64,000 nt of DNA from Chloroflexota bacterium. GTDB taxonomy: Bacteria; Chloroflexota; Anaerolineae; Anaerolineales; Villigracilaceae. Shown in pieces: positions 1 to 64,000 of the stretch. Numbering within the stretch: the stretch's first letter is position 1; each line of letters starts with the position of its first letter. The DNA is taken from assembly GCA_016235425.1 (NCBI GenBank), contig JACRLC010000030.1, positions 1 to 64,000 on the forward strand. Direction: 5' to 3'. Both the position numbers and the translations under genes were made by a program. The notes below the pieces were generated by a model. The model worked only from the letters and a program-made list of their open reading frames with translations, searched no databases and was not told the DNA's origin.

Positions 1-122
1 TCCCGGGCGCACAATGGAATCTGGACGGCGCCATTTTGACTGCCAAAGCCCGCACCGCTTGGTTGAGCGGTAATTGGCAGAAATTGGCATCTGCCCGTTC
101 TCTCCTCCCACTCGCCGCCTGA
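1..122 (+). CDS. 3' end of an unrecognised protein (partial)
   Basis: The third forward frame is open from the window edge to a TGA at 120-122 and encodes 39 residues. It includes a stretch reading GAILTAKARTAWLSGNWQKL. The other two forward frames stop early, and codon choice in this frame resembles that of the neighbouring genes. It is therefore probably the C-terminus of a gene that begins before the window. No family can be named from so little sequence. Confidence 0.5.
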   Translation, partial: PGAQWNLDGAILTAKARTAWLSGNWQKLASARSLLPLAA

Positions 123-154
123 CAACCTTTGCGTGCACACGGACAATTCAATTG

Positions 155-183
155 TTGCTAAATCGGACAAGATTTGGTATAAT
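155..183 (+). promoter_or_regulatory. Sigma-70-type promoter, extended -10
   Basis: TTGCTA (155-160) is followed after 17 nt by TATAAT (178-183), and a TGG just before the hexamer makes an extended -10. Transcription would start near 190 and serve the small gene at 312 through a leader of about 120 nt. Confidence 0.6.
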
Positions 184-311
184 TTGCCCGCGGTTTCAAT
201 TATGGGGAATTTTAGTCGTGCCGATTCATGCAAAATACCCTGGGCGTTCATCGTTATTCCATCTCGCAGGCCCGCTTCGATCGAGCAAACAGGTCATAAG
301 GAGAATAAACC

Positions 312-575
312 GTGTCCAAGCCAATTGCGCGAGTTGTTCTTGCTGTGCTGATAAGCCTTGGCATTATTGCAGTAGTATTCACCAGCGCCCAAGCCAGGCT
401 GGGAAGCATGTTGCGAAAGGCGGAGGCGAATAATGCGAACGCCTACATGTCCGCGGGCGGTCAATCCTTGGGAAGAGCAAACATGAGCGCGCGAGTCCAC
501 ACATACTACCAGTATGATGCCCCGGACTCATCCCATAATTGCGATTCCAGTCCAGACCCATTCCTGGACGACTAA
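312..575 (+). CDS. Small membrane-anchored or secreted protein, unknown function
   Basis: This 87-residue protein starts with GTG, preceded by a good AGGAG ribosome-binding site at about 300. Residues 6-27 are a hydrophobic helix (ARVVLAVLISLGIIAVVF) that could be a signal anchor or an uncleaved signal peptide. The rest is short, polar and rich in Asn and Ser, with an acidic end (PFLDD). No domain is recognised. It is monocistronic: a promoter lies at 155-183 and a hairpin at 801-824. The start is supported by the ribosome-binding site. Function is unknown. Confidence 0.6.
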   Translation: MSKPIARVVLAVLISLGIIAVVFTSAQARLGSMLRKAEANNANAYMSAGGQSLGRANMSARVHTYYQYDAPDSSHNCDSSPDPFLDD

Positions 576-800
576 AACTCATCCCAGGCCGCCTGCCGTT
601 GTTTTGAAAGCGGCAGACTAACAAATACGATGCCGTGGATGTGGTGCCTGCGGAACAGAGGAGGAAACCAGCTTATTCGCGGCTCTCGATATAACGGAAT
701 CAGCCCCGAGGTCCGCGGGAAGCGTGGGCGATTTCCTGAGCGCGTTCGTGCCCATGATTCCCCGTCAATGCTTTCTTCGATAAATCCTTGTCATGTCCAT

Positions 801-824
801 AGAGGCGGCCAATCGGCCGCCTCT
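801..824 (+). terminator. GC-rich hairpin, terminator-like
   Basis: AGAGGCGGCC pairs perfectly with GGCCGCCTCT across an AATC loop. The following sequence (GCTTTCAAGTTTG) is only weakly T-rich, so termination is likely but not certain. It would end transcription of the small gene at 312. Confidence 0.5.
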
Positions 825-836
825 GCTTTCAAGTTT

Positions 837-873
837 GTACATAGTCTGCAAGTACTAAAAAAAGACTATGTAC
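837..873 (+). promoter_or_regulatory. Perfect 11-bp inverted repeat followed by T5
   Basis: GTACATAGTCT (837-847) and AGACTATGTAC (863-873) are exact complements separated by 15 nt, and TTTTT follows at 874-878. It lies about 125 nt upstream of the fused sigma-factor gene. It could be a second terminator, an operator or an attenuator; the sequence alone does not decide. Confidence 0.45.
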
Positions 874-999
874 TTTTTAGGAGATTGCGATAAAATAAGT
901 CAACATTGATACTCATCGAAGTCGGACCAGACAGCAGGGGAAAAATCCAGGTCTGTTCACAATGCAACACATTCCATTTCAACTTAATTTCTTTGAACA

Positions 1000-2676
1000 A
1001 TGGTGAAATCCCGTTCCGTTGCTCGTTCTATGGAAGCGCTCACGGAGGAAAAGCGCCTGGTGCGTCAGGCTAAATCCGGAAGCGCCGAGGCATTCGTTCA
1101 GCTTTACGATGCGTTTGTTGAACGCGTCTATCGGTACGTCTATTTTTGGGCGTCGGATGAAATGGCCGCCGAGAGCATCACCTCCCGGGTGTTCATCCAG
1201 GCCTGGAATCGCATCCATCGTTACCGGGGATTTGTCTCACCGTTTGCGGTGTGGCTTTATAAGATTGCAAAAGATCAAGTGGCTGAGCATTACCGCATTC
1301 ACCCAAAAATCGTGATGCCCGACGATGGTTTTGTTCTGGCCGTCGAGGGCAGTGTGTTGGTGGAGGCCCGGGATGTATTTGGCGTGCGGGCCATGCGCGA
1401 TGCGATGCAATTTTTAACCGAAGACCAGCAACAGGTGCTGATATTGAAGTTTATTGCCGGTATGTCCGTCAGAAATATCGCCCGCATAATGATAAAAAGC
1501 GAAGACGCAATCCGCGGCCTGGAAATGGACGCTTTGCAGGCGCTGGCGAAGATACAAGCTGGAAAAGCAGAAAACAAGACAGACTTTCAACAGATACTCG
1601 AAGAGTGTTTGATTAGGCTCTCGAACGGCACTGCCAGTGTGGATGAATGCCTGGCACGTTACCCCGAATATGCCGCGCAGTTAAGGCCGTTTTTGCGAAC
1701 CGTGTTCTTTCTGAATCTTGGACGCAATGTAATGCCTACACCTGCATTCAAGGCACATGCTCATGTCAATTTGACTCAATACTTGCGGTTTCACCAGCGT
1801 CCGCCGCGAAAGGTACCGCTGTTCCGGCAGGCGGCATTGACCCTTTCCGTGATGGCCGCGGTTTTTCTGGTTTTCAGTACGGCACAGGCCCAGTCTGCCC
1901 TGCCGGGTGATAACTTTTATGCCTGGAAGCGCACCAGCGAGGAGGTCTGGCGCGTGTTATCGCCTGACCCGGTTGCCACCGATATTGCCCTGGCCAATCG
2001 CCGCATAGATGAATGGGTTGCAGTCGCCAACGACCCGGTGCTTAGCGCCAGCGCGATGGACGGTTATTTCGATGTCTTGTCCAGGCTGAAGACTACGGCG
2101 GATCCGCAGGCTCTTGGACTCATCATGCCTGTGCTCCTGTCTCACCAGCGAATATTGAATGATGCTGGTCTATCTGCCTCCGAGTTTAACGATCACCTGA
2201 ATGTGGAAATAAGTTCATTTCCCATTGCGGCGGTTACTCAGGCCGCTCCCACCAGCGCTCCCGAAATTATTCCCACCCCTCCTCATGAAGTCAAGCCGCC
2301 TACCCACGTTCCCACCGAAATCGTGCCTACGGTCGTTCCCACCAAAATCGTGCCCACAGTTGCTCCCACTATCGTCCCCACTTCCATCCCAACCACCATT
2401 CCTACTGCCATCCCGACGCTTGTCCCCACCTCCATTCCGACCGCCATCCCCACCACCGTCCCGACGCTTGTCCCCACCTCCATTCCGACCGCCATCCCCA
2501 CCACCGTCCCGACCACTGTTCCTACTTCCATCCCGACTACTGTCCCGACGATTGCGCCTACCATCGTCCCGACCACTATCCCTACCGACGAGCCTACCGC
2601 CGTACCTACCGTGATCGCGCCCACATCTATTCCCACTGATGTCGTTGAGCCTTCACCTACATCCGGGGTTCCTTAA
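1000..2676 (+). CDS. ECF-type sigma factor fused to a DUF5667-like membrane domain with Pro/Thr-rich tail
   Basis: This is a 558-residue protein. Residues 15-105 are a sigma-70 region 2 (LYDAFVERVYRYVYFW; VFIQAWNRIHRYRG). Residues 135-185 are region 4 (EDQQQVLILKFIAGMSVRNI). Residues 193-265 match the helical N-terminus of DUF5667-type proteins (CLARYPEYAAQLRPFL; PTPAFKAHA). Residues 277-297 form one transmembrane segment, followed by the SALPGD motif shared with the separate protein at 3395. Residues 416-558 are Pro/Thr repeats. The sigma part should be cytoplasmic and the rest outside, giving a membrane-tethered sigma factor. The start at 1000 has no clear ribosome-binding site; ATG 1030 is an alternative. 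The neighbouring locus encodes the same two parts as two genes, so the fusion is probably genuine. Confidence 0.85.
   Translation: MVKSRSVARSMEALTEEKRLVRQAKSGSAEAFVQLYDAFVERVYRYVYFWASDEMAAESITSRVFIQAWNRIHRYRGFVSPFAVWLYKIAKDQVAEHYRIHPKIVMPDDGFVLAVEGSVLVEARDVFGVRAMRDAMQFLTEDQQQVLILKFIAGMSVRNIARIMIKSEDAIRGLEMDALQALAKIQAGKAENKTDFQQILEECLIRLSNGTASVDECLARYPEYAAQLRPFLRTVFFLNLGRNVMPTPAFKAHAHVNLTQYLRFHQRPPRKVPLFRQAALTLSVMAAVFLVFSTAQAQSALPGDNFYAWKRTSEEVWRVLSPDPVATDIALANRRIDEWVAVANDPVLSASAMDGYFDVLSRLKTTADPQALGLIMPVLLSHQRILNDAGLSASEFNDHLNVEISSFPIAAVTQAAPTSAPEIIPTPPHEVKPPTHVPTEIVPTVVPTKIVPTVAPTIVPTSIPTTIPTAIPTLVPTSIPTAIPTTVPTLVPTSIPTAIPTTVPTTVPTSIPTTVPTIAPTIVPTTIPTDEPTAVPTVIAPTSIPTDVVEPSPTSGVP
2412..2507 (+). 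repeat. Two perfect 48-bp tandem repeats in the Pro/Thr tail
   Basis: The 48-bp unit beginning CCCGACGCTTGTCCCCACCT occurs at 2412-2459 and again, without change, at 2460-2507. It encodes a 16-residue Pro/Thr unit. Exact identity suggests a recent slippage duplication, so tail length is likely to vary between strains. Confidence 0.8.
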
Positions 2677-2742
2677 GCGTAAATAATGTTTGGCCGCATT
2701 GTCGAATGGCGGGGAGTTGAATTCGAAGGGTTTTCAAACTGT

Positions 2743-2771
2743 GACTCTCCCGCGGCGCGGGAGAGTCTTTT
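2743..2771 (+). terminator. Rho-independent terminator
   Basis: GACTCTCCCGC and GCGGGAGAGTC form an 11-bp stem with a GGC loop, followed by TTTT. It separates the fused sigma gene from the next sigma gene, so the two loci are probably transcribed independently. Confidence 0.75.
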
Positions 2772-2816
2772 CACATAACATTTTAATGTTTTTTATCGTT
2801 AAACAAGGTGAATTGA

Positions 2817-3386
2817 GTGGACTCCAATTCGACAAATCATTCCAAACAGCTTCTGCCAGGCGAGCGGCAGTTGGTTACGCAGGCCAAAGCCGGAGATTCA
2901 GAAGCTTTTGGAACCTTATATGATGCCTACGTCGAGCGCATTTATCGTTTTGTCTTTTTTCGCGTCGGAGACGAGCAGACGGCGGAAGACATCACCGCAC
3001 AGGTCTTTCTGCGAGCCTGGGAAAAACTTGGGCGGTATCGTATTGGAAGCACACCGTTCCTGGCGTGGCTGTATACGATTGCGCGCAACGCGGTGATCAA
3101 CCATTACCGTACGCACAAGGAAAACGTCGCTCTGGAAGATGTCACCTTCTCTCAACCTGACCATGCTGAAGCCTCGGATTATAAAATCGATCTCGAAGGC
3201 GAAGTGGAATCCTTGAGCGCCGCGATGAGGACCCTGACCGATGACCAGCAAAGAATTTTGCTGTTGAAGTTTATGGAAGGATTGTCCACTCATCAAATCG
3301 CCCAAAACCTGGGCAAAAGTGAAGGAGCCATTCGGGCGCTTCAGATGAGAGCTTTGCAGGCGCTTGCAAAGCGGCTGGAAGAGTGA
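2817..3386 (+). CDS. RNA polymerase sigma factor, ECF-like sigma-70 family
   Basis: This 189-residue protein has sigma region 2 at about 25-95 (LYDAYVERIYRFVFFRVG; VFLRAWEKLGRYR) and region 4 at about 135-187 (DDQQRILLLKFMEGLSTHQI; SEGAIRALQMRALQALAKR). The start is GTG, preceded by AAGGTG. It is closely similar to the sigma part of the gene at 1000, so the two are paralogues. Its end lies at the start of the DUF5667-like gene, and the two are probably co-translated. In this family the membrane partner is thought to control sigma activity, but no anti-sigma zinc motif is visible, so that role is inferred from gene order. Confidence 0.88.
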   Translation: MDSNSTNHSKQLLPGERQLVTQAKAGDSEAFGTLYDAYVERIYRFVFFRVGDEQTAEDITAQVFLRAWEKLGRYRIGSTPFLAWLYTIARNAVINHYRTHKENVALEDVTFSQPDHAEASDYKIDLEGEVESLSAAMRTLTDDQQRILLLKFMEGLSTHQIAQNLGKSEGAIRALQMRALQALAKRLEE

Positions 3387-3394
3387 AGGAAAAT

Positions 3395-4123
3395 ATGAAC
3401 GAGTTTGACTTTATCCTCGATGAATATGTCGAGCAGGTGACCAGCGGCGCATCCACCCTGGACAAATGCCTGGCGCGTCACCCCGGGCAGGCCGCGCAAC
3501 TCAAGCCGCTTCTGCAGGCGGCGCTGCGCCTGGAACGCGGCCGTGCGGTGGCGCCGTCTCCGGCTTTCAAGGCGCGGGCGCGGGCCCAACTGACCGAGCA
3601 CATGAAGGCTCATCCGCGTCACAAGCATGGGAAGTTCTCGCTGTGGAGGATTGCGATCGGCATGGCCGCAATATTCCTGGCGTTTCTCATGACCGGCACG
3701 ACCTTTGCCCAGAGCGCGCTCCCCGGCGATAGGCTGTATGATTGGAAATTGAACAGCGAAGACATATGGAGGGCGATTTCGCTGGACCCCCTGGGAACCG
3801 ACCTCGACTTTTCCAATCGACGCGTCCTTGAAATAGTGGCAGTATCGAGCGACGAGGATCGCCGGGTCCGGGCTTTGGAGGAATATAAGATATTGCTGAC
3901 CAAGTTCGAGGCCGAGCGGGACACGATGAAGCGGACGAGAATTTCTTCCGTGCTCAAGTCCCAGCAGGAATCGCTCAAACAAGCCGGTCTGGCGGTCCCC
4001 GAACTGGATCATTATTTTCTTTCCGAAGACGAAATGGAGGGCGGCACAGTGCCGCTTCAAGCAACCGCGGAAATGACATCGGAGAGAGTCCGCCGGTCCT
4101 ACCCCGGAGTTGCCGCCCGTTAA
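3395..4123 (+). CDS. DUF5667-like membrane protein, partner of the upstream sigma factor
   Basis: The product has about 242 residues. The N-terminal 75 residues are helical and charged (CLARHPGQAAQLKPLLQ; PSPAFKARARAQL). One transmembrane helix lies near residues 86-107, followed by the SALPGD motif and an extracytoplasmic helical domain (YDWKLNSEDIWRAISLDPLG). The ATG at 3395 is preferred because AAGGAA precedes it at good spacing; a GTG at 3383 would overlap the sigma stop as GTGA. It aligns throughout with residues 193-410 of the fused protein at 1000 but lacks the Pro/Thr tail. It is the probable membrane regulator of the sigma factor encoded just upstream; this is inferred from synteny and the fused paralogue. 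Confidence 0.82.
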   Translation: MNEFDFILDEYVEQVTSGASTLDKCLARHPGQAAQLKPLLQAALRLERGRAVAPSPAFKARARAQLTEHMKAHPRHKHGKFSLWRIAIGMAAIFLAFLMTGTTFAQSALPGDRLYDWKLNSEDIWRAISLDPLGTDLDFSNRRVLEIVAVSSDEDRRVRALEEYKILLTKFEAERDTMKRTRISSVLKSQQESLKQAGLAVPELDHYFLSEDEMEGGTVPLQATAEMTSERVRRSYPGVAAR

Positions 4124-4197
4124 TCCAAAGGAGGCGCAGGCCAATGCCTCTGCCCGGACCTGCTTTATAAATTCGCCCTCGGTTTAAGGTTTGATGC

Positions 4198-4229
4198 GGG
4201 TAGTCTGCGGACTGCCCCGTTTTAATTTT
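4198..4229 (+). terminator. Rho-independent terminator after the sigma/DUF5667 pair
   Basis: GGGTAGTC and GACTGCCC pair over 8 bp (one G-U) with a TGCG loop, followed by CGTTTTAATTTT. It ends immediately before the -35 element of dnaG. Confidence 0.65.
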
Positions 4230-4231
4230 GC

Positions 4232-4259
4232 TTGCCATTCCTTTCAATCAAGCTATAAT
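4232..4259 (+). promoter_or_regulatory. dnaG promoter, predicts a leaderless transcript
   Basis: TTGCCA (4232-4237), a 16-nt spacer and TATAAT (4254-4259) lie only 8 nt before the dnaG ATG at 4268. Initiation 7-9 nt after the -10 would place the 5' end at or next to the start codon, and no ribosome-binding site is present. Confidence 0.65.
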
Positions 4260-4267
4260 TCCACCGC

Positions 4268-6181
4268 ATGTCCACTACCGAAGAGATCAAATCCAAGATT
4301 GACATTGTCGACCTCGTTTCCGAGGCTGGCGTAAAATTGCGCCACGCGGGCAGAAACTATACAGGCTTTTGCCCATTTCACGATAATAAACATACCCCGG
4401 CTTTTGTCGTCTGGCCTGAGACGGGGACCTGGCGGTGCTTTGGTCAATGCAACGAAGGCGGCGACATCTTCAAGTTCGTGATGAAACGCGAAGGCGTTGA
4501 CTTCAAGGAAGCCCTGCAAAAACTCGCTTTGCGCGCCGGCGTGGAATTAAAGGAATACCAGCGCGAGAAGCCGGAGACCAGGGAAGCGTACGATCATCTC
4601 CGCAAACTGCTCGAAGATGCGATCATCTTTTATCGAAGCCATCTTTTCAACAACAAGGATATTCTGGCTTACCTCCGCGAAAAACGCGGACTGACCGACG
4701 CAACCATCGAGACCTTTGGCCTGGGCTACGCTCCGAACGGCTGGGACAACGCCCTCAAACATTTCACCCAGCGCGGCTACTCTGAACAGGACTTGATCGA
4801 CGCGGGCCTCCTCACCGTCCGCGAAGAGGATGCGACACGTATTTACGACAAATTCCGTCACCGCATCATGATCCCCATCCGCGACGAGCAGGGACGCATG
4901 TCCGGCTTCGGCGCGCGCATCGTGGACCCGAACGATATTCCCAAGTTTTTGAATTCACCGGAAACGCCGATCTTCTCGAAAGGCCGTCTGCTTTATGGGT
5001 TGGACCGCGCCCGCAAACCGATCCGCGCCGCGGACCAGGCGGTGATCGTGGAAGGGTATCTGGATGTCATTGCCCTGCATCAGGCTGGCTACGAAAACGT
5101 TGTCTCGCCGATGGGTACGGCGCTGACCGAGGACCAGTTACGCCTGCTCAAAAAATTTACGCGGCGCATTGTCCTTGCGCTCGACCCGGACACGGCAGGC
5201 CAAAAAGCCGTGCTACGCGGACTGGACGCGGCGCGTGCGGCAATGGATCGCGAAGGGGAATTTAATTTCGATGCGCGCGGCCTTCTTCGCAATGAAGCGC
5301 GCCTGCAAGCGGATTTGCGCGTGGCTTCGATGCCCGACGACCTCGACCCGGATGAGATCGTGGCGCGCGATAAAAGCGAATGGAAGCGGCTCATCGAGAA
5401 TGCCAAACCTGTCGTCACGCATGTGATGGATACGCTCGCGGCGGGGCAGAACCTGAACGACCCGAAGGTGAAGAACCAGATTGCGTCGCAGGTGGTGCCG
5501 TTGATCGAGGATTTGCCGAACGCGCTCGAACGCGATACCTACCGTCAGCAGTTGGCGCGAATGCTGAGGGTGGATGAACGCGCATTAATCGGTACGCAGG
5601 TTCAAGGTCCGAGGGTGAGGCGGGCGGGGCCCCGAACAACGGGAAAAGGCCGGGATGGCGCGTCGCCTGTTGTGGCGGTGGTCAGCCCAACGTTGAAAGT
5701 CGAAGCCTATTGCCTGGGTATTTTGTATCGCAGCCCCGAACTGCTGTATCGTTTGGATCGAAAACTGCAGGAGTTCGGTTTGAACGCTCTTGCAATCGAC
5801 GATTTCGAGTATACTGACCATCAGTTGTTGTTTCGCACGATCCGTTCGTCGGTGGAGCAGGATGAGAAGGATCACCATCATTACGTGGCGGCCCACCTGC
5901 CGGAATCTTTGGAAGGTCTTTCAAAGGAGCTGTTGGACCAAACGGAAAAGCTCGATCCTTTGGATGAACGTTTGCTGGAGGAACTGCTGGCAAGGTTTAT
6001 AGACTTGCGCCGTGTGGTGGCGCAGGCCAATGTAGGCCAGTTGCGGTTTTTGCAGGAAGAGGAGCAGCAGCAAGGAGGCGTCAATTTGAAACAATACCAG
6101 GAACAGGCAGTCCAATTTACGAGGTTATTGCAGAGTCTGGACCAGGCAAAGAGAAAGCTGTCGTTGAAGAGACAGGTGTAA
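4268..6181 (+). CDS. dnaG: DNA primase DnaG
   Basis: This 637-residue protein makes RNA primers for DNA replication. Residues 1-95 are a CHC2-type zinc-binding domain with C35, H38, C57 and C61 (CPFHD; CFGQC). The catalytic TOPRIM region follows, with the conserved EGYLDVIAL near residue 261 and the acidic motif D306-P-D308-TAG. The C-terminal 200 residues are less conserved and would contact the helicase. Length is normal for the family. It precedes rpoD, as in many bacteria (the macromolecular-synthesis gene order), with a 56-nt gap. The start ATG is fixed by the conserved N-terminus and by the promoter just upstream. Confidence 0.97.
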   Translation: MSTTEEIKSKIDIVDLVSEAGVKLRHAGRNYTGFCPFHDNKHTPAFVVWPETGTWRCFGQCNEGGDIFKFVMKREGVDFKEALQKLALRAGVELKEYQREKPETREAYDHLRKLLEDAIIFYRSHLFNNKDILAYLREKRGLTDATIETFGLGYAPNGWDNALKHFTQRGYSEQDLIDAGLLTVREEDATRIYDKFRHRIMIPIRDEQGRMSGFGARIVDPNDIPKFLNSPETPIFSKGRLLYGLDRARKPIRAADQAVIVEGYLDVIALHQAGYENVVSPMGTALTEDQLRLLKKFTRRIVLALDPDTAGQKAVLRGLDAARAAMDREGEFNFDARGLLRNEARLQADLRVASMPDDLDPDEIVARDKSEWKRLIENAKPVVTHVMDTLAAGQNLNDPKVKNQIASQVVPLIEDLPNALERDTYRQQLARMLRVDERALIGTQVQGPRVRRAGPRTTGKGRDGASPVVAVVSPTLKVEAYCLGILYRSPELLYRLDRKLQEFGLNALAIDDFEYTDHQLLFRTIRSSVEQDEKDHHHYVAAHLPESLEGLSKELLDQTEKLDPLDERLLEELLARFIDLRRVVAQANVGQLRFLQEEEQQQGGVNLKQYQEQAVQFTRLLQSLDQAKRKLSLKRQV

Positions 6182-6237
6182 TTTTCTTATTGGCTGCATG
6201 TTTTAAGAGCAGGCTTTAAAAATGAGAGGTATAGGAG

Positions 6238-7869
6238 ATGCCGGCTAAAACCAAGCAGAAGAGCAAACCTAAGATCAAACCGAAGCAGAAACCGAGACCG
6301 CCGCGTGTGCCGCATAAAGCTGAACCGATTGCGGAGCCGCCATTTTCGGTGAACGGCGTGGTGGAAGCGCTGGCGGAGGAAAAAACGCACGCAATTGATT
6401 TTGCCGCGGAAGATCTCGGCGACCCCGATGAGGCCCTGCTGGCGCAGCAGGAAGAGGATATCGCCGATGACCTGGCGTTTCCCCTGCGGAGCCATGAATT
6501 TGCCGCGGAACTGGCTGAAGACCCGGTACGGTTGTACCTGCGCGAAATCGGCCAGGTGAAACTGCTTGATTCCGATAGTGAGTTCCGCCTCGCCACGCTG
6601 ATCGAAGCCGATCGTCTTGTTACCACCCTTCGCCGCCTTCCAAAACGAAAAGGCCGCACAATGGCTTGTGCGGTCTATCATTCCCTGCTCGCGGAGATGA
6701 TTACTTCGTGGGAACGCCTCGTGGAGGATGCAGGCCGCCTCGATCACGCGCTCCCGGATCTCGCCCTCGTGCTGGCCGAGGCCCAGTCATTGCATGGGGG
6801 CTGGGAGTTTGATTCGCCGTCCTATCTGCGCGCTTATTTGGATAACGGCCATTGGGGAGTGGACCACCTTTGGGATAATCTTGCCCGACATGCCTACGGC
6901 GTTTTTCTAAGCCTTTATCTGCTTCCGTTAAATTATGCCGAGTGGCTGCTGAAACATGTCCAGGCACACAACGAACTGCCCGCCCAAAGGACGATGTTCC
7001 ACAACCTGTGCGCGGACGCGGACCTGCTCAAAGAAATGGACGCAGCCCACGCCCGCGCCGTGGATGCGAACCAGGCCATCATCCGCGCCAACCTGCGATT
7101 GGTTGTTTCGGTTGCCAAGCGCTACCTGGGCCGCGGCATTTCCTTCCTTGACCTGATCCAGGAGGGCAACATGGGACTCTTGCGCGCGGTGGGAAAGTTC
7201 GATCCGCGCCGCGGTTTCAAGTTCAGCACTTATGCCACGTGGTGGATCAGGCAGTCCATCAACCGCTCGATTGCCGAACAGGCGCGCACGATCCGCATTC
7301 CCGTGCACTTGTTTGAATCGATCACGCGTTTGTTGCGTATTCAACGCACTTTGGTCCAGGAATTGGGGCGCGAGCCGAACAACGGGGAACTGGCTTTGGA
7401 AATCGGTTATTTGCCCGCCTCGGATGTGCAGGCCATCCTGCGTGCGCATTCCGAGGGCAGGCCGCTTTCACCTGAGTTGCAGCGCCGCTGGGAAACCGCC
7501 ACCCAAAAAGTGGACCGCGTGCTCCGCTCGGCGGAGGAACCGGTCTCGCTGGAGGGGCCGGTGGGCGACGAGGATTCCAGCTCGCTGGGTGATTTCATCG
7601 AGGATGAGGATGCCCCTTCGCCGATGGATGCCGCCGCGCGTGAGATGCTGCGCGAGCAGGTGCAGCGCGCGCTGGAGGCATTATCTGAAAGGGAGCGGCA
7701 GGTGCTTGAATTGCGCTTTGGGCTGGTGGACGGAAAGGATCACACACTCGAAGAGGTGAGCCGCTTCTTCAATGTGACGCGCGAGCGCATCCGGCAAATC
7801 GAAGCGAAGGCGCTGCGGAAACTGCGTCACCCCACACGGAGCAGGCAGTTGAGGGATTACCTGGGGTAG
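6238..7869 (+). CDS. rpoD: Primary RNA polymerase sigma factor (sigma-70/SigA)
   Basis: This 543-residue protein directs RNA polymerase to housekeeping promoters. A Lys/Pro-rich start is followed by region 1.2 ([16 protein letters not shown]) near residue 95 and a non-conserved spacer of about 160 residues. Region 2 is near 280-350 ([33 protein letters not shown]), then comes region 3, and region 4 is at 480-543 ([36 protein letters not shown]). These are the hallmarks of a group 1 sigma factor. The TATAAT/TTGACA-like promoters found across the window fit its expected specificity. It lies just after dnaG and may be co-transcribed with it. Confidence 0.96.
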
Positions 7870-7949
7870 ATTTCCCTGCCGTACAAGCCGTCATTTTTAC
7901 CGCAAAGAGCGCGAAGTTAAAGGGGGTGGATGAAAAATGAGGTTTACGT

Positions 7950-8213
7950 TCAAACCTGTTCAAAACGCTGGACCGGGACCACGAAGAGTGTGGCGCGTTT
8001 TTCATTGGACGCCAGCGGAGGGAGGCTGTTGCGGACGATTTGGATGGCTTCGTCCACCTGTTCGTCTTCCACGCCGAGCAGCATGGTCACGACGCCGCTC
8101 CGCATAAAACCGCCTGTGGAGGCAACCCGCGTGACACGGAAATTGCTTGCCGTGAATGCCTGCGTAAGTTTGTCGGCGTCGTGGTCTTTGATGATGACGA
8201 TGATCATTTTCAT
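7950..8213 (-). CDS. Cyclic-di-AMP receptor, DarA/PII-like, short form
   Basis: This 87-residue protein has the ferredoxin-like PII fold pattern of cyclic-di-AMP receptor proteins (KMIIVIIKDHDADKL; ASTGGFMRSGVVTMLLGVED; ATLFVVPVQRFEQV). The TGGF(M/L)RSG stretch matches the nucleotide-binding segment known in DarA. The loop before the last strand is about 20 residues shorter than in classic DarA. It lies 16 nt after a longer paralogue and has its own GAGGAG ribosome-binding site. The pair ends an operon with an ion permease and a CBS protein, suggesting control of ion transport by cyclic-di-AMP. Function beyond ligand binding is inferred. Confidence 0.85.
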   Translation of the reverse strand: MKMIIVIIKDHDADKLTQAFTASNFRVTRVASTGGFMRSGVVTMLLGVEDEQVDEAIQIVRNSLPPLASNEKRATLFVVPVQRFEQV

Positions 8214-8229
8214 GGCGGTTTCTCCTCAA

Positions 8230-8568
8230 TCAAATCTGTTCAAACCTTTCAACGGGTAAAACAAACACTGTGGCGCCGCCGACCGTCACTGGCACGGGTG
8301 CGGGCATGGGCATGGGTGAGCCTTCGAGTGGAAGGGTCATGTATTCAATCCGCTGGCGGCACGCGGTTTGGAGGGCATCCAACGCGGCCTGTTCTTTGGT
8401 TTCAGGCAGGCCGATCAACAGCGTGGCATTGCGGCGTCCGAGAAATCCGCCTGCGCTGGAGAGAAAGGTAACAGATGCGCCGATCTCATGCAATGCGCGC
8501 GTGGCAATGTCCAAATCCTGTTCCTGGACGACAGCCATCAGCAAAAGGTGGACGTGAGAATTATTCAT
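8230..8568 (-). CDS. Cyclic-di-AMP receptor, DarA/PII-like, long form
   Basis: This 112-residue protein closely follows the DarA pattern: an N-terminal strand (HVHLLLMAVVQEQDLD), a glycine motif (SAGGFLGRRNATLLIG), a Pro/Met-rich loop (residues 83-95) and a conserved end (VGGATVFVLPVERFEQI). Members bind cyclic-di-AMP as trimers. The glycine motif has GRRN where DarA has RSGN, so affinity or specificity could differ. A GAGGAG ribosome-binding site precedes the ATG. It sits 18 nt downstream of the ArsB/NhaD-type permease and upstream of the shorter paralogue. Confidence 0.87.
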   Translation of the reverse strand: MNNSHVHLLLMAVVQEQDLDIATRALHEIGASVTFLSSAGGFLGRRNATLLIGLPETKEQAALDALQTACRQRIEYMTLPLEGSPMPMPAPVPVTVGGATVFVLPVERFEQI

Positions 8569-8586
8569 AAACGTCTCCTCATGGAA

Positions 8587-9876
8587 TCAAAACAAATTAT
8601 AGACAATAGTATACAGGATACTGGCGATAGCACAAGTAATCAGCATTACCGGCAGGCCGCGCTTGTTCCAAATCGTTGACGTGATCGGCGTGCGGGTTTT
8701 TTCCGAAAGCGTGGTCACGATGATGTTGGCAGTGGAGCCGATGATCGTGCCGCTTCCGCCGAAACCCGCACCGAAGGCCAGCGCCCACCACAGCGGTGTG
8801 ATGTCCATGCCGGTTTCGCCGAGTCCCCTGATCACCGGGATCAAGGCAATTGTGATGGGGACATTATCAACCACCGCGGAAAGCACGGCGACGATCCAGA
8901 TCAGGCAGACGCCAAACAGCACAGGCGGGATGCCGGAAAACCGTTCCAACAAGCCGATAATTGCTTCCAATACACCGGCAGACTCCAACCCGCCAACCAT
9001 CACGAAGAGCGCACCGAAGAAAATGAGCACGCTCCATTCGATGCGCTTGAGCGTTTCAGCAAGATCGGGCTGTATCCAGACCAGTGCAATTGCCGCGGCG
9101 CTGATTGCAACAAGCGATGGGCTGACGTGCAAGGCATGATGAAAGAAGAAGAATAAAATTGCCCCGCCCAGGACGATCAATATGCGGCGCGCGGTTGGCG
9201 GGTCGTTGAGAGTCTCTGCGGGGTTAAGTTTCATGATCGCTTTGACACTGCGCGGGCGTTTGGATAATTCCTTTCGGAAGAGATGGCGCAGGAGAAATAA
9301 TGCGCCTGCCCAGGCAAATAACACAATCGGCAGTGAATAGACCAGGAAGTCGTTGAAGGAAAAACCCGCCGCAGAACCGATCAACACGTTGGGCGGATCG
9401 CCGATCAGGGTGGCAACGCCTCCCGTATTGGACAGGAGAGCTTCGGCCATCAGGAAGGGAAGCGCGCTGATGCCCAGGATTTCACTGATCAAGATCGTGA
9501 CGGGTGCGATGATCACAACCGTGGTGACGTTATCGAGGAACATGGCGAGAACGGTGGTGACAACGCTCAGTAACACGAACAAACGGGCCGGTTTCCCGTG
9601 CGAGGCGCGCGCCGCAAGCACCGCAACATACTCGAAGAAGCCGGTCGGCTCGAGCATGGCAACGAGTGCCATCATGCCGAGCAGGAGTCCCAGCGTGTTG
9701 AAATCAATCGCTTTGAGGGCGGCCTCCTCCGAATAAAAGCCGAGGAGTTTTCCCAGGCTCACCATCAACACTGCGCCCGCGATGGCAGTGATGGAACGGT
9801 TGATTTTTTCGGAAAAGATGAGGATCAGGCTTCCAAAAAAGATGATGGTTGAAAGAAGCGCGGCAATGATCGTCAT
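8587..9876 (-). CDS. ArsB/NhaD-type ion permease (SLC13-like superfamily)
   Basis: This 429-residue polytopic membrane protein has about 11-12 hydrophobic segments. Two diagnostic stretches are NTGGVATLIGDPPN near residue 145 and GAGFGGSGTIIGSTANIIV near 370, typical of ArsB/NhaD-family ion transporters. Substrate could be Na+/H+, arsenite or another anion; the sequence does not decide, and no arsenic genes are nearby. The start used here (MTIIAALLS) overlaps the CBS gene's stop by 4 nt (ATGA) and follows GGTGGAG; a longer upstream frame exists but overlaps the CBS gene heavily. It is coupled to a CBS protein upstream and two cyclic-di-AMP receptors downstream, so nucleotide-controlled ion flux is a reasonable hypothesis. 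Confidence 0.85.
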   Translation of the reverse strand: MTIIAALLSTIIFFGSLILIFSEKINRSITAIAGAVLMVSLGKLLGFYSEEAALKAIDFNTLGLLLGMMALVAMLEPTGFFEYVAVLAARASHGKPARLFVLLSVVTTVLAMFLDNVTTVVIIAPVTILISEILGISALPFLMAEALLSNTGGVATLIGDPPNVLIGSAAGFSFNDFLVYSLPIVLFAWAGALFLLRHLFRKELSKRPRSVKAIMKLNPAETLNDPPTARRILIVLGGAILFFFFHHALHVSPSLVAISAAAIALVWIQPDLAETLKRIEWSVLIFFGALFVMVGGLESAGVLEAIIGLLERFSGIPPVLFGVCLIWIVAVLSAVVDNVPITIALIPVIRGLGETGMDITPLWWALAFGAGFGGSGTIIGSTANIIVTTLSEKTRTPITSTIWNKRGLPVMLITCAIASILYTIVYNLF

Positions 9877-10334
9877 TTCTCCACCTTCTGCCACGCGGAG
9901 AGGATGGCGACACCGATGTCCACGCGGGAGGTGATGCCTGTCAATTTCCCGTCCTTTGAAATGACCGGCATATCGTGCAGGTTGTGTTGCAGCATCAGGG
10001 CATAGGCGCGCAGCAGGCCGCAATCCTCGTCAACCGTGATGGCGGGACTCATCAAGGTCTTGACGGCTTTATTCAGGGTCTTCGCGGATGGACGCGTATC
10101 TTCCACTGCCCCGAAATCGTGGACAAAGTCCACGTCCGCGACGAAACTGACGAAATCGGGTAGTTCGAGCGTAAGCAGGTCGCGCATTCCAATTACGCCA
10201 ACGGGCTTTTCGTCATCGTCCACAACGGGTAATAAACCGATATGTTTTTTGACGATGATCTTTGCGGCTTCAAGTATGGTGGCGTTGGCGTGGATGGAAA
10301 CGACATTGCGTTTCATACAGGATGTTACGTTCAT
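9873..10334 (-). CDS. Tandem CBS-domain protein
   Basis: This 153-residue protein consists of two CBS motifs: residues 1-60 (CMKRNVVSIHANATILEAAK; GLLPVVDDDEKPVGVIGMRD) and 88-150 (LMSPAITVDEDCGLLRAYAL; MPVISKDGKLTGITSRVDI). Such pairs bind adenine nucleotides and regulate a partner protein. It overlaps the permease start by 4 nt, implying translational coupling and a regulatory role for that permease. A GGAG ribosome-binding site lies 5 nt before the ATG. It has no transmembrane or catalytic domain of its own. Confidence 0.88.
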   Translation of the reverse strand: MNVTSCMKRNVVSIHANATILEAAKIIVKKHIGLLPVVDDDEKPVGVIGMRDLLTLELPDFVSFVADVDFVHDFGAVEDTRPSAKTLNKAVKTLMSPAITVDEDCGLLRAYALMLQHNLHDMPVISKDGKLTGITSRVDIGVAILSAWQKVEK

Positions 10335-10403
10335 ACAATCTCCAAATTACAAATTAGTGACGGGCACTTTTCTGCGAGTGTTTCTTTCAATTTCTATTTT
10401 AAC

Positions 10404-10446
10404 CACAAAAGCCGCCAACCCGGCCATTCTTGAAATGGCGGTTGCC
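10404..10446 (-). terminator. Probable terminator of the cation exchanger gene
   Basis: On the minus strand CCGCCA and TGGCGG form a stem, with a nested GCCATT/AATGGC pairing, followed by CTTTTG. It lies about 20 nt after the stop of the exchanger gene. Confidence 0.45.
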
Positions 10447-10463
10447 TGTTTGTAAACGACCGG

Positions 10464-11468
10464 TTATCCGAGCAGATACAGCGCGAAGATCGAACCGATG
10501 TACATGACGATCAGCGCAAGCCCGTCCCACGAGAAGCGGTATGGGGTTCGCGGCGAGGCGCGGTACATCAGGCTGATGATGACCACGCCGGTCATCATCA
10601 TGGCCATGACTGCCGCGAAGCCGTTGGCATTGGTAAGCGACGCCCAAAAGTTGGCCCTGCCATCGGCAAGATCATAGATTGCCAGCAGAAGGATGTTGAA
10701 CAGGTTGCTTCCAAGCACGTTGCCAATCGCCAGGTCAATTGCGCCGAGGCGGATGGCCGCAAGGCCGGCGGCGATTTCAGGCAGAGACGTGGATGCCGCC
10801 AAAAACAAGTTGCCGACGAAACTGCGCGAAAGCCCTGTCGCGGCGGAAAGCCGGTCACCGATGAAAGAGAGCCAGACGCCAAGCACAATGACAGCGAGTG
10901 CGCTCGAAATAAAAACAACATAAGCCTTGCGGGCGGAAATCTCGGCATAATCCTGTTCTTTGGCTTCCTGGGCAAGCACTTCTCCCATGCGCTCCTTTTC
11001 CAGACCGGCAATCATTTTTCCGCCGACGGCATACAGGATGGCGATGGCAATGCTTAGAAAGCCAATACCCAGCACGCCGAATCCGTTCACCACTGGGCCG
11101 ATTAAAACACCCATTGCCACCAGGCCGAGCAGGAGCACACCCAAACCACCTGAGAGGATGTGCACATCCTGCGCTTTTGCGAGCACGCGCCCCGGCTGAT
11201 AAGCCAAATCCATCACGGCGATCAACATCAGGTTAAAGAGACAACTTCCCATCACCGCGCCGGCGGCAAGGTTCGGCTCTTTCAGCCAGGTCACAGCCGA
11301 GACTCCCGATGCCAATTCCGGCAGGGACGTGATGCCGGCGATGAGGATCGCTCCAATCCAGGCGCGTCCCAGCCCGGTCTTTTCAGCGATGACGTCGCCA
11401 TATTTAGAGAGCAGGGAGCTTGCCAGAATGATTAATGCGGCACAAATGATGAATTCGATCCAGATCAT
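10464..11468 (-). CDS. Ca2+/cation antiporter, CaCA family (YrbG-like)
   Basis: This 334-residue membrane protein has about ten hydrophobic segments and the two inverted alpha-repeats of the CaCA family: AGITSLPELASGVSA near residue 48 and AASTSLPEIAAGLAAIRLG near 225, followed by NVLGSNLFNI. These motifs form the ion-binding site for Ca2+/Na+ exchange. Between the halves is a charged cytoplasmic loop (EKERMGEVLAQEAKEQ). The ATG at 11468 is preferred over an upstream one because GGAGG precedes it by 7 nt. It is upstream of, and in the same direction as, the CBS/permease/cyclic-di-AMP receptor operon, but a likely terminator separates them. Confidence 0.88.
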   Translation of the reverse strand: MIWIEFIICAALIILASSLLSKYGDVIAEKTGLGRAWIGAILIAGITSLPELASGVSAVTWLKEPNLAAGAVMGSCLFNLMLIAVMDLAYQPGRVLAKAQDVHILSGGLGVLLLGLVAMGVLIGPVVNGFGVLGIGFLSIAIAILYAVGGKMIAGLEKERMGEVLAQEAKEQDYAEISARKAYVVFISSALAVIVLGVWLSFIGDRLSAATGLSRSFVGNLFLAASTSLPEIAAGLAAIRLGAIDLAIGNVLGSNLFNILLLAIYDLADGRANFWASLTNANGFAAVMAMMMTGVVIISLMYRASPRTPYRFSWDGLALIVMYIGSIFALYLLG

Positions 11469-11660
11469 GCTATCCTCCAATCTGACGTTGATGCAAGCCA
11501 TACAAGTGTCCGATGCAAGACACAGGCACGGTAAGGAAGGAAATGATTGTGGGTACTGCGTGTGTGATATTCGAATGAAAATCCCTTAATTTTTTATACC
11601 ATGAACTTTTTTGGTTAAGATTAATTTTCCCTCAAGGGCAGTTTAGTTTCAAACATGCAA

Positions 11661-11691
11661 ACATCCCGCAAAATATTGCGGGATGTTTTTT
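11661..11691. terminator. Strong hairpin with T-run
   Basis: ACATCCCGCAA and TTGCGGGATGT form an 11-bp perfect stem with an AATA loop. TTTTT follows on the plus strand and TTTGC on the minus strand. The only gene it can end is the minus-strand glycosidase that stops 20 nt away, although the better U-tract is on the opposite strand. Confidence 0.6.
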
Positions 11692-11710
11692 GAAAAAGTT
11701 GAATGCAGAG

Positions 11711-14089
11711 CTACATTTCAACCACGCACAGTGCGATGTCTGTGACCGTCACATTTTCGCCGTTTGAGAAAGTGATCACGGTTCTATCGTGTGCGCGAAC
11801 GACCGTGAGTCCCTTGTATTTGATCGTGACAGGCCAGGGGAATAAATTCTTTCCTTCAAGCCGAACTTGCCGCGGCGAGAGTATTCTCACGCCGAGTGTT
11901 TCCAAAAACAGGCCGACGGGGGCGAGTCCATGCAGGGAATTGCGTTCGCCGATGCCCCCGCCTTTTTCGGCGTGATAGCGCTGGTAGAACGATCGGTTTT
12001 GTTTCAGGTTTTGGATCACGGCATTCATCAAATGAGCGGTCAGGCGTGCGGCCTCGGCGCGGAATCCATAAGCGAGCAGGCCTTCGCCGATCAACGTGTT
12101 CCAGGGGAGATGAACGCTCATCGAAACGGTATCTGCTTCGGGGTCGGGTGGAAGCGGGAGGGATGGGAATCCAAAGGGGCGGTCGAATCGTTCCGCATCC
12201 AGAAGCGAACGTCCAATCATTACCTGCGCGTGTTGAACATCCGGGACATGAGCCCAGAGCGGGAGCGCGAGGGTCAGGTCTTCGCCGGTCATGTCCACGA
12301 TCTTGACGATGACTTTGTCCTTCTCTTCGAGGCCGCGCACGCTGATGCGGCTGATAGCGTTGAACACTTTTTGACTGGTTGCCACGAGGCCGCCGCTGTG
12401 CCATTGGAATTGATGACTTTCGATGACTTCCACGTTTCCGCCGGACTTGGCAAAAAATTCGCTGATCTCAACTTCGGGCCGCTTCGCCGCTGGACTTTTG
12501 GTCTGCACCTCGATTAACAAGCGGACCGGCGTCTCGGACTCAAACTTCGGACGCAGATTGCCCGCGCCTTTTCGTTTGGCGATGACCTTGCCGGTTTGCG
12601 TAACGCCGGTCTCGCGGTCGCGATAAGCGTAGAAACCGTTGCGCGCGTTCCAGCTTGTGTTGATGGATGCTTTGAGCGTTTCGGCTTGTGCCCGGATGAG
12701 CGCGGTCTCTTCATCGGGCTTGCCGAGTCTCTTCGCGATCTGAATGAGACACTGCGCTTCGCGGTACAACATCGCTTCGAGCGAGGGACTGTGGACGAGT
12801 GAGATATTCAAACCCTGCGACCACGGATGCCACACGTCGAAGATGGGATTATCTTCAAAGCCCGTTTGCAGGATGTGATCCCATTCGGGCGCGCCGTCGC
12901 GATTGCGGTCGTGTTCGGCTGAGAACCATGACCAGAAGAATTTCACCAGTTTGGAAAAATTTTCAGCGAGGAAGGTTTCGTCCTGCGCGGCCTGGTAATA
13001 TTTCCAGGTGAGGCTGGCAAGGATGGGCGCGGCGAGCAGTTTTCCACGTTGCGCGGCGAGGCCGGTCTTGTGGTCTATCTCGTTGTTCTCGCCCTGGCTG
13101 GCGAGGAAGTTGGCGAGCAGGCCTTTCATCAAATGCGGTGCGCCCGGCAGGATGCTGGAAATGTAATAGCTTTCCAGCGGGGACTGACCGTTCCACGAGG
13201 GCGGGTAATCGGTGCCGTCGCCTTTGCGCGAGTAACCGTGATCGGAATGGCGCGCCTGCACAAAGGATGGATATTTCAGGTTGCCGTTTTCGGGGAAGAA
13301 TAATCCCAGCGCGGCTTTTTGGCTGAACGCCAGCGCGGCGTCCCAGTCTGTGTCGCCGGTGCGGATGTCAATCACGTGCGCGGCGTCGAGGATTTCGATG
13401 CGGGCGCGTTCGGCTTCCCACGGACGCGCGGCGGTGTGGCGCGCCAGTTCAAACGAGGCAGGAATGGTTTCGAGCGCGGCCTCCGCAAAGGTGAGTTGGC
13501 GCGTCGCACCGGGACCCAGCTCGAGGTCCAGCATGAGCGAGGGGTGAGGGCCGGGACCGTGTTTGGGGCCGCCAGTCATAAAGATGACGGGGATCAGTCC
13601 GCCGGTTTGTCCAGCCAAAATATTGACGAGTTGTTGTTGGGTGGGGGTCAGGGATTGGCCGTCGAGCGGGGATAGCAGTCCGCACACTTCGAGGTGAATT
13701 TGCCGCGTGGCTGTGCTTCGGTTGGCGAGGGTCACGCGTCCCGCGACGGCGTGTGATTCGGGAATCCAGAATTCGGTCGTGACGGCCAGGTTTTCAATTG
13801 GAACAAAATCGAGCGCGGCGAGGTTGGGATAGAAGCGCCGCAGGCGCGGTTTGGAGACAAATGTGTTCGGGTCCGTGACCGAGCTGCCGTTTTCGGTGAA
13901 GCGCAGGAAGAGACGCATCGAGCGCGCCCGCAAGCCGAACGTTGTGCGCAAGCCGACGGCGGCGGGTTCGGATGCGCCTATCTCCACCTCCCAGATGTGG
14001 TCGTTGACGTAATCGGGTTTGCTAAGGCGTGCATCCGCCGCAAGTGTCAGGTACAGCGGGTCGCCGGGGCCAAGAGACCATTCGCGCAT
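11711..14089 (-). CDS. GH63/GH37-like (alpha/alpha)6-barrel glycoside hydrolase
   Basis: This 792-residue protein has no signal peptide, so it is probably cytoplasmic. The N-terminal 260 residues are beta-rich. The centre (about 300-500) has features of mannosyl-oligosaccharide-glucosidase/trehalase-like barrels: SWNGQSPLESYYISSILPG, APEWDHILQTGFEDNPIFD and a later WNTLIGEGLLAYGFR. The conserved acidic residue after the Trp (EWDH) could be catalytic. Substrate is not predictable; trehalose, glucosylglycerate or mannosylglycerate-type sugars are possible. It is transcribed alone from a promoter 6 nt before its ATG, hence probably leaderless. Length is typical for this clan. Confidence 0.72.
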   Translation of the reverse strand: MREWSLGPGDPLYLTLAADARLSKPDYVNDHIWEVEIGASEPAAVGLRTTFGLRARSMRLFLRFTENGSSVTDPNTFVSKPRLRRFYPNLAALDFVPIENLAVTTEFWIPESHAVAGRVTLANRSTATRQIHLEVCGLLSPLDGQSLTPTQQQLVNILAGQTGGLIPVIFMTGGPKHGPGPHPSLMLDLELGPGATRQLTFAEAALETIPASFELARHTAARPWEAERARIEILDAAHVIDIRTGDTDWDAALAFSQKAALGLFFPENGNLKYPSFVQARHSDHGYSRKGDGTDYPPSWNGQSPLESYYISSILPGAPHLMKGLLANFLASQGENNEIDHKTGLAAQRGKLLAAPILASLTWKYYQAAQDETFLAENFSKLVKFFWSWFSAEHDRNRDGAPEWDHILQTGFEDNPIFDVWHPWSQGLNISLVHSPSLEAMLYREAQCLIQIAKRLGKPDEETALIRAQAETLKASINTSWNARNGFYAYRDRETGVTQTGKVIAKRKGAGNLRPKFESETPVRLLIEVQTKSPAAKRPEVEISEFFAKSGGNVEVIESHQFQWHSGGLVATSQKVFNAISRISVRGLEEKDKVIVKIVDMTGEDLTLALPLWAHVPDVQHAQVMIGRSLLDAERFDRPFGFPSLPLPPDPEADTVSMSVHLPWNTLIGEGLLAYGFRAEAARLTAHLMNAVIQNLKQNRSFYQRYHAEKGGGIGERNSLHGLAPVGLFLETLGVRILSPRQVRLEGKNLFPWPVTIKYKGLTVVRAHDRTVITFSNGENVTVTDIALCVVEM

Positions 14090-14095
14090 GGGTAT

Positions 14096-14124
14096 ATTGT
14101 ACGGGCAGAACGGCGGGAGGTCAA
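14096..14124 (-). promoter_or_regulatory. Promoter of the GH63-like gene, leaderless
   Basis: On the minus strand TTGACC (14124-14119), a 17-nt spacer and TACAAT (14101-14096) lie 6 nt before the ATG at 14089. Transcription should begin at the start codon; no ribosome-binding site is visible. Confidence 0.65.
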
Positions 14125-14233
14125 AGGGTATAATTTAGTTTGAGAGTTGGATTGTTTGGTAGTTGGATGGTTGAGCGATTGAACGGCAAAACCGGGAACT
14201 GATAACGTAATTTTGGTTATGATAGAATAAAAA

Positions 14234-14566
14234 ATGATGGCTCAACAAATTCGCTGGACGGTTCAAGACAGATTTGGAAACAGCATTTACCTGACCCAGG
14301 AACGATGGGAGCATATCATTGAGGCGATCAACCATCCTGAAATGGAAGACTACGAGGATGAATTGATGGAGACCATTCAAAAAGGCACTCGCAAGCAAGA
14401 TCCGCTGAACCCGCAAAAGTATCGTTATTCCTGCAGGTTTGATAATTTACCGCAGGATAATACTCATATCGTTGCCATTGTGTTGTTCAGGCTCTATGAA
14501 CGGGGGATAGGCGAGATTGAATCGCACAACTTTATTGTGACTGCCTACCAGAAAGAGATAGGGTAG
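14234..14566 (+). CDS. Small protein resembling BECR/RelE-like nuclease folds
   Basis: This 110-residue protein has the pattern of phage-barnase/EndoU/RelE-like (PBECR-type) proteins: FGNSIYLTQERWEHIIE, then a conserved HPEM, a YEDELMETI helix and C-terminal strands with NFIVTAYQKE. These resemble small nuclease toxins or DUF4258-type partners, but the assignment rests on pattern only. It is followed after 4 nt by a DUF2283 protein, a pairing reminiscent of toxin-antitoxin modules. An adenine-rich stretch precedes the ATG and there is no strong ribosome-binding site. Confidence 0.65.
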   Translation: MMAQQIRWTVQDRFGNSIYLTQERWEHIIEAINHPEMEDYEDELMETIQKGTRKQDPLNPQKYRYSCRFDNLPQDNTHIVAIVLFRLYERGIGEIESHNFIVTAYQKEIG

Positions 14567-14570
14567 TAAT

Positions 14571-14945
14571 ATGAACCAACCAACCATGAATTACGATGAA
14601 ACCAGCGACACTTTATATATTTCGTTTGCCCCCGGCGAAAAAGCGACGGGGATCGAACTGAATGATCACATTCTGTTGCGAATTGACAAAGAGAAACGCC
14701 AAGCCATTGGCGTTACATTTTTGAATTATTCGATCCTGGCGCAAAAAGCGGACTTTGGCCCGCGTAGTTTGCCGTTGACGGGACTTGCCCAGTTATCTGA
14801 TGAATTGCGCGCGATTGTCGTGGATATTTTGGAAAGTTCCCCCGTCAAAGAAATCCTGTCGCTTTCAACTTATACGCCTTCGGTTTCAGAAGCAATTCCG
14901 ATCACATTGCTTCACCTGCCAGCGCCACAAACAAGCGCGGCCTGA
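14571..14945 (+). CDS. DUF2283-domain protein
   Basis: The 124-residue product begins with the DUF2283 signature (MNYDETSDTLYISFAPGEKA; GIELNDHILLRIDKE; AIGVTFLNYS). The remaining 60 residues are of unknown fold. DUF2283 proteins are often encoded beside DUF4258 or RelE-like proteins and may act as the antidote or binding partner. Here it follows the BECR-like gene by only 4 nt, supporting a two-gene unit. Confidence 0.8.
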   Translation: MNQPTMNYDETSDTLYISFAPGEKATGIELNDHILLRIDKEKRQAIGVTFLNYSILAQKADFGPRSLPLTGLAQLSDELRAIVVDILESSPVKEILSLSTYTPSVSEAIPITLLHLPAPQTSAA

Positions 14946-14973
14946 AGAAGATGTTCATCTTGCGGAATCCCCC

Positions 14974-14998
14974 GTTGCCCCCGCATTTCGGGGGCAAC
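14974..14998 (+). terminator. GC-rich hairpin without T-run
   Basis: GTTGCCCCCG and CGGGGGCAAC form a perfect 10-bp stem with a CATTT loop. It follows the DUF2283 gene by about 30 nt. No T-tract follows, so it may be a weak terminator or a repeat remnant. Confidence 0.4.
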
Positions 14999-15056
14999 CG
15001 TTCACTATCGCCAAACGGACCATAAGACTACTTGACCAGAGGACTAGGAGACTAAC

Positions 15057-15512
15057 ATGACCGGCCTTTATTTCGAGGAATTTTCTGCAGGCCAAAAGAT
15101 CGAAACCGTCGGGCGCACATTGAGCGAAGATGCAATTTTCACGTTCGCGGGTCTCACGGGCGACTACAACCAGATCCATACCGACGCGGAATTCAGCAGG
15201 AAAACCCAGTTCGGCCAACGCATCGCACACGGACTTCTGGGTTTATCCATTGCAGTAGGTCTGATCATGCGGACAGGCAAACTTGAAGGCACAGTGCTGG
15301 CCTTCCGCGAAATCAACGAATGGAAATTTGTGAAACCCTTTTTTATCGGCGATACCGTCCATGCCGTGCTGACCATTACCGAAACCAAAGCCCTGCCGCG
15401 CATCGGCGCCGGCGCATTGACCGCATTGGTCGAAGCCAGGAATCAAAACGACGAAGTGTGCCAGCGCGGTTCGCTGAATTTGCTGGTGTTGAGTAAACCT
15501 GAAGAAAAATGA
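15057..15512 (+). CDS. MaoC-like (R)-specific enoyl hydratase/dehydratase
   Basis: This 151-residue hotdog-fold protein hydrates 2-enoyl-CoA or a similar thioester. The active-site motif of MaoC-like hydratases is visible as FAGLTGDYNQIHTDAEFSRK followed by FGQRIAHGLLGLSIAVGL, containing the catalytic Asp and His pair. AGGAG lies 8 nt before the ATG. Its stop overlaps the start of the penicillin-binding protein gene (ATGA), implying a shared transcript although no metabolic link is obvious. Confidence 0.9.
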   Translation: MTGLYFEEFSAGQKIETVGRTLSEDAIFTFAGLTGDYNQIHTDAEFSRKTQFGQRIAHGLLGLSIAVGLIMRTGKLEGTVLAFREINEWKFVKPFFIGDTVHAVLTITETKALPRIGAGALTALVEARNQNDEVCQRGSLNLLVLSKPEEK

Positions 15513-18500
15513 ATAACGACGACAATGACCGCATTCGCAGACTTTTGAGGTCCGAAGAGGAGACGCGTGCCGATGTGGAACCGCCTCCTCCTCCGCCCGA
15601 GCCTGATCCCACGCCATTGGCACGCCCGGCCCTCGACAAAGACAACATGCCATTGCCTCGCCGCGTGGACGAGATCGACATGGACGGGACGCGCGTCACG
15701 CGCGCCGCGTACGAGCCGACAACCGGTCGTAAGGCCGCGTCAATACGCGCCACGATCCCCCCGCCTGAACAGGTCCCTGCCATCCGCCTGAACAAGATCA
15801 ACTGGCGCAGTAATTGGGGCTGTTTTCTGCGCGGCTTGATCGTGCTGGCATTCGTCTTCATTGTTGTTTCACTTTGCGCCGGTTCATACCTGATCTATCA
15901 ATATTATTCGATTGCCAGCACCCTGCCCGAAATCGGGGATTTGCAGGAACGCGCCTCGCAGTTTGAAACGACGCGCATCCTCGACCGGAACGGTCAACTG
16001 CTCTATGAAATCCTCGACCCGAACGCGGGCCGCCGCACTTACATTCCGCTCGAGGATGTTTCGCCCAACCTGGTCGCGGCCACCATCGCCACCGAGGACA
16101 AGGAGTTCTACCAGCACCCCGGCTTCGACCTGTTCGCCATGATCCGCGCGCTCTGGCAGAACTACCAGAGCGGGGGCACGGTATCGGGCGCGTCCACGAT
16201 CACGCAGCAACTGGCGCGCGCGCTTTTGCTCTCGCCCGAAGAACGCGCCGAACGGACGTACACGCGTAAAGCGCGTGAGATCATCCTTGCGGCAGAGATC
16301 ACACGCCGCTACACAAAGGATGAAATCCTTGAGCTGTACATCAACGAAATTTATTACGGCAACCTCGCCTACGGCGTGGAAGCCGCGGCTGAGACTTATT
16401 TCGGCAAATCCGCGAAAGACCTGACGCTTGCCGAGGCATCCTTTTTGGCGGGCTTGCCGCAATCACCTGCGGTGTACGATATTTACACCAACCCCGAAGT
16501 GACCTTGATCCGCCAGCAACAGGTGTTGGTGCTGATGTTCGAGTTGAGCCAGACGCAGGGGTGCATCCAGGTCAGCAATAGCACCGAGCCGGTGTGTGTT
16601 GATCCCATCGCGGCCACGGACGCGGCCAACGCAATGAAGGTCTATTCGTTTCGCCCGCCATCTTTCGATGCGCGTTACCCGCACTGGGTCAATTTCGTGC
16701 GCGAACAACTCGAAGCGCAATACGACGCGCAGACGATTTACCGTTCAGGCTTCACGGTCTACACCACGCTCGATCCTGTTTTGCAGGATCAGGCACAGCA
16801 GATGGTCACCGCGCAGATCGCGGCCATGACCGATAAAAACGCGAAGAACGGCGCGCTGGTTGCCATCAAACCGTCCACGGGTGAAATTCTCGCCATGGTC
16901 GGTTCGCCGGATTTTTACAACTCGGCCATTTCAGGGCAGGTTAACATGGCGAACAGTCCCACTCGCCAGCCGGGATCGTCCATCAAGCCCATCACTTATG
17001 CTGCCGCTTTTGAAAAAGGCTGGACGCCATCCACGCTTATTTGGGATGTGCCAAGCGAATTCCCGCCCTCCGGCGACCCGAACGATACGCGCGAGCCGTA
17101 CGCACCGGTCAATTATGACGGCCGGTTCCATGGGCCTGTCACGGTGCGGGTTGCGCTCTCCAATTCATTTAACGTTCCTGCCGTCAAAACATTGAACTTC
17201 GTCGGCATTTACGACAACCCGAACACCCCTGAAAAAGACGGCATGATCGCCATGGCTGAACGGCTTGGCATCACGTCGTTCACGCGGAATGATTATGGCC
17301 TTTCGCTCACCCTCGGCGGCGGCGACGTGAGCCTGCTCGACATGACCTCCGCATACTCGGTATTTGCCAACTCTGGTCAACGTATGCCGCCGGTTGCCAT
17401 TCTCAAAATCACCGATTACAAGGGCAACCTCATCTACGAATACACACCGCAGGCAGGCGGGCAGGCCATTCGCCCGGAACATGCCTACCTCATCTCGTCC
17501 ATCCTTTCAGATAACAACGCCCGCTCGTGGATGTTCGGATCGAACTCGCTTCTCAATCTTTCGTTCACGGTCGCGGCGAAGACGGGAACCACCAACGACT
17601 TCCGCGATAACTGGACGCTCGGCTACACTCCCGATCTCGTCACAGGCGTTTGGGTTGGCAACGCAGATTACACGCCGATGGTCAACACAACCGGCTTGAG
17701 CGGCGCGGCCCCGATCTGGTCGCAGTTCATGGAATTTGCAGTTCCCTATGTGACGGGCGGTAATCCCTCCTGGCTTGCGCGTCCATCCGGGATCATGGAC
17801 AAGGTTGTGTGTTCGCTTTCGGGAACGGAACCATCCAACTGGTGCAAAGGCCAATACACCGAAATCTTCGCCTCCGATCAACCGCCTTTGCCTCCCGGCC
17901 AGGATTTGATCCGCCGCATCAAAATAGACCTGTGGACCGGACTGCAAGCCTCCGACGCATGCAAAGGCCCTGCGGAAGATCAGAACGTTTTGAACGTTAC
18001 GGATCAATCGGCGCGTGACTGGCTTGATACCGGCGCGGGCCGTGACTGGCTCGACCGAAACGACCTGCCGCGCAATCCGTTCTATGCGCCGGAGCGTGAG
18101 TGCCGCGCCGACGATCCATACCCGGTCATTGATTTTGCTTTGGATGATGGACAGGCCGTCACGTCATCTGTGTTGGAGATCAAGGGTTCTGCGTACGCGG
18201 ATGGCGGGTTCAAACGCTGGAGATTGGAATATGGCCTCGGGACCGAACCAGATTCATGGTCCGGTTTGAACGAGAGCCAGAACCCTGTCAAAGATGGGAC
18301 GCTGTTTGTGTGGGACTTGTCCGCAGTTCCAAACGGGACCATTACTTTACGCCTGACTCTCGTGGGCGAGAGGACCGAAGTTGACGAACGCGTCCATCTG
18401 ACCCTCAGCCTGCCCACGCCAACCGTGCCTTCTGCCACGCCGACAGTCACTCCGTTTCCCACCGACACCCCGACAGCGATTCCGCCAACGGACATTCCAA

Positions 18501-18574
18501 CCGATACGCCGACTCTGACCCCATTCCCAACCGACACCCCTACGGAGACAGAGACTCCTGCTCCTACCCCCTGA
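15509..18574 (+). CDS. Class A penicillin-binding protein (PBP1A-like)
   Basis: This 1021-residue enzyme polymerises and cross-links peptidoglycan outside the membrane. A Pro-rich cytoplasmic segment (1-105) is followed by one transmembrane helix (about 110-133). A GT51 transglycosylase domain spans about 150-350 (ATEDKEFYQHPG; GASTITQQLARALLL). The transpeptidase domain spans about 430-760, with the catalytic motifs S490-x-x-K493, S553-x-N555 and K691-T-G. A C-terminal beta-domain ends in a Pro/Thr tail. It shows that the organism makes cross-linked peptidoglycan. It overlaps the MaoC gene by 4 nt and the creatininase gene follows closely. Confidence 0.95.
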   Translation: MNNDDNDRIRRLLRSEEETRADVEPPPPPPEPDPTPLARPALDKDNMPLPRRVDEIDMDGTRVTRAAYEPTTGRKAASIRATIPPPEQVPAIRLNKINWRSNWGCFLRGLIVLAFVFIVVSLCAGSYLIYQYYSIASTLPEIGDLQERASQFETTRILDRNGQLLYEILDPNAGRRTYIPLEDVSPNLVAATIATEDKEFYQHPGFDLFAMIRALWQNYQSGGTVSGASTITQQLARALLLSPEERAERTYTRKAREIILAAEITRRYTKDEILELYINEIYYGNLAYGVEAAAETYFGKSAKDLTLAEASFLAGLPQSPAVYDIYTNPEVTLIRQQQVLVLMFELSQTQGCIQVSNSTEPVCVDPIAATDAANAMKVYSFRPPSFDARYPHWVNFVREQLEAQYDAQTIYRSGFTVYTTLDPVLQDQAQQMVTAQIAAMTDKNAKNGALVAIKPSTGEILAMVGSPDFYNSAISGQVNMANSPTRQPGSSIKPITYAAAFEKGWTPSTLIWDVPSEFPPSGDPNDTREPYAPVNYDGRFHGPVTVRVALSNSFNVPAVKTLNFVGIYDNPNTPEKDGMIAMAERLGITSFTRNDYGLSLTLGGGDVSLLDMTSAYSVFANSGQRMPPVAILKITDYKGNLIYEYTPQAGGQAIRPEHAYLISSILSDNNARSWMFGSNSLLNLSFTVAAKTGTTNDFRDNWTLGYTPDLVTGVWVGNADYTPMVNTTGLSGAAPIWSQFMEFAVPYVTGGNPSWLARPSGIMDKVVCSLSGTEPSNWCKGQYTEIFASDQPPLPPGQDLIRRIKIDLWTGLQASDACKGPAEDQNVLNVTDQSARDWLDTGAGRDWLDRNDLPRNPFYAPERECRADDPYPVIDFALDDGQAVTSSVLEIKGSAYADGGFKRWRLEYGLGTEPDSWSGLNESQNPVKDGTLFVWDLSAVPNGTITLRLTLVGERTEVDERVHLTLSLPTPTVPSATPTVTPFPTDTPTAIPPTDIPTDTPTLTPFPTDTPTETETPAPTP

Positions 18575-18584
18575 AAGGGAATCT

Positions 18585-19271
18585 ATGCGCTTTGAAGATT
18601 TAAGCTGGATGGACGTGGAAGAATATCTCAAGCATGAAGACCGCCTCATGCTTGTTCTCGGCGCGTGCGAGCAACACGCATACCTGAGCCTGCTCACAGA
18701 CATCAAAATCCCGCTTGCACTCGCCGATGCGGCTTCACAACAGACAGGTGTGCTCGTCGCGCCGCCGCTCAACTTTGGCATCTCGCCGTATTTCCTGGGT
18801 TACCCCGGCACATTGAGTCTCGGCGTGAACACCATGATCGCTGTTGTTGAAGATATTGTCCGTTCGGCGCATCGTCACGGGTTCCAGCGGATTTTGGTGA
18901 TCAACGGCCATGGCGGTAACACGCCTGCAAAACATCACCTGCATGTGGTCAACAACGATTTGCCCGATCTGCGCCTGGATTGGTACGACTGGTGGATGTC
19001 TCATTCCATCGAGGCGGTTGCGATTGAACACAACCTCAAGCCGACCCACGCCAACTGGCTGGAGGCCTTCCCCTTCACGATTGTCGGCGAACTGCCTGCC
19101 GGGCCGAAAGTGCCGCCGCGTGTGCCGGGCGCGATCCTCGACGCAAAGACCGCGCGGGAAGTCTACGGGGATGGCTCATTCGGCGGGCCGTACATTGCCA
19201 GCGAGCAAATCCAGCACCAAATGTTCGCCGCCGCGCTGGAGGATATTTTGGCGATGCTGAAGTTTGAGTAA
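18585..19271 (+). CDS. Creatininase-family amidohydrolase
   Basis: This 228-residue protein has the creatininase-family pattern: LVLGACEQHAYLSLLTDI (metal ligands Glu and His), then GYPGTLSLGVNTM and RILVINGHGGNTPA, with a later THANWLEAFP. The family includes creatininase and enzymes opening rings or hydrolysing formamides in cofactor synthesis; the substrate here is not predictable. It starts 10 nt after the PBP stop with GGGAAT as the ribosome-binding site. Confidence 0.9.
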   Translation: MRFEDLSWMDVEEYLKHEDRLMLVLGACEQHAYLSLLTDIKIPLALADAASQQTGVLVAPPLNFGISPYFLGYPGTLSLGVNTMIAVVEDIVRSAHRHGFQRILVINGHGGNTPAKHHLHVVNNDLPDLRLDWYDWWMSHSIEAVAIEHNLKPTHANWLEAFPFTIVGELPAGPKVPPRVPGAILDAKTAREVYGDGSFGGPYIASEQIQHQMFAAALEDILAMLKFE

Positions 19272-19348
19272 TTCACCGAGACGGAGGCAGGTTGAGGGTC
19301 CGGGTTTGATGCGGGGATAAGTCCGCAAGAATCTCAAGCGAAAAATGC

Positions 19349-19376
19349 TTGACTTTCATCTAATTCGGCGTATAAT
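19349..19376 (+). promoter_or_regulatory. rpoC promoter
   Basis: TTGACT (19349-19354), a 16-nt spacer and TATAAT (19371-19376). The start site would lie near 19383, giving a leader of about 150 nt before the GTG of rpoC. Confidence 0.8.
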
Positions 19377-19412
19377 TTTCATCGTTGGATGGTAAAAACC
19401 GAGCAAAAACCA

Positions 19413-19447
19413 GCAAGCGCTTGAGAAAATAGTCTCAAAGCGCTTGC
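19413..19447 (+). promoter_or_regulatory. Strong hairpin in the rpoC leader, possible attenuator
   Basis: GCAAGCGCTTGAGA pairs with TCTCAAAGCGCTTGC (one bulged base) across an AAATAG loop. CTTTGTTTG follows, which resembles a weak terminator. It lies inside the transcribed leader, 86 nt before the start codon. Confidence 0.6.
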
Positions 19448-19533
19448 CTTTGTTTGTCTCTGATATAAGCCGACTACACGCTATAGAGACAAGGCTCGGA
19501 GCGTAAATTATTTGTTTTACTAGGAGAGGACCA

Positions 19534-22500
19534 GTGGAAACTAAAGGACTGACCGCACTCCGTATCAGCCTCGCTTCGCCCGAAACGATCATGTCGTGGT
19601 CGTACGGTGAGGTGCTCAAGCCCGAAACGATTAACTACCGCCGCCTCCGCCCGGAGAAAGACGGGTTGTTCTGCGAGGCCATCTTTGGCCCCACCCGTGA
19701 CTGGCAATGTTACTGCGGCAAATACAAGAACCCCCGCTATAAAGGCATCGTCTGCGATAAATGCGGCGTGGAAGTGACTCGCGCCGCGGTGCGCCGTGAA
19801 CGCATGGGCCACATCACGCTGGCCACACCCGTTGCGCACATCTGGTACACGCGCCGCATTCCCTCACAGTTGGGCATGTTGTTGGACATTTCCCGCCGCA
19901 ACCTGGACCGCGTGTTGTACTTCGCACAATACATCGTCACCTACGTTGATGAGGAAGCCCGCAAGAAGGCCCTGCAGCGCCTCGAGGATGAAATCTCCGT
20001 CTCCGAGCGCGAGCAGGCCGCGGGTGTCAATGCCCGGATCGCCGAGGTCAAGACCAAGCGCGATCACAAGTTGAACGAACTCACCCAGAAGCGCTCCACT
20101 CTCGAGCAGAGCTATGACGAGAAGATCGCCGAGGAAATGGACCCGATCATCAAGGAAGGCCAGAAGCTGGAGAAACTGCTTCAAGGCCAGATGGGTGAAC
20201 CCGCCAAGAAAACGATCATTTTTGAGCTGGCAGGTGAGAAGATCCTTGACGCAGGGGACAAGGTCAATTCCAAACACATTACCCACGTTCAGAAGAGCGC
20301 GCAGAAGAAACTTGAAACCCTTGAAAACGAACTCAAGGACAAGAAACAGCGCGAGCTGGATGAACTCAAGACCCAGGCCGCAACCATCAAAGCCCAGGCC
20401 GATCAGGAGATGGAAGGCCTGCGAAGCGAGCTGGAAAGCCAGACATCCGTTTCCTCGAATCAGAACTCGCGCATGCGTGACGAGTTGCTGGAACTGCGCC
20501 CGTTTACCTTCATCAGCGAAATCCGCTACCGCGAATTGAAACAGCGTTGGGGACAGGTCTTCCGTGCCGACATGGGTGCCGAAGCCTTCTTCGACGTTCT
20601 CGAACGCCTCGATCTCGACAAACTTTCCGAGGAACTCTGGCACGAAGTCCGCACGACGAAGAGCAAGCAGAAACGCAAGAAGGCGACCACTCGTTTGAAG
20701 GTCGTCGAGGCCTTCCGCCGTTCGGGCAACAGCCCGGCGTGGATGATTTTGACCGTCCTGCCCGTGATCCCGCCGGACCTGCGCCCAATGGTGCAGTTGG
20801 ACGGTGGCCGCTTCGCGACCTCCGATCTCAACGATCTGTACCGCCGCGTGATCAACCGCAACAACCGCCTGAAGAGATTACTCGAACTCGGCGCGCCGGA
20901 TGTCATCATCCGCAACGAAAAGCGCATGTTGCAGGAAGCAGTGGACAGCCTCATTGACAATTCACAGCGCGGCAAGGCGCTTTCCCGCCGCGGCCGCCGC
21001 GAGCTTAAGTCCCTGAGCGATATGCTCAAAGGCAAGAAGGGCCGCTTCCGCCGCAACCTGCTTGGCAAGCGCGTGGACTACTCCGGCCGCTCCGTGATCG
21101 TGGTTGGCCCGCAGTTGAAGCTGAACCAGTGCGGTTTGCCCAAGAGCATGGCGCTCGAACTTTACCGTCCGTTTGTGATCGCCCGGCTCGTACAGAACAA
21201 TTACGCCGCGAATGTCAAAGGTGCGCGCCGCCTCATTGAGCGCAACAGGCCTGAGGTCTGGGAAGCGCTCGAGGGCGTGATCGGTGAACGTCCGGTTTTG
21301 CTGAATCGTGCGCCCACCTTGCATCGTCTCGGTATCCAGGCGTTCGAGCCGATCCTGATCGAAGGCTCCGCGATCCAATTGCACCCGCTCGTCACCACCG
21401 CCTTCAACGCGGACTTCGACGGCGACCAGATGGCCGTGCACGTGCCGCTCTCACAGAAGGCCGTGCAGGAAGCGCGTGAGTTGATGCTGGCTTCCAAGAA
21501 CCTGCTCAAACCCGCCGACGGCGAACCGATCATTTCACCGTCCAAGGATATGGTGCTTGGCGTTTACTACCTGACGATGGCGCAGAAGGCCGCACACCGC
21601 GGCGATGGACGTGCTTTCTCAGACATGGACGAAGTGGAACTCGCCTACGCCCTCGACCAGGTGGAAGTGCACAGCGAAATCAAAATGCGTGCAATGACCT
21701 GGTATGACGAAAAAGGCGACCGCCTGCCCGAGGCTGAATACCGCGTCATCAACACAACCGTCGGCCGCGTACTCTTCAACCGCGTCCTGCCCGAACAAGT
21801 GCAGTTCGTGAATGAAAAACTCGACAAGGGCGGCGTGAAGGACTTGATCGCCGAAGTCTACGAACTTTGCGGGCAGGAAGTCACTACCAATGTAGCCGAC
21901 AACGTGAAGACCATCGGTTTTGAGTTCGCCATGAAATCCGGCACCACATTGGCCGTGGCTGATATTTCCATTCCACCGGAACGCAAAGGCATCATTGAAG
22001 ATGCGCTCAAGGGAGTGGAAGTGGTCCTGCGTGATTTCCGCCGCGGTCTGCTCACTGAACAGGAGAAGAACGAACGTGAGATCCAGATTTGGCAGGACAC
22101 CACCGAAAAGGTGGGCGATGCCGTCAAGAAACACATGGACCCGGATGGCAACCTCTCGACGATGGCAACCTCCGGCGCGACCAAAGGCGGTTTCTCCACC
22201 ATTTCACAGCTGGCCGGCATGCGCGGTCTCATGGCCGATCCTTCCGGGCGCATCATCCCGATGCCGATCCGTTCCAATTTCCGCGAAGGCCTCACGGCGC
22301 AGGAATATTTCATCTCCACACACGGCGCGCGCAAGGGCCTCGCAGATACAGCCCTCCGTACCGCGGACGCCGGGTATCTCACCCGCCGCCTCGTGGATAT
22401 TGCACAGGACATCATCATCAACGAACATGACTGCGGAACACGCGACGGCGTATGGATCCGCAAGGCCGATGATGTTGCAGGACAGGCAATGAGCAGCCGC

Positions 22501-23781
22501 ATGTACAGCCGTCTCGTGGCCGAGCGCGTGCTCGACCCGAAGACCGGCGAAGTGCTGGCCGAATACAACGATGAAATTACGCACGACCTCGCCCGCAAGA
22601 TTGCCTCCGCGGGCGTGACGGAAGTCAAAGTCCGTTCACCGATGACCTGCGAACTGACCCACGGCATCTGCGCCAAATGCTACGGCATTGACCTGGGCCG
22701 CGGCGACATGGTGGAACTCGGTTCCGCAGTCGGCATCGTAGCCGCCCAATCCATCGGCGAGCCTGGCACACAGCTTACCCTCCGCACCTTCCACACCGGC
22801 GGTGTGGCCGCCGGCGGCGCCGACATCACCACAGGTCTCCCACGTGTGGAGGAACTCTTCGAAGCGCGCAAGCAGCCGAAAGGTGAAGCCATCGTCGCCG
22901 AGATCGGCGGCGTGGTGCGCGTGGTCATGTCCGAAAAATACGCCGATTTGCGCGAAGTCCGCATTGAACATGCCGAAATGGTGCACGATGAATACGCCAT
23001 TCCTGAAGAATGGAAATTTGTTGCCAAGGATGAATCCGAGATCAAAGCCGGTGACATCATTGCCACCAAAGACAAGGCCACCATCACAGCCCAGCATGGC
23101 GGACGCGTGGCCGTCGAAAAGAAACAACACAAGATTATCGTCTCCTACGAACAGCGCGAAGAGAAGATCGAAGAGATCCCCACAACCGCCCGCCTGCTCG
23201 TCAAGGACGGCGCGCACGTGGAAGCAGGCCAGCCGCTCACGGAAGGCTCCCTCAACCCTCACCGGGTGTTGAAGATCCAGGGACGCGAAGCCTGCCAGAT
23301 GTACCTCATGACCGAAGTGCAGAAGGTGTATCGCTCACAAGGCCAGAACATCCACGACAAACACTTCGAAGTCATCATCCGCAAGATGTTGAGCAAGGTG
23401 CAGGTCACTCGCCCCGGCGACACGAAATACCTGCCCGGCGACGCGGTGGATCGTCTCGAGATCCGCAGGATCAATGAACAGTTGCTGGCCGAAGGCAAGC
23501 AACCCGCCAAGTTCAGCGAAGTCCTGCTCGGCGTCACCAAGGCCTCCCTCAGCACCGACTCGTTCCTCTCGGCCTCCTCGTTCCAGCACACCATCAAAGT
23601 GCTGGCAGGCGCGGCCATCGGCTCAACCACCGATCCGCTCTTCGGCCTGAAAGAGAACGTGATCATCGGCAAGCTCATTCCCGCGGGCACGGGCTTCGTG
23701 CCGGATCGCTTCAAGAATGGCGATGAATCCGGTGCGGCATCGCAGTGGACGGAACTCTCCGACACCACCGCGGGCGACTAA
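19534..23781 (+). CDS. rpoC: RNA polymerase beta' subunit
   Basis: This 1415-residue protein starts with GTG after AGGAGAGGA. The N-terminal zinc site is at 59-77 (CYCGKY; CDKC). The catalytic Mg2+ motif NADFDGD is at residues 625-631, and a second zinc cluster (CELTHGICAKC) is near 1035. Residues about 138-325 are a long, charged coiled-coil insert between the zinc region and the clamp, rich in Lys and Glu, longer than the corresponding part of E. coli RpoC. Unusually, rpoB is not next to it: a creatininase gene lies upstream and a methyltransferase-like gene downstream. It has its own promoter, leader hairpin and terminator. Confidence 0.97.
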   Translation: METKGLTALRISLASPETIMSWSYGEVLKPETINYRRLRPEKDGLFCEAIFGPTRDWQCYCGKYKNPRYKGIVCDKCGVEVTRAAVRRERMGHITLATPVAHIWYTRRIPSQLGMLLDISRRNLDRVLYFAQYIVTYVDEEARKKALQRLEDEISVSEREQAAGVNARIAEVKTKRDHKLNELTQKRSTLEQSYDEKIAEEMDPIIKEGQKLEKLLQGQMGEPAKKTIIFELAGEKILDAGDKVNSKHITHVQKSAQKKLETLENELKDKKQRELDELKTQAATIKAQADQEMEGLRSELESQTSVSSNQNSRMRDELLELRPFTFISEIRYRELKQRWGQVFRADMGAEAFFDVLERLDLDKLSEELWHEVRTTKSKQKRKKATTRLKVVEAFRRSGNSPAWMILTVLPVIPPDLRPMVQLDGGRFATSDLNDLYRRVINRNNRLKRLLELGAPDVIIRNEKRMLQEAVDSLIDNSQRGKALSRRGRRELKSLSDMLKGKKGRFRRNLLGKRVDYSGRSVIVVGPQLKLNQCGLPKSMALELYRPFVIARLVQNNYAANVKGARRLIERNRPEVWEALEGVIGERPVLLNRAPTLHRLGIQAFEPILIEGSAIQLHPLVTTAFNADFDGDQMAVHVPLSQKAVQEARELMLASKNLLKPADGEPIISPSKDMVLGVYYLTMAQKAAHRGDGRAFSDMDEVELAYALDQVEVHSEIKMRAMTWYDEKGDRLPEAEYRVINTTVGRVLFNRVLPEQVQFVNEKLDKGGVKDLIAEVYELCGQEVTTNVADNVKTIGFEFAMKSGTTLAVADISIPPERKGIIEDALKGVEVVLRDFRRGLLTEQEKNEREIQIWQDTTEKVGDAVKKHMDPDGNLSTMATSGATKGGFSTISQLAGMRGLMADPSGRIIPMPIRSNFREGLTAQEYFISTHGARKGLADTALRTADAGYLTRRLVDIAQDIIINEHDCGTRDGVWIRKADDVAGQAMSSRMYSRLVAERVLDPKTGEVLAEYNDEITHDLARKIASAGVTEVKVRSPMTCELTHGICAKCYGIDLGRGDMVELGSAVGIVAAQSIGEPGTQLTLRTFHTGGVAAGGADITTGLPRVEELFEARKQPKGEAIVAEIGGVVRVVMSEKYADLREVRIEHAEMVHDEYAIPEEWKFVAKDESEIKAGDIIATKDKATITAQHGGRVAVEKKQHKIIVSYEQREEKIEEIPTTARLLVKDGAHVEAGQPLTEGSLNPHRVLKIQGREACQMYLMTEVQKVYRSQGQNIHDKHFEVIIRKMLSKVQVTRPGDTKYLPGDAVDRLEIRRINEQLLAEGKQPAKFSEVLLGVTKASLSTDSFLSASSFQHTIKVLAGAAIGSTTDPLFGLKENVIIGKLIPAGTGFVPDRFKNGDESGAASQWTELSDTTAGD

Positions 23782-23820
23782 CTGTACGGCGAGATTAATC
23801 TCGCTCTACCCTCAAACAAT

Positions 23821-23852
23821 AGAGACGCCAGATAATGGCGTCTCTTCTTTTG
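23821..23852 (+). terminator. rpoC terminator
   Basis: AGAGACGCCA and TGGCGTCTCT form a perfect 10-bp stem with a GATAA loop, followed by TCTTTTG. It begins 40 nt after the rpoC stop. Confidence 0.8.
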
Positions 23853-23862
23853 TAATCCGACC

Positions 23863-24747
23863 ATGCTTCACACCGTTTCAAAGAAACCCATTGGACTCCC
23901 CACCCGCGGCAAAACTGCCTCAAACAGACTCCGCCGCGTCGACAACTTTATCCTGCTCTACGAGCTATCGCTTCTTTCGCGGACCGAGGGCCTGTTTGCC
24001 CCGCATCTTCGATCAGATCAAAATGAAAGATGCGGGGTTGCGCGTTCCCTGTTCATTGACCTCGGCTATGGCTTTGACGCGCGCACCACGCTCGAATCAG
24101 CCGCGCGCTTCCGCCGCGTGAATCCCAATCTCCCGATCCTCGGTGTTGAAATTGACCAGGAACGCGTCGAGGCCGCGCTCCCTTTTGCGGACGAGATCAC
24201 ACACTTTCGGCTGGGAGGATTTAACTTGCCTTTGCTGGCAGGCGAATCGGTCAGATTGATGCGTGCCTTTAATGTCCTGCGTCAATATGAGGAGAAGGAT
24301 TTCCTCCCGGCGTATGAACGTCTCATGCAATACGTCCTGCCGGGCGGGTTGATGATCGAAGGGACGTCGAATCCGTTTGGAAGTATTTGGGTGGCGAACC
24401 TTGCAAGGAAAGAAGAAAGCGATGCCCTGAGGCTCTCGAAGGGAGGAAAGAACGGCGCATGGCAGTTCGAGTCATTGGTGTTTAGCACTAACTTTCGCAT
24501 GGGATTCGACATTACGGACTTTCAAGCGGTGTTGCCGAAAAACCATATCCATCATGTGGTGCGGGGCGAACCGATCTTTGATTTCTTCGAGGCGTGGAAA
24601 CGCGCCGCGGCGGAAACATCTCGTGTAAAGACTTTTGGCTTGCGGCAATGGTTTGTCGCATCGGCTGAGTCGCTGGCGCAAAAAGGATATAAAATAAACC
24701 TGCAAAGGAAATTTTTGTCGAAAGGGTGGCTGATCTGGGAGCAATGA
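23863..24747 (+). CDS. Class I SAM-dependent methyltransferase-like protein
   Basis: This 294-residue protein has a Rossmann-type motif I (FIDLGYGFDARTTLES) near residue 65 followed by ILGVEIDQERVEAALPF, typical of SAM binding. A later segment (RAFNVLRQYEE; VLPGGLMIEGTSNP) matches motifs IV-V. The target is unknown. Residues 190-196 (LRLSKGG) are encoded by a REP-like palindrome inserted in frame. It starts about 10 nt after the rpoC terminator with no strong ribosome-binding site, so the start is less certain; a later Met may be used. Confidence 0.7.
   Translation: MLHTVSKKPIGLPTRGKTASNRLRRVDNFILLYELSLLSRTEGLFAPHLRSDQNERCGVARSLFIDLGYGFDARTTLESAARFRRVNPNLPILGVEIDQERVEAALPFADEITHFRLGGFNLPLLAGESVRLMRAFNVLRQYEEKDFLPAYERLMQYVLPGGLMIEGTSNPFGSIWVANLARKEESDALRLSKGGKNGAWQFESLVFSTNFRMGFDITDFQAVLPKNHIHHVVRGEPIFDFFEAWKRAAAETSRVKTFGLRQWFVASAESLAQKGYKINLQRKFLSKGWLIWEQ
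24424..24447 (+). repeat. REP-like palindrome inside a coding region
   Basis: CCTGAGGCTCTCGAAGG differs at two of 17 positions from the intergenic copy CCTGAGCCTGTCGAAGG at 60864-60880. It adds a short Leu/Ser/Lys/Gly peptide to the methyltransferase-like protein without a frameshift. Confidence 0.55.
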
Positions 24748-24841
24748 GGAAATAAAAATAGCGGTTACGGAACAAGTGTTGTACGGGAAACGTTTTTAAA
24801 AATATTGGTTGGGCCGCTAAAGTCATGGACAAGGAGCAAGC

Positions 24842-25759
24842 ATGTTGTCTTCCAATCGTGTTTCTCTGTTTTTCATTGTCTTGTTGTTGAGTGCTTTGGC
24901 CTGTGTTGCGCCAGCCGCTTCCACCCCGGATTCAAACGCCCTTGGCACCATGGTAGCTGAGACCGTGATCGCGGCGATCACCCAATCTCTGCAACCGCAA
25001 TTACATACGCAGACACTCATCCCGAATACTTTGACGCCCACCCTCACGTTCACGCCCGAAACCCCAACACCGACTCCGACCCAAACCTCAACGCCGACAC
25101 CCACCTTTACCTCAACGCCTGAAGTGCCGCTCGTCAGTGTGTCGGTTGCCACGAATTGCCGGAACGGCCCCGGGAAAGTGTATGACTATGAAGGCGCGTT
25201 GCTGGTTGGGGAAATTGCCGAAGTGTTGGCGCGCGACCCAACTGGAAACTACTGGTACATCCGCAACCCGGATTCTGCGGGAAATTTCTGCTGGCTTTGG
25301 GGGAAATACGCCACATTGATCGGGAATGCCGCGATCCTGCCTGTTTACACGCCCCCACCCACACCCACGCCGACGTTTACGCCCAATCCAACATTTACCT
25401 TTACGCCTTCGCCCGATTTCGACGCATCCTACGCCAGCTTGGATACCTGCACAGGCTGGTGGGTGGAAGTCAAGTTGAAGAACACAGGCTCGATCCTGTT
25501 CAAGTCCGTGGGGATTACTGTAAAAGATACCATCACCGATGTGACGCTCTCCAATTTGACGGATGGTTTTATTGACATCAACGGTTGCCTCACTTCCATT
25601 TCAAAAGACACGTTGGAGCCGGGTAAGACTTACGTGATCAGCGCTCCTGCCTTTACCTACAATCCAACCGGGCACCTGATCCAGGCCGCGATCACGTTGT
25701 GTTCCAATACGGGACAGAGCGGCACTTGTATCACGAAGAAGACTGAATTTACCCCGTAA
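24842..25759 (+). CDS. Lipoprotein with bacterial SH3-like domain
   Basis: This 305-residue exported protein begins with a lipoprotein signal peptide ending LSALAC, so it is probably lipid-anchored at Cys21 or nearby. A Pro/Thr linker (about 60-95) precedes an SH3-like module near 97-155 (TNCRNGPGKVYDYEGALLVG; WYIRNPDSAGNFCWLWGKY). A second Pro/Thr linker leads to a C-terminal beta-domain with cysteine pairs (SLDTCTGWWVEVKLKNTGS; TLCSNTGQSGTCI). SH3-like domains often bind peptidoglycan. The ribosome-binding site AAGGAG is well placed. Function unknown. Confidence 0.8.
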   Translation: MLSSNRVSLFFIVLLLSALACVAPAASTPDSNALGTMVAETVIAAITQSLQPQLHTQTLIPNTLTPTLTFTPETPTPTPTQTSTPTPTFTSTPEVPLVSVSVATNCRNGPGKVYDYEGALLVGEIAEVLARDPTGNYWYIRNPDSAGNFCWLWGKYATLIGNAAILPVYTPPPTPTPTFTPNPTFTFTPSPDFDASYASLDTCTGWWVEVKLKNTGSILFKSVGITVKDTITDVTLSNLTDGFIDINGCLTSISKDTLEPGKTYVISAPAFTYNPTGHLIQAAITLCSNTGQSGTCITKKTEFTP

Positions 25760-25764
25760 CGAAC

Positions 25765-25800
25765 ACAGGACAGGCTTCAAAACCTGTCCTGTTTATTTAT
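25765..25800 (+). terminator. Terminator of the SH3-like lipoprotein gene
   Basis: ACAGGACAGG and CCTGTCCTGT form a 10-bp stem with an 8-nt loop, followed by TTATTTATT. It starts 6 nt after the stop codon. Confidence 0.8.
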
Positions 25801-25914
25801 TCACACACCTTACACAGAACGTCCCGAAGGTTGCCTTTACAAACCTTGTTAAGCCGTTCAAACCTTCCCTGTCCCGTCCGGGCCAGGACGGGGCGGGGCG
25901 GTGCGTAACATCAG

Positions 25915-26466
25915 TTATTCATCCAACTCGCCAGCCTCGTCCGCTGAGACTTCCTTCTTCATCAGGAAATACGCGCCGGAGATGTATTCATCCACGCTCC
26001 CGCCCAGGACTTGCCCGCGCCGCGGGATCATGTTGACCACTTCCCAGCCTTCCAGTCCAAATTCACTTAAACCGGGAATATAAAAACCTTCGCTTGCCAG
26101 ATCTTCATCCAGCATTTCGCCGGTCGGCAAAAAGACCATCTTGTAGCGGAAGACCCTCTGTCCCTTTTGCAGCCGCTTTTTGGCGGCATCAACCTTTCCT
26201 TGAAGTTCACGTCGTTCCTCCGCTTTGATTTCATCGAGCATTCGCTTCAGGGTGGGGGATTCCAGAACCTCTTTTGCAACGTCGCGGATTTCCCGATCTT
26301 CGCTTTGCCTGGCGCTGAGCAGGAATTCCAGCCCGCGCTTGTCGCCCAGTTTGACCAGTCCCTCGGCGGCATCGAGTTGGTTCATCCAGTCTTCGTCTTC
26401 GGCCATCAGTTCGTAGAGCGTTTCGATATCCCGCATTTGCACCAGATCGTCAATTTGTGTTCCCAT
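25915..26466 (-). CDS. HEAT-repeat-like protein, unknown function
   Basis: The 183-residue product begins with MGTQIDDLVQMRDIETLYEL, followed by helical repeats (DWMNQLDAAEGLVKLGDKRG; REIRDVAKEVLESPTLKRML) that look like two or three HEAT-type repeats. A Lys/Glu/Arg-rich helix comes next, then a beta-rich C-terminus (FYIPGLSEFGLEGWEVVNMI) ending in acidic residues. The ATG at 26466 follows AAGGAGG at good spacing; a longer frame upstream is translated repeat DNA and is not used. It is divergent from gyrA. No catalytic motif is seen. Confidence 0.75.
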   Translation of the reverse strand: MGTQIDDLVQMRDIETLYELMAEDEDWMNQLDAAEGLVKLGDKRGLEFLLSARQSEDREIRDVAKEVLESPTLKRMLDEIKAEERRELQGKVDAAKKRLQKGQRVFRYKMVFLPTGEMLDEDLASEGFYIPGLSEFGLEGWEVVNMIPRRGQVLGGSVDEYISGAYFLMKKEVSADEAGELDE

Positions 26467-26511
26467 GGTTGCCTCCTTGAAAGTGAATGGTTTTATTTTA
26501 TCACCTCGCAC

Positions 26512-26540
26512 TTGACGCCTTTCGCCTTTCCCCGTAAGAT
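26512..26540 (+). promoter_or_regulatory. gyrA promoter
   Basis: TTGACG (26512-26517), a 17-nt spacer and TAAGAT (26535-26540). The expected transcript leader of about 80 nt includes the palindromic repeat at 26566-26613. Confidence 0.55.
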
Positions 26541-26565
26541 AAGCCCCGCAATAGAACAGATTTTC

Positions 26566-26613
26566 CCTCTCCCCTTGCCCCTCTCCCAATTTGGGAGAGG
26601 GGTTGGGGTGAGG
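26566..26613. repeat. CCCCTCTCCC palindromic repeat in the gyrA leader
   Basis: The core is CCCCTCTCCC (26578-26587), an AATTT loop and GGGAGAGGGG (26593-26602), flanked by outer pairing arms. The same core arms occur at 61650-61672 inside an ABC transporter gene, so this is a dispersed element. Within the gyrA mRNA it would form a stable hairpin upstream of the ribosome-binding site. Confidence 0.75.
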
Positions 26614-26629
26614 GTTGTATGGAGACTCT

Positions 26630-29215
26630 ATGGAACTTGGTGTTGTTCGCAAAATTGACATTGACCAGGAAATGCAGCAGGCGTATCTCGATTACGCCAT
26701 GTCTGTTATCGTGGCGCGCGCCCTGCCCGATGCGCGCGACGGGATGAAGCCCGTTCAGCGGCGCATTTTGTACGCGATGTACGATATGGGCATCCGCGCG
26801 GACACAGCTTACAAGAAGTCCGCTCGTATCGTGGGTGAGGTGCTCGGCAAATATCACCCGCACGGGGATTCGTCTGTGTACGAAGCAATGGCGCGCCTCG
26901 CGCAGGATTTTTCGATGCGCACCATGCTCGTGGACGGGCAAGGCAACTTCGGCTCGGTGGATGGCGACCCGCCTGCCGCGATGCGTTACACCGAAGCTCG
27001 TCTTGCTGCGCCGGCAATTGACATTTTGGCGGATATCAACAAGAACACCGTTGATTTTATCGGCAACTTTGACGACACGCTCGTGGAACCATCGGTGTTG
27101 CCAGCGGCGATCCCAAATCTTTTGGTCAACGGCGCGACGGGTATCGCGGTGGGAATGGCTACGTCCATTCCGCCGCACAACCTCGGTGAGATCGTTGATG
27201 CGCTCGTGTATATGCTCGAACGCTGGGAAAAACTCGACGACATTGACGTTGAAATGTTGATGGAGTTCGTGCAAGGGCCTGATTTTCCAACGGGCGGCAT
27301 GATCATTCAGGAGAAGGACGACGAGGGACTCGAGTCCGCGTATGGTTCGGGGCGCGGACGAATCACGGTGCAGGCGAAGGCACACGTCGAGGAGATGGAA
27401 CGCGGCAAGAACCGGATCATCGTCACCGAATTGCCGTACATGGTCAACAAGTCCAGTTTGATCGAGCGCATTGCCGAGTTGGCGCGCGAAGGCCATCTCG
27501 AGGGACTTTCCGATCTGCGCGATGAATCCGACCGTCAGGGTATGCGCATCGTCATCGAGATGACGAAGAATGCCAATCCTGAGAGCGTCCTGCGCGATCT
27601 GTACAAACGCACACCAATGCAGACCACGTTCGGTATCAACCTGCTGGCGCTGGTGGACGGCGAGCCGCGCACGTTAACGCTAAAGGGGGCACTCCGCGTC
27701 TATATCGAGCACAGGCTGACGGTCATAAAAAGACGCGCTGAATTTGATCTGGACAAGGCCAAGGCCCGCGCACATATCCTCGAAGGATATTTGGTCGCCC
27801 TAAAGAATCTGGACGAATTAATCGGCATCATCCGCAACGCGCCGGACGTTGAAACTGCCCGGGCAAAACTGATGAAACGCTACAAGCTGACAGAGTTGCA
27901 GGCCAACGCGATCCTCGATATGCAGTTGCGCCGATTGGCCGCGCTCGAACGCAAGAAGATCGAGACCGAATACAAGGAAGTGACCGCGCTTATCAAGGAG
28001 CTTACCACTTTATTGAAGTCGCCAAAATTGATGCGCGGTGTGGTGGCGGAGGAGTTGTTGAAGGTGAAGGCCGCATACGGCGACCGCCGCCGCACACAGA
28101 TCGTGGACTTGAAGAAGAACGGCAAGGGCGCGAAGGCGCTCACCACAAGAGACCTGATGCCAAAGCAGACGATTTGGATCGGCGTGACATCCGATGGGCT
28201 GGTCTCGCGCACGCACGACGAGAAGGAGCCGCGTCACTCAGGTAACGACGCGCCGCGCTGGCTGGTGAAAGCCACAACATCGGATACGATCTATTTCGTG
28301 AGCAAGCTGGGCAAGGCCGCCGCGGTGGCCGCGCATTTGATCCCTGAGGCCGCAAAACTGAGCGGAGGCTCGATGTTCCATCGCGTTTCGCCGCTGCAGG
28401 ATACCGATTTATTGGCGGCAGTGTTTGCATTGCCCGCGAGTAAATCTGAATTGGGCGAAGAGACTTGCGTGCTCACAGTCACGCGCTTTGGCATAGTCAA
28501 GAAGACGTTGACGAGTGAATTGCCCGGGCCGTCGTCGCAGGCGTTTACGCTGGTGCGGGTCAATGAAGGCGACCGCCTCGGCTGGGTCGGCCTGACCGAT
28601 GGAAAGAAGAAGGATATCCTGCTGGTCACCGCGCAGGGCATGGCGATCCGCTTCAAGGAAGATGATGTACGCCCGATGGGACTCGTCGCCGCGGGCGTGA
28701 ACGGGATCAAGCTGGATGACAAAGACGAAGTGACCGGCGTCGAAATCCTGCCCGCCGAAGGTGAAATATTTGTGTTGACTTCCGATGGCAAAGCCAAACG
28801 GCTCGACCAAAAGGAATTCCCCGTGCAGGGACGTTACGGCAAGGGCGTCACGGTTTGGGACTTGCCCGAGAAATTGAAGATCGCAGGCACAGCCACCGGC
28901 AAACCGAACCACATGGCGACAATACATCTCAGCAAAGGCGCGGCGAAATCCACCCGTTTGGACGCGGCTGGAATCCGCAAGCGCGCCGCCACAAAAGGTG
29001 ACCTGGTCGCGGAGGTCAAACCGGGCGAGGAAATCACGTCCGTGGTGGTGGGGTGGATGGCTGAGAAGTTTGTGAAGTCGGTGAAAGAGGAAGAGAAGGC
29101 GGCGAAGAAGAAGGCGGCTCCAGCCAAGAAAGAAGTGAAGAAAGCCGCGCCGAAGAAGGCTTCAAAGCCTGCTAAAAAGGCGAAGGCGAAACCAGCGAAG
29201 AAAAAGAAAAAATAA
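26630..29215 (+). CDS. gyrA: Type II topoisomerase subunit A (GyrA/ParC)
   Basis: The ATG at 26630 gives 861 residues and follows GGAG by 5 nt; a TTG at 26615 is less likely. The N-terminal breakage-reunion domain is well conserved ([40 protein letters not shown]) with the catalytic tyrosine at Y120 ([10 protein letters not shown]). The C-terminal domain (about 510-810) has beta-propeller-like repeats, but the QRRGGKG GyrA box is not visible; the corresponding place reads [10 protein letters not shown]. The last 45 residues are almost pure Lys/Ala/Pro, like a histone-H1 tail. It could therefore be GyrA with an altered box or a ParC-like enzyme. No gyrB is in the window. Confidence 0.9.
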
Positions 29216-29242
29216 TTCGTAATGCTTGTTGCATAAAAGAAT

Positions 29243-29285
29243 TCCCGCGCTCAGGGTTAAGTACAGAGCGCGGGATTTCTTTTCG
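29243..29285 (+). terminator. gyrA terminator
   Basis: TCCCGCGCTC and GAGCGCGGGA form a perfect 10-bp stem with a 13-nt loop, followed by TTTCTTTTC. It starts 28 nt after the gyrA stop, between convergent genes. Confidence 0.75.
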
Positions 29286-29351
29286 ATCATATTACGGATC
29301 GCACAGATTCTGAACTACATTATCTCCATCACAGTTTCGATTGCTTTTCCT

Positions 29352-30221
29352 CTATTTTTGCACCGACAGATCCATGAACCACTTCGCGGCAAGAACGATG
29401 GAGATGATCGCGGTGACCAGTTCCACCCAGAACAAGGCAAGATAATCCGCGTACACGCCAAGGAAGGGCGGAATATCTGGGAAGATGGATCGGAAGAAAT
29501 ACATCGCCACCAGAAACCCGCTCATGTACCCGAACAGGCCCAGGTCCACGGGCATTCGATCCGTCAGCACCGCCCAAAGCAGGAACAGGTTCACGATGGT
29601 CAATCCCCACATGATCGCCATGATAAAGACCGCTGTCCACAGGGTGATGGTCGAGCGTTCCACGTGTACATCGAAGCCAAGGTATCCCTTTTCGTTGGGC
29701 GGGAGCGGGACATCCTCGATGGAAAAGCCATGATGATATCCAAAGAAATCCAACTGTGCCGGGATGCTTGTCTGGAGGCCGGCATCCAACACCAGGATCT
29801 CAAATAACGCCTTGTGCCTGTCGAAGGGATAAAGATTCGCCTCCCCTTCATAAAAGTCCACCGTTAACTCGTGAGGGAACATGCGTTTGCCCGCCTCAAA
29901 CAGGATGGGGTCGGCGTCCGTACTGCTCACGTCAATCTCCAGTGGAGTGGAAAGCACCCCATCACCTGCGTCGAAACGTCCGTGCGGGGTGAAGATCAGT
30001 TCGACCACGAGATGCTCGTGTATCGCATTGACCTCCAGCAAGTGCGCATCCACCTGAATGTAACCTTCTTTCATGTGCGCGGCGTCAAAATCCTGCACAT
30101 CCGAACGATGATCGCCTTCCTCATGGGCGAACGCTTGATTGACGAAGATTACCGACACAATGCAAGCGAGCATTATAAATACAACAATGCCGATTTCCTT
30201 TGGGCGAAGAGTGAGTTTCAA
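29352..30221 (-). CDS. DUF4436-like membrane protein
   Basis: The TTG start at 30221 gives 289 residues and follows AAGGAGAT by 6 nt; an upstream ATG at 30269 lacks a ribosome-binding site. An N-terminal transmembrane or signal segment (about 8-30) is followed by an extracytoplasmic beta-rich domain of about 170 residues with the motif NLYPFDRHKALFEILV, then three or four C-terminal transmembrane helices (about 185-280). This arrangement resembles DUF4436 proteins, whose function is unknown. It stands alone, convergent with gyrA. A His- and Asp-rich segment (AHEEGDHRSDVQDFDAAHMK) follows the first helix and might bind metal. Confidence 0.65.
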   Translation of the reverse strand: MKLTLRPKEIGIVVFIMLACIVSVIFVNQAFAHEEGDHRSDVQDFDAAHMKEGYIQVDAHLLEVNAIHEHLVVELIFTPHGRFDAGDGVLSTPLEIDVSSTDADPILFEAGKRMFPHELTVDFYEGEANLYPFDRHKALFEILVLDAGLQTSIPAQLDFFGYHHGFSIEDVPLPPNEKGYLGFDVHVERSTITLWTAVFIMAIMWGLTIVNLFLLWAVLTDRMPVDLGLFGYMSGFLVAMYFFRSIFPDIPPFLGVYADYLALFWVELVTAIISIVLAAKWFMDLSVQK

Positions 30222-30596
30222 TGTGATCTCCTTGGCTGGGATTGACGCATTATAAAACCCAATGCCCAAACCAGAACTGTCAATTTTGTGAGAATGGGGC
30301 GAACCGATTCCGTTTGTTGCCGCCCACCCTATCCGCGTTTTCCATTTTTTGGATGAACCCTGCTAATGAAATATGCCAGGGTCAACCGCGTGGAGAAGAT
30401 CATGCGTCCATATCTGGAGGCGTTGGTGTGAAGGAAGTTGGTGTAATATTTTGTTCCATGAATAATCCGTTGGTTGAGTAGGACTGGGCGCTTTTCCCAG
30501 TCCGTATCGAAACCAACATGTAATAAAAACTTCCTGGTTATTGGTGGTTTCCCTGGCCCAGCCCGCCAGGGCAGGGCGATACACCCTGCAACGAAC

Positions 30597-30615
30597 GCTT
30601 CGACAAGCTCAGCGC
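30597..30615 (-). repeat. REP-like element, GCTTCGACAAGCTCAG core
   Basis: GCTTCGACAAGCTCAGCGC is the reverse-oriented equivalent of the CTGAGCCTGTCGAAGG element at 60861-60882. Such short palindromic elements are scattered in the intergenic DNA of many environmental bacteria. Confidence 0.6.
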
Positions 30616-30742
30616 GCCGCACGCAGGGCTACTCAACCACCGTTCTTCCCTCTTTCTTTTCCTTCGTGATAAATCATCTCGCTCGGCATCAACGACGCGG
30701 GCAAGCCCACACTGCTCATACCGTGATACCGAATTTCAAGGA

Positions 30743-30751
30743 TGGTATCAT
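30743..30751 (+). promoter_or_regulatory. Extended -10 element, leaderless
   Basis: TGG followed by TATCAT (30746-30751) forms an extended -10 that ends 6 nt before the ATG at 30758. No consensus -35 lies 17 nt upstream. A TGATACC/GGTATCA inverted repeat spans it and could be an operator. Confidence 0.5.
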
Positions 30752-30757
30752 TGCCCC

Positions 30758-32365
30758 ATGTCCCTGACCCAAAAGCGTGTCTTTGCCATTCTCCTTTTCG
30801 TCAGCATCATTTATTTTTCCCTTTTCATCTTCCCCAACAACACCGGCGCGAAAGACCAGATGATGATCTCGCTCTTCGAGCCGGACGAGTTCGCGCAATA
30901 TCCGGTGGTGACGAAGATGCTCACACCGCGCGAAACGCTCGACAAGACCATCCTCAACTTTGTCGCCTACCGTCATTATTATTACGGCTCCACGTTTTAT
31001 TTTTCCAGCGCGCTCACCATCCTGCCCATCAAACTCGCCGAAGGCCTGCGGAACACACAGCTCAACATGCTCCTCCTGCGCCAGGTCATCAGCGTCCTGC
31101 CGATGCTCGCCGCGCTCCTGCTCCTCACCTTCACCCAAACCAAATTCAATTCATACGCAAAATCCATCGCGCTGTTCGTCCTGCTCCTCTCCGTTTCCGC
31201 AGTCGTCGAAAACAACATGTGGTGGCATGTGGACAGTTTAGCGGTCTTCTTTGTGGCCCTGACTTTTTTCTTCCTCGACAAAGATGATCTGCGCTTTGGG
31301 CGTGACTTTCATCTCGCCGCCGCATCCACCGGACTTGGAGTTGGCACCAAGGTAATCGGCCTTTTCTTCTTCCTGGCCATTCCCACCTACCTGCTCGTCG
31401 GAGTGACTCGCAAACAAATCACCTGGCGCACGATGTTCATTCGCGCCGTATCCTTCGTCGGTATCATGGCCGCGGCGGTTTTGATCAGCAACCCGTTCCT
31501 CGTTTTCCCCAGCCAGTTCGCGCGCATGATCCGCATCATGACCCAGCAATCGCAAGCCATGTCCGCCGGCTGGACTCTGGCATATGCCAAAGGCCCGGGT
31601 TCGTGGCTTCCCATCATCGAGGAGTTGTACGGGCAGTTGATCTTCATCGCGCTGGCCTTCATCGTGCTCGCGCTTGGCATCTGGCGCGGCAGGAACCGCA
31701 CACTTCATTTGTTGATCGCAATGTGGTCAATTCCGTTCGGCTTGTACGTTCTGTACGCGATTGCCATCAAACCCACGCATTTCTTCCTGCCAATTTTGCT
31801 TCCGGTGTTCAGCAGTCTTGTTGTGCTGTTTGAGTTTCCCCCGTTTGCCACTGACCAGCCGCGCAAACCTGTTGCCTGGCTTTTCGGCGCATTGATTCTT
31901 GCTGTCGTCGTTTATCAATTTGCAATTTACGTCAACAAAGACATTCAGATGTACCGCGAAGTGCTTGCCCGCGAGGAACACGAAGAGTCACTGGTCTTTT
32001 ACAGCGTGCTGGAAAATGACTACCTCCCGCGCCTTCAAACAGATGAGAAACTGGTTGTCTTCCGCGACGTCCGCATGTATTTCCCCGACGATTCGCGCTG
32101 GGTCGTCCGTAGTTATTGGAACAGCAAATACAGCACCATCGAAGAGATCAAGCCGGATTTGATTATTTTGTGGTCACAGCGGATTCTGGATTACACACAG
32201 GAAGACGCGCAGGAAAACGCCGTAGACCCCGCCGCGTTCCAGGATACCCATCAATTCTACGTGGACGCGGATCACGATCAGCTCCGCGGCTATCGCCTGG
32301 TTTATCGCGACGCGGAGGGGTTATTCTTCGCAAGCGATGAAATATATGATGAATTTTTCAGGTAG
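30758..32365 (+). CDS. GT-C fold membrane glycosyltransferase-like protein (PMT/ArnT type)
   Basis: This 535-residue membrane protein has about ten transmembrane helices and a C-terminal soluble part of about 140 residues. An acidic motif in the first loop (SLFEPDEFAQYP) is where GT-C enzymes carry their catalytic DE/DD, and HYYYGSTFYFSS follows. Such enzymes use polyprenyl-phosphate sugars to glycosylate proteins or lipids at the outer face of the membrane. Acceptor and sugar are unknown. It is transcribed alone; the sequence before the ATG contains an extended -10 but no ribosome-binding site. Repeat-rich DNA follows. Confidence 0.75.
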   Translation: MSLTQKRVFAILLFVSIIYFSLFIFPNNTGAKDQMMISLFEPDEFAQYPVVTKMLTPRETLDKTILNFVAYRHYYYGSTFYFSSALTILPIKLAEGLRNTQLNMLLLRQVISVLPMLAALLLLTFTQTKFNSYAKSIALFVLLLSVSAVVENNMWWHVDSLAVFFVALTFFFLDKDDLRFGRDFHLAAASTGLGVGTKVIGLFFFLAIPTYLLVGVTRKQITWRTMFIRAVSFVGIMAAAVLISNPFLVFPSQFARMIRIMTQQSQAMSAGWTLAYAKGPGSWLPIIEELYGQLIFIALAFIVLALGIWRGRNRTLHLLIAMWSIPFGLYVLYAIAIKPTHFFLPILLPVFSSLVVLFEFPPFATDQPRKPVAWLFGALILAVVVYQFAIYVNKDIQMYREVLAREEHEESLVFYSVLENDYLPRLQTDEKLVVFRDVRMYFPDDSRWVVRSYWNSKYSTIEEIKPDLIILWSQRILDYTQEDAQENAVDPAAFQDTHQFYVDADHDQLRGYRLVYRDAEGLFFASDEIYDEFFR

Positions 32366-32861
32366 GAAATGTCATTGCGAGCGGAGCCCGAGCAGGGCTG
32401 TCCCGATGCTCTTTCGGGATCCGTTGTATCGCCCTCCCTTGGCAGGCTGAGCCAGGGAGACCGAAGCGAAGTGCTCATCCTCGTTCGTTCGGTGGAAAAT
32501 ATTCGTACTTTGTGAAAACGATTTTGTAATCGTATTGAAACTTGCCGTCCCAAAACCCCGAAGGGGTGACTTGATTCTAGAATTTTGAGCACGCTCTTCC
32601 CAACCCCGCAGGGGTGATATGTTCTTGCCCGAGCATGTCATCCCTTCGGGATTTTGATCTCAACCAAGTTCAGCAGTTATACTTGGCACGGTCACAAATT
32701 GCGGTTTTGAGAATCGGCGAAATTAAACCGCGAAGCCCGCAAAGAACGCTAAGAACACGCATTTCCTTCGCGCTCTTTGCGATCTTAGCGGTAAATTAAA
32801 AGCGCAGAAAGTGACCGGGGATTTTTTCAGTACTGTACTCAATCGGTGGGGCAATGACATA
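32366..32861. repeat. Repeat-rich gene-free island
   Basis: No gene is present in these 496 bases. In order they hold: a TGTCATTGCGAGCGGAGCC element (32371-32389) with a longer tail to about 32480; two CCCCG(A/C)AGGGGTGA palindromes at 32556 and 32604, 48 bp apart; and a 27-bp imperfect inverted repeat (32727-32753 with 32766-32792, 22 of 27 matching). All are short non-coding palindromic families, several with other copies in this window. Confidence 0.75.
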
Positions 32862-34364
32862 TTACTGTTTCTTCAACTCCTGCAACTTCCCTGCCAACTC
32901 AGCCTGAATGTCCTTGTAATCCTTCTTCCCGGCAACATTCTGCAACTCAAACGGGTCATTGACCAGGTCATACAGCTCCACTTCGCCGGTGCTGTATTCG
33001 GTGTATTTCCACTCTGCTGTCCGAATTGAATAGAACTCCGGGATCATCGAGCCGACGCCTTCCTCCGTGGGCCAGTGTTCGAGCAGGATTCCATCGCGCC
33101 ATTTGGCTGAAGGATTTTCCAGCAACGGGACCATGCTGATGCCGTCCACAGTATCGGGCGCGGTGATGCCAGCCCATTCGGCGACTGTCGGCGCGAGGTC
33201 AATGTTTGCGACGAGGCTGGCGTCCACGCGCGGCTGGTAATATCCCGGCGCGTAGACGATGAACGGAACCTTGATGCAGGCCTCGTACGGACAATTCTTC
33301 GCCGCGCCGAAGCGATGGTCGCCGAGGGTCAGTCCGTTATCGGAAAGGTAGACGATGATGGTGTTCTCGCTGAGTCCGGCTTTCTCCAACGCGGCAAGAA
33401 TCGAAGCAACGCCATCATCCACAGAAAGCAGGGAGCGCAGGATCTGTTTATGAGCGGTATCAACTTCGGTGGCGGAAAGAGGCGATAAGTCGCCAAGATA
33501 ATCCGGTTTATCGCGAATGTCCTCTTCGTTGAAGCTGGGCGGTCTGTATTGAACCCAGTCCCAATCGGAACCGGAGCGGAAAGTCTCCTTGTGCCGCGGC
33601 GCAGAGACGTAGGGCGAATGAGGGTTGTAGTAGCCAACCATCATGAAGAAGGGTGCTTCGCGCGAATCGCGGATGAAGGCCAGCGCGTCGTTTGTGACCA
33701 CGTCTGTGCTGAAGTTGGCTTTGGATTTGGGATATTCGACCGGCGTGCCATTCTCGGACATGCTGAAGTTGGAATAGTATTGCAGGCTTCCGGTGTCGTC
33801 GTCCGCGCTGATGTTTTTGCCGAGGAAGGCTTTCCATTCGTCCCAGCCGGGCGGGACGGCCGCGTAGGGTGTGAGGTCCTCGTAGCCGTTGAGGTACTTG
33901 CCAAAGTAGGCGGTGCGGTAACCGGCGTCGTGAAGCCAGATTGCCATGCAGGTGGTGTCGTCATATTTCGGCGCGCCGCCGAGCGGCATTCGGTCTGTGT
34001 AAACCTTGTGGTTGTGAACGTATTGCCCGGATAAAATGCTCACGCGGCTTGGGCAGCACAACGGCGTGGTGACGAACCCGTTTTCAAAGACGACGCCGTT
34101 TGCCATGAGCTGCGTTTTGACGGTGGGCATGTAATCCACGGTGTGATAGGGCTGGTCGTCGGTGAGGATGACGATGATGTTCGGGCGCGAGTCATTGAGG
34201 CGCGCGGAGGATGCGGGGGATTCGATGTCAATGTCGAAGATGGTGGGGGCGTGATTGACGATGGGCGTGGGCGGGTTGTATGGCATGGATGGCGCAGGCG
34301 CACACGACGCAAGAATCGCCGCGCTGATTAGCGCGGCGGAAAGGATTTTCATCATTCGATTCAT
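32862..34364 (-). CDS. Lipoprotein sulfatase (type I, formylglycine-dependent)
   Basis: The ATG at 34364 gives 500 residues and follows AGGAG by 5 nt. A lipoprotein signal peptide ends ILAS-C21, so the enzyme is exported and lipid-anchored. The sulfatase core has PNIIVILTDDQ (metal ligands D69 and D70) and the formylglycine motif C103-C-P-S-R107 in TTPLCCPSRVSILSGQ, then GKYLNGYEDL and later SDNGLTLGDHRFGAAKNCPY. It probably hydrolyses sulfate esters of polysaccharides outside the cell. It needs a formylglycine-generating enzyme, which is not in the window. It lies between two copies of the same repeat family in opposite orientation. Confidence 0.92.
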   Translation of the reverse strand: MNRMMKILSAALISAAILASCAPAPSMPYNPPTPIVNHAPTIFDIDIESPASSARLNDSRPNIIVILTDDQPYHTVDYMPTVKTQLMANGVVFENGFVTTPLCCPSRVSILSGQYVHNHKVYTDRMPLGGAPKYDDTTCMAIWLHDAGYRTAYFGKYLNGYEDLTPYAAVPPGWDEWKAFLGKNISADDDTGSLQYYSNFSMSENGTPVEYPKSKANFSTDVVTNDALAFIRDSREAPFFMMVGYYNPHSPYVSAPRHKETFRSGSDWDWVQYRPPSFNEEDIRDKPDYLGDLSPLSATEVDTAHKQILRSLLSVDDGVASILAALEKAGLSENTIIVYLSDNGLTLGDHRFGAAKNCPYEACIKVPFIVYAPGYYQPRVDASLVANIDLAPTVAEWAGITAPDTVDGISMVPLLENPSAKWRDGILLEHWPTEEGVGSMIPEFYSIRTAEWKYTEYSTGEVELYDLVNDPFELQNVAGKKDYKDIQAELAGKLQELKKQ

Positions 34365-34454
34365 TACAACTCCTGTATCACGTCGTTGCGATCTTCGAGA
34401 AGCAATCTTCTGTTTGAGAAGCAAATCTCATTTGGTAGTTTCCGCCATTTATCC

Positions 34455-34519
34455 GGAGATTGCTTCGTCGCAACCCCGAAAGACCATCGGGGCAGGCGAA
34501 CGCCTCCTCGCAATGACAT
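34455..34519 (-). repeat. TGTCATTGCGAG-type repeat, inverted copy
   Basis: On the minus strand ATGTCATTGCGAGGAGGCG begins at 34519 and continues to a GCGACGAAGCAATCTCC end near 34455. It belongs to the same family as the element at 32371 but in the opposite orientation, on the other side of the sulfatase gene. Confidence 0.65.
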
Positions 34520-34522
34520 AAA

Positions 34523-35095
34523 TTACTGAATATTTCCCACTAACCCCAACTCCGGGGCGATCTTGCGCATGGCGAGGATTACGTTTCCGGTGTGCTCCCA
34601 AATGTCAACGCCGAAATCCTCGGCGGCTTTTGCCATGTCTGCGCGGTCAGTGCCGGCGGCGAAGGCTTTGTCTTTCCATTTCTTTTTCACGGACGAGGCT
34701 TCGAGATCGAGCAGTGAACGCGACGGGCGCACAAGCGCGACCGCGGTGATCAGTCCCGTAATTTCATCGCAGGCGTAAAGCGCCTTGCGGCGCAGGGTGT
34801 CGCGCGGCACACCTGTCTCATAGCCGTGACTCAAAATATCCTGAATGATGTCTTCGCTGACGCCGCGCTCGCGCAAAATCGGCGCGCCTTTGACGGGATG
34901 CTCTTCCAGCGTGGGATGGATCTCCCAGTCGAAATCATGGACGAGACCGAGTTGTCCCCAGGCTTCCACGTCTTCGCCGAATTTTTCGGCGTAGAAACGC
35001 ATGGCGGCCTCCACGGAAAGCATGTGCTTCACAAGGCCTTCGTTTTTCACAAATTCACGCACGAGGGCAAGGGCTTCATCGCGGGTCATGGTCAT
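34523..35095 (-). CDS. HD-domain hydrolase
   Basis: This 190-residue protein contains an HD-type metal site: KHMLSVEAAM, LGLVHDFDWEIHPTLEEHPV (the HD pair) and ILSHGYETG. Such proteins are phosphohydrolases acting on nucleotides or related substrates; this one is close to small HDIG proteins of unknown substrate. Its ATG overlaps the stop of the RelE-like toxin gene by 4 nt (ATGA), so it is translated as the third member of a toxin-antitoxin operon. The start could also be the second Met, two codons later. Confidence 0.85.
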   Translation of the reverse strand: MTMTRDEALALVREFVKNEGLVKHMLSVEAAMRFYAEKFGEDVEAWGQLGLVHDFDWEIHPTLEEHPVKGAPILRERGVSEDIIQDILSHGYETGVPRDTLRRKALYACDEITGLITAVALVRPSRSLLDLEASSVKKKWKDKAFAAGTDRADMAKAAEDFGVDIWEHTGNVILAMRKIAPELGLVGNIQ

Positions 35096-35352
35096 CTGTA
35101 AACATCCTTACGATGGCGAACTCGAATAATTTCAATGATCAGTTTGTTTTCAAATATTTCGTAGACAATTCGATAATCCCCTTCGCGGATTCTGTAGGTA
35201 TGCTCAGAACCCACGAGTTTCTTCGTTCCCTGCGGATAAGGATTCTCTGATAAGCCTTTTACTGCCGCGATGATTTTTGGAATAAATTGCCGCGGTAGTT
35301 TTTCGAGTTCTTTTAACGCAGAACGTTTCCATTCAACTTGATAAGAGCCCAT
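35092..35352 (-). CDS. RelE/ParE-family toxin
   Basis: This 86-residue protein has the type II toxin pattern: YQVEWKRSALKELEKLPRQF, then GTKKLVGSEHTYRIREGDYR and IVYEIFENKLIIEIIRVRHR. RelE-like proteins cleave mRNA on the ribosome, while ParE-like ones poison gyrase; the basic C-terminal RVRHR favours RelE. It overlaps the antitoxin gene by 20 nt and the HD-hydrolase gene by 4 nt. Confidence 0.9.
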   Translation of the reverse strand: MGSYQVEWKRSALKELEKLPRQFIPKIIAAVKGLSENPYPQGTKKLVGSEHTYRIREGDYRIVYEIFENKLIIEIIRVRHRKDVYR

Positions 35353-35539
35353 TTTGTCTCAACCTTGCAATGACTTCATCGAAGGGAATGGTTGGTTCGT
35401 CGCGCCGTTCGGCTAAAACTGCGAGGTCGTCCAAATCTTCCAAAAGTTCATAGAATTCTTCAATGGGAAGAATGACGGCGGTTTTTTTTCCGCTCTCGTC
35501 TGTAATATATTGGGCTTGAAATTCACGAATTTCGGTCAT
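35333..35539 (-). CDS. Antitoxin of the RelE/ParE-like pair
   Basis: This 68-residue acidic protein precedes the toxin gene and overlaps it by 20 nt, the usual order. The N-terminal strand-helix (AQYITDESGKKTAVILPIEE) and FYELLEDLDDLAVLAER resemble Phd/YefM or RelB-type antitoxins, which bind the operator and neutralise the toxin. A TATAAT-like element lies at 35560-35566 upstream, so the operon may be autoregulated there. Confidence 0.82.
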   Translation of the reverse strand: MTEIREFQAQYITDESGKKTAVILPIEEFYELLEDLDDLAVLAERRDEPTIPFDEVIARLRQNGLLSS

Positions 35540-35575
35540 GGCCGCTCACTTTCCCTGTAAATTATAAATGATTAT

Positions 35576-36235
35576 CTACGGTTTCTTCGCAAAAATAGGT
35601 TCCGGTTCGCCAAGCACGGGTAATGGTTTGTAGACTTGCACGTCCATGAACGCGCCGAAGGTGGCGAACAGTTCACGCGTGTTCCAGATCAAGCGCGAGA
35701 TTTTGCGGTAGTAGTTATTGTTTGCCTTCACGCCCACAGCTTCCAGCCCGAGCGCGTTGCACAGAAAGAGCGCGCGGGGCAGGTGAAAATCCTGTGTGAC
35801 CAACAGCGCAGACTCGACGCCGAAGATGGCCTTCGCTCGATAGCAGGTATCGTACGTTCGGCGACCGGCGTAATCGAGGACAATCGCTTCATCCGGGACA
35901 CCGAGGCTGAGCGCGTACTGACGCATTGACTCAGGCTCGTTGTAATCCACCACACGGTTGTCGCCGCTCATCAGGAGCTTTTCCGCTTTACCGCTGAAAT
36001 ATAACTGTGCGGCGGTCTCCACGCGGTCGCGCAGGATGGGGGTGGGTGTGCCGTCGTAGCGCAGTCCTGCACCGAAGACGATGGCCACGCGGTCAGTGGG
36101 CGCGGTTTCAGCGGTGAATATTCTCGCCGCGGCGTAGATGGCGGTCATGAGTCGGGGAAGGAAAAGCCCGAGGAGGCCGAGCAGGCTGAGTGTCAGCGTG
36201 AGGCGCCAGATCCACTTGAAGATTTTTTTCCACAT
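35576..36235 (-). CDS. SanA/YdcF-like DUF218 membrane protein
   Basis: The ATG at 36235 (MWKKIFKWIW) gives 219 residues. One transmembrane helix lies at about 10-33, followed by a DUF218 domain: VAIVFGAGLRYDGTPTPILR, LLMSGDNRVVDYNEPESM, LDYAGRRTYDTCYRA and LVTQDFHLPRALFLC. SanA-type proteins affect envelope permeability to large antibiotics such as vancomycin; the enzyme activity is unknown. The frame continues upstream to 36304, but that part encodes the end of a decayed cyclic-nucleotide-binding domain, so the shorter start is preferred. No strong ribosome-binding site is seen. Confidence 0.85.
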   Translation of the reverse strand: MWKKIFKWIWRLTLTLSLLGLLGLFLPRLMTAIYAAARIFTAETAPTDRVAIVFGAGLRYDGTPTPILRDRVETAAQLYFSGKAEKLLMSGDNRVVDYNEPESMRQYALSLGVPDEAIVLDYAGRRTYDTCYRAKAIFGVESALLVTQDFHLPRALFLCNALGLEAVGVKANNNYYRKISRLIWNTRELFATFGAFMDVQVYKPLPVLGEPEPIFAKKP

Positions 36236-36607
36236 GGTTGAAAATTTGACCCAATCTCGGAAGGCGTCCGCAGGCACGATCACCGCCTCCGCGTCATTTT
36301 CCACAGGGCAATCGCGGGAAGTTGTTACTGCTCAGGATGGCGTTGGCGGCCAGGATGCAGGATTGCCCCGTGCCGAAGCGATAGAGGGGGATCTCGCGTC
36401 CCGTCTCGCCGATCTTGTAGACGCTCACGACTCCCTAAAGCAGGAGCGCGATCCCATCCACGCGGTCGCCTTCGACGAAGACATCCTGCCTCGCGGGATG
36501 CGCGCGAACGAGGCGGCCTGCTCCAAAACGCGGACGCGGGACTCGTCCGCGTTTTGGAGCAGGGACAGGGATTGGGCGAGGCGGATGAATTGGGATGGGT
36601 CAAGCAT
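36236..36607 (-). pseudogene. Decayed Crp/Fnr-type cyclic-nucleotide-binding regulator
   Basis: Reading on the minus strand from the ATG at 36607: MLDPSQFIRLAQSLSLLQNA and the following residues to SFARIPRG are in one frame. Then a one-base shift leads into QDVFVEGDRVDGIALLL and a TAG stop, and the same frame continues as VVSVYKIGETGREIPLYRFG to SCILAANAILSSNNFP. Another shift leads into ENDAEAVIVPADAFRDWVKF, which runs into the SanA-like start. Together these match a Crp-type cNMP-binding domain of about 120 residues. The helix-turn-helix half is absent. Two frameshifts, one stop and the missing domain make it a pseudogene. Confidence 0.8.
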
Positions 36608-36611
36608 GGGA

Positions 36612-37745
36612 TCAGGTCAGCCGCTTCCGCACCTCGGCGCTGAGGAAGTCCATGGCCCAGACGACAATGACGATGGCCCAGATGGCCGTACCCGCCTGGT
36701 GCCACTTGAAGTCGTTGATGCTCAGGTTGAGGTAGTAGCCGATGCCGCCGCCGCCCACGAAGCCAATGATGGTGGAGATGCGCACGTTGATGTCCCAATG
36801 ATAAACGATGTAGGATATGAAATCGGGAATCACCTGTGGGACAACACCATAGCGAACAGTTTGGAGTGGATTTGCGCCTGTCGCTTGCAAGGCTTCCAGC
36901 GAACCTTTGTCAATGTTCTCTACAGCTTCCGAGAAAAGTTTTCCAAGCGAGGCAATCGTGACGACCGTGAGGGCCATCGCGCCGGGGAAGGGGCCAAAAC
37001 TCAACCAGAAGGCAAAGATTAACGCCATGGAGAGCGGGTCGTAGGCGCGCATGACATTGAAGATGAAACGCATGATGTAGTAAACACTGGTGCCGATCAC
37101 GCCGCGTTTGGTAATGTTGCTGGCGGCCAGAAAACTTAGCGGCGCCGCGATGATGGTCGCGATGGTGGTGGAAAGCAGAGCCATGAAGATGGTCTCGAAC
37201 ATGGCATCCAGCACATCGAGCAGGGCCTGACTCGGCTTGAGGCCGCCAACCGGGGTGAGCGTGTCCACTTCGAGACGGCTGGCAACCCCATTCTTGGTGG
37301 CGATGATGGGACGCGCTTCCACCTCGGAGGTGAAATATCCCTCCGAATCGGTCCGGGTGCGAATGGCGGTCATCAGGCGTTCATCGGGCAATTTCCAGCG
37401 GATGACCAGTTCGGAATTGGGGGCGAGGTCGAAGCCCTCGAGAGTGAATTTGGTCAGCGGGTCGGTGCAGTCCACGCTGGGGACGAGGCGCGGCCCCTCG
37501 GACGGGATCACGTTCTCGTTCGGAGCGGAACCGCACGGGATGGGGAAGGCAATCGAGATGGTGCGGGTGTCCATCTCACGCGTGGCTACATCAGGGGTGA
37601 GGAAGGCCAGTATGAGATCCTTACCCTTGGGCAGGTCACGAAACAGGCGTGGAAAGTCGGCTTCGGTCACGTTGAATGAAACAGCGAACGCGGCCACAAC
37701 CAAGGCCATCAGCAGGGTGTTGCGAATGATGCGCGCAGTCGGCAT
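36612..37745 (-). CDS. phnE: PhnE-type ABC permease with extracytoplasmic insert (second permease)
   Basis: The product has 377 residues. After a first transmembrane helix (8-25) comes an extracytoplasmic region of about 150 residues, not present in classic PhnE, that looks like an Ig-type beta-sandwich (LAPNSELVIRWKLP; RTDSEGYFTSEVEARP) with C71 and C93. The permease core follows (about 175-375: LDAMFETIFMALLSTTIATI, IAAPLSFLAASNI) with the PhnE-type end motif (WDINVRISTIIGFVGGGGIG). It starts 1 nt after the stop of the first permease. It should pair with that permease and PhnC. Expected substrate is phosphonate, phosphite or phosphate; no C-P lyase genes are nearby. Confidence 0.88.
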   Translation of the reverse strand: MPTARIIRNTLLMALVVAAFAVSFNVTEADFPRLFRDLPKGKDLILAFLTPDVATREMDTRTISIAFPIPCGSAPNENVIPSEGPRLVPSVDCTDPLTKFTLEGFDLAPNSELVIRWKLPDERLMTAIRTRTDSEGYFTSEVEARPIIATKNGVASRLEVDTLTPVGGLKPSQALLDVLDAMFETIFMALLSTTIATIIAAPLSFLAASNITKRGVIGTSVYYIMRFIFNVMRAYDPLSMALIFAFWLSFGPFPGAMALTVVTIASLGKLFSEAVENIDKGSLEALQATGANPLQTVRYGVVPQVIPDFISYIVYHWDINVRISTIIGFVGGGGIGYYLNLSINDFKWHQAGTAIWAIVIVVWAMDFLSAEVRKRLT

Positions 37746-37746
37746 A

Positions 37747-39135
37747 TTACACCAGCCTCTCGCGCAGTTTGGCGCTGAAGTAATCGAGCACGATGACCAC
37801 CACCGCAATGGCGATGAAGACCGCGCTCACGCCGCGCATGTTATTCACGCGGATGAGTTCAACGAGCAGAAAACCAAGTCCGCCGCCGCCCACGAACCCG
37901 ATGATGGTCGCGGAGCGCACGTTGATGTCCCAACGGTAGATTGTGAAGGCGGTGAAGGGCGGGACGATCTGCGGGATGACCGCGTAGCGCACGGTCTGCA
38001 CCCAGTTGGCGCCTGTGGCGCGGATGGCCTCGATGGGCCCGGGGTCAATGCCCTCGATGACCTCGGAATATAACTTGCCCAGCGCGGCCACCGAGTGCAG
38101 CGCCAGCGCCAGCATCCCTGCGAAGGGGCCAAGACCGACAATGACCACGAACACGATGGCAACGATGATCGCTTCAATGGAACGTAAAATATTCAGCAAG
38201 GTTCGCACGGCAACATAGATGACATACGTGATGGGATTGCCGCCCATCAGGTTATGCGCGGCGAGGAAGGAAAGCGGGATGGCAAAGAGCATGGCCAAGC
38301 CGGTGGCGAGCAAAGCCATGGCCACCGTGTCGAGCGCACCCTTCAAGACCTCATTGCCGATATACGATAGTTCAACTCCGCCAATGGGACGGTATTGATC
38401 GAAATAAACGCGATGAAATTGCGGCAGGCTGGGATCGGGCGCGGCCACCAGCGCGGTGCTGGGGACGCGGATGGTGGTTGTCAGCGAACCGGCATCGTCG
38501 GTAGTTACCACCAGCATTTGGGATTCGCCTTCGCCAACCAATTTCAGGTCGCCAATGGTTGTGCGCCACGTCACTTCCGTTTCCGTATTTGGCCACATCC
38601 CGTTGACGCTGACGATCAACGTCTCGCCAACCACGCCGCAATCGGGGATGACCGTCGCAACCTTGCCTTCTTCTTCGCGGCGCGCGGTCGGCGGCTCGCT
38701 GGAACAGGGCACTTGCACCTGCACCCACATCTGCTTACGTTCCCGTCGCGGCTGGATGAAATCGGGGTGCGCCATCGGGCGCACAATGGCCGCGGCACGA
38801 TCCAGGTCGGCATTGCGGAAATCAATTTCCACCACCTGCCAGCCGATACCGTATGCAGCGGCCAGGCCAACCAGCACCGGCAGAAGGAGGGAACGCGCCC
38901 GCCCGCCCGCGAGGCCGACTGCATCCCAGATATTCCATAACCAGATCAACACGGGCGATAGATACCAGACAGGGTCTTTGTACCAGACCACCGTCCCCAG
39001 CATAACGAGAAAGCCAAGCAGGATGCCTACTCCGCGATAACGCTGACCGAGCAGGATTTGTCCCAGCCCGGGAATCAACGCGGAGGCAATTGCGCTTCGC
39101 GCGATGGGACGGCGGGTTGCCGCTTCATTGTTCAT
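37747..39135 (-). CDS. phnE: PhnE-type ABC permease with N-terminal membrane module and extracytoplasmic insert
   Basis: The ATG at 39135 gives 462 residues and follows GAGGG by 5 nt; a GTG at 39147 is the alternative. Residues 15-105 are an extra membrane module with a GLGQ motif (ALIPGLGQILLGQRYRGVG). Residues about 105-255 form an extracytoplasmic Ig-like insert (VVGETLIVSVNGMWPNTETE; DDAGSLTTTIRVPS) with C144 and C166. Residues 260-462 are the usual permease core (IPLSFLAAHNL; WDINVRSATIIGFVGGGGLG). The two cysteines are 22 residues apart, exactly as in the second permease. It lies between phnC and the second permease in one operon. Confidence 0.88.
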   Translation of the reverse strand: MNNEAATRRPIARSAIASALIPGLGQILLGQRYRGVGILLGFLVMLGTVVWYKDPVWYLSPVLIWLWNIWDAVGLAGGRARSLLLPVLVGLAAAYGIGWQVVEIDFRNADLDRAAAIVRPMAHPDFIQPRRERKQMWVQVQVPCSSEPPTARREEEGKVATVIPDCGVVGETLIVSVNGMWPNTETEVTWRTTIGDLKLVGEGESQMLVVTTDDAGSLTTTIRVPSTALVAAPDPSLPQFHRVYFDQYRPIGGVELSYIGNEVLKGALDTVAMALLATGLAMLFAIPLSFLAAHNLMGGNPITYVIYVAVRTLLNILRSIEAIIVAIVFVVIVGLGPFAGMLALALHSVAALGKLYSEVIEGIDPGPIEAIRATGANWVQTVRYAVIPQIVPPFTAFTIYRWDINVRSATIIGFVGGGGLGFLLVELIRVNNMRGVSAVFIAIAVVVIVLDYFSAKLRERLV

Positions 39136-39143
39136 GTCCGCCC

Positions 39144-39905
39144 TCACATCGAAGCGGCGCGCACTTCCTGCGCCTCTTCCCCATAGATTTCCTTGAACTT
39201 GGCGCGGTCTATTTCCTGCGCCGAGCCTTCAAAGACTTTGACGCCGTCTTTCAACGCCACGACACGCGTGGCATAACGATGGACGAGATCCAAAAAGTGC
39301 AGGGAACAGATGACGGTGATTCCCTCTTTATTAAGTTGTTCGAGATATTGCAAAATGGAATGCGACAGGACCGGGTCGAGGCTGGCCACCGGTTCGTCCG
39401 CGAGAATCAACTTCGGGTCCTGCATGAGCGCGCGCGCGATGCCCACGCGTTGTTGTTGTCCGCCGGAGAGCGCATCGGCGCGTTCACCCGCCTTGTCTGC
39501 AATCCCCACACGTCCGAGGGCTTGCAGGGCGCGTTTCTTTTCATCCTGCGGCCACAAACCAATGAGGCTCATCCACGGGTTAACGTATCCCAGCCGCCCG
39601 GAGAGCACATTGGTCATCACGCTGGAGCGTTTGACGAGATTGAACTGCTGGAACACCATGCCGATCCTGCGGCGGATCTGGCGTAGTTCGGTGGGCGGCG
39701 CGGCGGTGACATCCACGTTATCCCAGTAGACCTTGCCCTCGGTCGGGTCAATCAGGCGGTTGATACAGCGCAACAGTGTGGACTTGCCCGATCCTGACAG
39801 GCCAATGACTACGAGAAACTCGCCGTCGTTCACTTCGAACGAAACGTTCTTCAAAGCCTGCGTGCCGCCGGGGTATGTTTTGGATAGGTTTTGGATTCGC
39901 AACAT
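39144..39905 (-). CDS. phnC: Phosphonate-type ABC transporter ATPase PhnC
   Basis: This 253-residue ATPase has Walker A GLSGSGKST (about 36-44), Q-loop VFQQFNL, signature LSGGQQQRVGIARAL, Walker B LILADEPVASLDP and the switch His (CSLHFLD). The combination TELRQIRRRIGMVFQQFNLV and the VNPWMSLIGLWP segment are typical of PhnC. It energises uptake through the two PhnE-type permeases downstream. A terminator separates it from the binding-protein gene upstream, so it may be made at lower levels than the binding protein. Confidence 0.93.
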   Translation of the reverse strand: MLRIQNLSKTYPGGTQALKNVSFEVNDGEFLVVIGLSGSGKSTLLRCINRLIDPTEGKVYWDNVDVTAAPPTELRQIRRRIGMVFQQFNLVKRSSVMTNVLSGRLGYVNPWMSLIGLWPQDEKKRALQALGRVGIADKAGERADALSGGQQQRVGIARALMQDPKLILADEPVASLDPVLSHSILQYLEQLNKEGITVICSLHFLDLVHRYATRVVALKDGVKVFEGSAQEIDRAKFKEIYGEEAQEVRAASM

Positions 39906-39924
39906 GAGAACCTCAAGCGAAATC

Positions 39925-39978
39925 TTCGGAAGTCTGCCTGGTAGCCCAAGCCGGAGAATCTCGAAAAAGACTTCCGAA
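39925..39978. repeat. Inverted repeat TTCGGAAGTCT before phnC
   Basis: TTCGGAAGTCT (39925-39935) and AGACTTCCGAA (39968-39978) are exact complements 32 nt apart. They lie between the phnD terminator and the phnC start, so they could be a REP-like element, an mRNA stem-loop or an operator. Confidence 0.5.
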
Positions 39979-39998
39979 GTTTGAGTCTGGTGTGGCTG

Positions 39999-40037
39999 AA
40001 AAAAAGAGGGAGGACATAAAGCCCTCCCTCTTTTTTT
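39999..40037 (-). terminator. Strong terminator between phnD and phnC
   Basis: AAAAAAAGAGGGAGG and CCTCCCTCTTTTTTT are perfect 15-nt complements with a 9-nt loop, giving an ideal U-tract on the minus strand. It starts 12 nt after the phnD stop. Read-through would feed phnC and the permeases. Confidence 0.85.
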
Positions 40038-40048
40038 GTTGGGGTGGA

Positions 40049-41077
40049 TTACTTGAAGAGAGACGTTGGGTCGACGCCGGAGGCTTCGAGGTAGACGCGG
40101 AACTCATCGTAGAAGGTGTCATCCACGACTTTGAGACCTTCGATACTGTAGCCGCCGCTCTTCAGCAGGGCAATGCCTTCTTCGGAGCCAGCCAGGTCGA
40201 GCAGGGCCTGGGTCAGCTTCTCGCGCATATCGGCCGAAACACCACTGGCGAAGGAGACGTTATCGTTCGGGATGAACGGCTCGGAGACCCAGATGATCAC
40301 AACCTTCTCATTGACATCCGGGAAGTCCGTAGCCACGTTGGTGCGGGCGTCAATGAAGGTGGCGCCAAAGTCGCAGATCTCACCCTTGGGGCTGAGATAG
40401 ACCGACTTGATGACGGTGGGATGTCCCTGCACCCACGCGCCGGACTTGGTCTTGATGCTATTCGCGGCGAGCAGGCCGGAGGGGAGCACGTAACCGGAGG
40501 ATGACAGCGGGTCGGTCCAGCAGGGTTTCTTATCGGCAAACTGGGCCAGGGCAGTGGCGGCATCGGCGGTATTGGCGCCGGTGGCGGCATCATAGTAGGA
40601 TGTGAAGCCGGCCGCGGCATTGGCGACGTACTGGAAGCCGTAGTGGTCCGAGCCGAAGCGAACGGTGGACAATGCCACGTCGGCGTAGCCTTTACCATGC
40701 GCCACAACGTACTGGAAGGGAGCCAGCCAACCGATGTGCGCCTGTCCGGCGCCCATGGCTTCGATCATGGCGGCGTAGTTGGTCGGCACAACAGACTTGA
40801 TGGTGTAGCCGGTCAGCTCGCTCAGTTTGGCGGCAATCGCCTCACCACCGGTCTGCAGTTCCTGCGAGGTGGCGGAGGGGGCCAGGGCCATGATGATCGG
40901 GTTCTCGGGTGTGCCCAAGTCAGGCATGGGCGGCTCGGTGGCAGTGGGCGCCTCGGTGGGGGCCTCAGTCGCGGGCGGTTCGGTGGGAGCGGGTGTTGCG
41001 GCGGGGGCGCAGGCGCTCAAGATCATCGAAGCGACGACCAGGATTGCCAGCGTCAGGAACGAAAGGCGTTTATTCAT
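40049..41077 (-). CDS. phnD: Phosphonate-type substrate-binding lipoprotein (PhnD-like)
   Basis: This 342-residue protein starts with a lipoprotein signal (MILSACAPAA, Cys23), then a Pro/Thr/Glu linker to about residue 52. The PhnD-type binding fold follows: NPIIMALAPSATSQEL, AHIGWLAPFQYVVAHGKGYA, KKPCWTDPLSSSGYVLPSGL and ICDFGATFIDARTN. It binds phosphonate-like anions outside and passes them to the PhnE permeases. GAGGAG precedes the ATG, and it has its own promoter. The Cys in PCW and that in ICD may form a disulfide, as both also occur in the second binding protein. Confidence 0.9.
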   Translation of the reverse strand: MNKRLSFLTLAILVVASMILSACAPAATPAPTEPPATEAPTEAPTATEPPMPDLGTPENPIIMALAPSATSQELQTGGEAIAAKLSELTGYTIKSVVPTNYAAMIEAMGAGQAHIGWLAPFQYVVAHGKGYADVALSTVRFGSDHYGFQYVANAAAGFTSYYDAATGANTADAATALAQFADKKPCWTDPLSSSGYVLPSGLLAANSIKTKSGAWVQGHPTVIKSVYLSPKGEICDFGATFIDARTNVATDFPDVNEKVVIIWVSEPFIPNDNVSFASGVSADMREKLTQALLDLAGSEEGIALLKSGGYSIEGLKVVDDTFYDEFRVYLEASGVDPTSLFK

Positions 41078-41145
41078 TTACTTCTCCTCTCAGAAGAATA
41101 AAAGGGTTTTAGGAGGGGCAGGTTTCGGCCCCTGCAACGGATTGG

Positions 41146-41174
41146 ATAATAACCCAAAACATTTGCACGGACAA
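41146..41174 (-). promoter_or_regulatory. phnD promoter
   Basis: On the minus strand TTGTCC (41174-41169), a 17-nt spacer and TATTAT (41151-41146). The leader of about 65 nt contains a GCAGG/CCTGC hairpin. No clear Pho-box repeat was recognised. Confidence 0.55.
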
Positions 41175-41206
41175 GCTATTTTTCTTAAAAATTTTTGATC
41201 AACGGG

Positions 41207-42220
41207 CTAAGGCTGTATTAACAGTGCTTCAAGCTCAAGGCCGGAGGCTTCCACATATTTTTGGAATTCTGTGTACAGTGTGTCGTCCACCGGCTGGAAG
41301 GCTTCGATGCCATAGATTGTTTGGATGGCGGCTTTGCCATCGGGCGTGAGCATCAAATCCATGAAGGCGCGCAGGAGCACGCGCCGCATCTCAAGGGGGA
41401 TCGTTGTGGAAAAGGAAATATTCTCATAGGGAATGATGGGCGGCACGCGCCAAATGACGACCACCTTTTCCATGACATCGGGATAATCGGTCTCCAGCGC
41501 AGGCAATTCACGCGCGTCGATGAACGTCGCGCCGAAATCACAGATATCGGCGGCATAGACGGCGCGCACTACATTGGGTTGACCTTCGAGAAAGGCCCCG
41601 CTTCTTACCTGGACCTGGGCCTGATTCAGCAATCCGAGCGGCACCACATACCCCGACGGAGATGCAACGTCGCTCCAGCACGGTTTTTTATCGTTGAACT
41701 GGCTCAGCGCTTCTTCAGTGTTGGTTGTGTTTTCCCCGCTGATCTCGTCGAAAAACGGCTTAAACTCGCTCCTGCCATTGGCAATAATCTGCGTGCCATA
41801 CAAGGTCTGTTCATCACGGATGCTCGCCAGTGCGGCGGTGACCAGTCCGTTTTCGCGTGCGAGCAAATACCCAAACGGCGAAAGCATGGCAATGTGCGTG
41901 TTGCCCCTTGCGAAGTCGTCGATCAGGTCTTCCTCGGATGTGGGCGAGGCGAGGACGATCTTGTAACCCGTCTGTGCTTCGAGTTGCGCGGCAAGAGTTT
42001 CTCCTGCGCCGAGCGCATCCTCCGATGTGCGCGGGGAGGGGCCCAGGGCGAGGATCAATGGATTTTCAACGGTACCAGGTTCGGCCGTGGTCTGAGGCGT
42101 TGGCAGGGGGGTGGGCGTCTCTGTGGGCACGGGGGAAGGCGTGGGAGCAGGGAATGTCAATTGAACAGGGATTGAACATCCAAGAGTGGCAAGCGCGAGA
42201 ATCAGCAGGAGTTTTTTCAT
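41207..42220 (-). CDS. Second PhnD-like substrate-binding lipoprotein
   Basis: This 337-residue paralogue of the downstream binding protein has a lipoprotein signal ending ATLGC (Cys15), a Pro/Thr linker, and the same fold: NPLILALGPSPRTSEDALGA, THIAMLSPFGYLLARENGLV, KKPCWSDVASPSGYVVPLGL and ICDFGATFIDAREL. Overall similarity is moderate, so the two probably differ in ligand or affinity. It has its own promoter and is divergent from the DUF4230 gene. It should share the PhnC/PhnE machinery, since no other permease is nearby. Confidence 0.88.
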   Translation of the reverse strand: MKKLLLILALATLGCSIPVQLTFPAPTPSPVPTETPTPLPTPQTTAEPGTVENPLILALGPSPRTSEDALGAGETLAAQLEAQTGYKIVLASPTSEEDLIDDFARGNTHIAMLSPFGYLLARENGLVTAALASIRDEQTLYGTQIIANGRSEFKPFFDEISGENTTNTEEALSQFNDKKPCWSDVASPSGYVVPLGLLNQAQVQVRSGAFLEGQPNVVRAVYAADICDFGATFIDARELPALETDYPDVMEKVVVIWRVPPIIPYENISFSTTIPLEMRRVLLRAFMDLMLTPDGKAAIQTIYGIEAFQPVDDTLYTEFQKYVEASGLELEALLIQP

Positions 42221-42241
42221 TTTATAAGTTTGTATACCATA

Positions 42242-42270
42242 ATCATAATGATGTTGCTATAATTAGACAA
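42242..42270 (-). promoter_or_regulatory. Overlapping divergent promoters
   Basis: Minus strand: TTGTCT (42270-42265), a 17-nt spacer, TATGAT (42247-42242), serving the second binding protein. Plus strand: an extended -10, TGC then TATAAT (42258-42263), serving the DUF4230 gene. The two overlap physically, so they should interfere or be co-regulated. Confidence 0.6.
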
Positions 42271-42289
42271 GTTGTAGAAAAGGATGAAT

Positions 42290-42958
42290 ATGAAAAACAG
42301 TTTGAATACCATTATGTCGATTTTGATACTGATCGTGCTGGCGGCAGGAGTCTATTTTATCGTACAGACCGTCCGCGAGAGCGCACAGGCGGCTACTGCG
42401 CCATTCCAGCAGGTGAATCAGGCAAATGAGGCTTTGCAAACACAGGTGTCCGACTTGTTGCATCCAACACCCACGATCATTCCCGATCCCGTAACTTATA
42501 TTAACGAGGTGCGCGCCCTGGCGCGGTTGGAAACCATCCAATACAGTGTAACGCAGGCCGTGAGCAGTGAATTAAATCAAGGAACATTTGGTTTTGCCTT
42601 TGGCACAAAAATCCTTGTGATACTACATGGATCTGTTATTGCCGGAATTGATATGGGAAAGATTCAGCCGGGAGATATGCGTTTCGAAGGCGGGGTTTTA
42701 TATGTAAGACTGCCCCCTGCCGAGGTATTCGTCACTACATTGGATCAAGATAAAACAGAGGTCTACACTGTTCAAGAGGGTTTGTGGGCTAATGTCGAGC
42801 CAAGTATGGTAATCAATACTCTTGTGGCAGGAGAGGACAAGATTTTAAGCGTAGCGCTGGAAGACGGCATTCTCACGCAGGCGCAGACGAATGCAGAGGC
42901 ATACCTGTTTCGCTTTTTCACCGCGCTTGGGTACGATAATATCATTTTCGAGCATTAG
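42290..42958 (+). CDS. DUF4230-family membrane-anchored protein
   Basis: The second ATG (42290, MKNSLN) follows AAGGATG at good spacing and gives 222 residues; ATG 42284 is the alternative. An N-terminal transmembrane helix (about 8-28) is followed by an extracytoplasmic domain matching DUF4230: LARLETIQYSVTQAVSSE, VILHGSVIAGIDMGKI, VLYVRLPPAEVFVTTLDQDK and AYLFRFFTALGYDNI. Function is unknown. It is monocistronic, with a promoter upstream and a terminator downstream. Confidence 0.85.
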   Translation: MKNSLNTIMSILILIVLAAGVYFIVQTVRESAQAATAPFQQVNQANEALQTQVSDLLHPTPTIIPDPVTYINEVRALARLETIQYSVTQAVSSELNQGTFGFAFGTKILVILHGSVIAGIDMGKIQPGDMRFEGGVLYVRLPPAEVFVTTLDQDKTEVYTVQEGLWANVEPSMVINTLVAGEDKILSVALEDGILTQAQTNAEAYLFRFFTALGYDNIIFEH

Positions 42959-42976
42959 CGAAGCGCTGTAAAATAG

Positions 42977-43003
42977 GGAGCCTGGGTTGACCAGGCTCCT
43001 TTT
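42977..43003 (+). terminator. Terminator of the DUF4230 gene
   Basis: GGAGCCTGG and CCAGGCTCC form a 9-bp stem with a GTTGA loop, followed by TTTTG. Confidence 0.75.
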
Positions 43004-43015
43004 GATTGGTGACTT

Positions 43016-43046
43016 GTTCTTCCCGCGGTTCAACTGCGGGAAGAAC
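43016..43046. terminator. Hairpin between convergent genes
   Basis: GTTCTTCCCGC and GCGGGAAGAAC form a perfect 11-bp stem with a 9-nt loop, 9 nt beyond the ferritin stop. It could end ferritin transcription, although neither side has a clean T-run. Confidence 0.5.
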
Positions 43047-43054
43047 CGTCTTTA

Positions 43055-43549
43055 TTATCCACTGCCGCGCTTGCCGAGACGGTGGTCGAGCATCAGCACG
43101 GCCGGGCCGCGATCTTCAATCAGCTTGAGGTTCGCCAGGATATCGGCGGCGTTCTTTTCCTCCTCCACCTGTTCGGTGATGAACCATTGCAACATGACCT
43201 GCGCGGGATAGTCCTTCTCCTTTAGCGCCAGCTCGTACAGCGCGTTGATGGATGCAGTCACTTTGGCTTCGTGCCCGGCCACTTCATCGAAAACCTCCAG
43301 CGATGATTTCCAGTCTGTTTTCGGTGTGTCGATGGCTTTGAGCGTCACCCTGCTGCCGCGCTCCACAAGGAAATCGTAGAACTTCATGCCGTGTTCGCGT
43401 TCCTCGTCGGCTTGCCTGCGCATCCAATGGGCGAAACCGGGCAGGTTCTTATCTTCGAAGTAGGCGGCCATGGAGAGATAAAGATAGGAAGAGAAGAACT
43501 CTTTATTGATCTGGTCATTTATGGCTTCCTGTAAAACTTTTGTGATCAT
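43055..43549 (-). CDS. ftn: Ferritin
   Basis: The ATG at 43549 gives 164 residues and follows AAGGAG; longer frames upstream lack support. The product is a four-helix ferritin of the non-haem type: NKEFFSSYLYLSMAAYFED, HWMRRQADEEREHGMKFYDF (ferroxidase Glu and His) and FITEQVEEEKNAADILANLK (Glu ligands). It oxidises and stores iron in a 24-subunit shell in the cytoplasm. It stands alone among stress-related genes such as msrA and clpC. Confidence 0.95.
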   Translation of the reverse strand: MITKVLQEAINDQINKEFFSSYLYLSMAAYFEDKNLPGFAHWMRRQADEEREHGMKFYDFLVERGSRVTLKAIDTPKTDWKSSLEVFDEVAGHEAKVTASINALYELALKEKDYPAQVMLQWFITEQVEEEKNAADILANLKLIEDRGPAVLMLDHRLGKRGSG

Positions 43550-43651
43550 GGGCGTCTCCTTGTCCAATACCATTATACAGTTTTGCGATGGCGGGAACAA
43601 TCTGATTTTGTCACCCGATGGCTTGCTAAAACAAGGAGCTCAATTTTTTGT

Positions 43652-43719
43652 GCCGCGAATTCCGCGAATTTTCACGAATCGGTTTTTAAAAATTCGCGCC
43701 CGTTCGCGGAATTCGCGGC
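43652..43719. repeat. Long palindrome, 17-bp perfect arms
   Basis: GCCGCGAATTCCGCGAA (43652-43668) and TTCGCGGAATTCGCGGC (43703-43719) are exact complements, and the inner sequence can pair partly. It resembles a small non-coding mobile palindrome located between ferritin and the dihydrouridine synthase gene. Confidence 0.7.
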
Positions 43720-43794
43720 CAAGGTTTGTGATTTTTCCGTTAAAAAACGGTAGAGCTGTTTTTTAAAATGGCTTTGTGAAGCCTGTCCCCATTT

Positions 43795-44754
43795 CTAAAC
43801 TGCCGCGTAGATTTCGTTGACCATTTTCAGGAATTCACCGGCGGGATTTTTCTGGAGGATGCGTTTGCGCGTTTCCCTGGAAAGACTTTGCATTAGCAGG
43901 TATTGGACGGCGTATTTACGGAAGAGCCTTTGCCCGTCTTCTTCGCCATAAAACAGGACACTCTTTTCGAGATGCCCCTGCACTGTTTCCTGCAATAACT
44001 TCGGCGAAACCTGCTCGCGGTCGAGACCTGAAAATATCCACGGATTGGCGATGGCGGCGCGTCCGATCATGACCGCGTCGCAGCCGGTGTATTGTCTCAT
44101 GCGTGCGATATCGGCAACGGTTTTCACGTCGCCATTTCCGATGACCGGGATTTTCACACTAACCTTCACTTCGGCGATGGCGTCCCAGTTGGCATGCCCG
44201 CTGTAGCTTTGTTCCTTGGTGCGTCCATGAAGAGCGATGAGCGATCCGCCGTTTTCCTCGACGATGCGCGCGACCAGTTTGTACGATTTGCAATTGTCCC
44301 AGCCCAGGCGTATTTTCCCGGTGACAGGGACTTTGAGTCTGGCGGTCAATTTTTGGAAGGTGCGGGCGATCTTGAGAGGGGTTTTCATCATGCCCACGCC
44401 CGCCCCCCGGTCCGCGATGCTTTTGGCGGGACAGCCCATGTTGATGTCAATGATATCGGGGCCCAAATCCTGCACGCGCAGGGCGGCTTCTACAATGGTA
44501 TCGGGGTCGTCGCCGTACAGTTGAAATGTGACCGGGCGCTCCCCTTCCTCGAAATAGAGTTTCTTCGCGGGCTGTTTCGATTTGCTCAGTATCTTTTCCA
44601 CTTTGACGAACTCGGTATAACTCATGGCGGAACCGAGAGCGCGGCAAAGCGACCGGAACGGCCAGTCCGAGTAGCCGTCCATGGGCGCGAGGATCGCGTC
44701 GCCATAAATGGGAACGTCGCGGATGTGGAAAGCGGGAGTTTGGGTTTCATCCAT
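43795..44754 (-). CDS. dus: tRNA-dihydrouridine synthase
   Basis: This 319-residue flavin enzyme reduces uridine in the tRNA D-loop. Family motifs are clear: ILAPMDGYSDWPFRSLCR, FQLYGDDPDTIVEAA, IDINMGCPAKSIADRGAGVG (containing the catalytic Cys), VTGKIRLGWDNC, LIALHGRTKEQSYSGHANW, VIGNGDV and AVMIGRAAIANPWIF. A TATACT element lies 10 nt before the ATG, so the leader would be only a few nucleotides. Which Dus subgroup it belongs to is not decided. Confidence 0.93.
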   Translation of the reverse strand: MDETQTPAFHIRDVPIYGDAILAPMDGYSDWPFRSLCRALGSAMSYTEFVKVEKILSKSKQPAKKLYFEEGERPVTFQLYGDDPDTIVEAALRVQDLGPDIIDINMGCPAKSIADRGAGVGMMKTPLKIARTFQKLTARLKVPVTGKIRLGWDNCKSYKLVARIVEENGGSLIALHGRTKEQSYSGHANWDAIAEVKVSVKIPVIGNGDVKTVADIARMRQYTGCDAVMIGRAAIANPWIFSGLDREQVSPKLLQETVQGHLEKSVLFYGEEDGQRLFRKYAVQYLLMQSLSRETRKRILQKNPAGEFLKMVNEIYAAV

Positions 44755-44790
44755 AGATTGGGTGAGTATAACAAGTTTTCCCCGAAAAAA

Positions 44791-44847
44791 TGTAACGCGA
44801 CATTCATGTCGCCCTGCTCATGTAGACGACATAAATGTTGCGTTACA
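44791..44847. repeat. 21-bp inverted repeat TGTAACGC(G/A)ACATT
   Basis: The 21-nt arms at 44791-44811 and 44827-44847 match at 19 of 21 positions, and the two differences allow G-U pairs in RNA. The loop is 15 nt. It lies between msrA and dus and looks like another dispersed palindromic element. Confidence 0.7.
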
Positions 44848-44866
44848 AACTTCGCGGTTAGTAAAC

Positions 44867-45418
44867 TTACGCGGGCTGTTTCTTCAGCATCTCCAGGAAA
44901 TGCTTGCGGAACTTGGACACCTTCGGCGCGACCACTGCCTGACAATACGGCTGGTACGGATTATTCGCAAAGTATTCCTGATGATAATCTTCAGCCACGT
45001 AGAATTTGTCGAGTTTGATCACCTCGGTGACGATGGGACTGTCCCATATTTTCTGGGCGTTCAATTCCTTGATGAGATTTTCTGCGGTTATCTTTTGCTC
45101 ATCGCCGTGATAGAAGATGGCTGAGCGGTACTGCGTGCCAACGTCTGCACCCTGGCGGTTCATCGTGGTCGGGTCATGGATGGCGAAGAAGACATTGAGC
45201 AGGTCACGGAATGAGACGACGCCCGGGTCAAACTTGACCTGAACGACTTCCGCGTGACCCGTGTCACCGTTGCAGACCGCGTGGTAGGTGGGATTGTCCA
45301 TTTGGCCGCCTGCATAGCCTGATTCCACGAAATGCACGCCTTTCACTTCATCGAAAACAGCTTCCAAACACCAGAAGCATCCCCCGGCTAGTGTCGCGGT
45401 TTGAAGATTGGTTGTCAT
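44867..45418 (-). CDS. msrA: Peptide methionine-S-sulfoxide reductase
   Basis: This 183-residue enzyme repairs oxidised methionine. The catalytic motif GGCFWCLEA is near residue 12, followed by [32 protein letters not shown] and the C-terminal [18 protein letters not shown] precedes the ATG. It is cytoplasmic, with no signal peptide and no fused MsrB domain. The resolving Cys could be C171-like or that in PYCQAV. Confidence 0.96.
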
Positions 45419-45504
45419 GATAAATTCTCCTTCTTCTAAAGAGTGACTGACCTGTCTGCGGAATAAGACAACACGTGAACCGGAAATATTCTTAAGAGAA
45501 GATT

Positions 45505-45540
45505 ACAAAAATAAAATAGGGCAGGTCTCAGGCCTGCCCT
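45505..45540 (-). terminator. clpC terminator
   Basis: AGGGCAGG and CCTGCCCT form an 8-bp stem; on the minus strand it is followed by ATTTTATTTTTG. It starts about 20 nt after the clpC stop. Confidence 0.7.
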
Positions 45541-45560
45541 ACAAAGTTATTTCAAAATTC

Positions 45561-48047
45561 TTACATCGTCGGTTCGGGCGCTTCTTCGTGCGTCCTTGCC
45601 AGCTCGATTTCTCCGCCGGGATTCACGTCCACTGAGACATTATCGCCGTTGACGAATTCGCCAGCCAGCAATCTGTCTGATAGTGGGTCCTCCACTTTTT
45701 GCTGGATGACACGCTTTAATGGACGGGCTCCAAACTCGGCGTCGTATCCTTCGTCGGCAAGGAAGGTAAGGGCCTCCTGCGTAGCGGTCAGCACCAGGTT
45801 ATGTTCCTTGAGCCGTTCCGCGACCTTGCTCAATTCAAGTGAGACAATCTGCTTGATGTCATCCTTGTTGAGCGAGCGGAAGATGACTGTTGCGTCGAGG
45901 CGGTTGATGAACTCGGGGCGGAAGGCACGCTTGAGCGACTCGTTCAACTTCTTGCGCATATCTTCGTAGGAGAGTCGTTCTTCGGTTACTTCATCGCGTT
46001 TCAAGGCAAAGCCAAGTGAGGATTGCTTCTTGATAACGTCCGCGCCGATATTGGAGGTCATGACGATAATCGCGTTGCGGAAGTCAACCTTGCGGCCTTT
46101 GGCGTCAGAGAGGTGTCCCTCTTCCATGATTTGCAGAAGCATATTATGGACTTCGGGATGCGCCTTCTCGATTTCATCGAACACAACAATCGAATAAGGT
46201 CTGCGGCGCAGGGCTTCGGTGAGTTGGCCCGCGTCCTCGTAGCCGACATATCCGGGAGGCGCGCCGACCAATCGTGAGGCCGTGTGCCGTTCCATAAATT
46301 CGGACATATCCAGTTGAATGGCGGCGTCTTCACTGCCGAACATAAACTTGGCGAGGGCCTTCGTGAGTTCGGTCTTGCCCACGCCTGTCGGGCCGAGGAA
46401 CATGAACGAACCAATCGGGCGCTTCGGGTCTTTCAGGCCGGCGCGCGCGCGGCGCACAGCACGCGAAATCGCGATGATCGCGTCTTCCTGTCCAATTATC
46501 GAATGACGCAATTCATCTTCCATTTTGAGCAGGCGCTGTGATTCTGCCTCAGCCAATTGCATGAGCGGCACGCCTGTCCACATCGAAACCACTTCGGCGA
46601 TGTCCTCCGCCGAAACGACGGGGCTGTTGGCGCGGTCCCAGCCGGTTCGCAGGCGTTCGATCTGCTCACCGAGTTCGAGTTCGCGCTCCTCCCATTCCTT
46701 GATGTCCTCGGCGTTGCCTTCCTCCTGTGCCAGCGAACGGTTCTGGCGTGCGGCCCGCAACTGTCCGAATAAATCCTTGGCGTGTTTCGCGGCGGGACTC
46801 TTGTACATGCGGACTCGCGACGACGATTCATCTATCAAATCTATGGCTTTATCCGGTAAAAAGCGCTCGGTCACATACCTGGACGAGAGGTGGGCCGCCG
46901 CTTCGAGGGCTTCATCTGAAATTACGAGATGGTGGTGCTCTTCATAGGCCGAGCGGACACCTTTGAGGATCTCGATTGTTTCCTCTTCGGATGGTTCATC
47001 CACTTGCACGGGTTGGAAACGCCGCTCCAGCGCCGCGTCGGATTCGATGTGCTTGCGGTATTCATCCAGCGTGGTTGCGCCGATGACCTGCAATTCGCCG
47101 CGCGACAACGCGGGCTTGAGAATGTTTGCCGCATCGACGGATGAACCAGCGGCTCCCGCGCCGACGAGCATGTGAACCTCGTCAATGAACAGGATCGCGC
47201 CGGATTGCTTTAACTCGTCAATCACGCGTTTGAGTCTTTCCTCGAACTGGCCGCGATACATCGTGCCTGCGACGAGCGACCCAACATCGAGTTGAAGCAC
47301 GCGCTTGTTCATCAACGGCGCAGGGACATCGCCGTCCACAATGCGCTGGGCGAGACCTTCGACGATGGCGGTCTTGCCGACGCCGGGTTCACCAATCAAC
47401 GCGGGGTTGTTCTTGGTGCGGCGCGCGAGGATTTGTATGACGCGTTCGATTTCCATCTGGCGGCCAATGACGGGGTCGAGTTTTTTCTCTTCGGCCTTGG
47501 ATGTCAAATCGGATGCGAGTTGGTCCACGAGCGGGGTTTTGGGGTTGGCTCCCGAAGGGCCGCTTCTGCCTGTTGGACTGCCAGCAGGCGCGGGGGCGGG
47601 AGAAGAGGCGGACTCGTTGAGCACGCGCCGCGTCTGCCTGCGGATCTGTTCCGTCGTCACGCCGAGTCTGCGAAGCACTTCCATCGCAGTGCCTTCCACG
47701 CGGACAAGCCCAAGCAGGATGTGTTCTGTGCCGATGTAGTGATGTCCGAGGCGGCGGGCTTCCTCCACCGCGAGTTCGAGGACTTGTTGTGTATCTGCGG
47801 CGAGTTCGATGCGGTCGGGGTCGAAGACACCCGAGCCGCCGGCGACTCGCTGGATTACTTCATGTACCCGCTCGGAGGTCATGCCCAGTTCGCGCAGAAC
47901 GCGTCCTGCAACACCACCCTCTTCGTCCATTAAACCAAGCAAAAGATGTTCGGTGCCAATATTGCTCTGATGGGCGCGCTCGGCCTCCTGATGGGCGAGA
48001 CTAAGCACACGCCTTGCTCTCTGTGTGAATCGTTCCATGCCAGCCAT
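45561..48047 (-). CDS. clpC: ATP-dependent Clp protease ATPase subunit ClpC
   Basis: This 828-residue AAA+ unfoldase delivers proteins to ClpP. Two Clp N-repeats (1-145), a Pro/Ser/Gly linker and a first AAA module (Walker A GEPGVGKT, Walker [11 protein letters not shown]) come first. A middle coiled-coil domain of ClpC size (about 400-480) follows. The second AAA module has GPTGVGKT and [10 protein letters not shown], and the end has the D2-small domain. ClpP is not in the window. Upstream are an extended -10 and a perfect palindrome, suggesting control at the start of transcription. GGAG lies 10 nt before the ATG. Confidence 0.96.
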
Positions 48048-48063
48048 AATTGTGTTTCTCCTG

Positions 48064-48086
48064 AAATAGACAGGAACTGTCTATTT
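48064..48086 (-). promoter_or_regulatory. Perfect palindrome at the clpC transcription start
   Basis: AAATAGACAG, three central bases and CTGTCTATTT form a perfect 23-bp palindrome. It lies between the -10 element and the clpC ribosome-binding site and spans the predicted start site. It matches neither the CIRCE element nor the CtsR box, so it may be the site of another repressor. Confidence 0.65.
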
Positions 48087-48088
48087 GT

Positions 48089-48097
48089 ATTCTACCA
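48089..48097 (-). promoter_or_regulatory. clpC extended -10 element
   Basis: On the minus strand TGG followed by TAGAAT (48094-48089). No good -35 is visible at the usual distance, which fits an extended -10 promoter. Confidence 0.5.
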
Positions 48098-48193
48098 AAA
48101 AGCGAGGGAGTCCGCGTAGGAAATTGGTTAGAGTTTTCTTACGATTGTGTGAAGTGGAGCAAACGGGTACAAGTACACAGGTAGACAAGTACG

Positions 48194-48239
48194 CACGCAG
48201 ACACGGAAACAGGTTTTGCCTTGTTTCCGTGTCTGCGTG
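48194..48239. repeat. 18-bp perfect inverted repeat between mazG and clpC
   Basis: CACGCAGACACGGAAACA (48194-48211) and TGTTTCCGTGTCTGCGTG (48222-48239) are exact complements with a 10-nt loop. Flanking ACAAGTA/TACTTGT tracts extend the pairing. It begins 25 nt after the mazG stop on the minus strand. Confidence 0.7.
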
Positions 48240-48263
48240 TTTCCCTGTTTACTTGTTTCCGTT

Positions 48264-48593
48264 TTAGCGATTATCGCCATCGCCCCTGATTTTCCCCCGT
48301 TCGAGTCTATCCAGCAATTTTGCAATATTGTATTCGGCAATCTCATCCAGCGACAAATCGAGTTCGGTTGCGACCTGCGCGATGTACCAGAGAACATCGC
48401 CCAGTTCTGCTTTTAACGCGTCCTTGTCCGCTTCGCTGATGACGCCTTCCTTGTCGCGGAAAATCTTCTTGATCTTACCCGCCACTTCGCCTGCTTCGTT
48501 GACTAAACCTAATGCAGGATAAATCACAGGATGTCCAATGGCAGGATAGCCTGCGGTCTTGCGGGATTTGGTTTGGTAGTCGGTAAAATTCAT
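48264..48593 (-). CDS. MazG-like nucleotide pyrophosphohydrolase
   Basis: This 109-residue all-helical protein has the single MazG-domain pattern: ALGLVNEAGEVAGKIKKIFR (EExxE-type metal site) and LKAELGDVLWYIAQVATELD (ExxD). It hydrolyses NTPs or dNTPs, removing aberrant nucleotides. AAGGAT precedes the ATG. It lies 24 nt after the AAA-ATPase gene and may be co-transcribed with it. Confidence 0.92.
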   Translation of the reverse strand: MNFTDYQTKSRKTAGYPAIGHPVIYPALGLVNEAGEVAGKIKKIFRDKEGVISEADKDALKAELGDVLWYIAQVATELDLSLDEIAEYNIAKLLDRLERGKIRGDGDNR

Positions 48594-48617
48594 CTGATAT
48601 CCTTGGTTTCTTGTAGT

Positions 48618-49748
48618 TTATGGCAAAACAAATTTCTGATAATTCTCCGGCGTGATCACTTCAAACTTTGCCTCAGGATACGCGCCGACCCAATTCTTCG
48701 GCGCGTTGATTGTTTTCCCCACAGACCATTTCGCTTCATAACCATGCAGGATCCCGTCGCGTTCTTCAACCATGTCAATTTCCTGCCGATCGTAGGTGCG
48801 CCAGAAGTATAGGTTGGCGTACATGGAATAATAAGTTCTATGTTTGAGCCGTTCAATGAAGACAAAGTTTTCCCACAACTGGCCGATATCATTGCGCTTG
48901 TCAACGCTGTTGAACTGGGCAACCAATGCATTGCGAATTCCATTGTCCATGAAATAGTATTTCGCCTTGTTGGTCACTTCGTTTCGCAGGTTTCGGCTGA
49001 AACCGCCGAGGCGGATAATGACAAAGGCTTTTTCGAGCAGATCAAGGTAACGCTGGATCGTTTTGTAGTCCACTCCAAGTTGCGTGCCAATTTCGGTCAG
49101 AGAGACTTCGGAACCGACTTGAAAAGCCAGCAGTTTCAGCAAATCCAGCAAAGTCTTCGAGTTCTTAACGCGATCAAACGCAAGAATATCTTTGACTAGA
49201 TATGAGTTTGCGATTTCAGTGATGACTTCAATTTTCTCTTTTTGCGTTGAAGATAAAACCACTTCGGGATACGCGCCGAAAACGAGATATTCTTCTAATT
49301 GTTCCTTCAATTCAAACCGATTATGAACGGATAGCAACTCCGATTGCGCCAGCGGATATAAAGTCAAAGTCCTCTTTCGACCTGTGAGCGGCTCGCCAAC
49401 CTGTCCCGCCAGCTCAAACGAGGATGAGCCAGTCACGATGACGCGCAGTTCAGGCAGCTGGTCAACTATGATTTTTAGCCCCATGCCAATATTCGGGATG
49501 TTCTGCGCTTCGTCAATTGCGAGTAGTTCATAGCCTTCGGCATAAGACAAAATCTGCTTGAAATCCTGAGAACTGAGAACTTCCTGCGCGCGGATATTGT
49601 CGCCTGAATCCAGTTTATATTTGAGCGATGTGCCTTTCAGAAAACTCTGGAGCAGGGTGGTTTTGCCAACCCGTCTCGGCCCATAGATAAGAAGAACCTT
49701 CCCAAGCTGGAGGTTGCTATCAAGCGGTTCGTAAGCGCGTGTGAACAT
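48618..49748 (-). CDS. AAA-family ATPase with DUF4143 domain
   Basis: The ATG at 49748 gives 376 residues. The N-terminal AAA domain has Walker A YGPRRVGKTTLL, Walker B LLAIDEAQNI and the sensor VIVTGSSSFEL. The DUF4143 region follows (YLVFGAYPEVVLSS, LVKDILAFDRVKNSKTLLDL, YLDLLEKAFVIIRL, WENFVFIERLK and a nuclease-like YFWRTYDRQEIDMV). This two-part architecture is common in bacteria; the role is unknown. The start is fixed by a consensus promoter whose -10 ends 6 nt before this ATG, so the mRNA should be leaderless; a longer upstream frame would be untranscribed. Confidence 0.9.
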   Translation of the reverse strand: MFTRAYEPLDSNLQLGKVLLIYGPRRVGKTTLLQSFLKGTSLKYKLDSGDNIRAQEVLSSQDFKQILSYAEGYELLAIDEAQNIPNIGMGLKIIVDQLPELRVIVTGSSSFELAGQVGEPLTGRKRTLTLYPLAQSELLSVHNRFELKEQLEEYLVFGAYPEVVLSSTQKEKIEVITEIANSYLVKDILAFDRVKNSKTLLDLLKLLAFQVGSEVSLTEIGTQLGVDYKTIQRYLDLLEKAFVIIRLGGFSRNLRNEVTNKAKYYFMDNGIRNALVAQFNSVDKRNDIGQLWENFVFIERLKHRTYYSMYANLYFWRTYDRQEIDMVEERDGILHGYEAKWSVGKTINAPKNWVGAYPEAKFEVITPENYQKFVLP

Positions 49749-49754
49749 GGATTC

Positions 49755-49783
49755 ACTATACATCAACTCCTTGTTTTTGTCAA
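49755..49783 (-). promoter_or_regulatory. Consensus promoter of the AAA-ATPase gene, leaderless
   Basis: On the minus strand TTGACA (49783-49778), a 17-nt spacer and TATAGT (49760-49755), 6 nt before the ATG. It lies in a 21-bp direct repeat (49765-49785 and 49798-49818), each copy carrying its own TTGACA, with an inverted copy between them. Confidence 0.8.
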
Positions 49784-49818
49784 AAAACAAGGAGTTGAAC
49801 TCCTTGTTTTTGTCAAAA
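49765..49818. repeat. 21-bp direct repeat with inverted segment at the promoter
   Basis: AACTCCTTGTTTTTGTCAAAA occurs at 49765-49785 and 49798-49818 (period 33). The 12 nt between them are the reverse complement of the first half of the unit. Only the copy nearest the gene has a matching -10. Confidence 0.75.
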
Positions 49819-49854
49819 TTCAGGGATCTGGCCGAAATTTTTAACAGTTTCAGC

Positions 49855-50853
49855 CTAATTGAACTCCCTCGCCAACTCCCTCCACCACTCATCCTTCTCC
49901 CCCGGCACAAAGGGACTGTACAGCGTGAGCCTGTCCGCGATCCCATCGTAGCGCTTCTTTAAATCGCCAGCCAGTGTTTCCTGTTTCGTCATCAGGCAAA
50001 ACTCACCGAGCATTTCATCGGTAATCAACATCGGCATCTCAGCCCACTCGCCCTTGGACGCGAATCCTGACAACTTCTCGGCAGTCGCGCCCCAGCCGTG
50101 CAATTCCATGACCGCGCGGTACGATGGCGTGGAAGCGTAGAACGCGATTTGCATCCGTGCGAAGGCTTCCTCTTCCGGCGTGGCCGCGGTGAAAGCGGTG
50201 ACTGAAACACTCACATCTTTCCGGTTTCTTCCTTCCTTTTTCGCGCCTTCCTCAATGCCAGGGAGAATCACCTCACTCAAATACCGCACGCTATGAAACG
50301 GATGCGCGTGGAATCCCTCGCACAGTTCGCCTGCAAGTTTGGCAAGTCCAGTATTTACTCCAGCGATGTAAATCGGAATGCTCGGATTCTCAATTGGCCC
50401 TCCATTGAAGAAGGGCGACATGAGCGTGATTTTGTAATACTCGCCGCGGAAATTCAACTTCGTGCCGTTCTGCCAGCAATCCCACATTGCGCGCAGGACT
50501 TGAATTTGCTCGCGCAGTTTCCCCGTCACTGACTCGGGCCACGGCATCCCAAAACGCCGCTCGATGTGCGCCTTGACCTGTGTGCCGAGTCCCAGGATGA
50601 ATCGTCCGCCCGACTGTGCGGCCAAATCCCATGCGGTGTAGGCCAGGTTTGCAGGCGAGCGCGCAAATGACACGGCAATCGCGGTTCCCATTTTCATCTT
50701 CGACGAATGTTCGGCAATCAGCGTGCAGGGAAGAAATGGATCGTGTTGCGTTTCCTGGGTCCACAACGCGTCGAAGCCAATTTCGTCCGCGGCTTTCGCA
50801 ATCGCGGGGACATCTTTCAGTTGAGTGGGGGGGAGTGCGGCATCGAGTTTCAT
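49855..50853 (-). CDS. Luciferase-like (LLM) F420-dependent-type oxidoreductase
   Basis: This 332-residue TIM-barrel protein has the bacterial luciferase-like pattern: DVPAIAKAADEIGFDALWTQ, MGTAIAVSFARSPANLAYTA, SGGRFILGLGTQVKAHIERR, IPIYIAGVNTGLAKLAGELC and FHAHPFHSVRYL. This subgroup usually uses coenzyme F420, but flavin is possible; the substrate is unknown. It is probably a cytoplasmic monocistronic gene. Confidence 0.88.
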   Translation of the reverse strand: MKLDAALPPTQLKDVPAIAKAADEIGFDALWTQETQHDPFLPCTLIAEHSSKMKMGTAIAVSFARSPANLAYTAWDLAAQSGGRFILGLGTQVKAHIERRFGMPWPESVTGKLREQIQVLRAMWDCWQNGTKLNFRGEYYKITLMSPFFNGGPIENPSIPIYIAGVNTGLAKLAGELCEGFHAHPFHSVRYLSEVILPGIEEGAKKEGRNRKDVSVSVTAFTAATPEEEAFARMQIAFYASTPSYRAVMELHGWGATAEKLSGFASKGEWAEMPMLITDEMLGEFCLMTKQETLAGDLKKRYDGIADRLTLYSPFVPGEKDEWWRELAREFN

Positions 50854-50914
50854 AAGTCGATTTTAGCGCGTTTAAAGAAATTCACCGGTCTTTTTAAGAA
50901 CCGGCGAATAAAGT

Positions 50915-51403
50915 TTAATGCGTTGGGTTCAAGCTGTCCACAAAGCCGTAGAGTTCGCGGCTTTCCTGCATCCAGATATTCGGGGATGTCGTCCGCTTCA
51001 AATAACGGACAATGCCATCGCGGTCAATCACAAGCGATGCGGTGCGCTGGAGCAGGTAAAAATATTTTTCCAGTTCGTAGATGTGGTAAACGTTGCGCTG
51101 CGGGTCTGCCAATACGGGAAACGGTATATTCAAGGAGCTTGCAAATTCATGAGCCGTTTCTAGCGTGTGACCCAGAATCACGATAATGTCTGTGCCCGCT
51201 TCACGAAACTGTTGGTGCATCCGCCCGAGTTGGGCAACATGAGCGCGGCATGGCGCGCAGTTGAATTCGCGCACAAAAAACAACACAACATTGGATTTGC
51301 CGCGAAAATCAGAGAGACCCACTTCACCGCCTGTTGTGGCGGGCAGACGAAAGTCTGGTGCGCGTGAGCCAATTTTTGCTTCGATGGTATCTTCGGTTTT
51401 CAT
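50915..51403 (-). CDS. AhpC/TSA-type peroxiredoxin
   Basis: The start at 51403 gives 162 residues. The thioredoxin-like fold is visible: GSRAPDFRLPATTGGEVGLS, then FRGKSNVVLFFVREFNCAPC with the peroxidatic Cys in a CxxC arrangement, and LADPQRNVYHIYEL. It should reduce peroxides with electrons from thioredoxin. The preceding longer frame is not conserved and overlaps the M42 gene. A weak GGGA ribosome-binding site lies before the ATG. Confidence 0.88.
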   Translation of the reverse strand: MKTEDTIEAKIGSRAPDFRLPATTGGEVGLSDFRGKSNVVLFFVREFNCAPCRAHVAQLGRMHQQFREAGTDIIVILGHTLETAHEFASSLNIPFPVLADPQRNVYHIYELEKYFYLLQRTASLVIDRDGIVRYLKRTTSPNIWMQESRELYGFVDSLNPTH

Positions 51404-51456
51404 TATTCCCGTCCCAAAATGGATTTGCTGTAAAGATGACGGGAAACGTTGTTTAA

Positions 51457-52506
51457 TTACCCTGCCAATAGATACGCCATGATCCAATTTGTCGTCGCCG
51501 TCAGCGAATCGACATGCGTCCGCTCGTAATTGTGCGACGCGTCGATCCCGGGCCCAATCAGCGACACGGCCACATCGCCGCCTGCGCGCCAAAACGCCTC
51601 GCCGTCCGAACCGTAAAACGGATACACGTCTGTCTTGTACTCGATCCCGTGCTTCTCCGCAATCGCGCGCAGTTTGTCGTTCAAGCCCTGATGATACGGC
51701 CCGCCGCTGTCCTTCACACACAACGTCGCGTGGAACTCGTCCGACTCCTGACCATTCCCCGCAACCGCCATATCCACCGTGACCAATTCGACGACATCGG
51801 ATGGAATTCCCGCCGCCGCGCCGTGACCGACTTCCTCATAATTGCTGATGAGAAAATAAACGCTTCGCGCGGGGCCCTGGCCTGCTTCCGTTAAAGATTT
51901 AATCGCGGCCACCAGAACAGCCACGCACATCTTGTCATCGAGAAACCGCGAGCGGATGAAGCCATTCGTCACTTCGACGCGCGGGTCAAATGCCACGCAA
52001 TCGCCGACGCAGATTCCCAAATCCCGCGTCTCTTCCTCGGATGTGGTCATCGCGTCCAGGCGGACTTCCATATGCGCCCCATCCCGCGGGGTCTGGCTTC
52101 CATTCTCGCCGTAAATATGACCCGACGCTGTTTCAATCATCAACGAGCCGCGCACCTTCCCGCCCTTCGACGCAAAGACCCACACACCCTCCGTCTCGAC
52201 AGTCGGCCACTGAATCCCGCCGATTTTGCTCAGGAGTAATTTTCCATTTGACTTGATTTCCTTCACCACCGCGCCGAGCGTGTCCACGTGCGAGGTGAGA
52301 GCGACGGGATTCTCGTTATTTTTTCCCTCCCACTTTACAATCAACGCGCCCTTGCGCGTGCGCGCGAGAGTCAATTGCTTGAATTGCGAAAGCTCCTTCT
52401 CCACAAACGCAATCGCAGGCTCGGCAAAGCCTGTGGGAGAGGGGATGTTGAGTAACTTCACGAGGAAGTCAACGAGATATTCCTGGTTAATGGCTGGCAG
52501 AGACAT
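51457..52506 (-). CDS. M42-family metallo-aminopeptidase
   Basis: The start at 52506 (MSLPAINQEY) gives 349 residues, with AAGGA 8 nt upstream; a Met five codons earlier is possible. Binuclear zinc peptidase motifs are ALTSHVDTLGAVVKEI (His/Asp), RSRFLDDKMCVAVLVAAI, YFLISNYEEVGHGAA (Glu pair), TVDMAVAG and IGPGIDASHNYERTHVDSL (final His). The family trims N-terminal residues from peptides in the cytoplasm. It precedes the peroxiredoxin gene in the same direction. Confidence 0.92.
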   Translation of the reverse strand: MSLPAINQEYLVDFLVKLLNIPSPTGFAEPAIAFVEKELSQFKQLTLARTRKGALIVKWEGKNNENPVALTSHVDTLGAVVKEIKSNGKLLLSKIGGIQWPTVETEGVWVFASKGGKVRGSLMIETASGHIYGENGSQTPRDGAHMEVRLDAMTTSEEETRDLGICVGDCVAFDPRVEVTNGFIRSRFLDDKMCVAVLVAAIKSLTEAGQGPARSVYFLISNYEEVGHGAAAGIPSDVVELVTVDMAVAGNGQESDEFHATLCVKDSGGPYHQGLNDKLRAIAEKHGIEYKTDVYPFYGSDGEAFWRAGGDVAVSLIGPGIDASHNYERTHVDSLTATTNWIMAYLLAG

Positions 52507-52530
52507 GGCATTCCTTATCATGGTCGAATA

Positions 52531-53691
52531 TTATCCTACCCAGCCCCAAATGGCAAATTGCGCCGAAAAATACAGCAGGCCCAAAATGGAGGGATAAATG
52601 ATCAACCGCCTGGCCCATGGGCGCTGATCGATCAATGGCAGGCAGATGAAAACGGGGAACAGCGCCAAAACATAGCGCGTCATGCTGAGGAGGGGATACA
52701 CATCCGCATAGCGCGTGAGGTAAAGCACCATGAAGGCAAGGCAATAAACCCCGTAAATGCGCGGCAGGCGGCGCCAGACAAGAATCACGCCAAAGATGAA
52801 GATGATCGTAAACAACAAGTCCATCAGATTCGGGAACACATAAACACCAGATAAGATCTGTTTGGCCGTCAGGATCAGAGCCAGGCCAGGGAAGGTGAAT
52901 CCGCCGTGAAAACGAGCGCTTTGGGCTTCGAAAGGCGCCAGGACAGAAAGGTTCATCCCAAGCCAGGTGTAGAGGGGAAATAAAAGCCCACAAACGGTGG
53001 CAAGCCCGGGGGCGGTCCAGACGCGCCAGTCTCTGGTGGATTTCCACTCCTGCCGGGCCGTCCACATCAAGGGGATAACGATCATCAGCCCCGGCAGTCG
53101 TGATAGGGCTGCAAGTCCGCCCCACAGACCGGCCATGATCCACTTTTTGCGTGTTGCATAGTAGAGACTTGTGACTGCGCCAAGGAAATATAAAGACTCG
53201 CCGTAGGGAGCAAAGAAAAAGAATGAGGTGGGAAAAATGGCAAGATAGACAACGGAGCGCTTCATAGATGATATGTCTGGAAGTAGTTGTTCGGCAAGCA
53301 GGTAAAAAACCCGGAGAGCGCCGAGGAAGCAAATATTTGAGACGATCAATCCGCCCGGCAGGGGATTTCCCGCAAACAACATGCCTGCCAGCCTCATTAA
53401 CCAGGGATATAGTGGGGGCGTAAATAGTGATGTCTCAAACGCGCCGTAGCCGCGTTCTGCAATTGCCTGATAGTGCAACACGTCCCAGCGCTGCCAGACA
53501 TCCAACAAAGGACTTTTGACCGGCTCAACTCCCATGTATGGACGAAAGACGGGATCTGGAGAAAAATCCCCGGGGTAGATCATTCTGACAAGGATCATCC
53601 AGCCCCAAAGCACGACCAGGGTTGTCAGGTATACCAAAAACACAAAACCGAAGCGTCCTCCGGGTTTCTCAGTTGAAAGTGTCATGTTCAT
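52531..53691 (-). CDS. PIG-V-like GT-C mannosyltransferase
   Basis: This 386-residue protein has about nine transmembrane helices. The first extracytoplasmic loop holds the catalytic-type motif WQRWDVLHYQAIAERGYG, close to the PIG-V family (Mannosyl_trans2) signature, followed by TPPLYPWLMR and later FFFAPYGESLYFLGAVTSLY and ALSRLPGLMIVIPL. It would use a polyprenyl-phosphate sugar at the outer membrane face; the acceptor is unknown. The start is MNMTLS, with the Met two codons later as an alternative. It lies between the M42 peptidase and thioesterase genes. Confidence 0.85.
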   Translation of the reverse strand: MNMTLSTEKPGGRFGFVFLVYLTTLVVLWGWMILVRMIYPGDFSPDPVFRPYMGVEPVKSPLLDVWQRWDVLHYQAIAERGYGAFETSLFTPPLYPWLMRLAGMLFAGNPLPGGLIVSNICFLGALRVFYLLAEQLLPDISSMKRSVVYLAIFPTSFFFFAPYGESLYFLGAVTSLYYATRKKWIMAGLWGGLAALSRLPGLMIVIPLMWTARQEWKSTRDWRVWTAPGLATVCGLLFPLYTWLGMNLSVLAPFEAQSARFHGGFTFPGLALILTAKQILSGVYVFPNLMDLLFTIIFIFGVILVWRRLPRIYGVYCLAFMVLYLTRYADVYPLLSMTRYVLALFPVFICLPLIDQRPWARRLIIYPSILGLLYFSAQFAIWGWVG

Positions 53692-53713
53692 TCCAAAGCT
53701 TTGTAAGGAATTT

Positions 53714-54139
53714 TCAAACGGTTAGACCTTCAAACTCAAGGATTTTCTCCCGCCACATATCTGGAACAGGAATCGTTTTGTGATTCTTGTAATCAAACGT
53801 GACCAGAACAATGATCGCTTTGGATAGTTCCGTCCCAGTCTCTTCATCAATCAACGCTTGTTCTGTGATGATGGATTTGTTCCCAATCTTCGTCGAGCGG
53901 ACTCCCACGTTTACTTTTGTCCCGTAATAAACGGGAGAAAGAAACGTGATGTGTGCATCCGCGATGATGACGCCCACTTCGAGAAATGACTGGTCTCTGC
54001 TGAACAATCCCAGGTGAACGAGGTAGTTGATGCGCGCCTGCTCGAAATAAGTCAGGTGCTTGGCGTTATTGACGTGCCCCTGCGGGTCGAGGTCGCCGTA
54101 ACGGATTTCGGTGGGGTGATGGAAATGATAATCGGCCAT
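53714..54139 (-). CDS. Acyl-CoA thioesterase, 4HBT hotdog family
   Basis: This 141-residue protein has the 4-hydroxybenzoyl-CoA thioesterase pattern: EIRYGDLDPQGHVNNAKHLT (catalytic Asp), YFEQARINYLVHLGL, VIIADAHITFLSPVYYG and GNKSIITEQALIDEETG. It hydrolyses acyl-thioesters in the cytoplasm; specificity is not predictable. A TATAAT ends 7 nt before the ATG, so its mRNA is probably leaderless. An ATCGGCC/GGCCGAT palindrome covers the start codon. Confidence 0.9.
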   Translation of the reverse strand: MADYHFHHPTEIRYGDLDPQGHVNNAKHLTYFEQARINYLVHLGLFSRDQSFLEVGVIIADAHITFLSPVYYGTKVNVGVRSTKIGNKSIITEQALIDEETGTELSKAIIVLVTFDYKNHKTIPVPDMWREKILEFEGLTV

Positions 54140-54146
54140 GCGGCCG

Positions 54147-54152
54147 ATTATA
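54147..54152 (-). promoter_or_regulatory. -10 element of the thioesterase gene, leaderless
   Basis: On the minus strand TATAAT (54152-54147) ends 7 nt before the ATG at 54139. The -35 is weak (CTGTCG at the usual distance). Confidence 0.5.
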
Positions 54153-54358
54153 GTCTTCTATTTGCGAACCGACAGCGGTCCTGGCGGCGCGTTTGACTTG
54201 CAAGCTTGACAGGAGTCTCAAACACTTGTTGCAGAGGGGAGAAGTTTGGGACAGGTTTCCCTGGAAATCTGTGTATAATTTATTTGTGGTCTTTTTCACT
54301 TCCCAGGGAGTCGGTAAAAGAAGGGCTGTTTTCTGGAGATCGTTGTAATGGAGGCACC

Positions 54359-55744
54359 ATGTTTCGAAATCGCATTTTTGTTCTGCTGGTATTGTCAACG
54401 ATTTTGCCGGTATGGACTTTCTTGAATGACATCGAACATCAAGCGCGAACAGCCGCCTTCCCCATTGGCGTAAGCGCCCGCCCTCAGAATCAGACTGCTC
54501 TGAGTCTGGTTTGGAGTGATGAATTCGACGATCCTTCCGTGAATACCAATGACTGGAATTATGAAATCGGCGGCGGGGGCTGGGGGAATAACGAACTGGA
54601 ATATTACACCAACGGCAGTAACGCTTCCATTCAAAACGGCGCATTGGTAATCGAAGCTCGCAAGGAGAATGTGGGTGGTTATCAATATACTTCCACCCGT
54701 ATGACCACCCAGGGCAAGCATGAATTCATGTATGGACAGATTGAGGCGCGTATTGCGTTGCCGTCCGGGCAGGGATTGTGGCCTGCATTCTGGATGCTGG
54801 GCAGTAACATCGGGTCGGTTGGGTGGCCTGCTTCAGGCGAGATTGATATCATGGAACACATCAATAACGAAGACATGATCCATGGCACAATTCACTGGGA
54901 TGCCGGCGGCCATGCCTCCTATGGTTGCAGTTCTTTCACCATTGATGTCACACAGTATCACATCTACGACATTGTGTGGGATATGAATGGAATAACATGG
55001 TATGTTGACGGGACCCAATATTGCCAGGTAAACACCCAGAATAACATCAACAGCACGGAAGAATTCCACCGGCCCTTCTTTATCCTGCTGAATCTGGCAG
55101 TCGGAGGGAACTGGCCGGGTTCTCCCGATGCCAGTACGGTATTCCCGGCAAAGATGTATGTGGATTACGTCCGTGTCTATACCATCCCAGGCACCACCTT
55201 CACAGATGTTCCCCCCTATTATTGGGCTTGGGATTGGATCGAGCGTTTGTATGCGGCCGGCATCACGGGCGGTTGTGCAACGAATCCACTGCGTTATTGT
55301 CCCGAAGACAGTGTTACCCGCGCCCAGATGGCAGTCTTCCTTGAAAAGGGCTTGCATGGTTCCGGCTTTACGCCTCCCACAGTGCCAGTTTCCTTCAGCG
55401 ATACAAGCGGACATTGGGCACAGGATTGGATCGAAGCCCTCTACTCGGATGGCATCACCGCTGGCTGCGGCGGCGGAAATTACTGCCCGGATGCATCCAC
55501 GACCCGCGCTCAGATGGCAGTTTTTCTCTTGCGCGCAAAACATGGTAGTGGTTATACTCCGCCTCCCGCCACCGGGAGCATGTTCAGCGATGTATCTTCA
55601 AGTCACTGGGCCGTTGACTGGATCGAGCAACTGGCCGTGGAAGGAATCACCGGAGGATGTGGAACGAATCTATATTGCCCTGAAAGCCCTGTTACCCGCG
55701 CTCAGATGGCTGTGTTTTTGGTGAAAACCTTTGGCCTGCCATAA
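54359..55744 (+). CDS. Secreted GH16 beta-glucanase with three SLH domains
   Basis: The ATG at 54359 follows GGAGG and gives 461 residues. A signal peptide (about 1-22) precedes a GH16 domain (about 48-280): LVWSDEFDDPS, GYQYTSTRMTTQGKHEFMYG, LPSGQGLWPAFWMLG and the catalytic E161-I-D163-I-M-E166. It resembles laminarinase-type endo-beta-1,3-glucanases. Residues about 282-461 are three S-layer-homology domains, each ending in TRAQMAVFL, that attach the enzyme to the cell wall. Each SLH has a cysteine pair (GGCATNPLRYCPED). The downstream gene has nearly the same SLH region. Confidence 0.94.
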   Translation: MFRNRIFVLLVLSTILPVWTFLNDIEHQARTAAFPIGVSARPQNQTALSLVWSDEFDDPSVNTNDWNYEIGGGGWGNNELEYYTNGSNASIQNGALVIEARKENVGGYQYTSTRMTTQGKHEFMYGQIEARIALPSGQGLWPAFWMLGSNIGSVGWPASGEIDIMEHINNEDMIHGTIHWDAGGHASYGCSSFTIDVTQYHIYDIVWDMNGITWYVDGTQYCQVNTQNNINSTEEFHRPFFILLNLAVGGNWPGSPDASTVFPAKMYVDYVRVYTIPGTTFTDVPPYYWAWDWIERLYAAGITGGCATNPLRYCPEDSVTRAQMAVFLEKGLHGSGFTPPTVPVSFSDTSGHWAQDWIEALYSDGITAGCGGGNYCPDASTTRAQMAVFLLRAKHGSGYTPPPATGSMFSDVSSSHWAVDWIEQLAVEGITGGCGTNLYCPESPVTRAQMAVFLVKTFGLP

Positions 55745-56164
55745 TTGGATTTCTTGAATGAAGCTTATGAACCAGGCAGGAGCGACTCAATGGGTTGCTC
55801 TTGTTGTTATTTCATCATCTTCCTCGTGCTCCACGTACGCCAGGCTCTGGAAATTGAGTTGGGTATAACATTCAGTGAAAAGCTTGAAACCAATTGCAAA
55901 ATCAGTATAATGTGATTGTCTATATAAGTGGGAGAATCATTTTAGAAGTTCTCGGTGCAATTGATAAAAGAATACGCGTGTGGAAGCGTTGAACCGGAGA
56001 CTTCAATTGGTCGCTTGACCCCATCATCAATAACAATCTCCAACAGATGTTCCATCTCCAGTAATTATGTATGGATCGAGGCAAGAGTAGTTCAGTCCTG
56101 CCAATTTGCTCCACAGAAAATTTACGGTCATATTGATCGATAAGATTGCGAGTCGGAGGAGACT
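55745..56164. other. Intergenic region with a long leader
   Basis: These 420 bases hold no gene. A promoter lies at 55884-55911, so about 245 nt would be transcribed as the 5' leader of the next SLH gene. No known riboswitch fold was recognised in that leader. Confidence 0.5.
55884..55911 (+). promoter_or_regulatory. Promoter of the second SLH gene
   Basis: TTGAAA (55884-55889), a 16-nt spacer and TATAAT (55906-55911). The start site would be near 55918, leaving an unusually long untranslated leader before 56165. Confidence 0.6.
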
Positions 56165-57781
56165 ATGAAAAATAAAAGCTCCCTCTTTGTGCTTATTCTT
56201 TCACTGATGGCGATGGCTGGCAGTCCTGCCTTGCCGCAATCCGGTGAAGTCGGTAGTGGAAGGTATGAATTCACCGGCAAATTCTTGGATGTGACAAGCG
56301 ATGAGACCATATTTGACAATGGCGTGTGGTGGATAAGCAAGGGTACCGGTCCGCTTGTCCAATACCCAATGGCGGTCTTTGTTAATGGCGTGGATAAAGG
56401 CACAACCTTCCTTCTGAAGTTTGGTCACAGGGTTGGAGACACGTGGCCGGAAATCACCGCTATTTACAATACAGGTTATATCCGTTCGGTTCCTCCAGGT
56501 TTACCATATGGGACCGGTTTCACCCTTGGGCCGGCGTATTGGGGTAGTGACGAAATTTATGTCCATAACGTTCAGATTTCCAGAATAGACATTGATACCA
56601 CCGGCACAACCCCGTATGGCTCTATTAAATTGACAATTCGTGCTCGCGATTTCCACAGTTCGCGCTGGCCCAGTTACCGTTTGGACATTACTTACAATGC
56701 CATCTTGTCTGACCCGGCCATTGATGCCACCCAGATGGCGGTCACGGAAAGCTTTAGTGTAGCAAGCGGGTTTTCACTCTCCATAAGCCGACAAGCCAGC
56801 CGCGAGGGATTTAAATGGGTACAGTTGTCCTCAATGTACATTAATACGACCCAACATGACAGTGACAGCGCGGTATATGTGGATTCGAACGAGAGTATAC
56901 ATTACTCCAGGTTTTCTGACGTTGGGTGCAATAATTCCATCTATACGTTACCTGAGGTGTTATCTTCGCTAAATCCGTGGGTCGAGGCGCGCCATAATGA
57001 CAATCTGGGCTGGCAGGGAAATACCCCGAATACTATTATCTTCGTAAATAGCGCCGGCCTCGTTGGGCAAGCCACTATACAGGGATATATTACCTGCACA
57101 TCGGATCCCAACGACGATAATGTGGGTGTCTGGATAAATTATGACTCCGCTCCACTCTCTTTCAATACCGGTGACACGGGCAACATCAATTACACCCTCA
57201 TCTCACAAGATGATCCAAAGGAGCCGCCTTTAACCTTTGCAGATGTATCCTTGAGTCACTGGGCTTGGGATTGGATCGAGCGTTTGTATGCCGTCGGAAT
57301 CACGGGCGGTTGTGCAACGAATCCCCTGCGCTATTGTCCTGAAAATAGTGTCACCCGCGCCCAGATGGCAATCTTTCTCGAACGCGGCATTCACGGTTCT
57401 TCTTTCGCGCCTCCTACTGTCTCCCCAAGCTTCAATGACACTGCCGGACATTGGGCCGAAGATTGGATCGAAGCCCTCTACTCGGACGGTATCACCGCTG
57501 GTTGCGGCGGCGGAAACTATTGCCCGGACGCATCCACGACCCGCGCTCAGATGGCCGTCTTTCTCCTGCGCTCCAAGCACGGGGCTGGTTACACTCCGCC
57601 ACCCGCTGGCGGTACCATGTTCAGCGACGTATCCGTCAATCACTGGGCGGGAGCGTGGATTGAACAGCTTGCTATTGAAGGAATCACCGGAGGCTGTGCG
57701 ACGAACCTGTATTGTCCCGAGGACCCGGTCACCCGCGCCCAGATGGCTGTCTTCCTTGTGAGAACGTTTAATTTGCCATGA
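56165..57781 (+). CDS. Secreted SLH-domain protein with unknown N-terminal domain
   Basis: This 538-residue protein starts after GGAGGAG. A signal peptide ends near residue 25 (SLMAMAGSPALPQSG). Residues about 26-355 are beta-rich and match no family I recognise, with many Thr, Asn and Ser and few Cys. Residues 357-538 are three SLH domains that align almost residue by residue with those of the GH16 protein upstream (LSHWAWDWIERLYAVGITGG; AGCGGGNYCPDASTTRAQMA). It is a cell-surface protein; the N-terminal part may bind or degrade polysaccharide, but that is only inferred from the neighbour. Confidence 0.85.
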   Translation: MKNKSSLFVLILSLMAMAGSPALPQSGEVGSGRYEFTGKFLDVTSDETIFDNGVWWISKGTGPLVQYPMAVFVNGVDKGTTFLLKFGHRVGDTWPEITAIYNTGYIRSVPPGLPYGTGFTLGPAYWGSDEIYVHNVQISRIDIDTTGTTPYGSIKLTIRARDFHSSRWPSYRLDITYNAILSDPAIDATQMAVTESFSVASGFSLSISRQASREGFKWVQLSSMYINTTQHDSDSAVYVDSNESIHYSRFSDVGCNNSIYTLPEVLSSLNPWVEARHNDNLGWQGNTPNTIIFVNSAGLVGQATIQGYITCTSDPNDDNVGVWINYDSAPLSFNTGDTGNINYTLISQDDPKEPPLTFADVSLSHWAWDWIERLYAVGITGGCATNPLRYCPENSVTRAQMAIFLERGIHGSSFAPPTVSPSFNDTAGHWAEDWIEALYSDGITAGCGGGNYCPDASTTRAQMAVFLLRSKHGAGYTPPPAGGTMFSDVSVNHWAGAWIEQLAIEGITGGCATNLYCPEDPVTRAQMAVFLVRTFNLP

Positions 57782-57896
57782 AGGAGTTCGTTGCTCATAA
57801 TCGAATATCAAAGATCCGAAACCTGGCGGGATTACGTTCCAGCTTTCTCACACTCTATTGTCGGCTGTGTGATTTGTTTCTGTTGTTGAGTTTTGC

Positions 57897-58691
57897 CTAG
57901 GGAAAGACCGCAATATCATCCAGGAAAATCTCGCCGCTTGCTGATGGGTCACCCGGCGCTGGAAACAATAATATGCTCTTGATTCTGCTCAAGTCAAGGG
58001 CGCTTCCGGCGGCTGTGTAGTCAAAGATGAGGGGCGTCCAACCAGTTGCCTCAGTTACACGTTGTTCGCTGATATCAAACTGCCTCAGGCTTTGGTCTTC
58101 GAGTTTGAGCAGGAGAGTGACTTTGCCATGGACCCACATCTGTAAAGTGCGTCCCCTGGCAAAATCGCAGGAGTCGGCTGGCAATTCCGCTCCCATGAAC
58201 TGATACGTGTCGGATTTGCTGTACTTGACCTTGAAAGACTGGGTCCCGCTGTGTGCCAGTTCGCTTGTTTCGCGAAAGTCGAAGAAGACCGCAGGGTCGG
58301 GACTCCACCAGTTCATCTGCCTGCCGCTCTCAAAGTCTTCCAACATACAAACCGGGGTTGGCGGAGTTGGTGTCTTGGTTGGGGTGAGAGTCGAAGTCGG
58401 CAAGGGTGTAAAAGTGGGCGTTGAAGTACTTGTTGCAGTCGGCGTAACAGTTGCTGTTTTTGTCGCTGTCACTCCAAGCAGCGGCTGTGTTATTCCCAAG
58501 ATCGGCAAAACAGCGATTGCAATGAGCAAGAAACCAAGTATGGCGAGAACAATTCTTTGCCATCGGTCGAGTGGCTCAGTTGAGATGCTCCAACCTCCAG
58601 CCCTTAAGCGTTTTATTTTTCGCCCCAAGATTCCGAAAATAGCCAGAGCAATTCCGACTAGAAATAGGATAGCTTCAAAAGACTGAGGCAT
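57897..58691 (-). CDS. Membrane-anchored protein with Pro/Thr linker and galactose-binding-like domain
   Basis: This 264-residue protein starts after AAGGAGGAG. Two transmembrane helices (about 6-22 and 46-70) flank a basic loop. A Pro/Thr linker spans 76-113. The outer domain (about 114-264) begins CMLEDFESGRQMNWWSPDPA and has the jelly-roll pattern of carbohydrate-binding-like modules (LAHSGTQSFKVKYSKSDTYQ; TGWTPLIFDYTAAGS; GEIFLDDIAVFP). It may bind a surface polysaccharide, like the neighbouring SLH proteins. No catalytic residues are evident. Confidence 0.78.
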   Translation of the reverse strand: MPQSFEAILFLVGIALAIFGILGRKIKRLRAGGWSISTEPLDRWQRIVLAILGFLLIAIAVLPILGITQPLLGVTATKTATVTPTATSTSTPTFTPLPTSTLTPTKTPTPPTPVCMLEDFESGRQMNWWSPDPAVFFDFRETSELAHSGTQSFKVKYSKSDTYQFMGAELPADSCDFARGRTLQMWVHGKVTLLLKLEDQSLRQFDISEQRVTEATGWTPLIFDYTAAGSALDLSRIKSILLFPAPGDPSASGEIFLDDIAVFP

Positions 58692-59000
58692 AGCTCCTCC
58701 TTATGTCACAGAGGTATTGCGTTTTTTCAATGTGTCAACTGCGAAGCCGCCCAATCAGATGTTTATCTACAAAGTTGCAAACCACGAATTGGATGTCATG
58801 TGGACTATCTAATCCTCTAAATCAAGGTGTTAGGTTGCATTAGGTCACAATAATGATTGCGTGTCCCCGAAAGTGAAATTATCATAATCACTATACAAGG
58901 ATTTTTTCCCAAGGTCATGTGTCATATGTCACTTTTTAATTGAAAACAGAGAACAGGAGACTGGGCAGCCTGTTGTTCTCTGCTTTCAACATCCACACGC
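58692..59000. other. Gene-free interval
   Basis: No gene is seen in these 309 AT-richer bases. They contain the ABC-exporter terminator (58943-58982) at the right end. Promoter elements for the gene at 58691 must lie here, but none with a clear consensus was found. Confidence 0.5.
58943..58982 (-). terminator. Terminator of the ABC exporter operon
   Basis: CAGAGAACA and TGTTCTCTG form a 9-bp stem with inner GG/CC pairing; TTTTC follows on the minus strand. It starts about 18 nt after the exporter stop. Confidence 0.65.
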
Positions 59001-60827
59001 TCAAACAAACTTGGATGCAATCAGTTCATCCAGTCCCGGCGGTCTGTAATCCAGCGACTGATGCCGGAAATATGTGTTGTACAACGTTGCGTAATGCCCA
59101 CCCTGATTGAGCAGGCCATCGTGATTTCCCTCTTCGATGATCCGTCCCTTTTCCATGACAACGATCCGGTCCGCGGCCTTGACCGTGGACAGGCGATGCG
59201 CGATCAGAATGCTCGTGGACTTTGACAGGATCAAATTCAACGCCTGCTGGATCTGCCATTCGGTGAACGGGTCAATGCTGGCGGTGGCTTCGTCGAGGAT
59301 GAAGATGGCGGGCTTCTGCATGAGGACGCGCATCAATGCCACCAATTGGCGCTGTCCCATCGAAAGCCTCGCTCCCCTCTCCCCGACTTCTGTTCGCAAG
59401 CCATCGGGCAGAGTCTCCAGCCAATCCCCTTCGCCAATATTGCGCGCCATTGCTAACATTTCATCATCTGTGACATCGGGTGCGGCATAGCGGATGTTGT
59501 CCGCGACGGTGCCGGAGAACAGGAACGGCACCTGCGAGACGATGCCAAGCTGGCGGCGATATTGCTGCAGGTCAAACGTGCGGATGTCCAGCCCGTCAAC
59601 TGTCAGCCTGCCGGATTGATATTCGTAAAAGCGCGCGATCAACTTTGCAATGGACGATTTGCCCGCGCCGGTGTGTCCGACAAGGGCAAGAGTCTCTCCG
59701 GGTTTGATGCACAGGTCAAAGTCCGAGAGGATCGGTTCATTGTCTGTATAACGGAAGTGCAGATTCTCGAAACAGACTTCGCCGGTTAAACGGGGAACGT
59801 CGCGGCGGTCAGTCTGCTGGACGTTTGGATCTGCATCAATTAAAGCGAAGGCCCGTTCCGCCGCGGAGAGACCGGATTGAATCTGCGCCCAGAACGCGGA
59901 GAGATTCAAAATGGGGAAGAAGAACTGGTCAAGGCTGATGATGAAGAGATACCACGCGCCGATGGAGACGACGCCCTGCGCCGCGCTCAAGCCACCCGTG
60001 TAAATGAGAATGCCGACAAAGATACCACCGAGTGCGTTGAGCGTGGGGAAGACCAGCGAGAGCACGAACCCGCGCCGCACGTTGACTTGATACGAGGCCT
60101 GGTTGGAAGCGTCGAAGGTTTCAAAGATGCTTTTTTCCTGGCGAAAGTTTTTCGCGATGGAAATGCCGCTGACGGTTTCCTTGATTGCCGCGTTGACATT
60201 AGCCATGGCCTGCATCCCGCGTTTGGTGACGCGGCGGGCGAGGGCACGGAACCCCGCCGCGACCGCAAAGATGAATGGCATGAAAGTTAGCAAAAGTAAT
60301 GCAAGATGCCATTCGGTGCGAAAGAGGATAATGCCGAGAATCACCGCCTGCAAAATTTGCGAGACGATGTCAGTGACGATGACGACAAGCTGGCCGAAAT
60401 CGTTTGTGTCGGAGGTGATGCGCGAGACGATGCGGCCCGACGAGAACTGATCGTAAAATGAGAGGTCGTGATCTGCGGCGGCGCGGAAGGCGCGCGAACG
60501 CAGATCGAGCACCACATCTCCGACGGCACGCACGACGAGACTGCGCCGCGCCCAGTTCAGGCCCCAACTGGCGACGCCCACAATCGCGAGCGCGATACCC
60601 ACCAGCGTGATGGCCTGCGTGGACGGCTGCTCCTTGAGCAAGTCCACGATGCGGCTGACGACAACGGGCAAAGCCGCGCCGATGGCCGCGATGACGATCA
60701 CGAGCAGGGACACCCATCCCAGGCGCGACACCTGCGGTTTGAAATAGTCAAAGATGCGCCCGGCGAGCTGGCGGTCTGTGTATTGACGGTCGTATTTTTC
60801 TTCGTTAAGTCCGGCAAAGAAACCCAT
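59001..60827 (-). CDS. ABC exporter half-transporter (subunit with LSMGQ signature)
   Basis: This 608-residue protein has an ABC exporter membrane domain of six helices (about 30-330) and a nucleotide-binding domain. Walker A is GHTGAGKSS, the Q-loop region is GIVSQVPFLF, the signature is LSMGQRQ (not LSGGQ), Walker B is IFILDEATASID with the normal Glu, and the switch His is in IAHRLS. It should pair with the subunit encoded upstream, whose Walker B has Asp instead. The exported substrate, a lipid or drug, is unknown. It is the second gene of the pair, after a repeat-containing gap. Confidence 0.92.
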   Translation of the reverse strand: MGFFAGLNEEKYDRQYTDRQLAGRIFDYFKPQVSRLGWVSLLVIVIAAIGAALPVVVSRIVDLLKEQPSTQAITLVGIALAIVGVASWGLNWARRSLVVRAVGDVVLDLRSRAFRAAADHDLSFYDQFSSGRIVSRITSDTNDFGQLVVIVTDIVSQILQAVILGIILFRTEWHLALLLLTFMPFIFAVAAGFRALARRVTKRGMQAMANVNAAIKETVSGISIAKNFRQEKSIFETFDASNQASYQVNVRRGFVLSLVFPTLNALGGIFVGILIYTGGLSAAQGVVSIGAWYLFIISLDQFFFPILNLSAFWAQIQSGLSAAERAFALIDADPNVQQTDRRDVPRLTGEVCFENLHFRYTDNEPILSDFDLCIKPGETLALVGHTGAGKSSIAKLIARFYEYQSGRLTVDGLDIRTFDLQQYRRQLGIVSQVPFLFSGTVADNIRYAAPDVTDDEMLAMARNIGEGDWLETLPDGLRTEVGERGARLSMGQRQLVALMRVLMQKPAIFILDEATASIDPFTEWQIQQALNLILSKSTSILIAHRLSTVKAADRIVVMEKGRIIEEGNHDGLLNQGGHYATLYNTYFRHQSLDYRPPGLDELIASKFV

Positions 60828-60848
60828 ATTTCCTTTTTATGCAACGGA

Positions 60849-60932
60849 GTCCAAAGCGCTGTCCTGAGCCTGTCGAAGGGTCTCCCGACTTTGGACGCGC
60901 TTGCCACAATAGCCAACGTCAGGAGACGTTGG
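60849..60932. repeat. Repeat cluster between the two exporter genes
   Basis: GTCCAAAG (60849-60856) and CTTTGGAC (60889-60896) enclose the REP-like core CCTGAGCCTGTCGAAGG (60864-60880). A second hairpin, CCAACGTC/GACGTTGG, follows at 60913-60932. These elements occupy most of the 115-nt gap. Confidence 0.65.
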
Positions 60933-60942
60933 ACTCCAGTCT

Positions 60943-62775
60943 CTATTCTCTAAATATTCTCGAATACGCCTCTGACGCCTTCATCAACTCCTCGTGCGAT
61001 CCCATTGCGGCGATGCGGCCTTTGCGGAGGACGATGATCAAATCGGCCCAGCGGATCTGCGAGAGGCGATGTGTAATGATGATGGTCGTGCGCCCTTTTG
61101 CGGCGTTGGCAATCGCGCGCTGAATCTTGTCCTCGGTGGCGGAGTCAATCGCGGAGGTGGAGTCATCGAGGATCAGGATGTGCGGATCGGTGAGGAAGGC
61201 ACGCGCCAGCGCGATGCGTTGACGTTGCCCGCCCGAAAGTGTGACGCCGCGCTCGCCGATGATTGTGTTGTAATCTTTGTCGAAGGTTTGGATGAAGTCC
61301 TCGGCCTGTGCGGATTTGGCGGCATATTCAATTTCGTCGCGGGTCGCACCCGGTTTGCCAAAAGCAACGTTATCCGCAAGTGAGCGTGAGAACAAAAAGA
61401 CATCCTGCTCGATCATCGAGATTTGTGAGCGCAGGGAGGCAAGATTCCAATCACGCACGTTGACCCCGTCCACGAGCACTTCGCCGCAGGGCGCATCGTA
61501 GGTGCGATTGATGAGCTTCACAAGCGATGTCTTGCCCGCGCCAGTCTGCCCGACGATGGCGACGGTTTGTCCTTGCTTGACTTTGAAGGTGATGTTTTCA
61601 AGAATTTTCTCGCCTTCACCTGCCCTCACCGATGCGCCCTCACCCCCGGCCCCTCTCCCGGCGGGAGAGGGGGACGATGGGAGAGGGGAATACTCAAAGC
61701 AAACATCACGAAATTCGATCTCGCCGCGCATCGGCTTATCGCAGCCTGCCGCGTTCTGGTCAAGGTTGGTTTCGCGGTTGATCAATTCCAAAATGCGACG
61801 CGCACCCGAAACGCCGAGCGAGATTTGGGTGTACGCAAACGATGAAGTGAAGGTCGGGAATTCGAGCATTCGAAGGAGGCCGAAGTAAGCCACGACCGCC
61901 CCAACCGAGATCGTGCCCGCGCGGAACAATATCAAAGCGTGGACCAAACCCAACGCATACGCGAGACCAAGTAAAAGGGTCGGAAGGAAGCGGGCTTCGA
62001 TGTCTCCCTGACGGACAAAGGCGTTTCGCACGCGCCGCGCATTTGTCACGAAGCGCTCCACTTCGGCCACTTCCTGCGCCGCGCCTTTCATGATCTCCAC
62101 TCCGTCCAATGCTTCGGAGAGATGCGTGTTCATCTCGCCAAACGTGCCGCGCACTTCATCCGTAATGGGCGAAAGGTTTTTCAGGTACGCGCGCAGAGCA
62201 ATGAAATACGCGATGGTGAAAAGCGCCGGGGTGAGGATGAGCGAAATATGATATTGCGGCGCGAAGAGAAACGGCATGACGATAAACAAAAACGACCCCA
62301 CCACCAGGTTCATGCCGGGGCTGAACATGAAGTTGATCTCGCGCACGTCGTTGGTGGCGCGCGCCATCGTATCGCCCACGGGCTGCAGGTTGTGGAAGGT
62401 CATGCTCTTGCCGAGCAATGAAAGATACAACTCGTCGCGGATGTCTCGTTCCATTTTTTGTGCCATGAGTTCCGCGCCGAAGTTTCGTCCTAGCTGCAGA
62501 ACGCCGCGAATGATCTGTGAAATGCCGATGGTCAACGCGAGCGGCAAAAGCACACTGGTATCCGGCTTGGGAAAAAGCATCGCGTTGAACGCGTCGCCTG
62601 TTAATTTCGGAACCACTGCGGCCAGCGCGGCATTGCCCAGCGCACCCACGAAGATCATCACGATGATCCACCTATAACGCGTGGCGTGCGACCAGATCCA
62701 GCGCACGGGCGCGCTTTTATCGTAGGCGTGTTTTCGTTGTAATGTAAATTCAGCGGGAAGGGGGATTGCAGACAT
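60943..62775 (-). CDS. ABC exporter half-transporter with a repeat-encoded insert (Walker B Asp subunit)
   Basis: This 610-residue protein has six membrane helices (about 30-320) and a nucleotide-binding domain with Walker A GQTGAGKTS, signature LSGGQRQRIALARA, Walker B ILILDDSTSAID (Asp at the catalytic Glu position) and ITHRLSQ. Between the first NBD strand (DVCFEYSP) and GEKILENITF is a 24-28-residue Pro/Gly/Ser insert (PLPSSPSPAGRGAGGEG) encoded by a palindromic repeat, in frame. It forms a heterodimer with the downstream subunit. A promoter ends 7 nt before the ATG, implying a leaderless mRNA. Confidence 0.92.
   Translation of the reverse strand: MSAIPLPAEFTLQRKHAYDKSAPVRWIWSHATRYRWIIVMIFVGALGNAALAAVVPKLTGDAFNAMLFPKPDTSVLLPLALTIGISQIIRGVLQLGRNFGAELMAQKMERDIRDELYLSLLGKSMTFHNLQPVGDTMARATNDVREINFMFSPGMNLVVGSFLFIVMPFLFAPQYHISLILTPALFTIAYFIALRAYLKNLSPITDEVRGTFGEMNTHLSEALDGVEIMKGAAQEVAEVERFVTNARRVRNAFVRQGDIEARFLPTLLLGLAYALGLVHALILFRAGTISVGAVVAYFGLLRMLEFPTFTSSFAYTQISLGVSGARRILELINRETNLDQNAAGCDKPMRGEIEFRDVCFEYSPLPSSPSPAGRGAGGEGASVRAGEGEKILENITFKVKQGQTVAIVGQTGAGKTSLVKLINRTYDAPCGEVLVDGVNVRDWNLASLRSQISMIEQDVFLFSRSLADNVAFGKPGATRDEIEYAAKSAQAEDFIQTFDKDYNTIIGERGVTLSGGQRQRIALARAFLTDPHILILDDSTSAIDSATEDKIQRAIANAAKGRTTIIITHRLSQIRWADLIIVLRKGRIAAMGSHEELMKASEAYSRIFRE
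61612..61689. repeat. CCCCTCTCCC palindromic repeat inside the ABC gene
   Basis: The core CCCCTCTCCC (61650-61659), GGC and GGGAGAGGGG (61663-61672) is identical in both arms to the element in the gyrA leader. Its flanks (CCCTCACCCCC; GGGAGAGGGG repeated) belong to the same family. The insertion keeps the reading frame. Confidence 0.75.
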
Positions 62776-62782
62776 GGGCAGA

Positions 62783-62811
62783 ATTCTACACCATGAGACC
62801 GCAACTCACAA
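62783..62811 (-). promoter_or_regulatory. Promoter of the ABC exporter, leaderless
   Basis: On the minus strand TTGTGA (62811-62806), a 17-nt spacer and TAGAAT (62788-62783), 7 nt before the ATG at 62775. No ribosome-binding site is seen. Confidence 0.65.
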
Positions 62812-62885
62812 ATTCGGATAGTGTTGTCATATTTAGAGTTGGCAATTCTGCCAGTCAAGCTTTTCACTCGAAAGGAGAGTGTAAG

Positions 62886-63059
62886 ATGAAGATGCCCACG
62901 ACAATCTCTGGTTGGTGCATGTGGCTGTTCTTCCTGTGGTTTGGCCTGGCGTATGTACTGCAAGCCGTCGGTGTAGGCTTCCTGATGGCCAGTCCGTTCC
63001 CACTGCTCGGCGGCCTCTTTGCCCTTGGCTACGCTGTATTCGCCCTGTTCGGCAAATAG
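62886..63059 (+). CDS. Small two-helix membrane protein
   Basis: The ATG at 62886 gives 57 residues and follows AAGGAG. Two hydrophobic helices (about 8-28 and 32-54) make up nearly the whole protein (WCMWLFFLWFGLAYVLQ; LLGGLFALGYAVFALFG). A strong terminator begins 15 nt after the stop, which supports it as a real gene. Function is unknown. Confidence 0.78.
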   Translation: MKMPTTISGWCMWLFFLWFGLAYVLQAVGVGFLMASPFPLLGGLFALGYAVFALFGK

Positions 63060-63073
63060 CCACTGCAATTCGC

Positions 63074-63106
63074 CGGCAGACTCCCGAAAGGGAGTCTGCC
63101 GCTTTT
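63074..63106 (+). terminator. Terminator of the small membrane protein gene
   Basis: CGGCAGACTCCC and GGGAGTCTGCCG form a perfect 12-bp stem with a GAAA tetraloop, then CTTTT. It may also serve the convergent kinase gene. Confidence 0.85.
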
Positions 63107-64000
63107 ACGGACCTGCAAAAATCTCCGCGCAATGCAACGAGTATTCCCCGCCTGTTCCATCCGGCTGCATGTCCCACCATGCGGAAAGGACCGCGTGACA
63201 CAATCCCCATTCCAGCAAACGTTGACGCGGGAATCCCAACCTCTCTGAAAGGATGGAAATCCGCCTCTCTGTCTGGACCTTCGGGTTGGTCCCGTTCAAA
63301 AAGCTTCCCCACGGATTGATCAGGAGCGGCCCCACCTCGTATTCCGGGTGACCGATCACACCCTTGGGATCAATCGCGATCCAGCCGCGCTCCGAGGAGA
63401 GGACGTTGAAATGGTGAAAGTCTCCGTGGATCAAACACGGCGGGCTCGACTCAGCGTACAGGCGTGGCAGAGTCTCATCCACGCGCTCAACCAGCTTTTC
63501 GGGGAAAGGCCCCGTCCCTCCGTTGAACGCGGGACGAAGTTTTTTCAACCCATCGAACCATTCGGTCAATTTGATAAACGGCAAATTATCTGGCACCTCG
63601 CGCCACAACCTCAACATCACATCCGCCGCGATGTGTGTGGCCCGTTCATCATCCTCGATGGTCGTCAGCATTTCACCGGGACGGAGGCGTTCGAGCAAAA
63701 ACATGGAATGTTCCGCATCGAATTCGAGCAAACGCACTGCGCCCTCGCCATTGAAGAACCGCAACGCCAAAATCTCACTTCTCAATTCACGATTCGGCAC
63801 ACCGATTTTCAGTACAACATCCCCTTCCCTGCATTTCGCGAAGGCAACAAAATTGCAGGAAAGATTTGAAACAGGGCTGACATCCGTCAAACCCCATTGA
63901 TTGGATGCAATCTCAATCAGCCTGGGCAAATCAACTAGAAAGGATTTGCCCTCTTCGCCGAAGGAGTTTTGGATGTTGGTGATGAAAGTGGATGGAAGGT
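63105..64000 (-). CDS. Aminoglycoside/hydroxyurea-phosphotransferase-like kinase (5' end outside window)
   Basis: The minus-strand frame stays open from the stop at 63105 to the window edge. Upstream of the TTG at 63929 it continues (LPSTFITNIQNSFGEEGKSF), so the start lies beyond 64000. Kinase motifs are VLKIGVPNRELRSEILAL (nucleotide-binding Lys), LLERLRPGEML, CLIHGDFHHFNVLSSERGWI (catalytic Asp, then Asn) and AIDPKGVIGHPEYEVGPL (metal Asp). They resemble the streptomycin 6-kinase-like family (aminoglycoside/hydroxyurea resistance kinase). Whether it confers resistance or phosphorylates a normal metabolite is not known. Confidence 0.85.
   Translation of the reverse strand, partial: LPSTFITNIQNSFGEEGKSFLVDLPRLIEIASNQWGLTDVSPVSNLSCNFVAFAKCREGDVVLKIGVPNRELRSEILALRFFNGEGAVRLLEFDAEHSMFLLERLRPGEMLTTIEDDERATHIAADVMLRLWREVPDNLPFIKLTEWFDGLKKLRPAFNGGTGPFPEKLVERVDETLPRLYAESSPPCLIHGDFHHFNVLSSERGWIAIDPKGVIGHPEYEVGPLLINPWGSFLNGTNPKVQTERRISILSERLGFPRQRLLEWGLCHAVLSAWWDMQPDGTGGEYSLHCAEIFAGP

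Follow-up and report, generated by a model that had tools for sequence, protein, structure and literature searches.

The window analysed here, 64,000 nucleotides of a Chloroflexota genome of the family Villigracilaceae, raises the question of what becomes of a sigma factor when it is encoded in one chain with its own membrane partner. A single open frame on the forward strand (P0001; 1000..2676, 558 aa) encodes a degenerate ECF sigma domain, an anti-sigma-like domain, a transmembrane helix, an outside domain and a Pro/Thr tail. Just downstream, on the same strand, the two proteins are encoded apart, as a canonical BldN-like ECF sigma factor (P0002; 2817..3386, 189 aa) and an anti-sigma-like membrane partner of putative RsbN/DUF5667 type (3395..4123 from its ATG; an alternative GTG start at 3383 gives 246 aa with the same end, 4123). 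Open reading frames and homology confirm this arrangement, which a first-pass annotation had described from the letters.

A fused gene beside its split counterpart

P0001 matches P0002 at the 47% identity level over P0001 residues 2-185 and the split partner at the 39% level over residues 184-400, and thus its likeness to the pair is not due to chance. Both sigma domains contain regions 2 and 4 according to Pfam. Within P0001, region 2 spans about residues 14-105 (1039..1314; Pfam E 3.1e-7) and region 4 about residues 123-188 (1366..1563; Pfam E 8.3e-6, with 25.8 bits where the cut-off is 25.7). After the junction (residues 189-196; 1564..1587) come an anti-sigma-like cytoplasmic domain with four predicted helices within residues 194-264 (1579..1791), a single transmembrane helix (1819..1893), an outside domain of putative DUF5667 type that starts SALPGD..YAWKR (residues 299-404; 1894..2211) and a low-complexity tail (2221..2673), all on the forward strand. 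The helix lies where it had been proposed, at residues 274-298 in the AlphaFold model, with the best hydropathy window at 272-292 and a net positive N side. The outside Pro/Thr tail is likewise supported (24% P and 24% T in the last 156 residues), and it is longer than in the canonical partners of the family.

Between the fused gene and the split pair lies a likely terminator, a hairpin followed by UUUU (2743..2767, forward strand; -22.4 kcal/mol and z -4.41 for a 61-nt stretch), which a simple terminator scan missed. Downstream, also on the forward strand, are genes named by eye as primase dnaG (4268-6181) and primary sigma factor rpoD (6238-7869), together filling 4268..7869. Of the seven other fused loci, six also have dnaG downstream, and glyS or dnaG is close by at each of the eight.

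BldN-RsbN of Streptomyces is a sigma factor with a class III membrane anti-sigma factor. The likeness to it consists in the match of P0002 to chain 6dxo_A, the sigma factor in the RsbN-BldN complex (its best solved match, E 9.7e-32), in a BldN-like sigma gene that adjoins its partner, and in DUF5667 among relatives. The best NCBIfam family for P0002 is BldN, at a score under the family cut-off, and the top PDB match of the partner profile is the 91-residue chain 6dxo_D (weak, at E 0.12), which we take to be RsbN although it is labelled BldN in the match list. The description of the partner as DUF5667-like holds via relatives and not via a Pfam match of its own: the split partner matches zero Pfam families even at E 1, and P0001 too has no Pfam match to DUF5667, whereas 10 of 24 scanned canonical partner proteins match DUF5667 (best 1.4e-17). 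One fused protein, from genome G513, has a sub-threshold match (0.0094). Unlike the Streptomyces system, with its two genes and working sigma factor, P0001 is one chain with a degenerate sigma domain.

Residue losses in the sigma domain

P0001 is one of 11 members, eight fused and three unfused, of an eroded clade with support of 100/100 that lies inside the ordinary split pairs. Two residues, Asp58 of region 2.2 and Arg178 of the recognition helix (P0002 numbering), are found in 47 of 47 canonical rows, which include the fused G231, and in 0 of 11 eroded members. P0002 retains both (nt 2988-2990 and 3348-3350), whereas P0001 has Ser at residue 59 (nt 1174-1176) and Asp at residue 177 (nt 1528-1530). 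For the canonical panel, 38 extra ORFs were reduced to 18 by dropping 10 without a sigma-model match, two that are fused (L094, L097), seven duplicates and, by hand for its low score, L006, which retains the equivalents of both residues. Arg178 aligns with SigW R175 and SigE R176, both of which bind the G base of the -35 element. What stands in place of the two lost residues differs among the members (S, V or G at the Asp58 site; D, N, H, C, Y or V at the Arg178 site), and thus no new fixed specificity is evident at these sites. A region 2.2 Gln present in 21 of 21 canonical rows of the family is Arg or Lys in 8 of 11 eroded rows, and Asn91 and Arg98 are retained in 5 and 6 of the 11, respectively.

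Nine positions, mostly hydrophobic, are kept in all 11 members (A23, A30, F31, A56, F64, A67, L85, A89 and L150). Of 24 positions conserved at 90%, eroded rows keep 14-19 and canonical rows 20-24. At thresholds of 97% and 80% the best-kept eroded rows (10/12 and 30/38) overlap the most divergent canonical rows (minima 10 and 27). A sigma fold is still predicted by AlphaFold for this domain, and the model of the sigma and anti-sigma domains has a pTM of 0.82 and a pLDDT of 87. Its sigma2-sigma4 packing fits that of anti-sigma-bound SigW (Z 15.6, 2.4 A, 153 residues), and CnrH and Bartonella RpoE also fit it over the whole length. Some other inhibited ECFs fit poorly: BldN-RsbN 6dxo and SigE-RseA match one domain only, and SigK fits at 10 A. 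These matches fall mainly on the sigma part and teach nothing about the anti-sigma part.

In one species pair, residue differences rise from 15% in the canonical sigma to 47% in the fused sigma, compared with 44% and 50% for the partner, and sigma root-to-tip length is 1.45 in the eroded clade versus 0.66 in canonical sequences. The eroded/canonical subtree ratio rises from 0.44 in the outside part, the best conserved in the clade, through 0.58 in the anti-sigma part to 1.02 in the sigma part. The fused sigma is nevertheless still under selection, since codon position 2 changes less (0.26) than position 3 (0.59); in the nine eroded pairs where it was tested, purifying selection acts on the sigma domain, with position 3 changing about twice as much as position 2. 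Judged from these sequence comparisons, the sigma half is under weakened purifying selection and its hydrophobic core is kept.

Origin and history of the fusion

Among 152 family genomes, eight have the fused frame. The relatives that could be named are all metagenome assemblies, and contamination is listed for genomes G001 (10%) and G513 (8%), which might raise the suspicion of an assembly or sequencing artefact. We give this almost no chance: it is refuted by recurrence of the open frame in eight genomes with differing junction sequences and with glyS or dnaG near each. A stop codon hidden by sequencing error is thereby excluded for the window, as the frame is open in seven other genomes.

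The junction letters are identical to those quoted in the first-pass annotation, and the direction proposed there, from split to fused, is supported by fused rows nested among split rows in the tree. What finds no support is the idea that loss of a stop codon made the fusion. The stretch that begins with the AAG of ..ALAK and ends with the GAC of ..DF measures 30 nt in the fused gene but 35 nt where the genes are split. Of the group's 26 split pairs, 23 have their two genes in different frames, among them the pair of the window and each of the three eroded pairs that are unfused. Because of this 5-nt difference and the differing frames, a frame-changing indel is also needed. In a wider set of 31 split pairs, 23 are out of frame, which disfavours stop loss as the sole step; the eight in frame are five outgroup pairs, G034, G035 and G393, the last with a 210-nt gap. 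In a smaller subset of 16 of the 31 pairs, 15 are out of frame.

Split members occur in both halves of the eroded clade. A single fused clade is disfavoured (AU p 0.020, for a grouping named after the data were seen), and two fusions require two steps, compared with three for one fusion followed by two fissions; the partner-only tree requires three changes. Most simply, the branching suggests that fusion happened twice and that sigma erosion came before it. Erosion as a consequence of fusion is argued against by the three eroded sigmas that are unfused and by G231, the single fusion seen outside the family (298 genomes were searched, of which 21 matched), in which a canonical sigma is joined to a Pfam DUF5667 domain. 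Nor does tandem duplication alone lead to erosion, as Asp58 and Arg178 are both still present in the sigmas of G454 and G455, which have two pairs in tandem. Canonical pairs mostly share the same glyS-dnaG-rpoD neighbourhood.

What the fused protein may do

Fusion of a sigma factor to an anti-sigma factor, with one transmembrane helix, is an architecture already known from IutY, according to PMC8999054 and PMC9249621. These describe IutY (ECF243) and ECF48/52/53 as single chains with a sigma domain, a transmembrane helix and an outside anti-sigma domain or extension, and SCO4117 as having a proline-rich outside region as well. P0001 has the layout of IutY, with a sigma and an anti-sigma domain on the same chain and a single transmembrane helix. 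Together with the matches of all eight fused members to BldN-family and general ECF models (E 0.1 or better) and the functioning of SigL with Tyr at the position aligned to Arg178, this speaks for a working sigma factor that is held at the membrane until a protease frees it, as with IutY or ECF52, and that may have gained a new promoter preference. However, the IutY sigma is active after Prc/RseP cleavage, whereas that of P0001 is without the contact residues. The earlier proposal of a sigma factor in need of release is not supported on the same point, as conserved core- and promoter-contacting residues are lost in all 11 members, three of them unfused. With both diagnostic residues absent throughout the clade and their replacements variable, the sequences make such a released sigma factor unlikely; we consider it improbable.

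Alternatively, the sigma domain may be a folded leftover without a job, in a protein that acts as a membrane anti-sigma factor or sensor through its other parts. The superior conservation of the outside domain fits this, as does an orphan partner copy in G501 with no adjoining sigma gene, which is compatible with a sigma domain that can be dispensed with. Counter to this, the sigma domain has stayed open and under purifying selection, its core positions are kept, and it was joined to its partner rather than deleted. We regard a mere vestige as somewhat unlikely. A gene decaying toward loss is a further possibility, consistent with the fast evolution of the sigma domain and the few family genomes that carry the fused gene, but intact frames of 487-572 codons in eight divergent genomes and the excess of position 3 changes make it very improbable. 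Residues that are nearly fixed in the eroded clade only are likewise contrary to what decay would predict.

PhyR titrates NepR and carries a receiver domain, whereas the sigma domain of P0001 shares its chain with an anti-sigma-like membrane protein. As Pfam finds no receiver domain in P0001 at E 1, P0001 is not a PhyR. According to PMC8103513, the PhyR of alphaproteobacteria nonetheless contains a domain of sigma fold whose core- and promoter-binding regions are degenerate and which is linked to a second domain, and the sigma domain of P0001 resembles it in fold and degeneracy. PhyR is the closest known concept, although its structure (4qic_A) fits the P0001 model no better than many ECFs (Z 10.6, 2.5 A, 124 residues). 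A close ordinary copy was not found in 7 of the 11 eroded-clade genomes, and thus titration of a neighbouring anti-sigma factor cannot be the general role; it is possible in only four (G000, G001, G393 and G508).

We give just under an even chance to a different form of mimicry, a sigma mimic held at the membrane, docked on the anti-sigma domain of the same chain and derived from a duplicate of a BldN/RsbN-like pair. In this scenario, a sigma/anti-sigma pair in the glyS-dnaG-rpoD neighbourhood would have been duplicated. The sequences show that the sigma half shed conserved residues at core- and promoter-contact sites while its hydrophobic core stayed, and that the halves were joined, most simply twice and later than the erosion. 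In favour of the mimic are these losses beside a kept core, the continuing selection, the fit of the model to anti-sigma-bound SigW, and the anti-sigma and outside positions that stay conserved in the eroded clade; SigL, the overlap of eroded and canonical rows at two thresholds, the G501 orphan and the matches to ECF models speak against it. The fused protein would no longer start transcription. Instead, its sigma-like domain may rest against the anti-sigma domain that follows it in the chain, close to the membrane and fixed by fusion at a ratio of 1:1. An outside signal may shift this docking via the DUF5667-type domain and so free one of the two, anti-sigma domain or mimic surface, for a partner, either a true sigma factor or another anti-sigma factor. 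More tentatively, the sigma may have lost its function first, and repeated fusion of this dead sigma with its cognate anti-sigma could have yielded a self-capped anti-sigma receptor, which would switch by presenting either its mimic or its anti-sigma surface to a further regulator.

Implications

Automatic annotation would probably label the fused gene an ECF sigma factor, which calls for caution. In the literature searched on DUF5667, pseudo-sigma factors, and Anaerolineae or Chloroflexi sigma and anti-sigma factors, no description of such a clade was seen. If the self-capped mimic reading is true, sigma mimicry would have arisen a second time, at the membrane and independently of PhyR, the best-known case. 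Given that the eroded clade holds pairs that are still unfused, fused genes and also an orphan partner near canonical pairs, it may show the stepwise turning of a transcription factor into a regulator of regulators.

Results

The first-pass annotation described a sigma factor fused to its membrane partner beside a split paralogue, and all three genes were confirmed on the forward strand: the fused gene at 1000-2676 (a 558-residue open reading frame; product P0001), the split sigma gene at 2817-3386 (product P0002) and the split partner gene from 3383 or 3395 to 4123. In alignment, P0001 is 47% identical to the split sigma and 39% identical to the split partner. Its sigma-70 regions are matched weakly in Pfam (region 2 at 3.1e-7; region 4 at 8.3e-6, barely over the cut-off), with stronger scores for the split sigma (2e-17 and 1.9e-11), whose top NCBIfam family is BldN, short of the curated cut-off. 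The fused gene and the split pair are probably separate transcription units, because a strong hairpin with UUUU follows the fused gene at 2743-2767 (+; -22.4 kcal/mol, z -4.41 over a 61-nt stretch); this element is missing from the output of a simple terminator scan. Right after rpoD, the window holds two adjoining cyclic-di-AMP receptor family genes (PF06153; 7950-8213 and 8230-8568, -; 2.5e-22 and 4.1e-21).

Matches to P0001 at E 1e-36 or better occur in 26 of the 152 genomes of the family. A single open frame spans sigma and partner in eight of the 152: the window's genome (G000), G001 (Chloroflexota bacterium JPNG_maxbin.044), G393 (Anaerolineales ES-bin-309), G459 (Anaerolineaceae Bin_58_17), G508 (Chloroflexi NC_groundwater 774), G513 (Chloroflexi NC_groundwater_1617), G517 (Anaerolineales MAG-271) and G538 (Anaerolineales GS16). 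Three others, G501, G503 (Anaerolineales WB-IL-11) and G512, have a close yet unfused pair; we call these 11 eroded, for the sigma residues they have lost. Names were assigned by sequence match, and the 21 loci located in genome_contigs are all titled as MAGs. Outside the family, 21 of 298 genomes searched gave matches, with one unbroken fused match, in G231 (fetched stretch L081, 185-2023, -). This is a separate fusion in another family, with a canonical sigma kept and a Pfam DUF5667 domain (2e-16).

With neighbours named by eye from sequence, glyS lies upstream at six of the eight fused loci and dnaG downstream at seven. The window's contig starts at window base 1, so that any glyS would fall beyond its end; in G538 another open reading frame and then the contig end lie upstream; two other genes separate the fused gene from dnaG in G513; and no dnaG was seen in the 9-kb stretch covered for G459. 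Gene order is glyS, fused gene, canonical pair, dnaG in G001 and G508, and glyS, canonical pair, fused gene, dnaG in G393. The eroded pair of G501 sits elsewhere, downstream of a gene read by eye as ftsZ. Canonical copies in G000, G001, G393 and G508 are 58-100% identical to P0002. No close canonical copy was found in the other seven (G513, G459, G538, G517, G503, G512, G501), where the best further sigma reaches at most 41% identity; these genomes are 83-99% complete with some contigs cut, which leaves each single absence unproven. Downstream of canonical pairs lies a small protein that looks secreted, about 145-165 residues long and similar by eye among loci (fetched stretches L041 7921-8418, L043 6683-7126, L078 7885-8328, L122 4104-4541, L124 1914-2378 and L142 2215-2652). 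Two members scanned gave no Pfam match reaching the cut-off; the protein may act as a signal for the system or be one of its targets.

To measure erosion, the 11 eroded rows were set against 47 canonical sigma rows. Asp58 (P0002 numbering) in region 2.2, which we take to be one of the residues contacting the beta' coiled coil, and Arg178 in the recognition helix are each present in 47/47 canonical and 0/11 eroded sequences. Because the replacements vary (Ser, Val or Gly for Asp58; Asp, Asn, His, Cys, Tyr or Val for Arg178), both sites look unconstrained, not switched to another residue. The region 2.2 Gln, found in 21/21 canonical family rows, is Arg or Lys in 8 of the 11 and retained in three; Ala171, Arg49, Asn91 and Arg98 persist in 3, 4, 5 and 6 of the 11, and nine conserved, mainly hydrophobic positions persist in all. 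Over many positions the contrast is weaker than at Asp58 and Arg178: at 90% conservation (24 positions) eroded rows retain 14-19 and canonical rows 20-24, whereas the groups overlap at 97% (12 positions; eroded rows retain 8-10 and the lowest canonical row 10) and at 80% (38 positions; eroded rows retain 24-30 and the lowest canonical row 27).

In one species pair, sigma residues differ by 15% between canonical copies and 47% between fused ones, against 44% and 50% for the partners. On a fixed tree, root-to-tip length is 1.45 for eroded and 0.66 for canonical sigma parts, and 1.04 and 0.84 for the outside domains. In that pair the fused sigma differs by 0.36 at codon position 1, 0.26 at position 2 and 0.59 at position 3. 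Selection on the eroded sigma is thus relaxed yet still present, since position 3 changes about twice as much as position 2 in all nine eroded pairs tested.

In the joint tree, the 11 form one clade (100/100) nested among canonical pairs. The fused rows split into two groups, each adjoining one or two unfused eroded pairs, and a single fused clade is disfavoured (p 0.020, for a group picked after the data were seen). The partner-only tree also gives one clade (100/99), which includes an orphan partner of G501 (stretch L120, 5401-6114, -) that lacks an adjoining sigma gene and groups with that genome's eroded pair. A long tail is already present in the unfused G501, G503 and G512, at 98-119 residues beyond a fixed point (G501 clipped by the contig end). 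Canonical tails within the family reach at most 77 residues, mostly 20-60, and more distant canonical partners are also long-tailed, from 84 to over 300. Within the clade, the tail type after the outside domain changes among Pro/Thr-rich, Gly/Asn-rich and Asp/Glu/Lys-rich (L112-L117 and others). The simplest history would be duplication, sigma erosion, lengthening of the outside tail and then two fusions. Loss of a stop codon, proposed earlier as the origin of the fusion, was probably insufficient alone: of the 26 split pairs in the ingroup, 23 have sigma and partner genes in different frames, including all three eroded ones, and therefore the fusions probably required a frame-changing indel in addition to stop loss.

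The AlphaFold model of P0001 1-415 has a mean pLDDT of 85.8 and a single membrane helix (274-298). The model of 1-268 alone reaches pLDDT 87.1 and pTM 0.82, in support of sigma2, sigma4 and the anti-sigma helices being arranged in a defined way. Among structures that match across the two sigma domains, the best are each an inhibited state: SigW with RsiW (Z 15.6, rmsd 2.4, 153 residues), CnrH with CnrY (Z 15.1, rmsd 2.7, 154 residues) and Bartonella RpoE with NepR (Z 14.0, rmsd 3.1, 149 residues). RNAP-bound ECFs align at full length with rmsd 21-28 or match one domain. Other inhibited states also match one domain only (SigE-RseA, 93 residues; AlgU-MucA, 92; BldN-RsbN, 78), and inhibited SigK fits at 10.1 Å. 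The inhibited-like packing could be explained by a preference of AlphaFold for compact states.

Discussion

Family, solved-structure and DUF5667 matches suggest that this sigma/anti-sigma system is of the BldN-RsbN type (PMC7406223). A sigma, membrane helix and outside domain on one chain, as in P0001, is an architecture already known from IutY, ECF48, ECF52 and ECF53. Cleavage by Prc and RseP frees an active sigma from IutY, and the three ECF groups are expected to behave likewise (PMC8999054, PMC9249621). PhyR offers another likeness, a degenerate sigma fold that acts as a mimic (PMC8103513). In the literature searched, we found no description of a degenerate sigma fused with the membrane anti-sigma that is its own partner.

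Arg178 aligns with SigW R175 and SigE R176, which contact the -35 G base (PMC6713349), and in SigH conserved region 2 residues are in extensive electrostatic contact with the beta' coiled coil (PMC6411747). Reading the loss of Arg178 as inactivity calls for caution, because Mycobacterium tuberculosis SigL, which is active (PMC6372665), has an aligned Tyr. The most likely reading is that the sigma domain of P0001 is inert and acts at the membrane as a mimic used for docking. The main rival reading is that this domain is a passive vestige. Targets for such a mimic are possible, because 8 of the 11 genomes encode, elsewhere, one or more additional partners of the same profile that are more distant.
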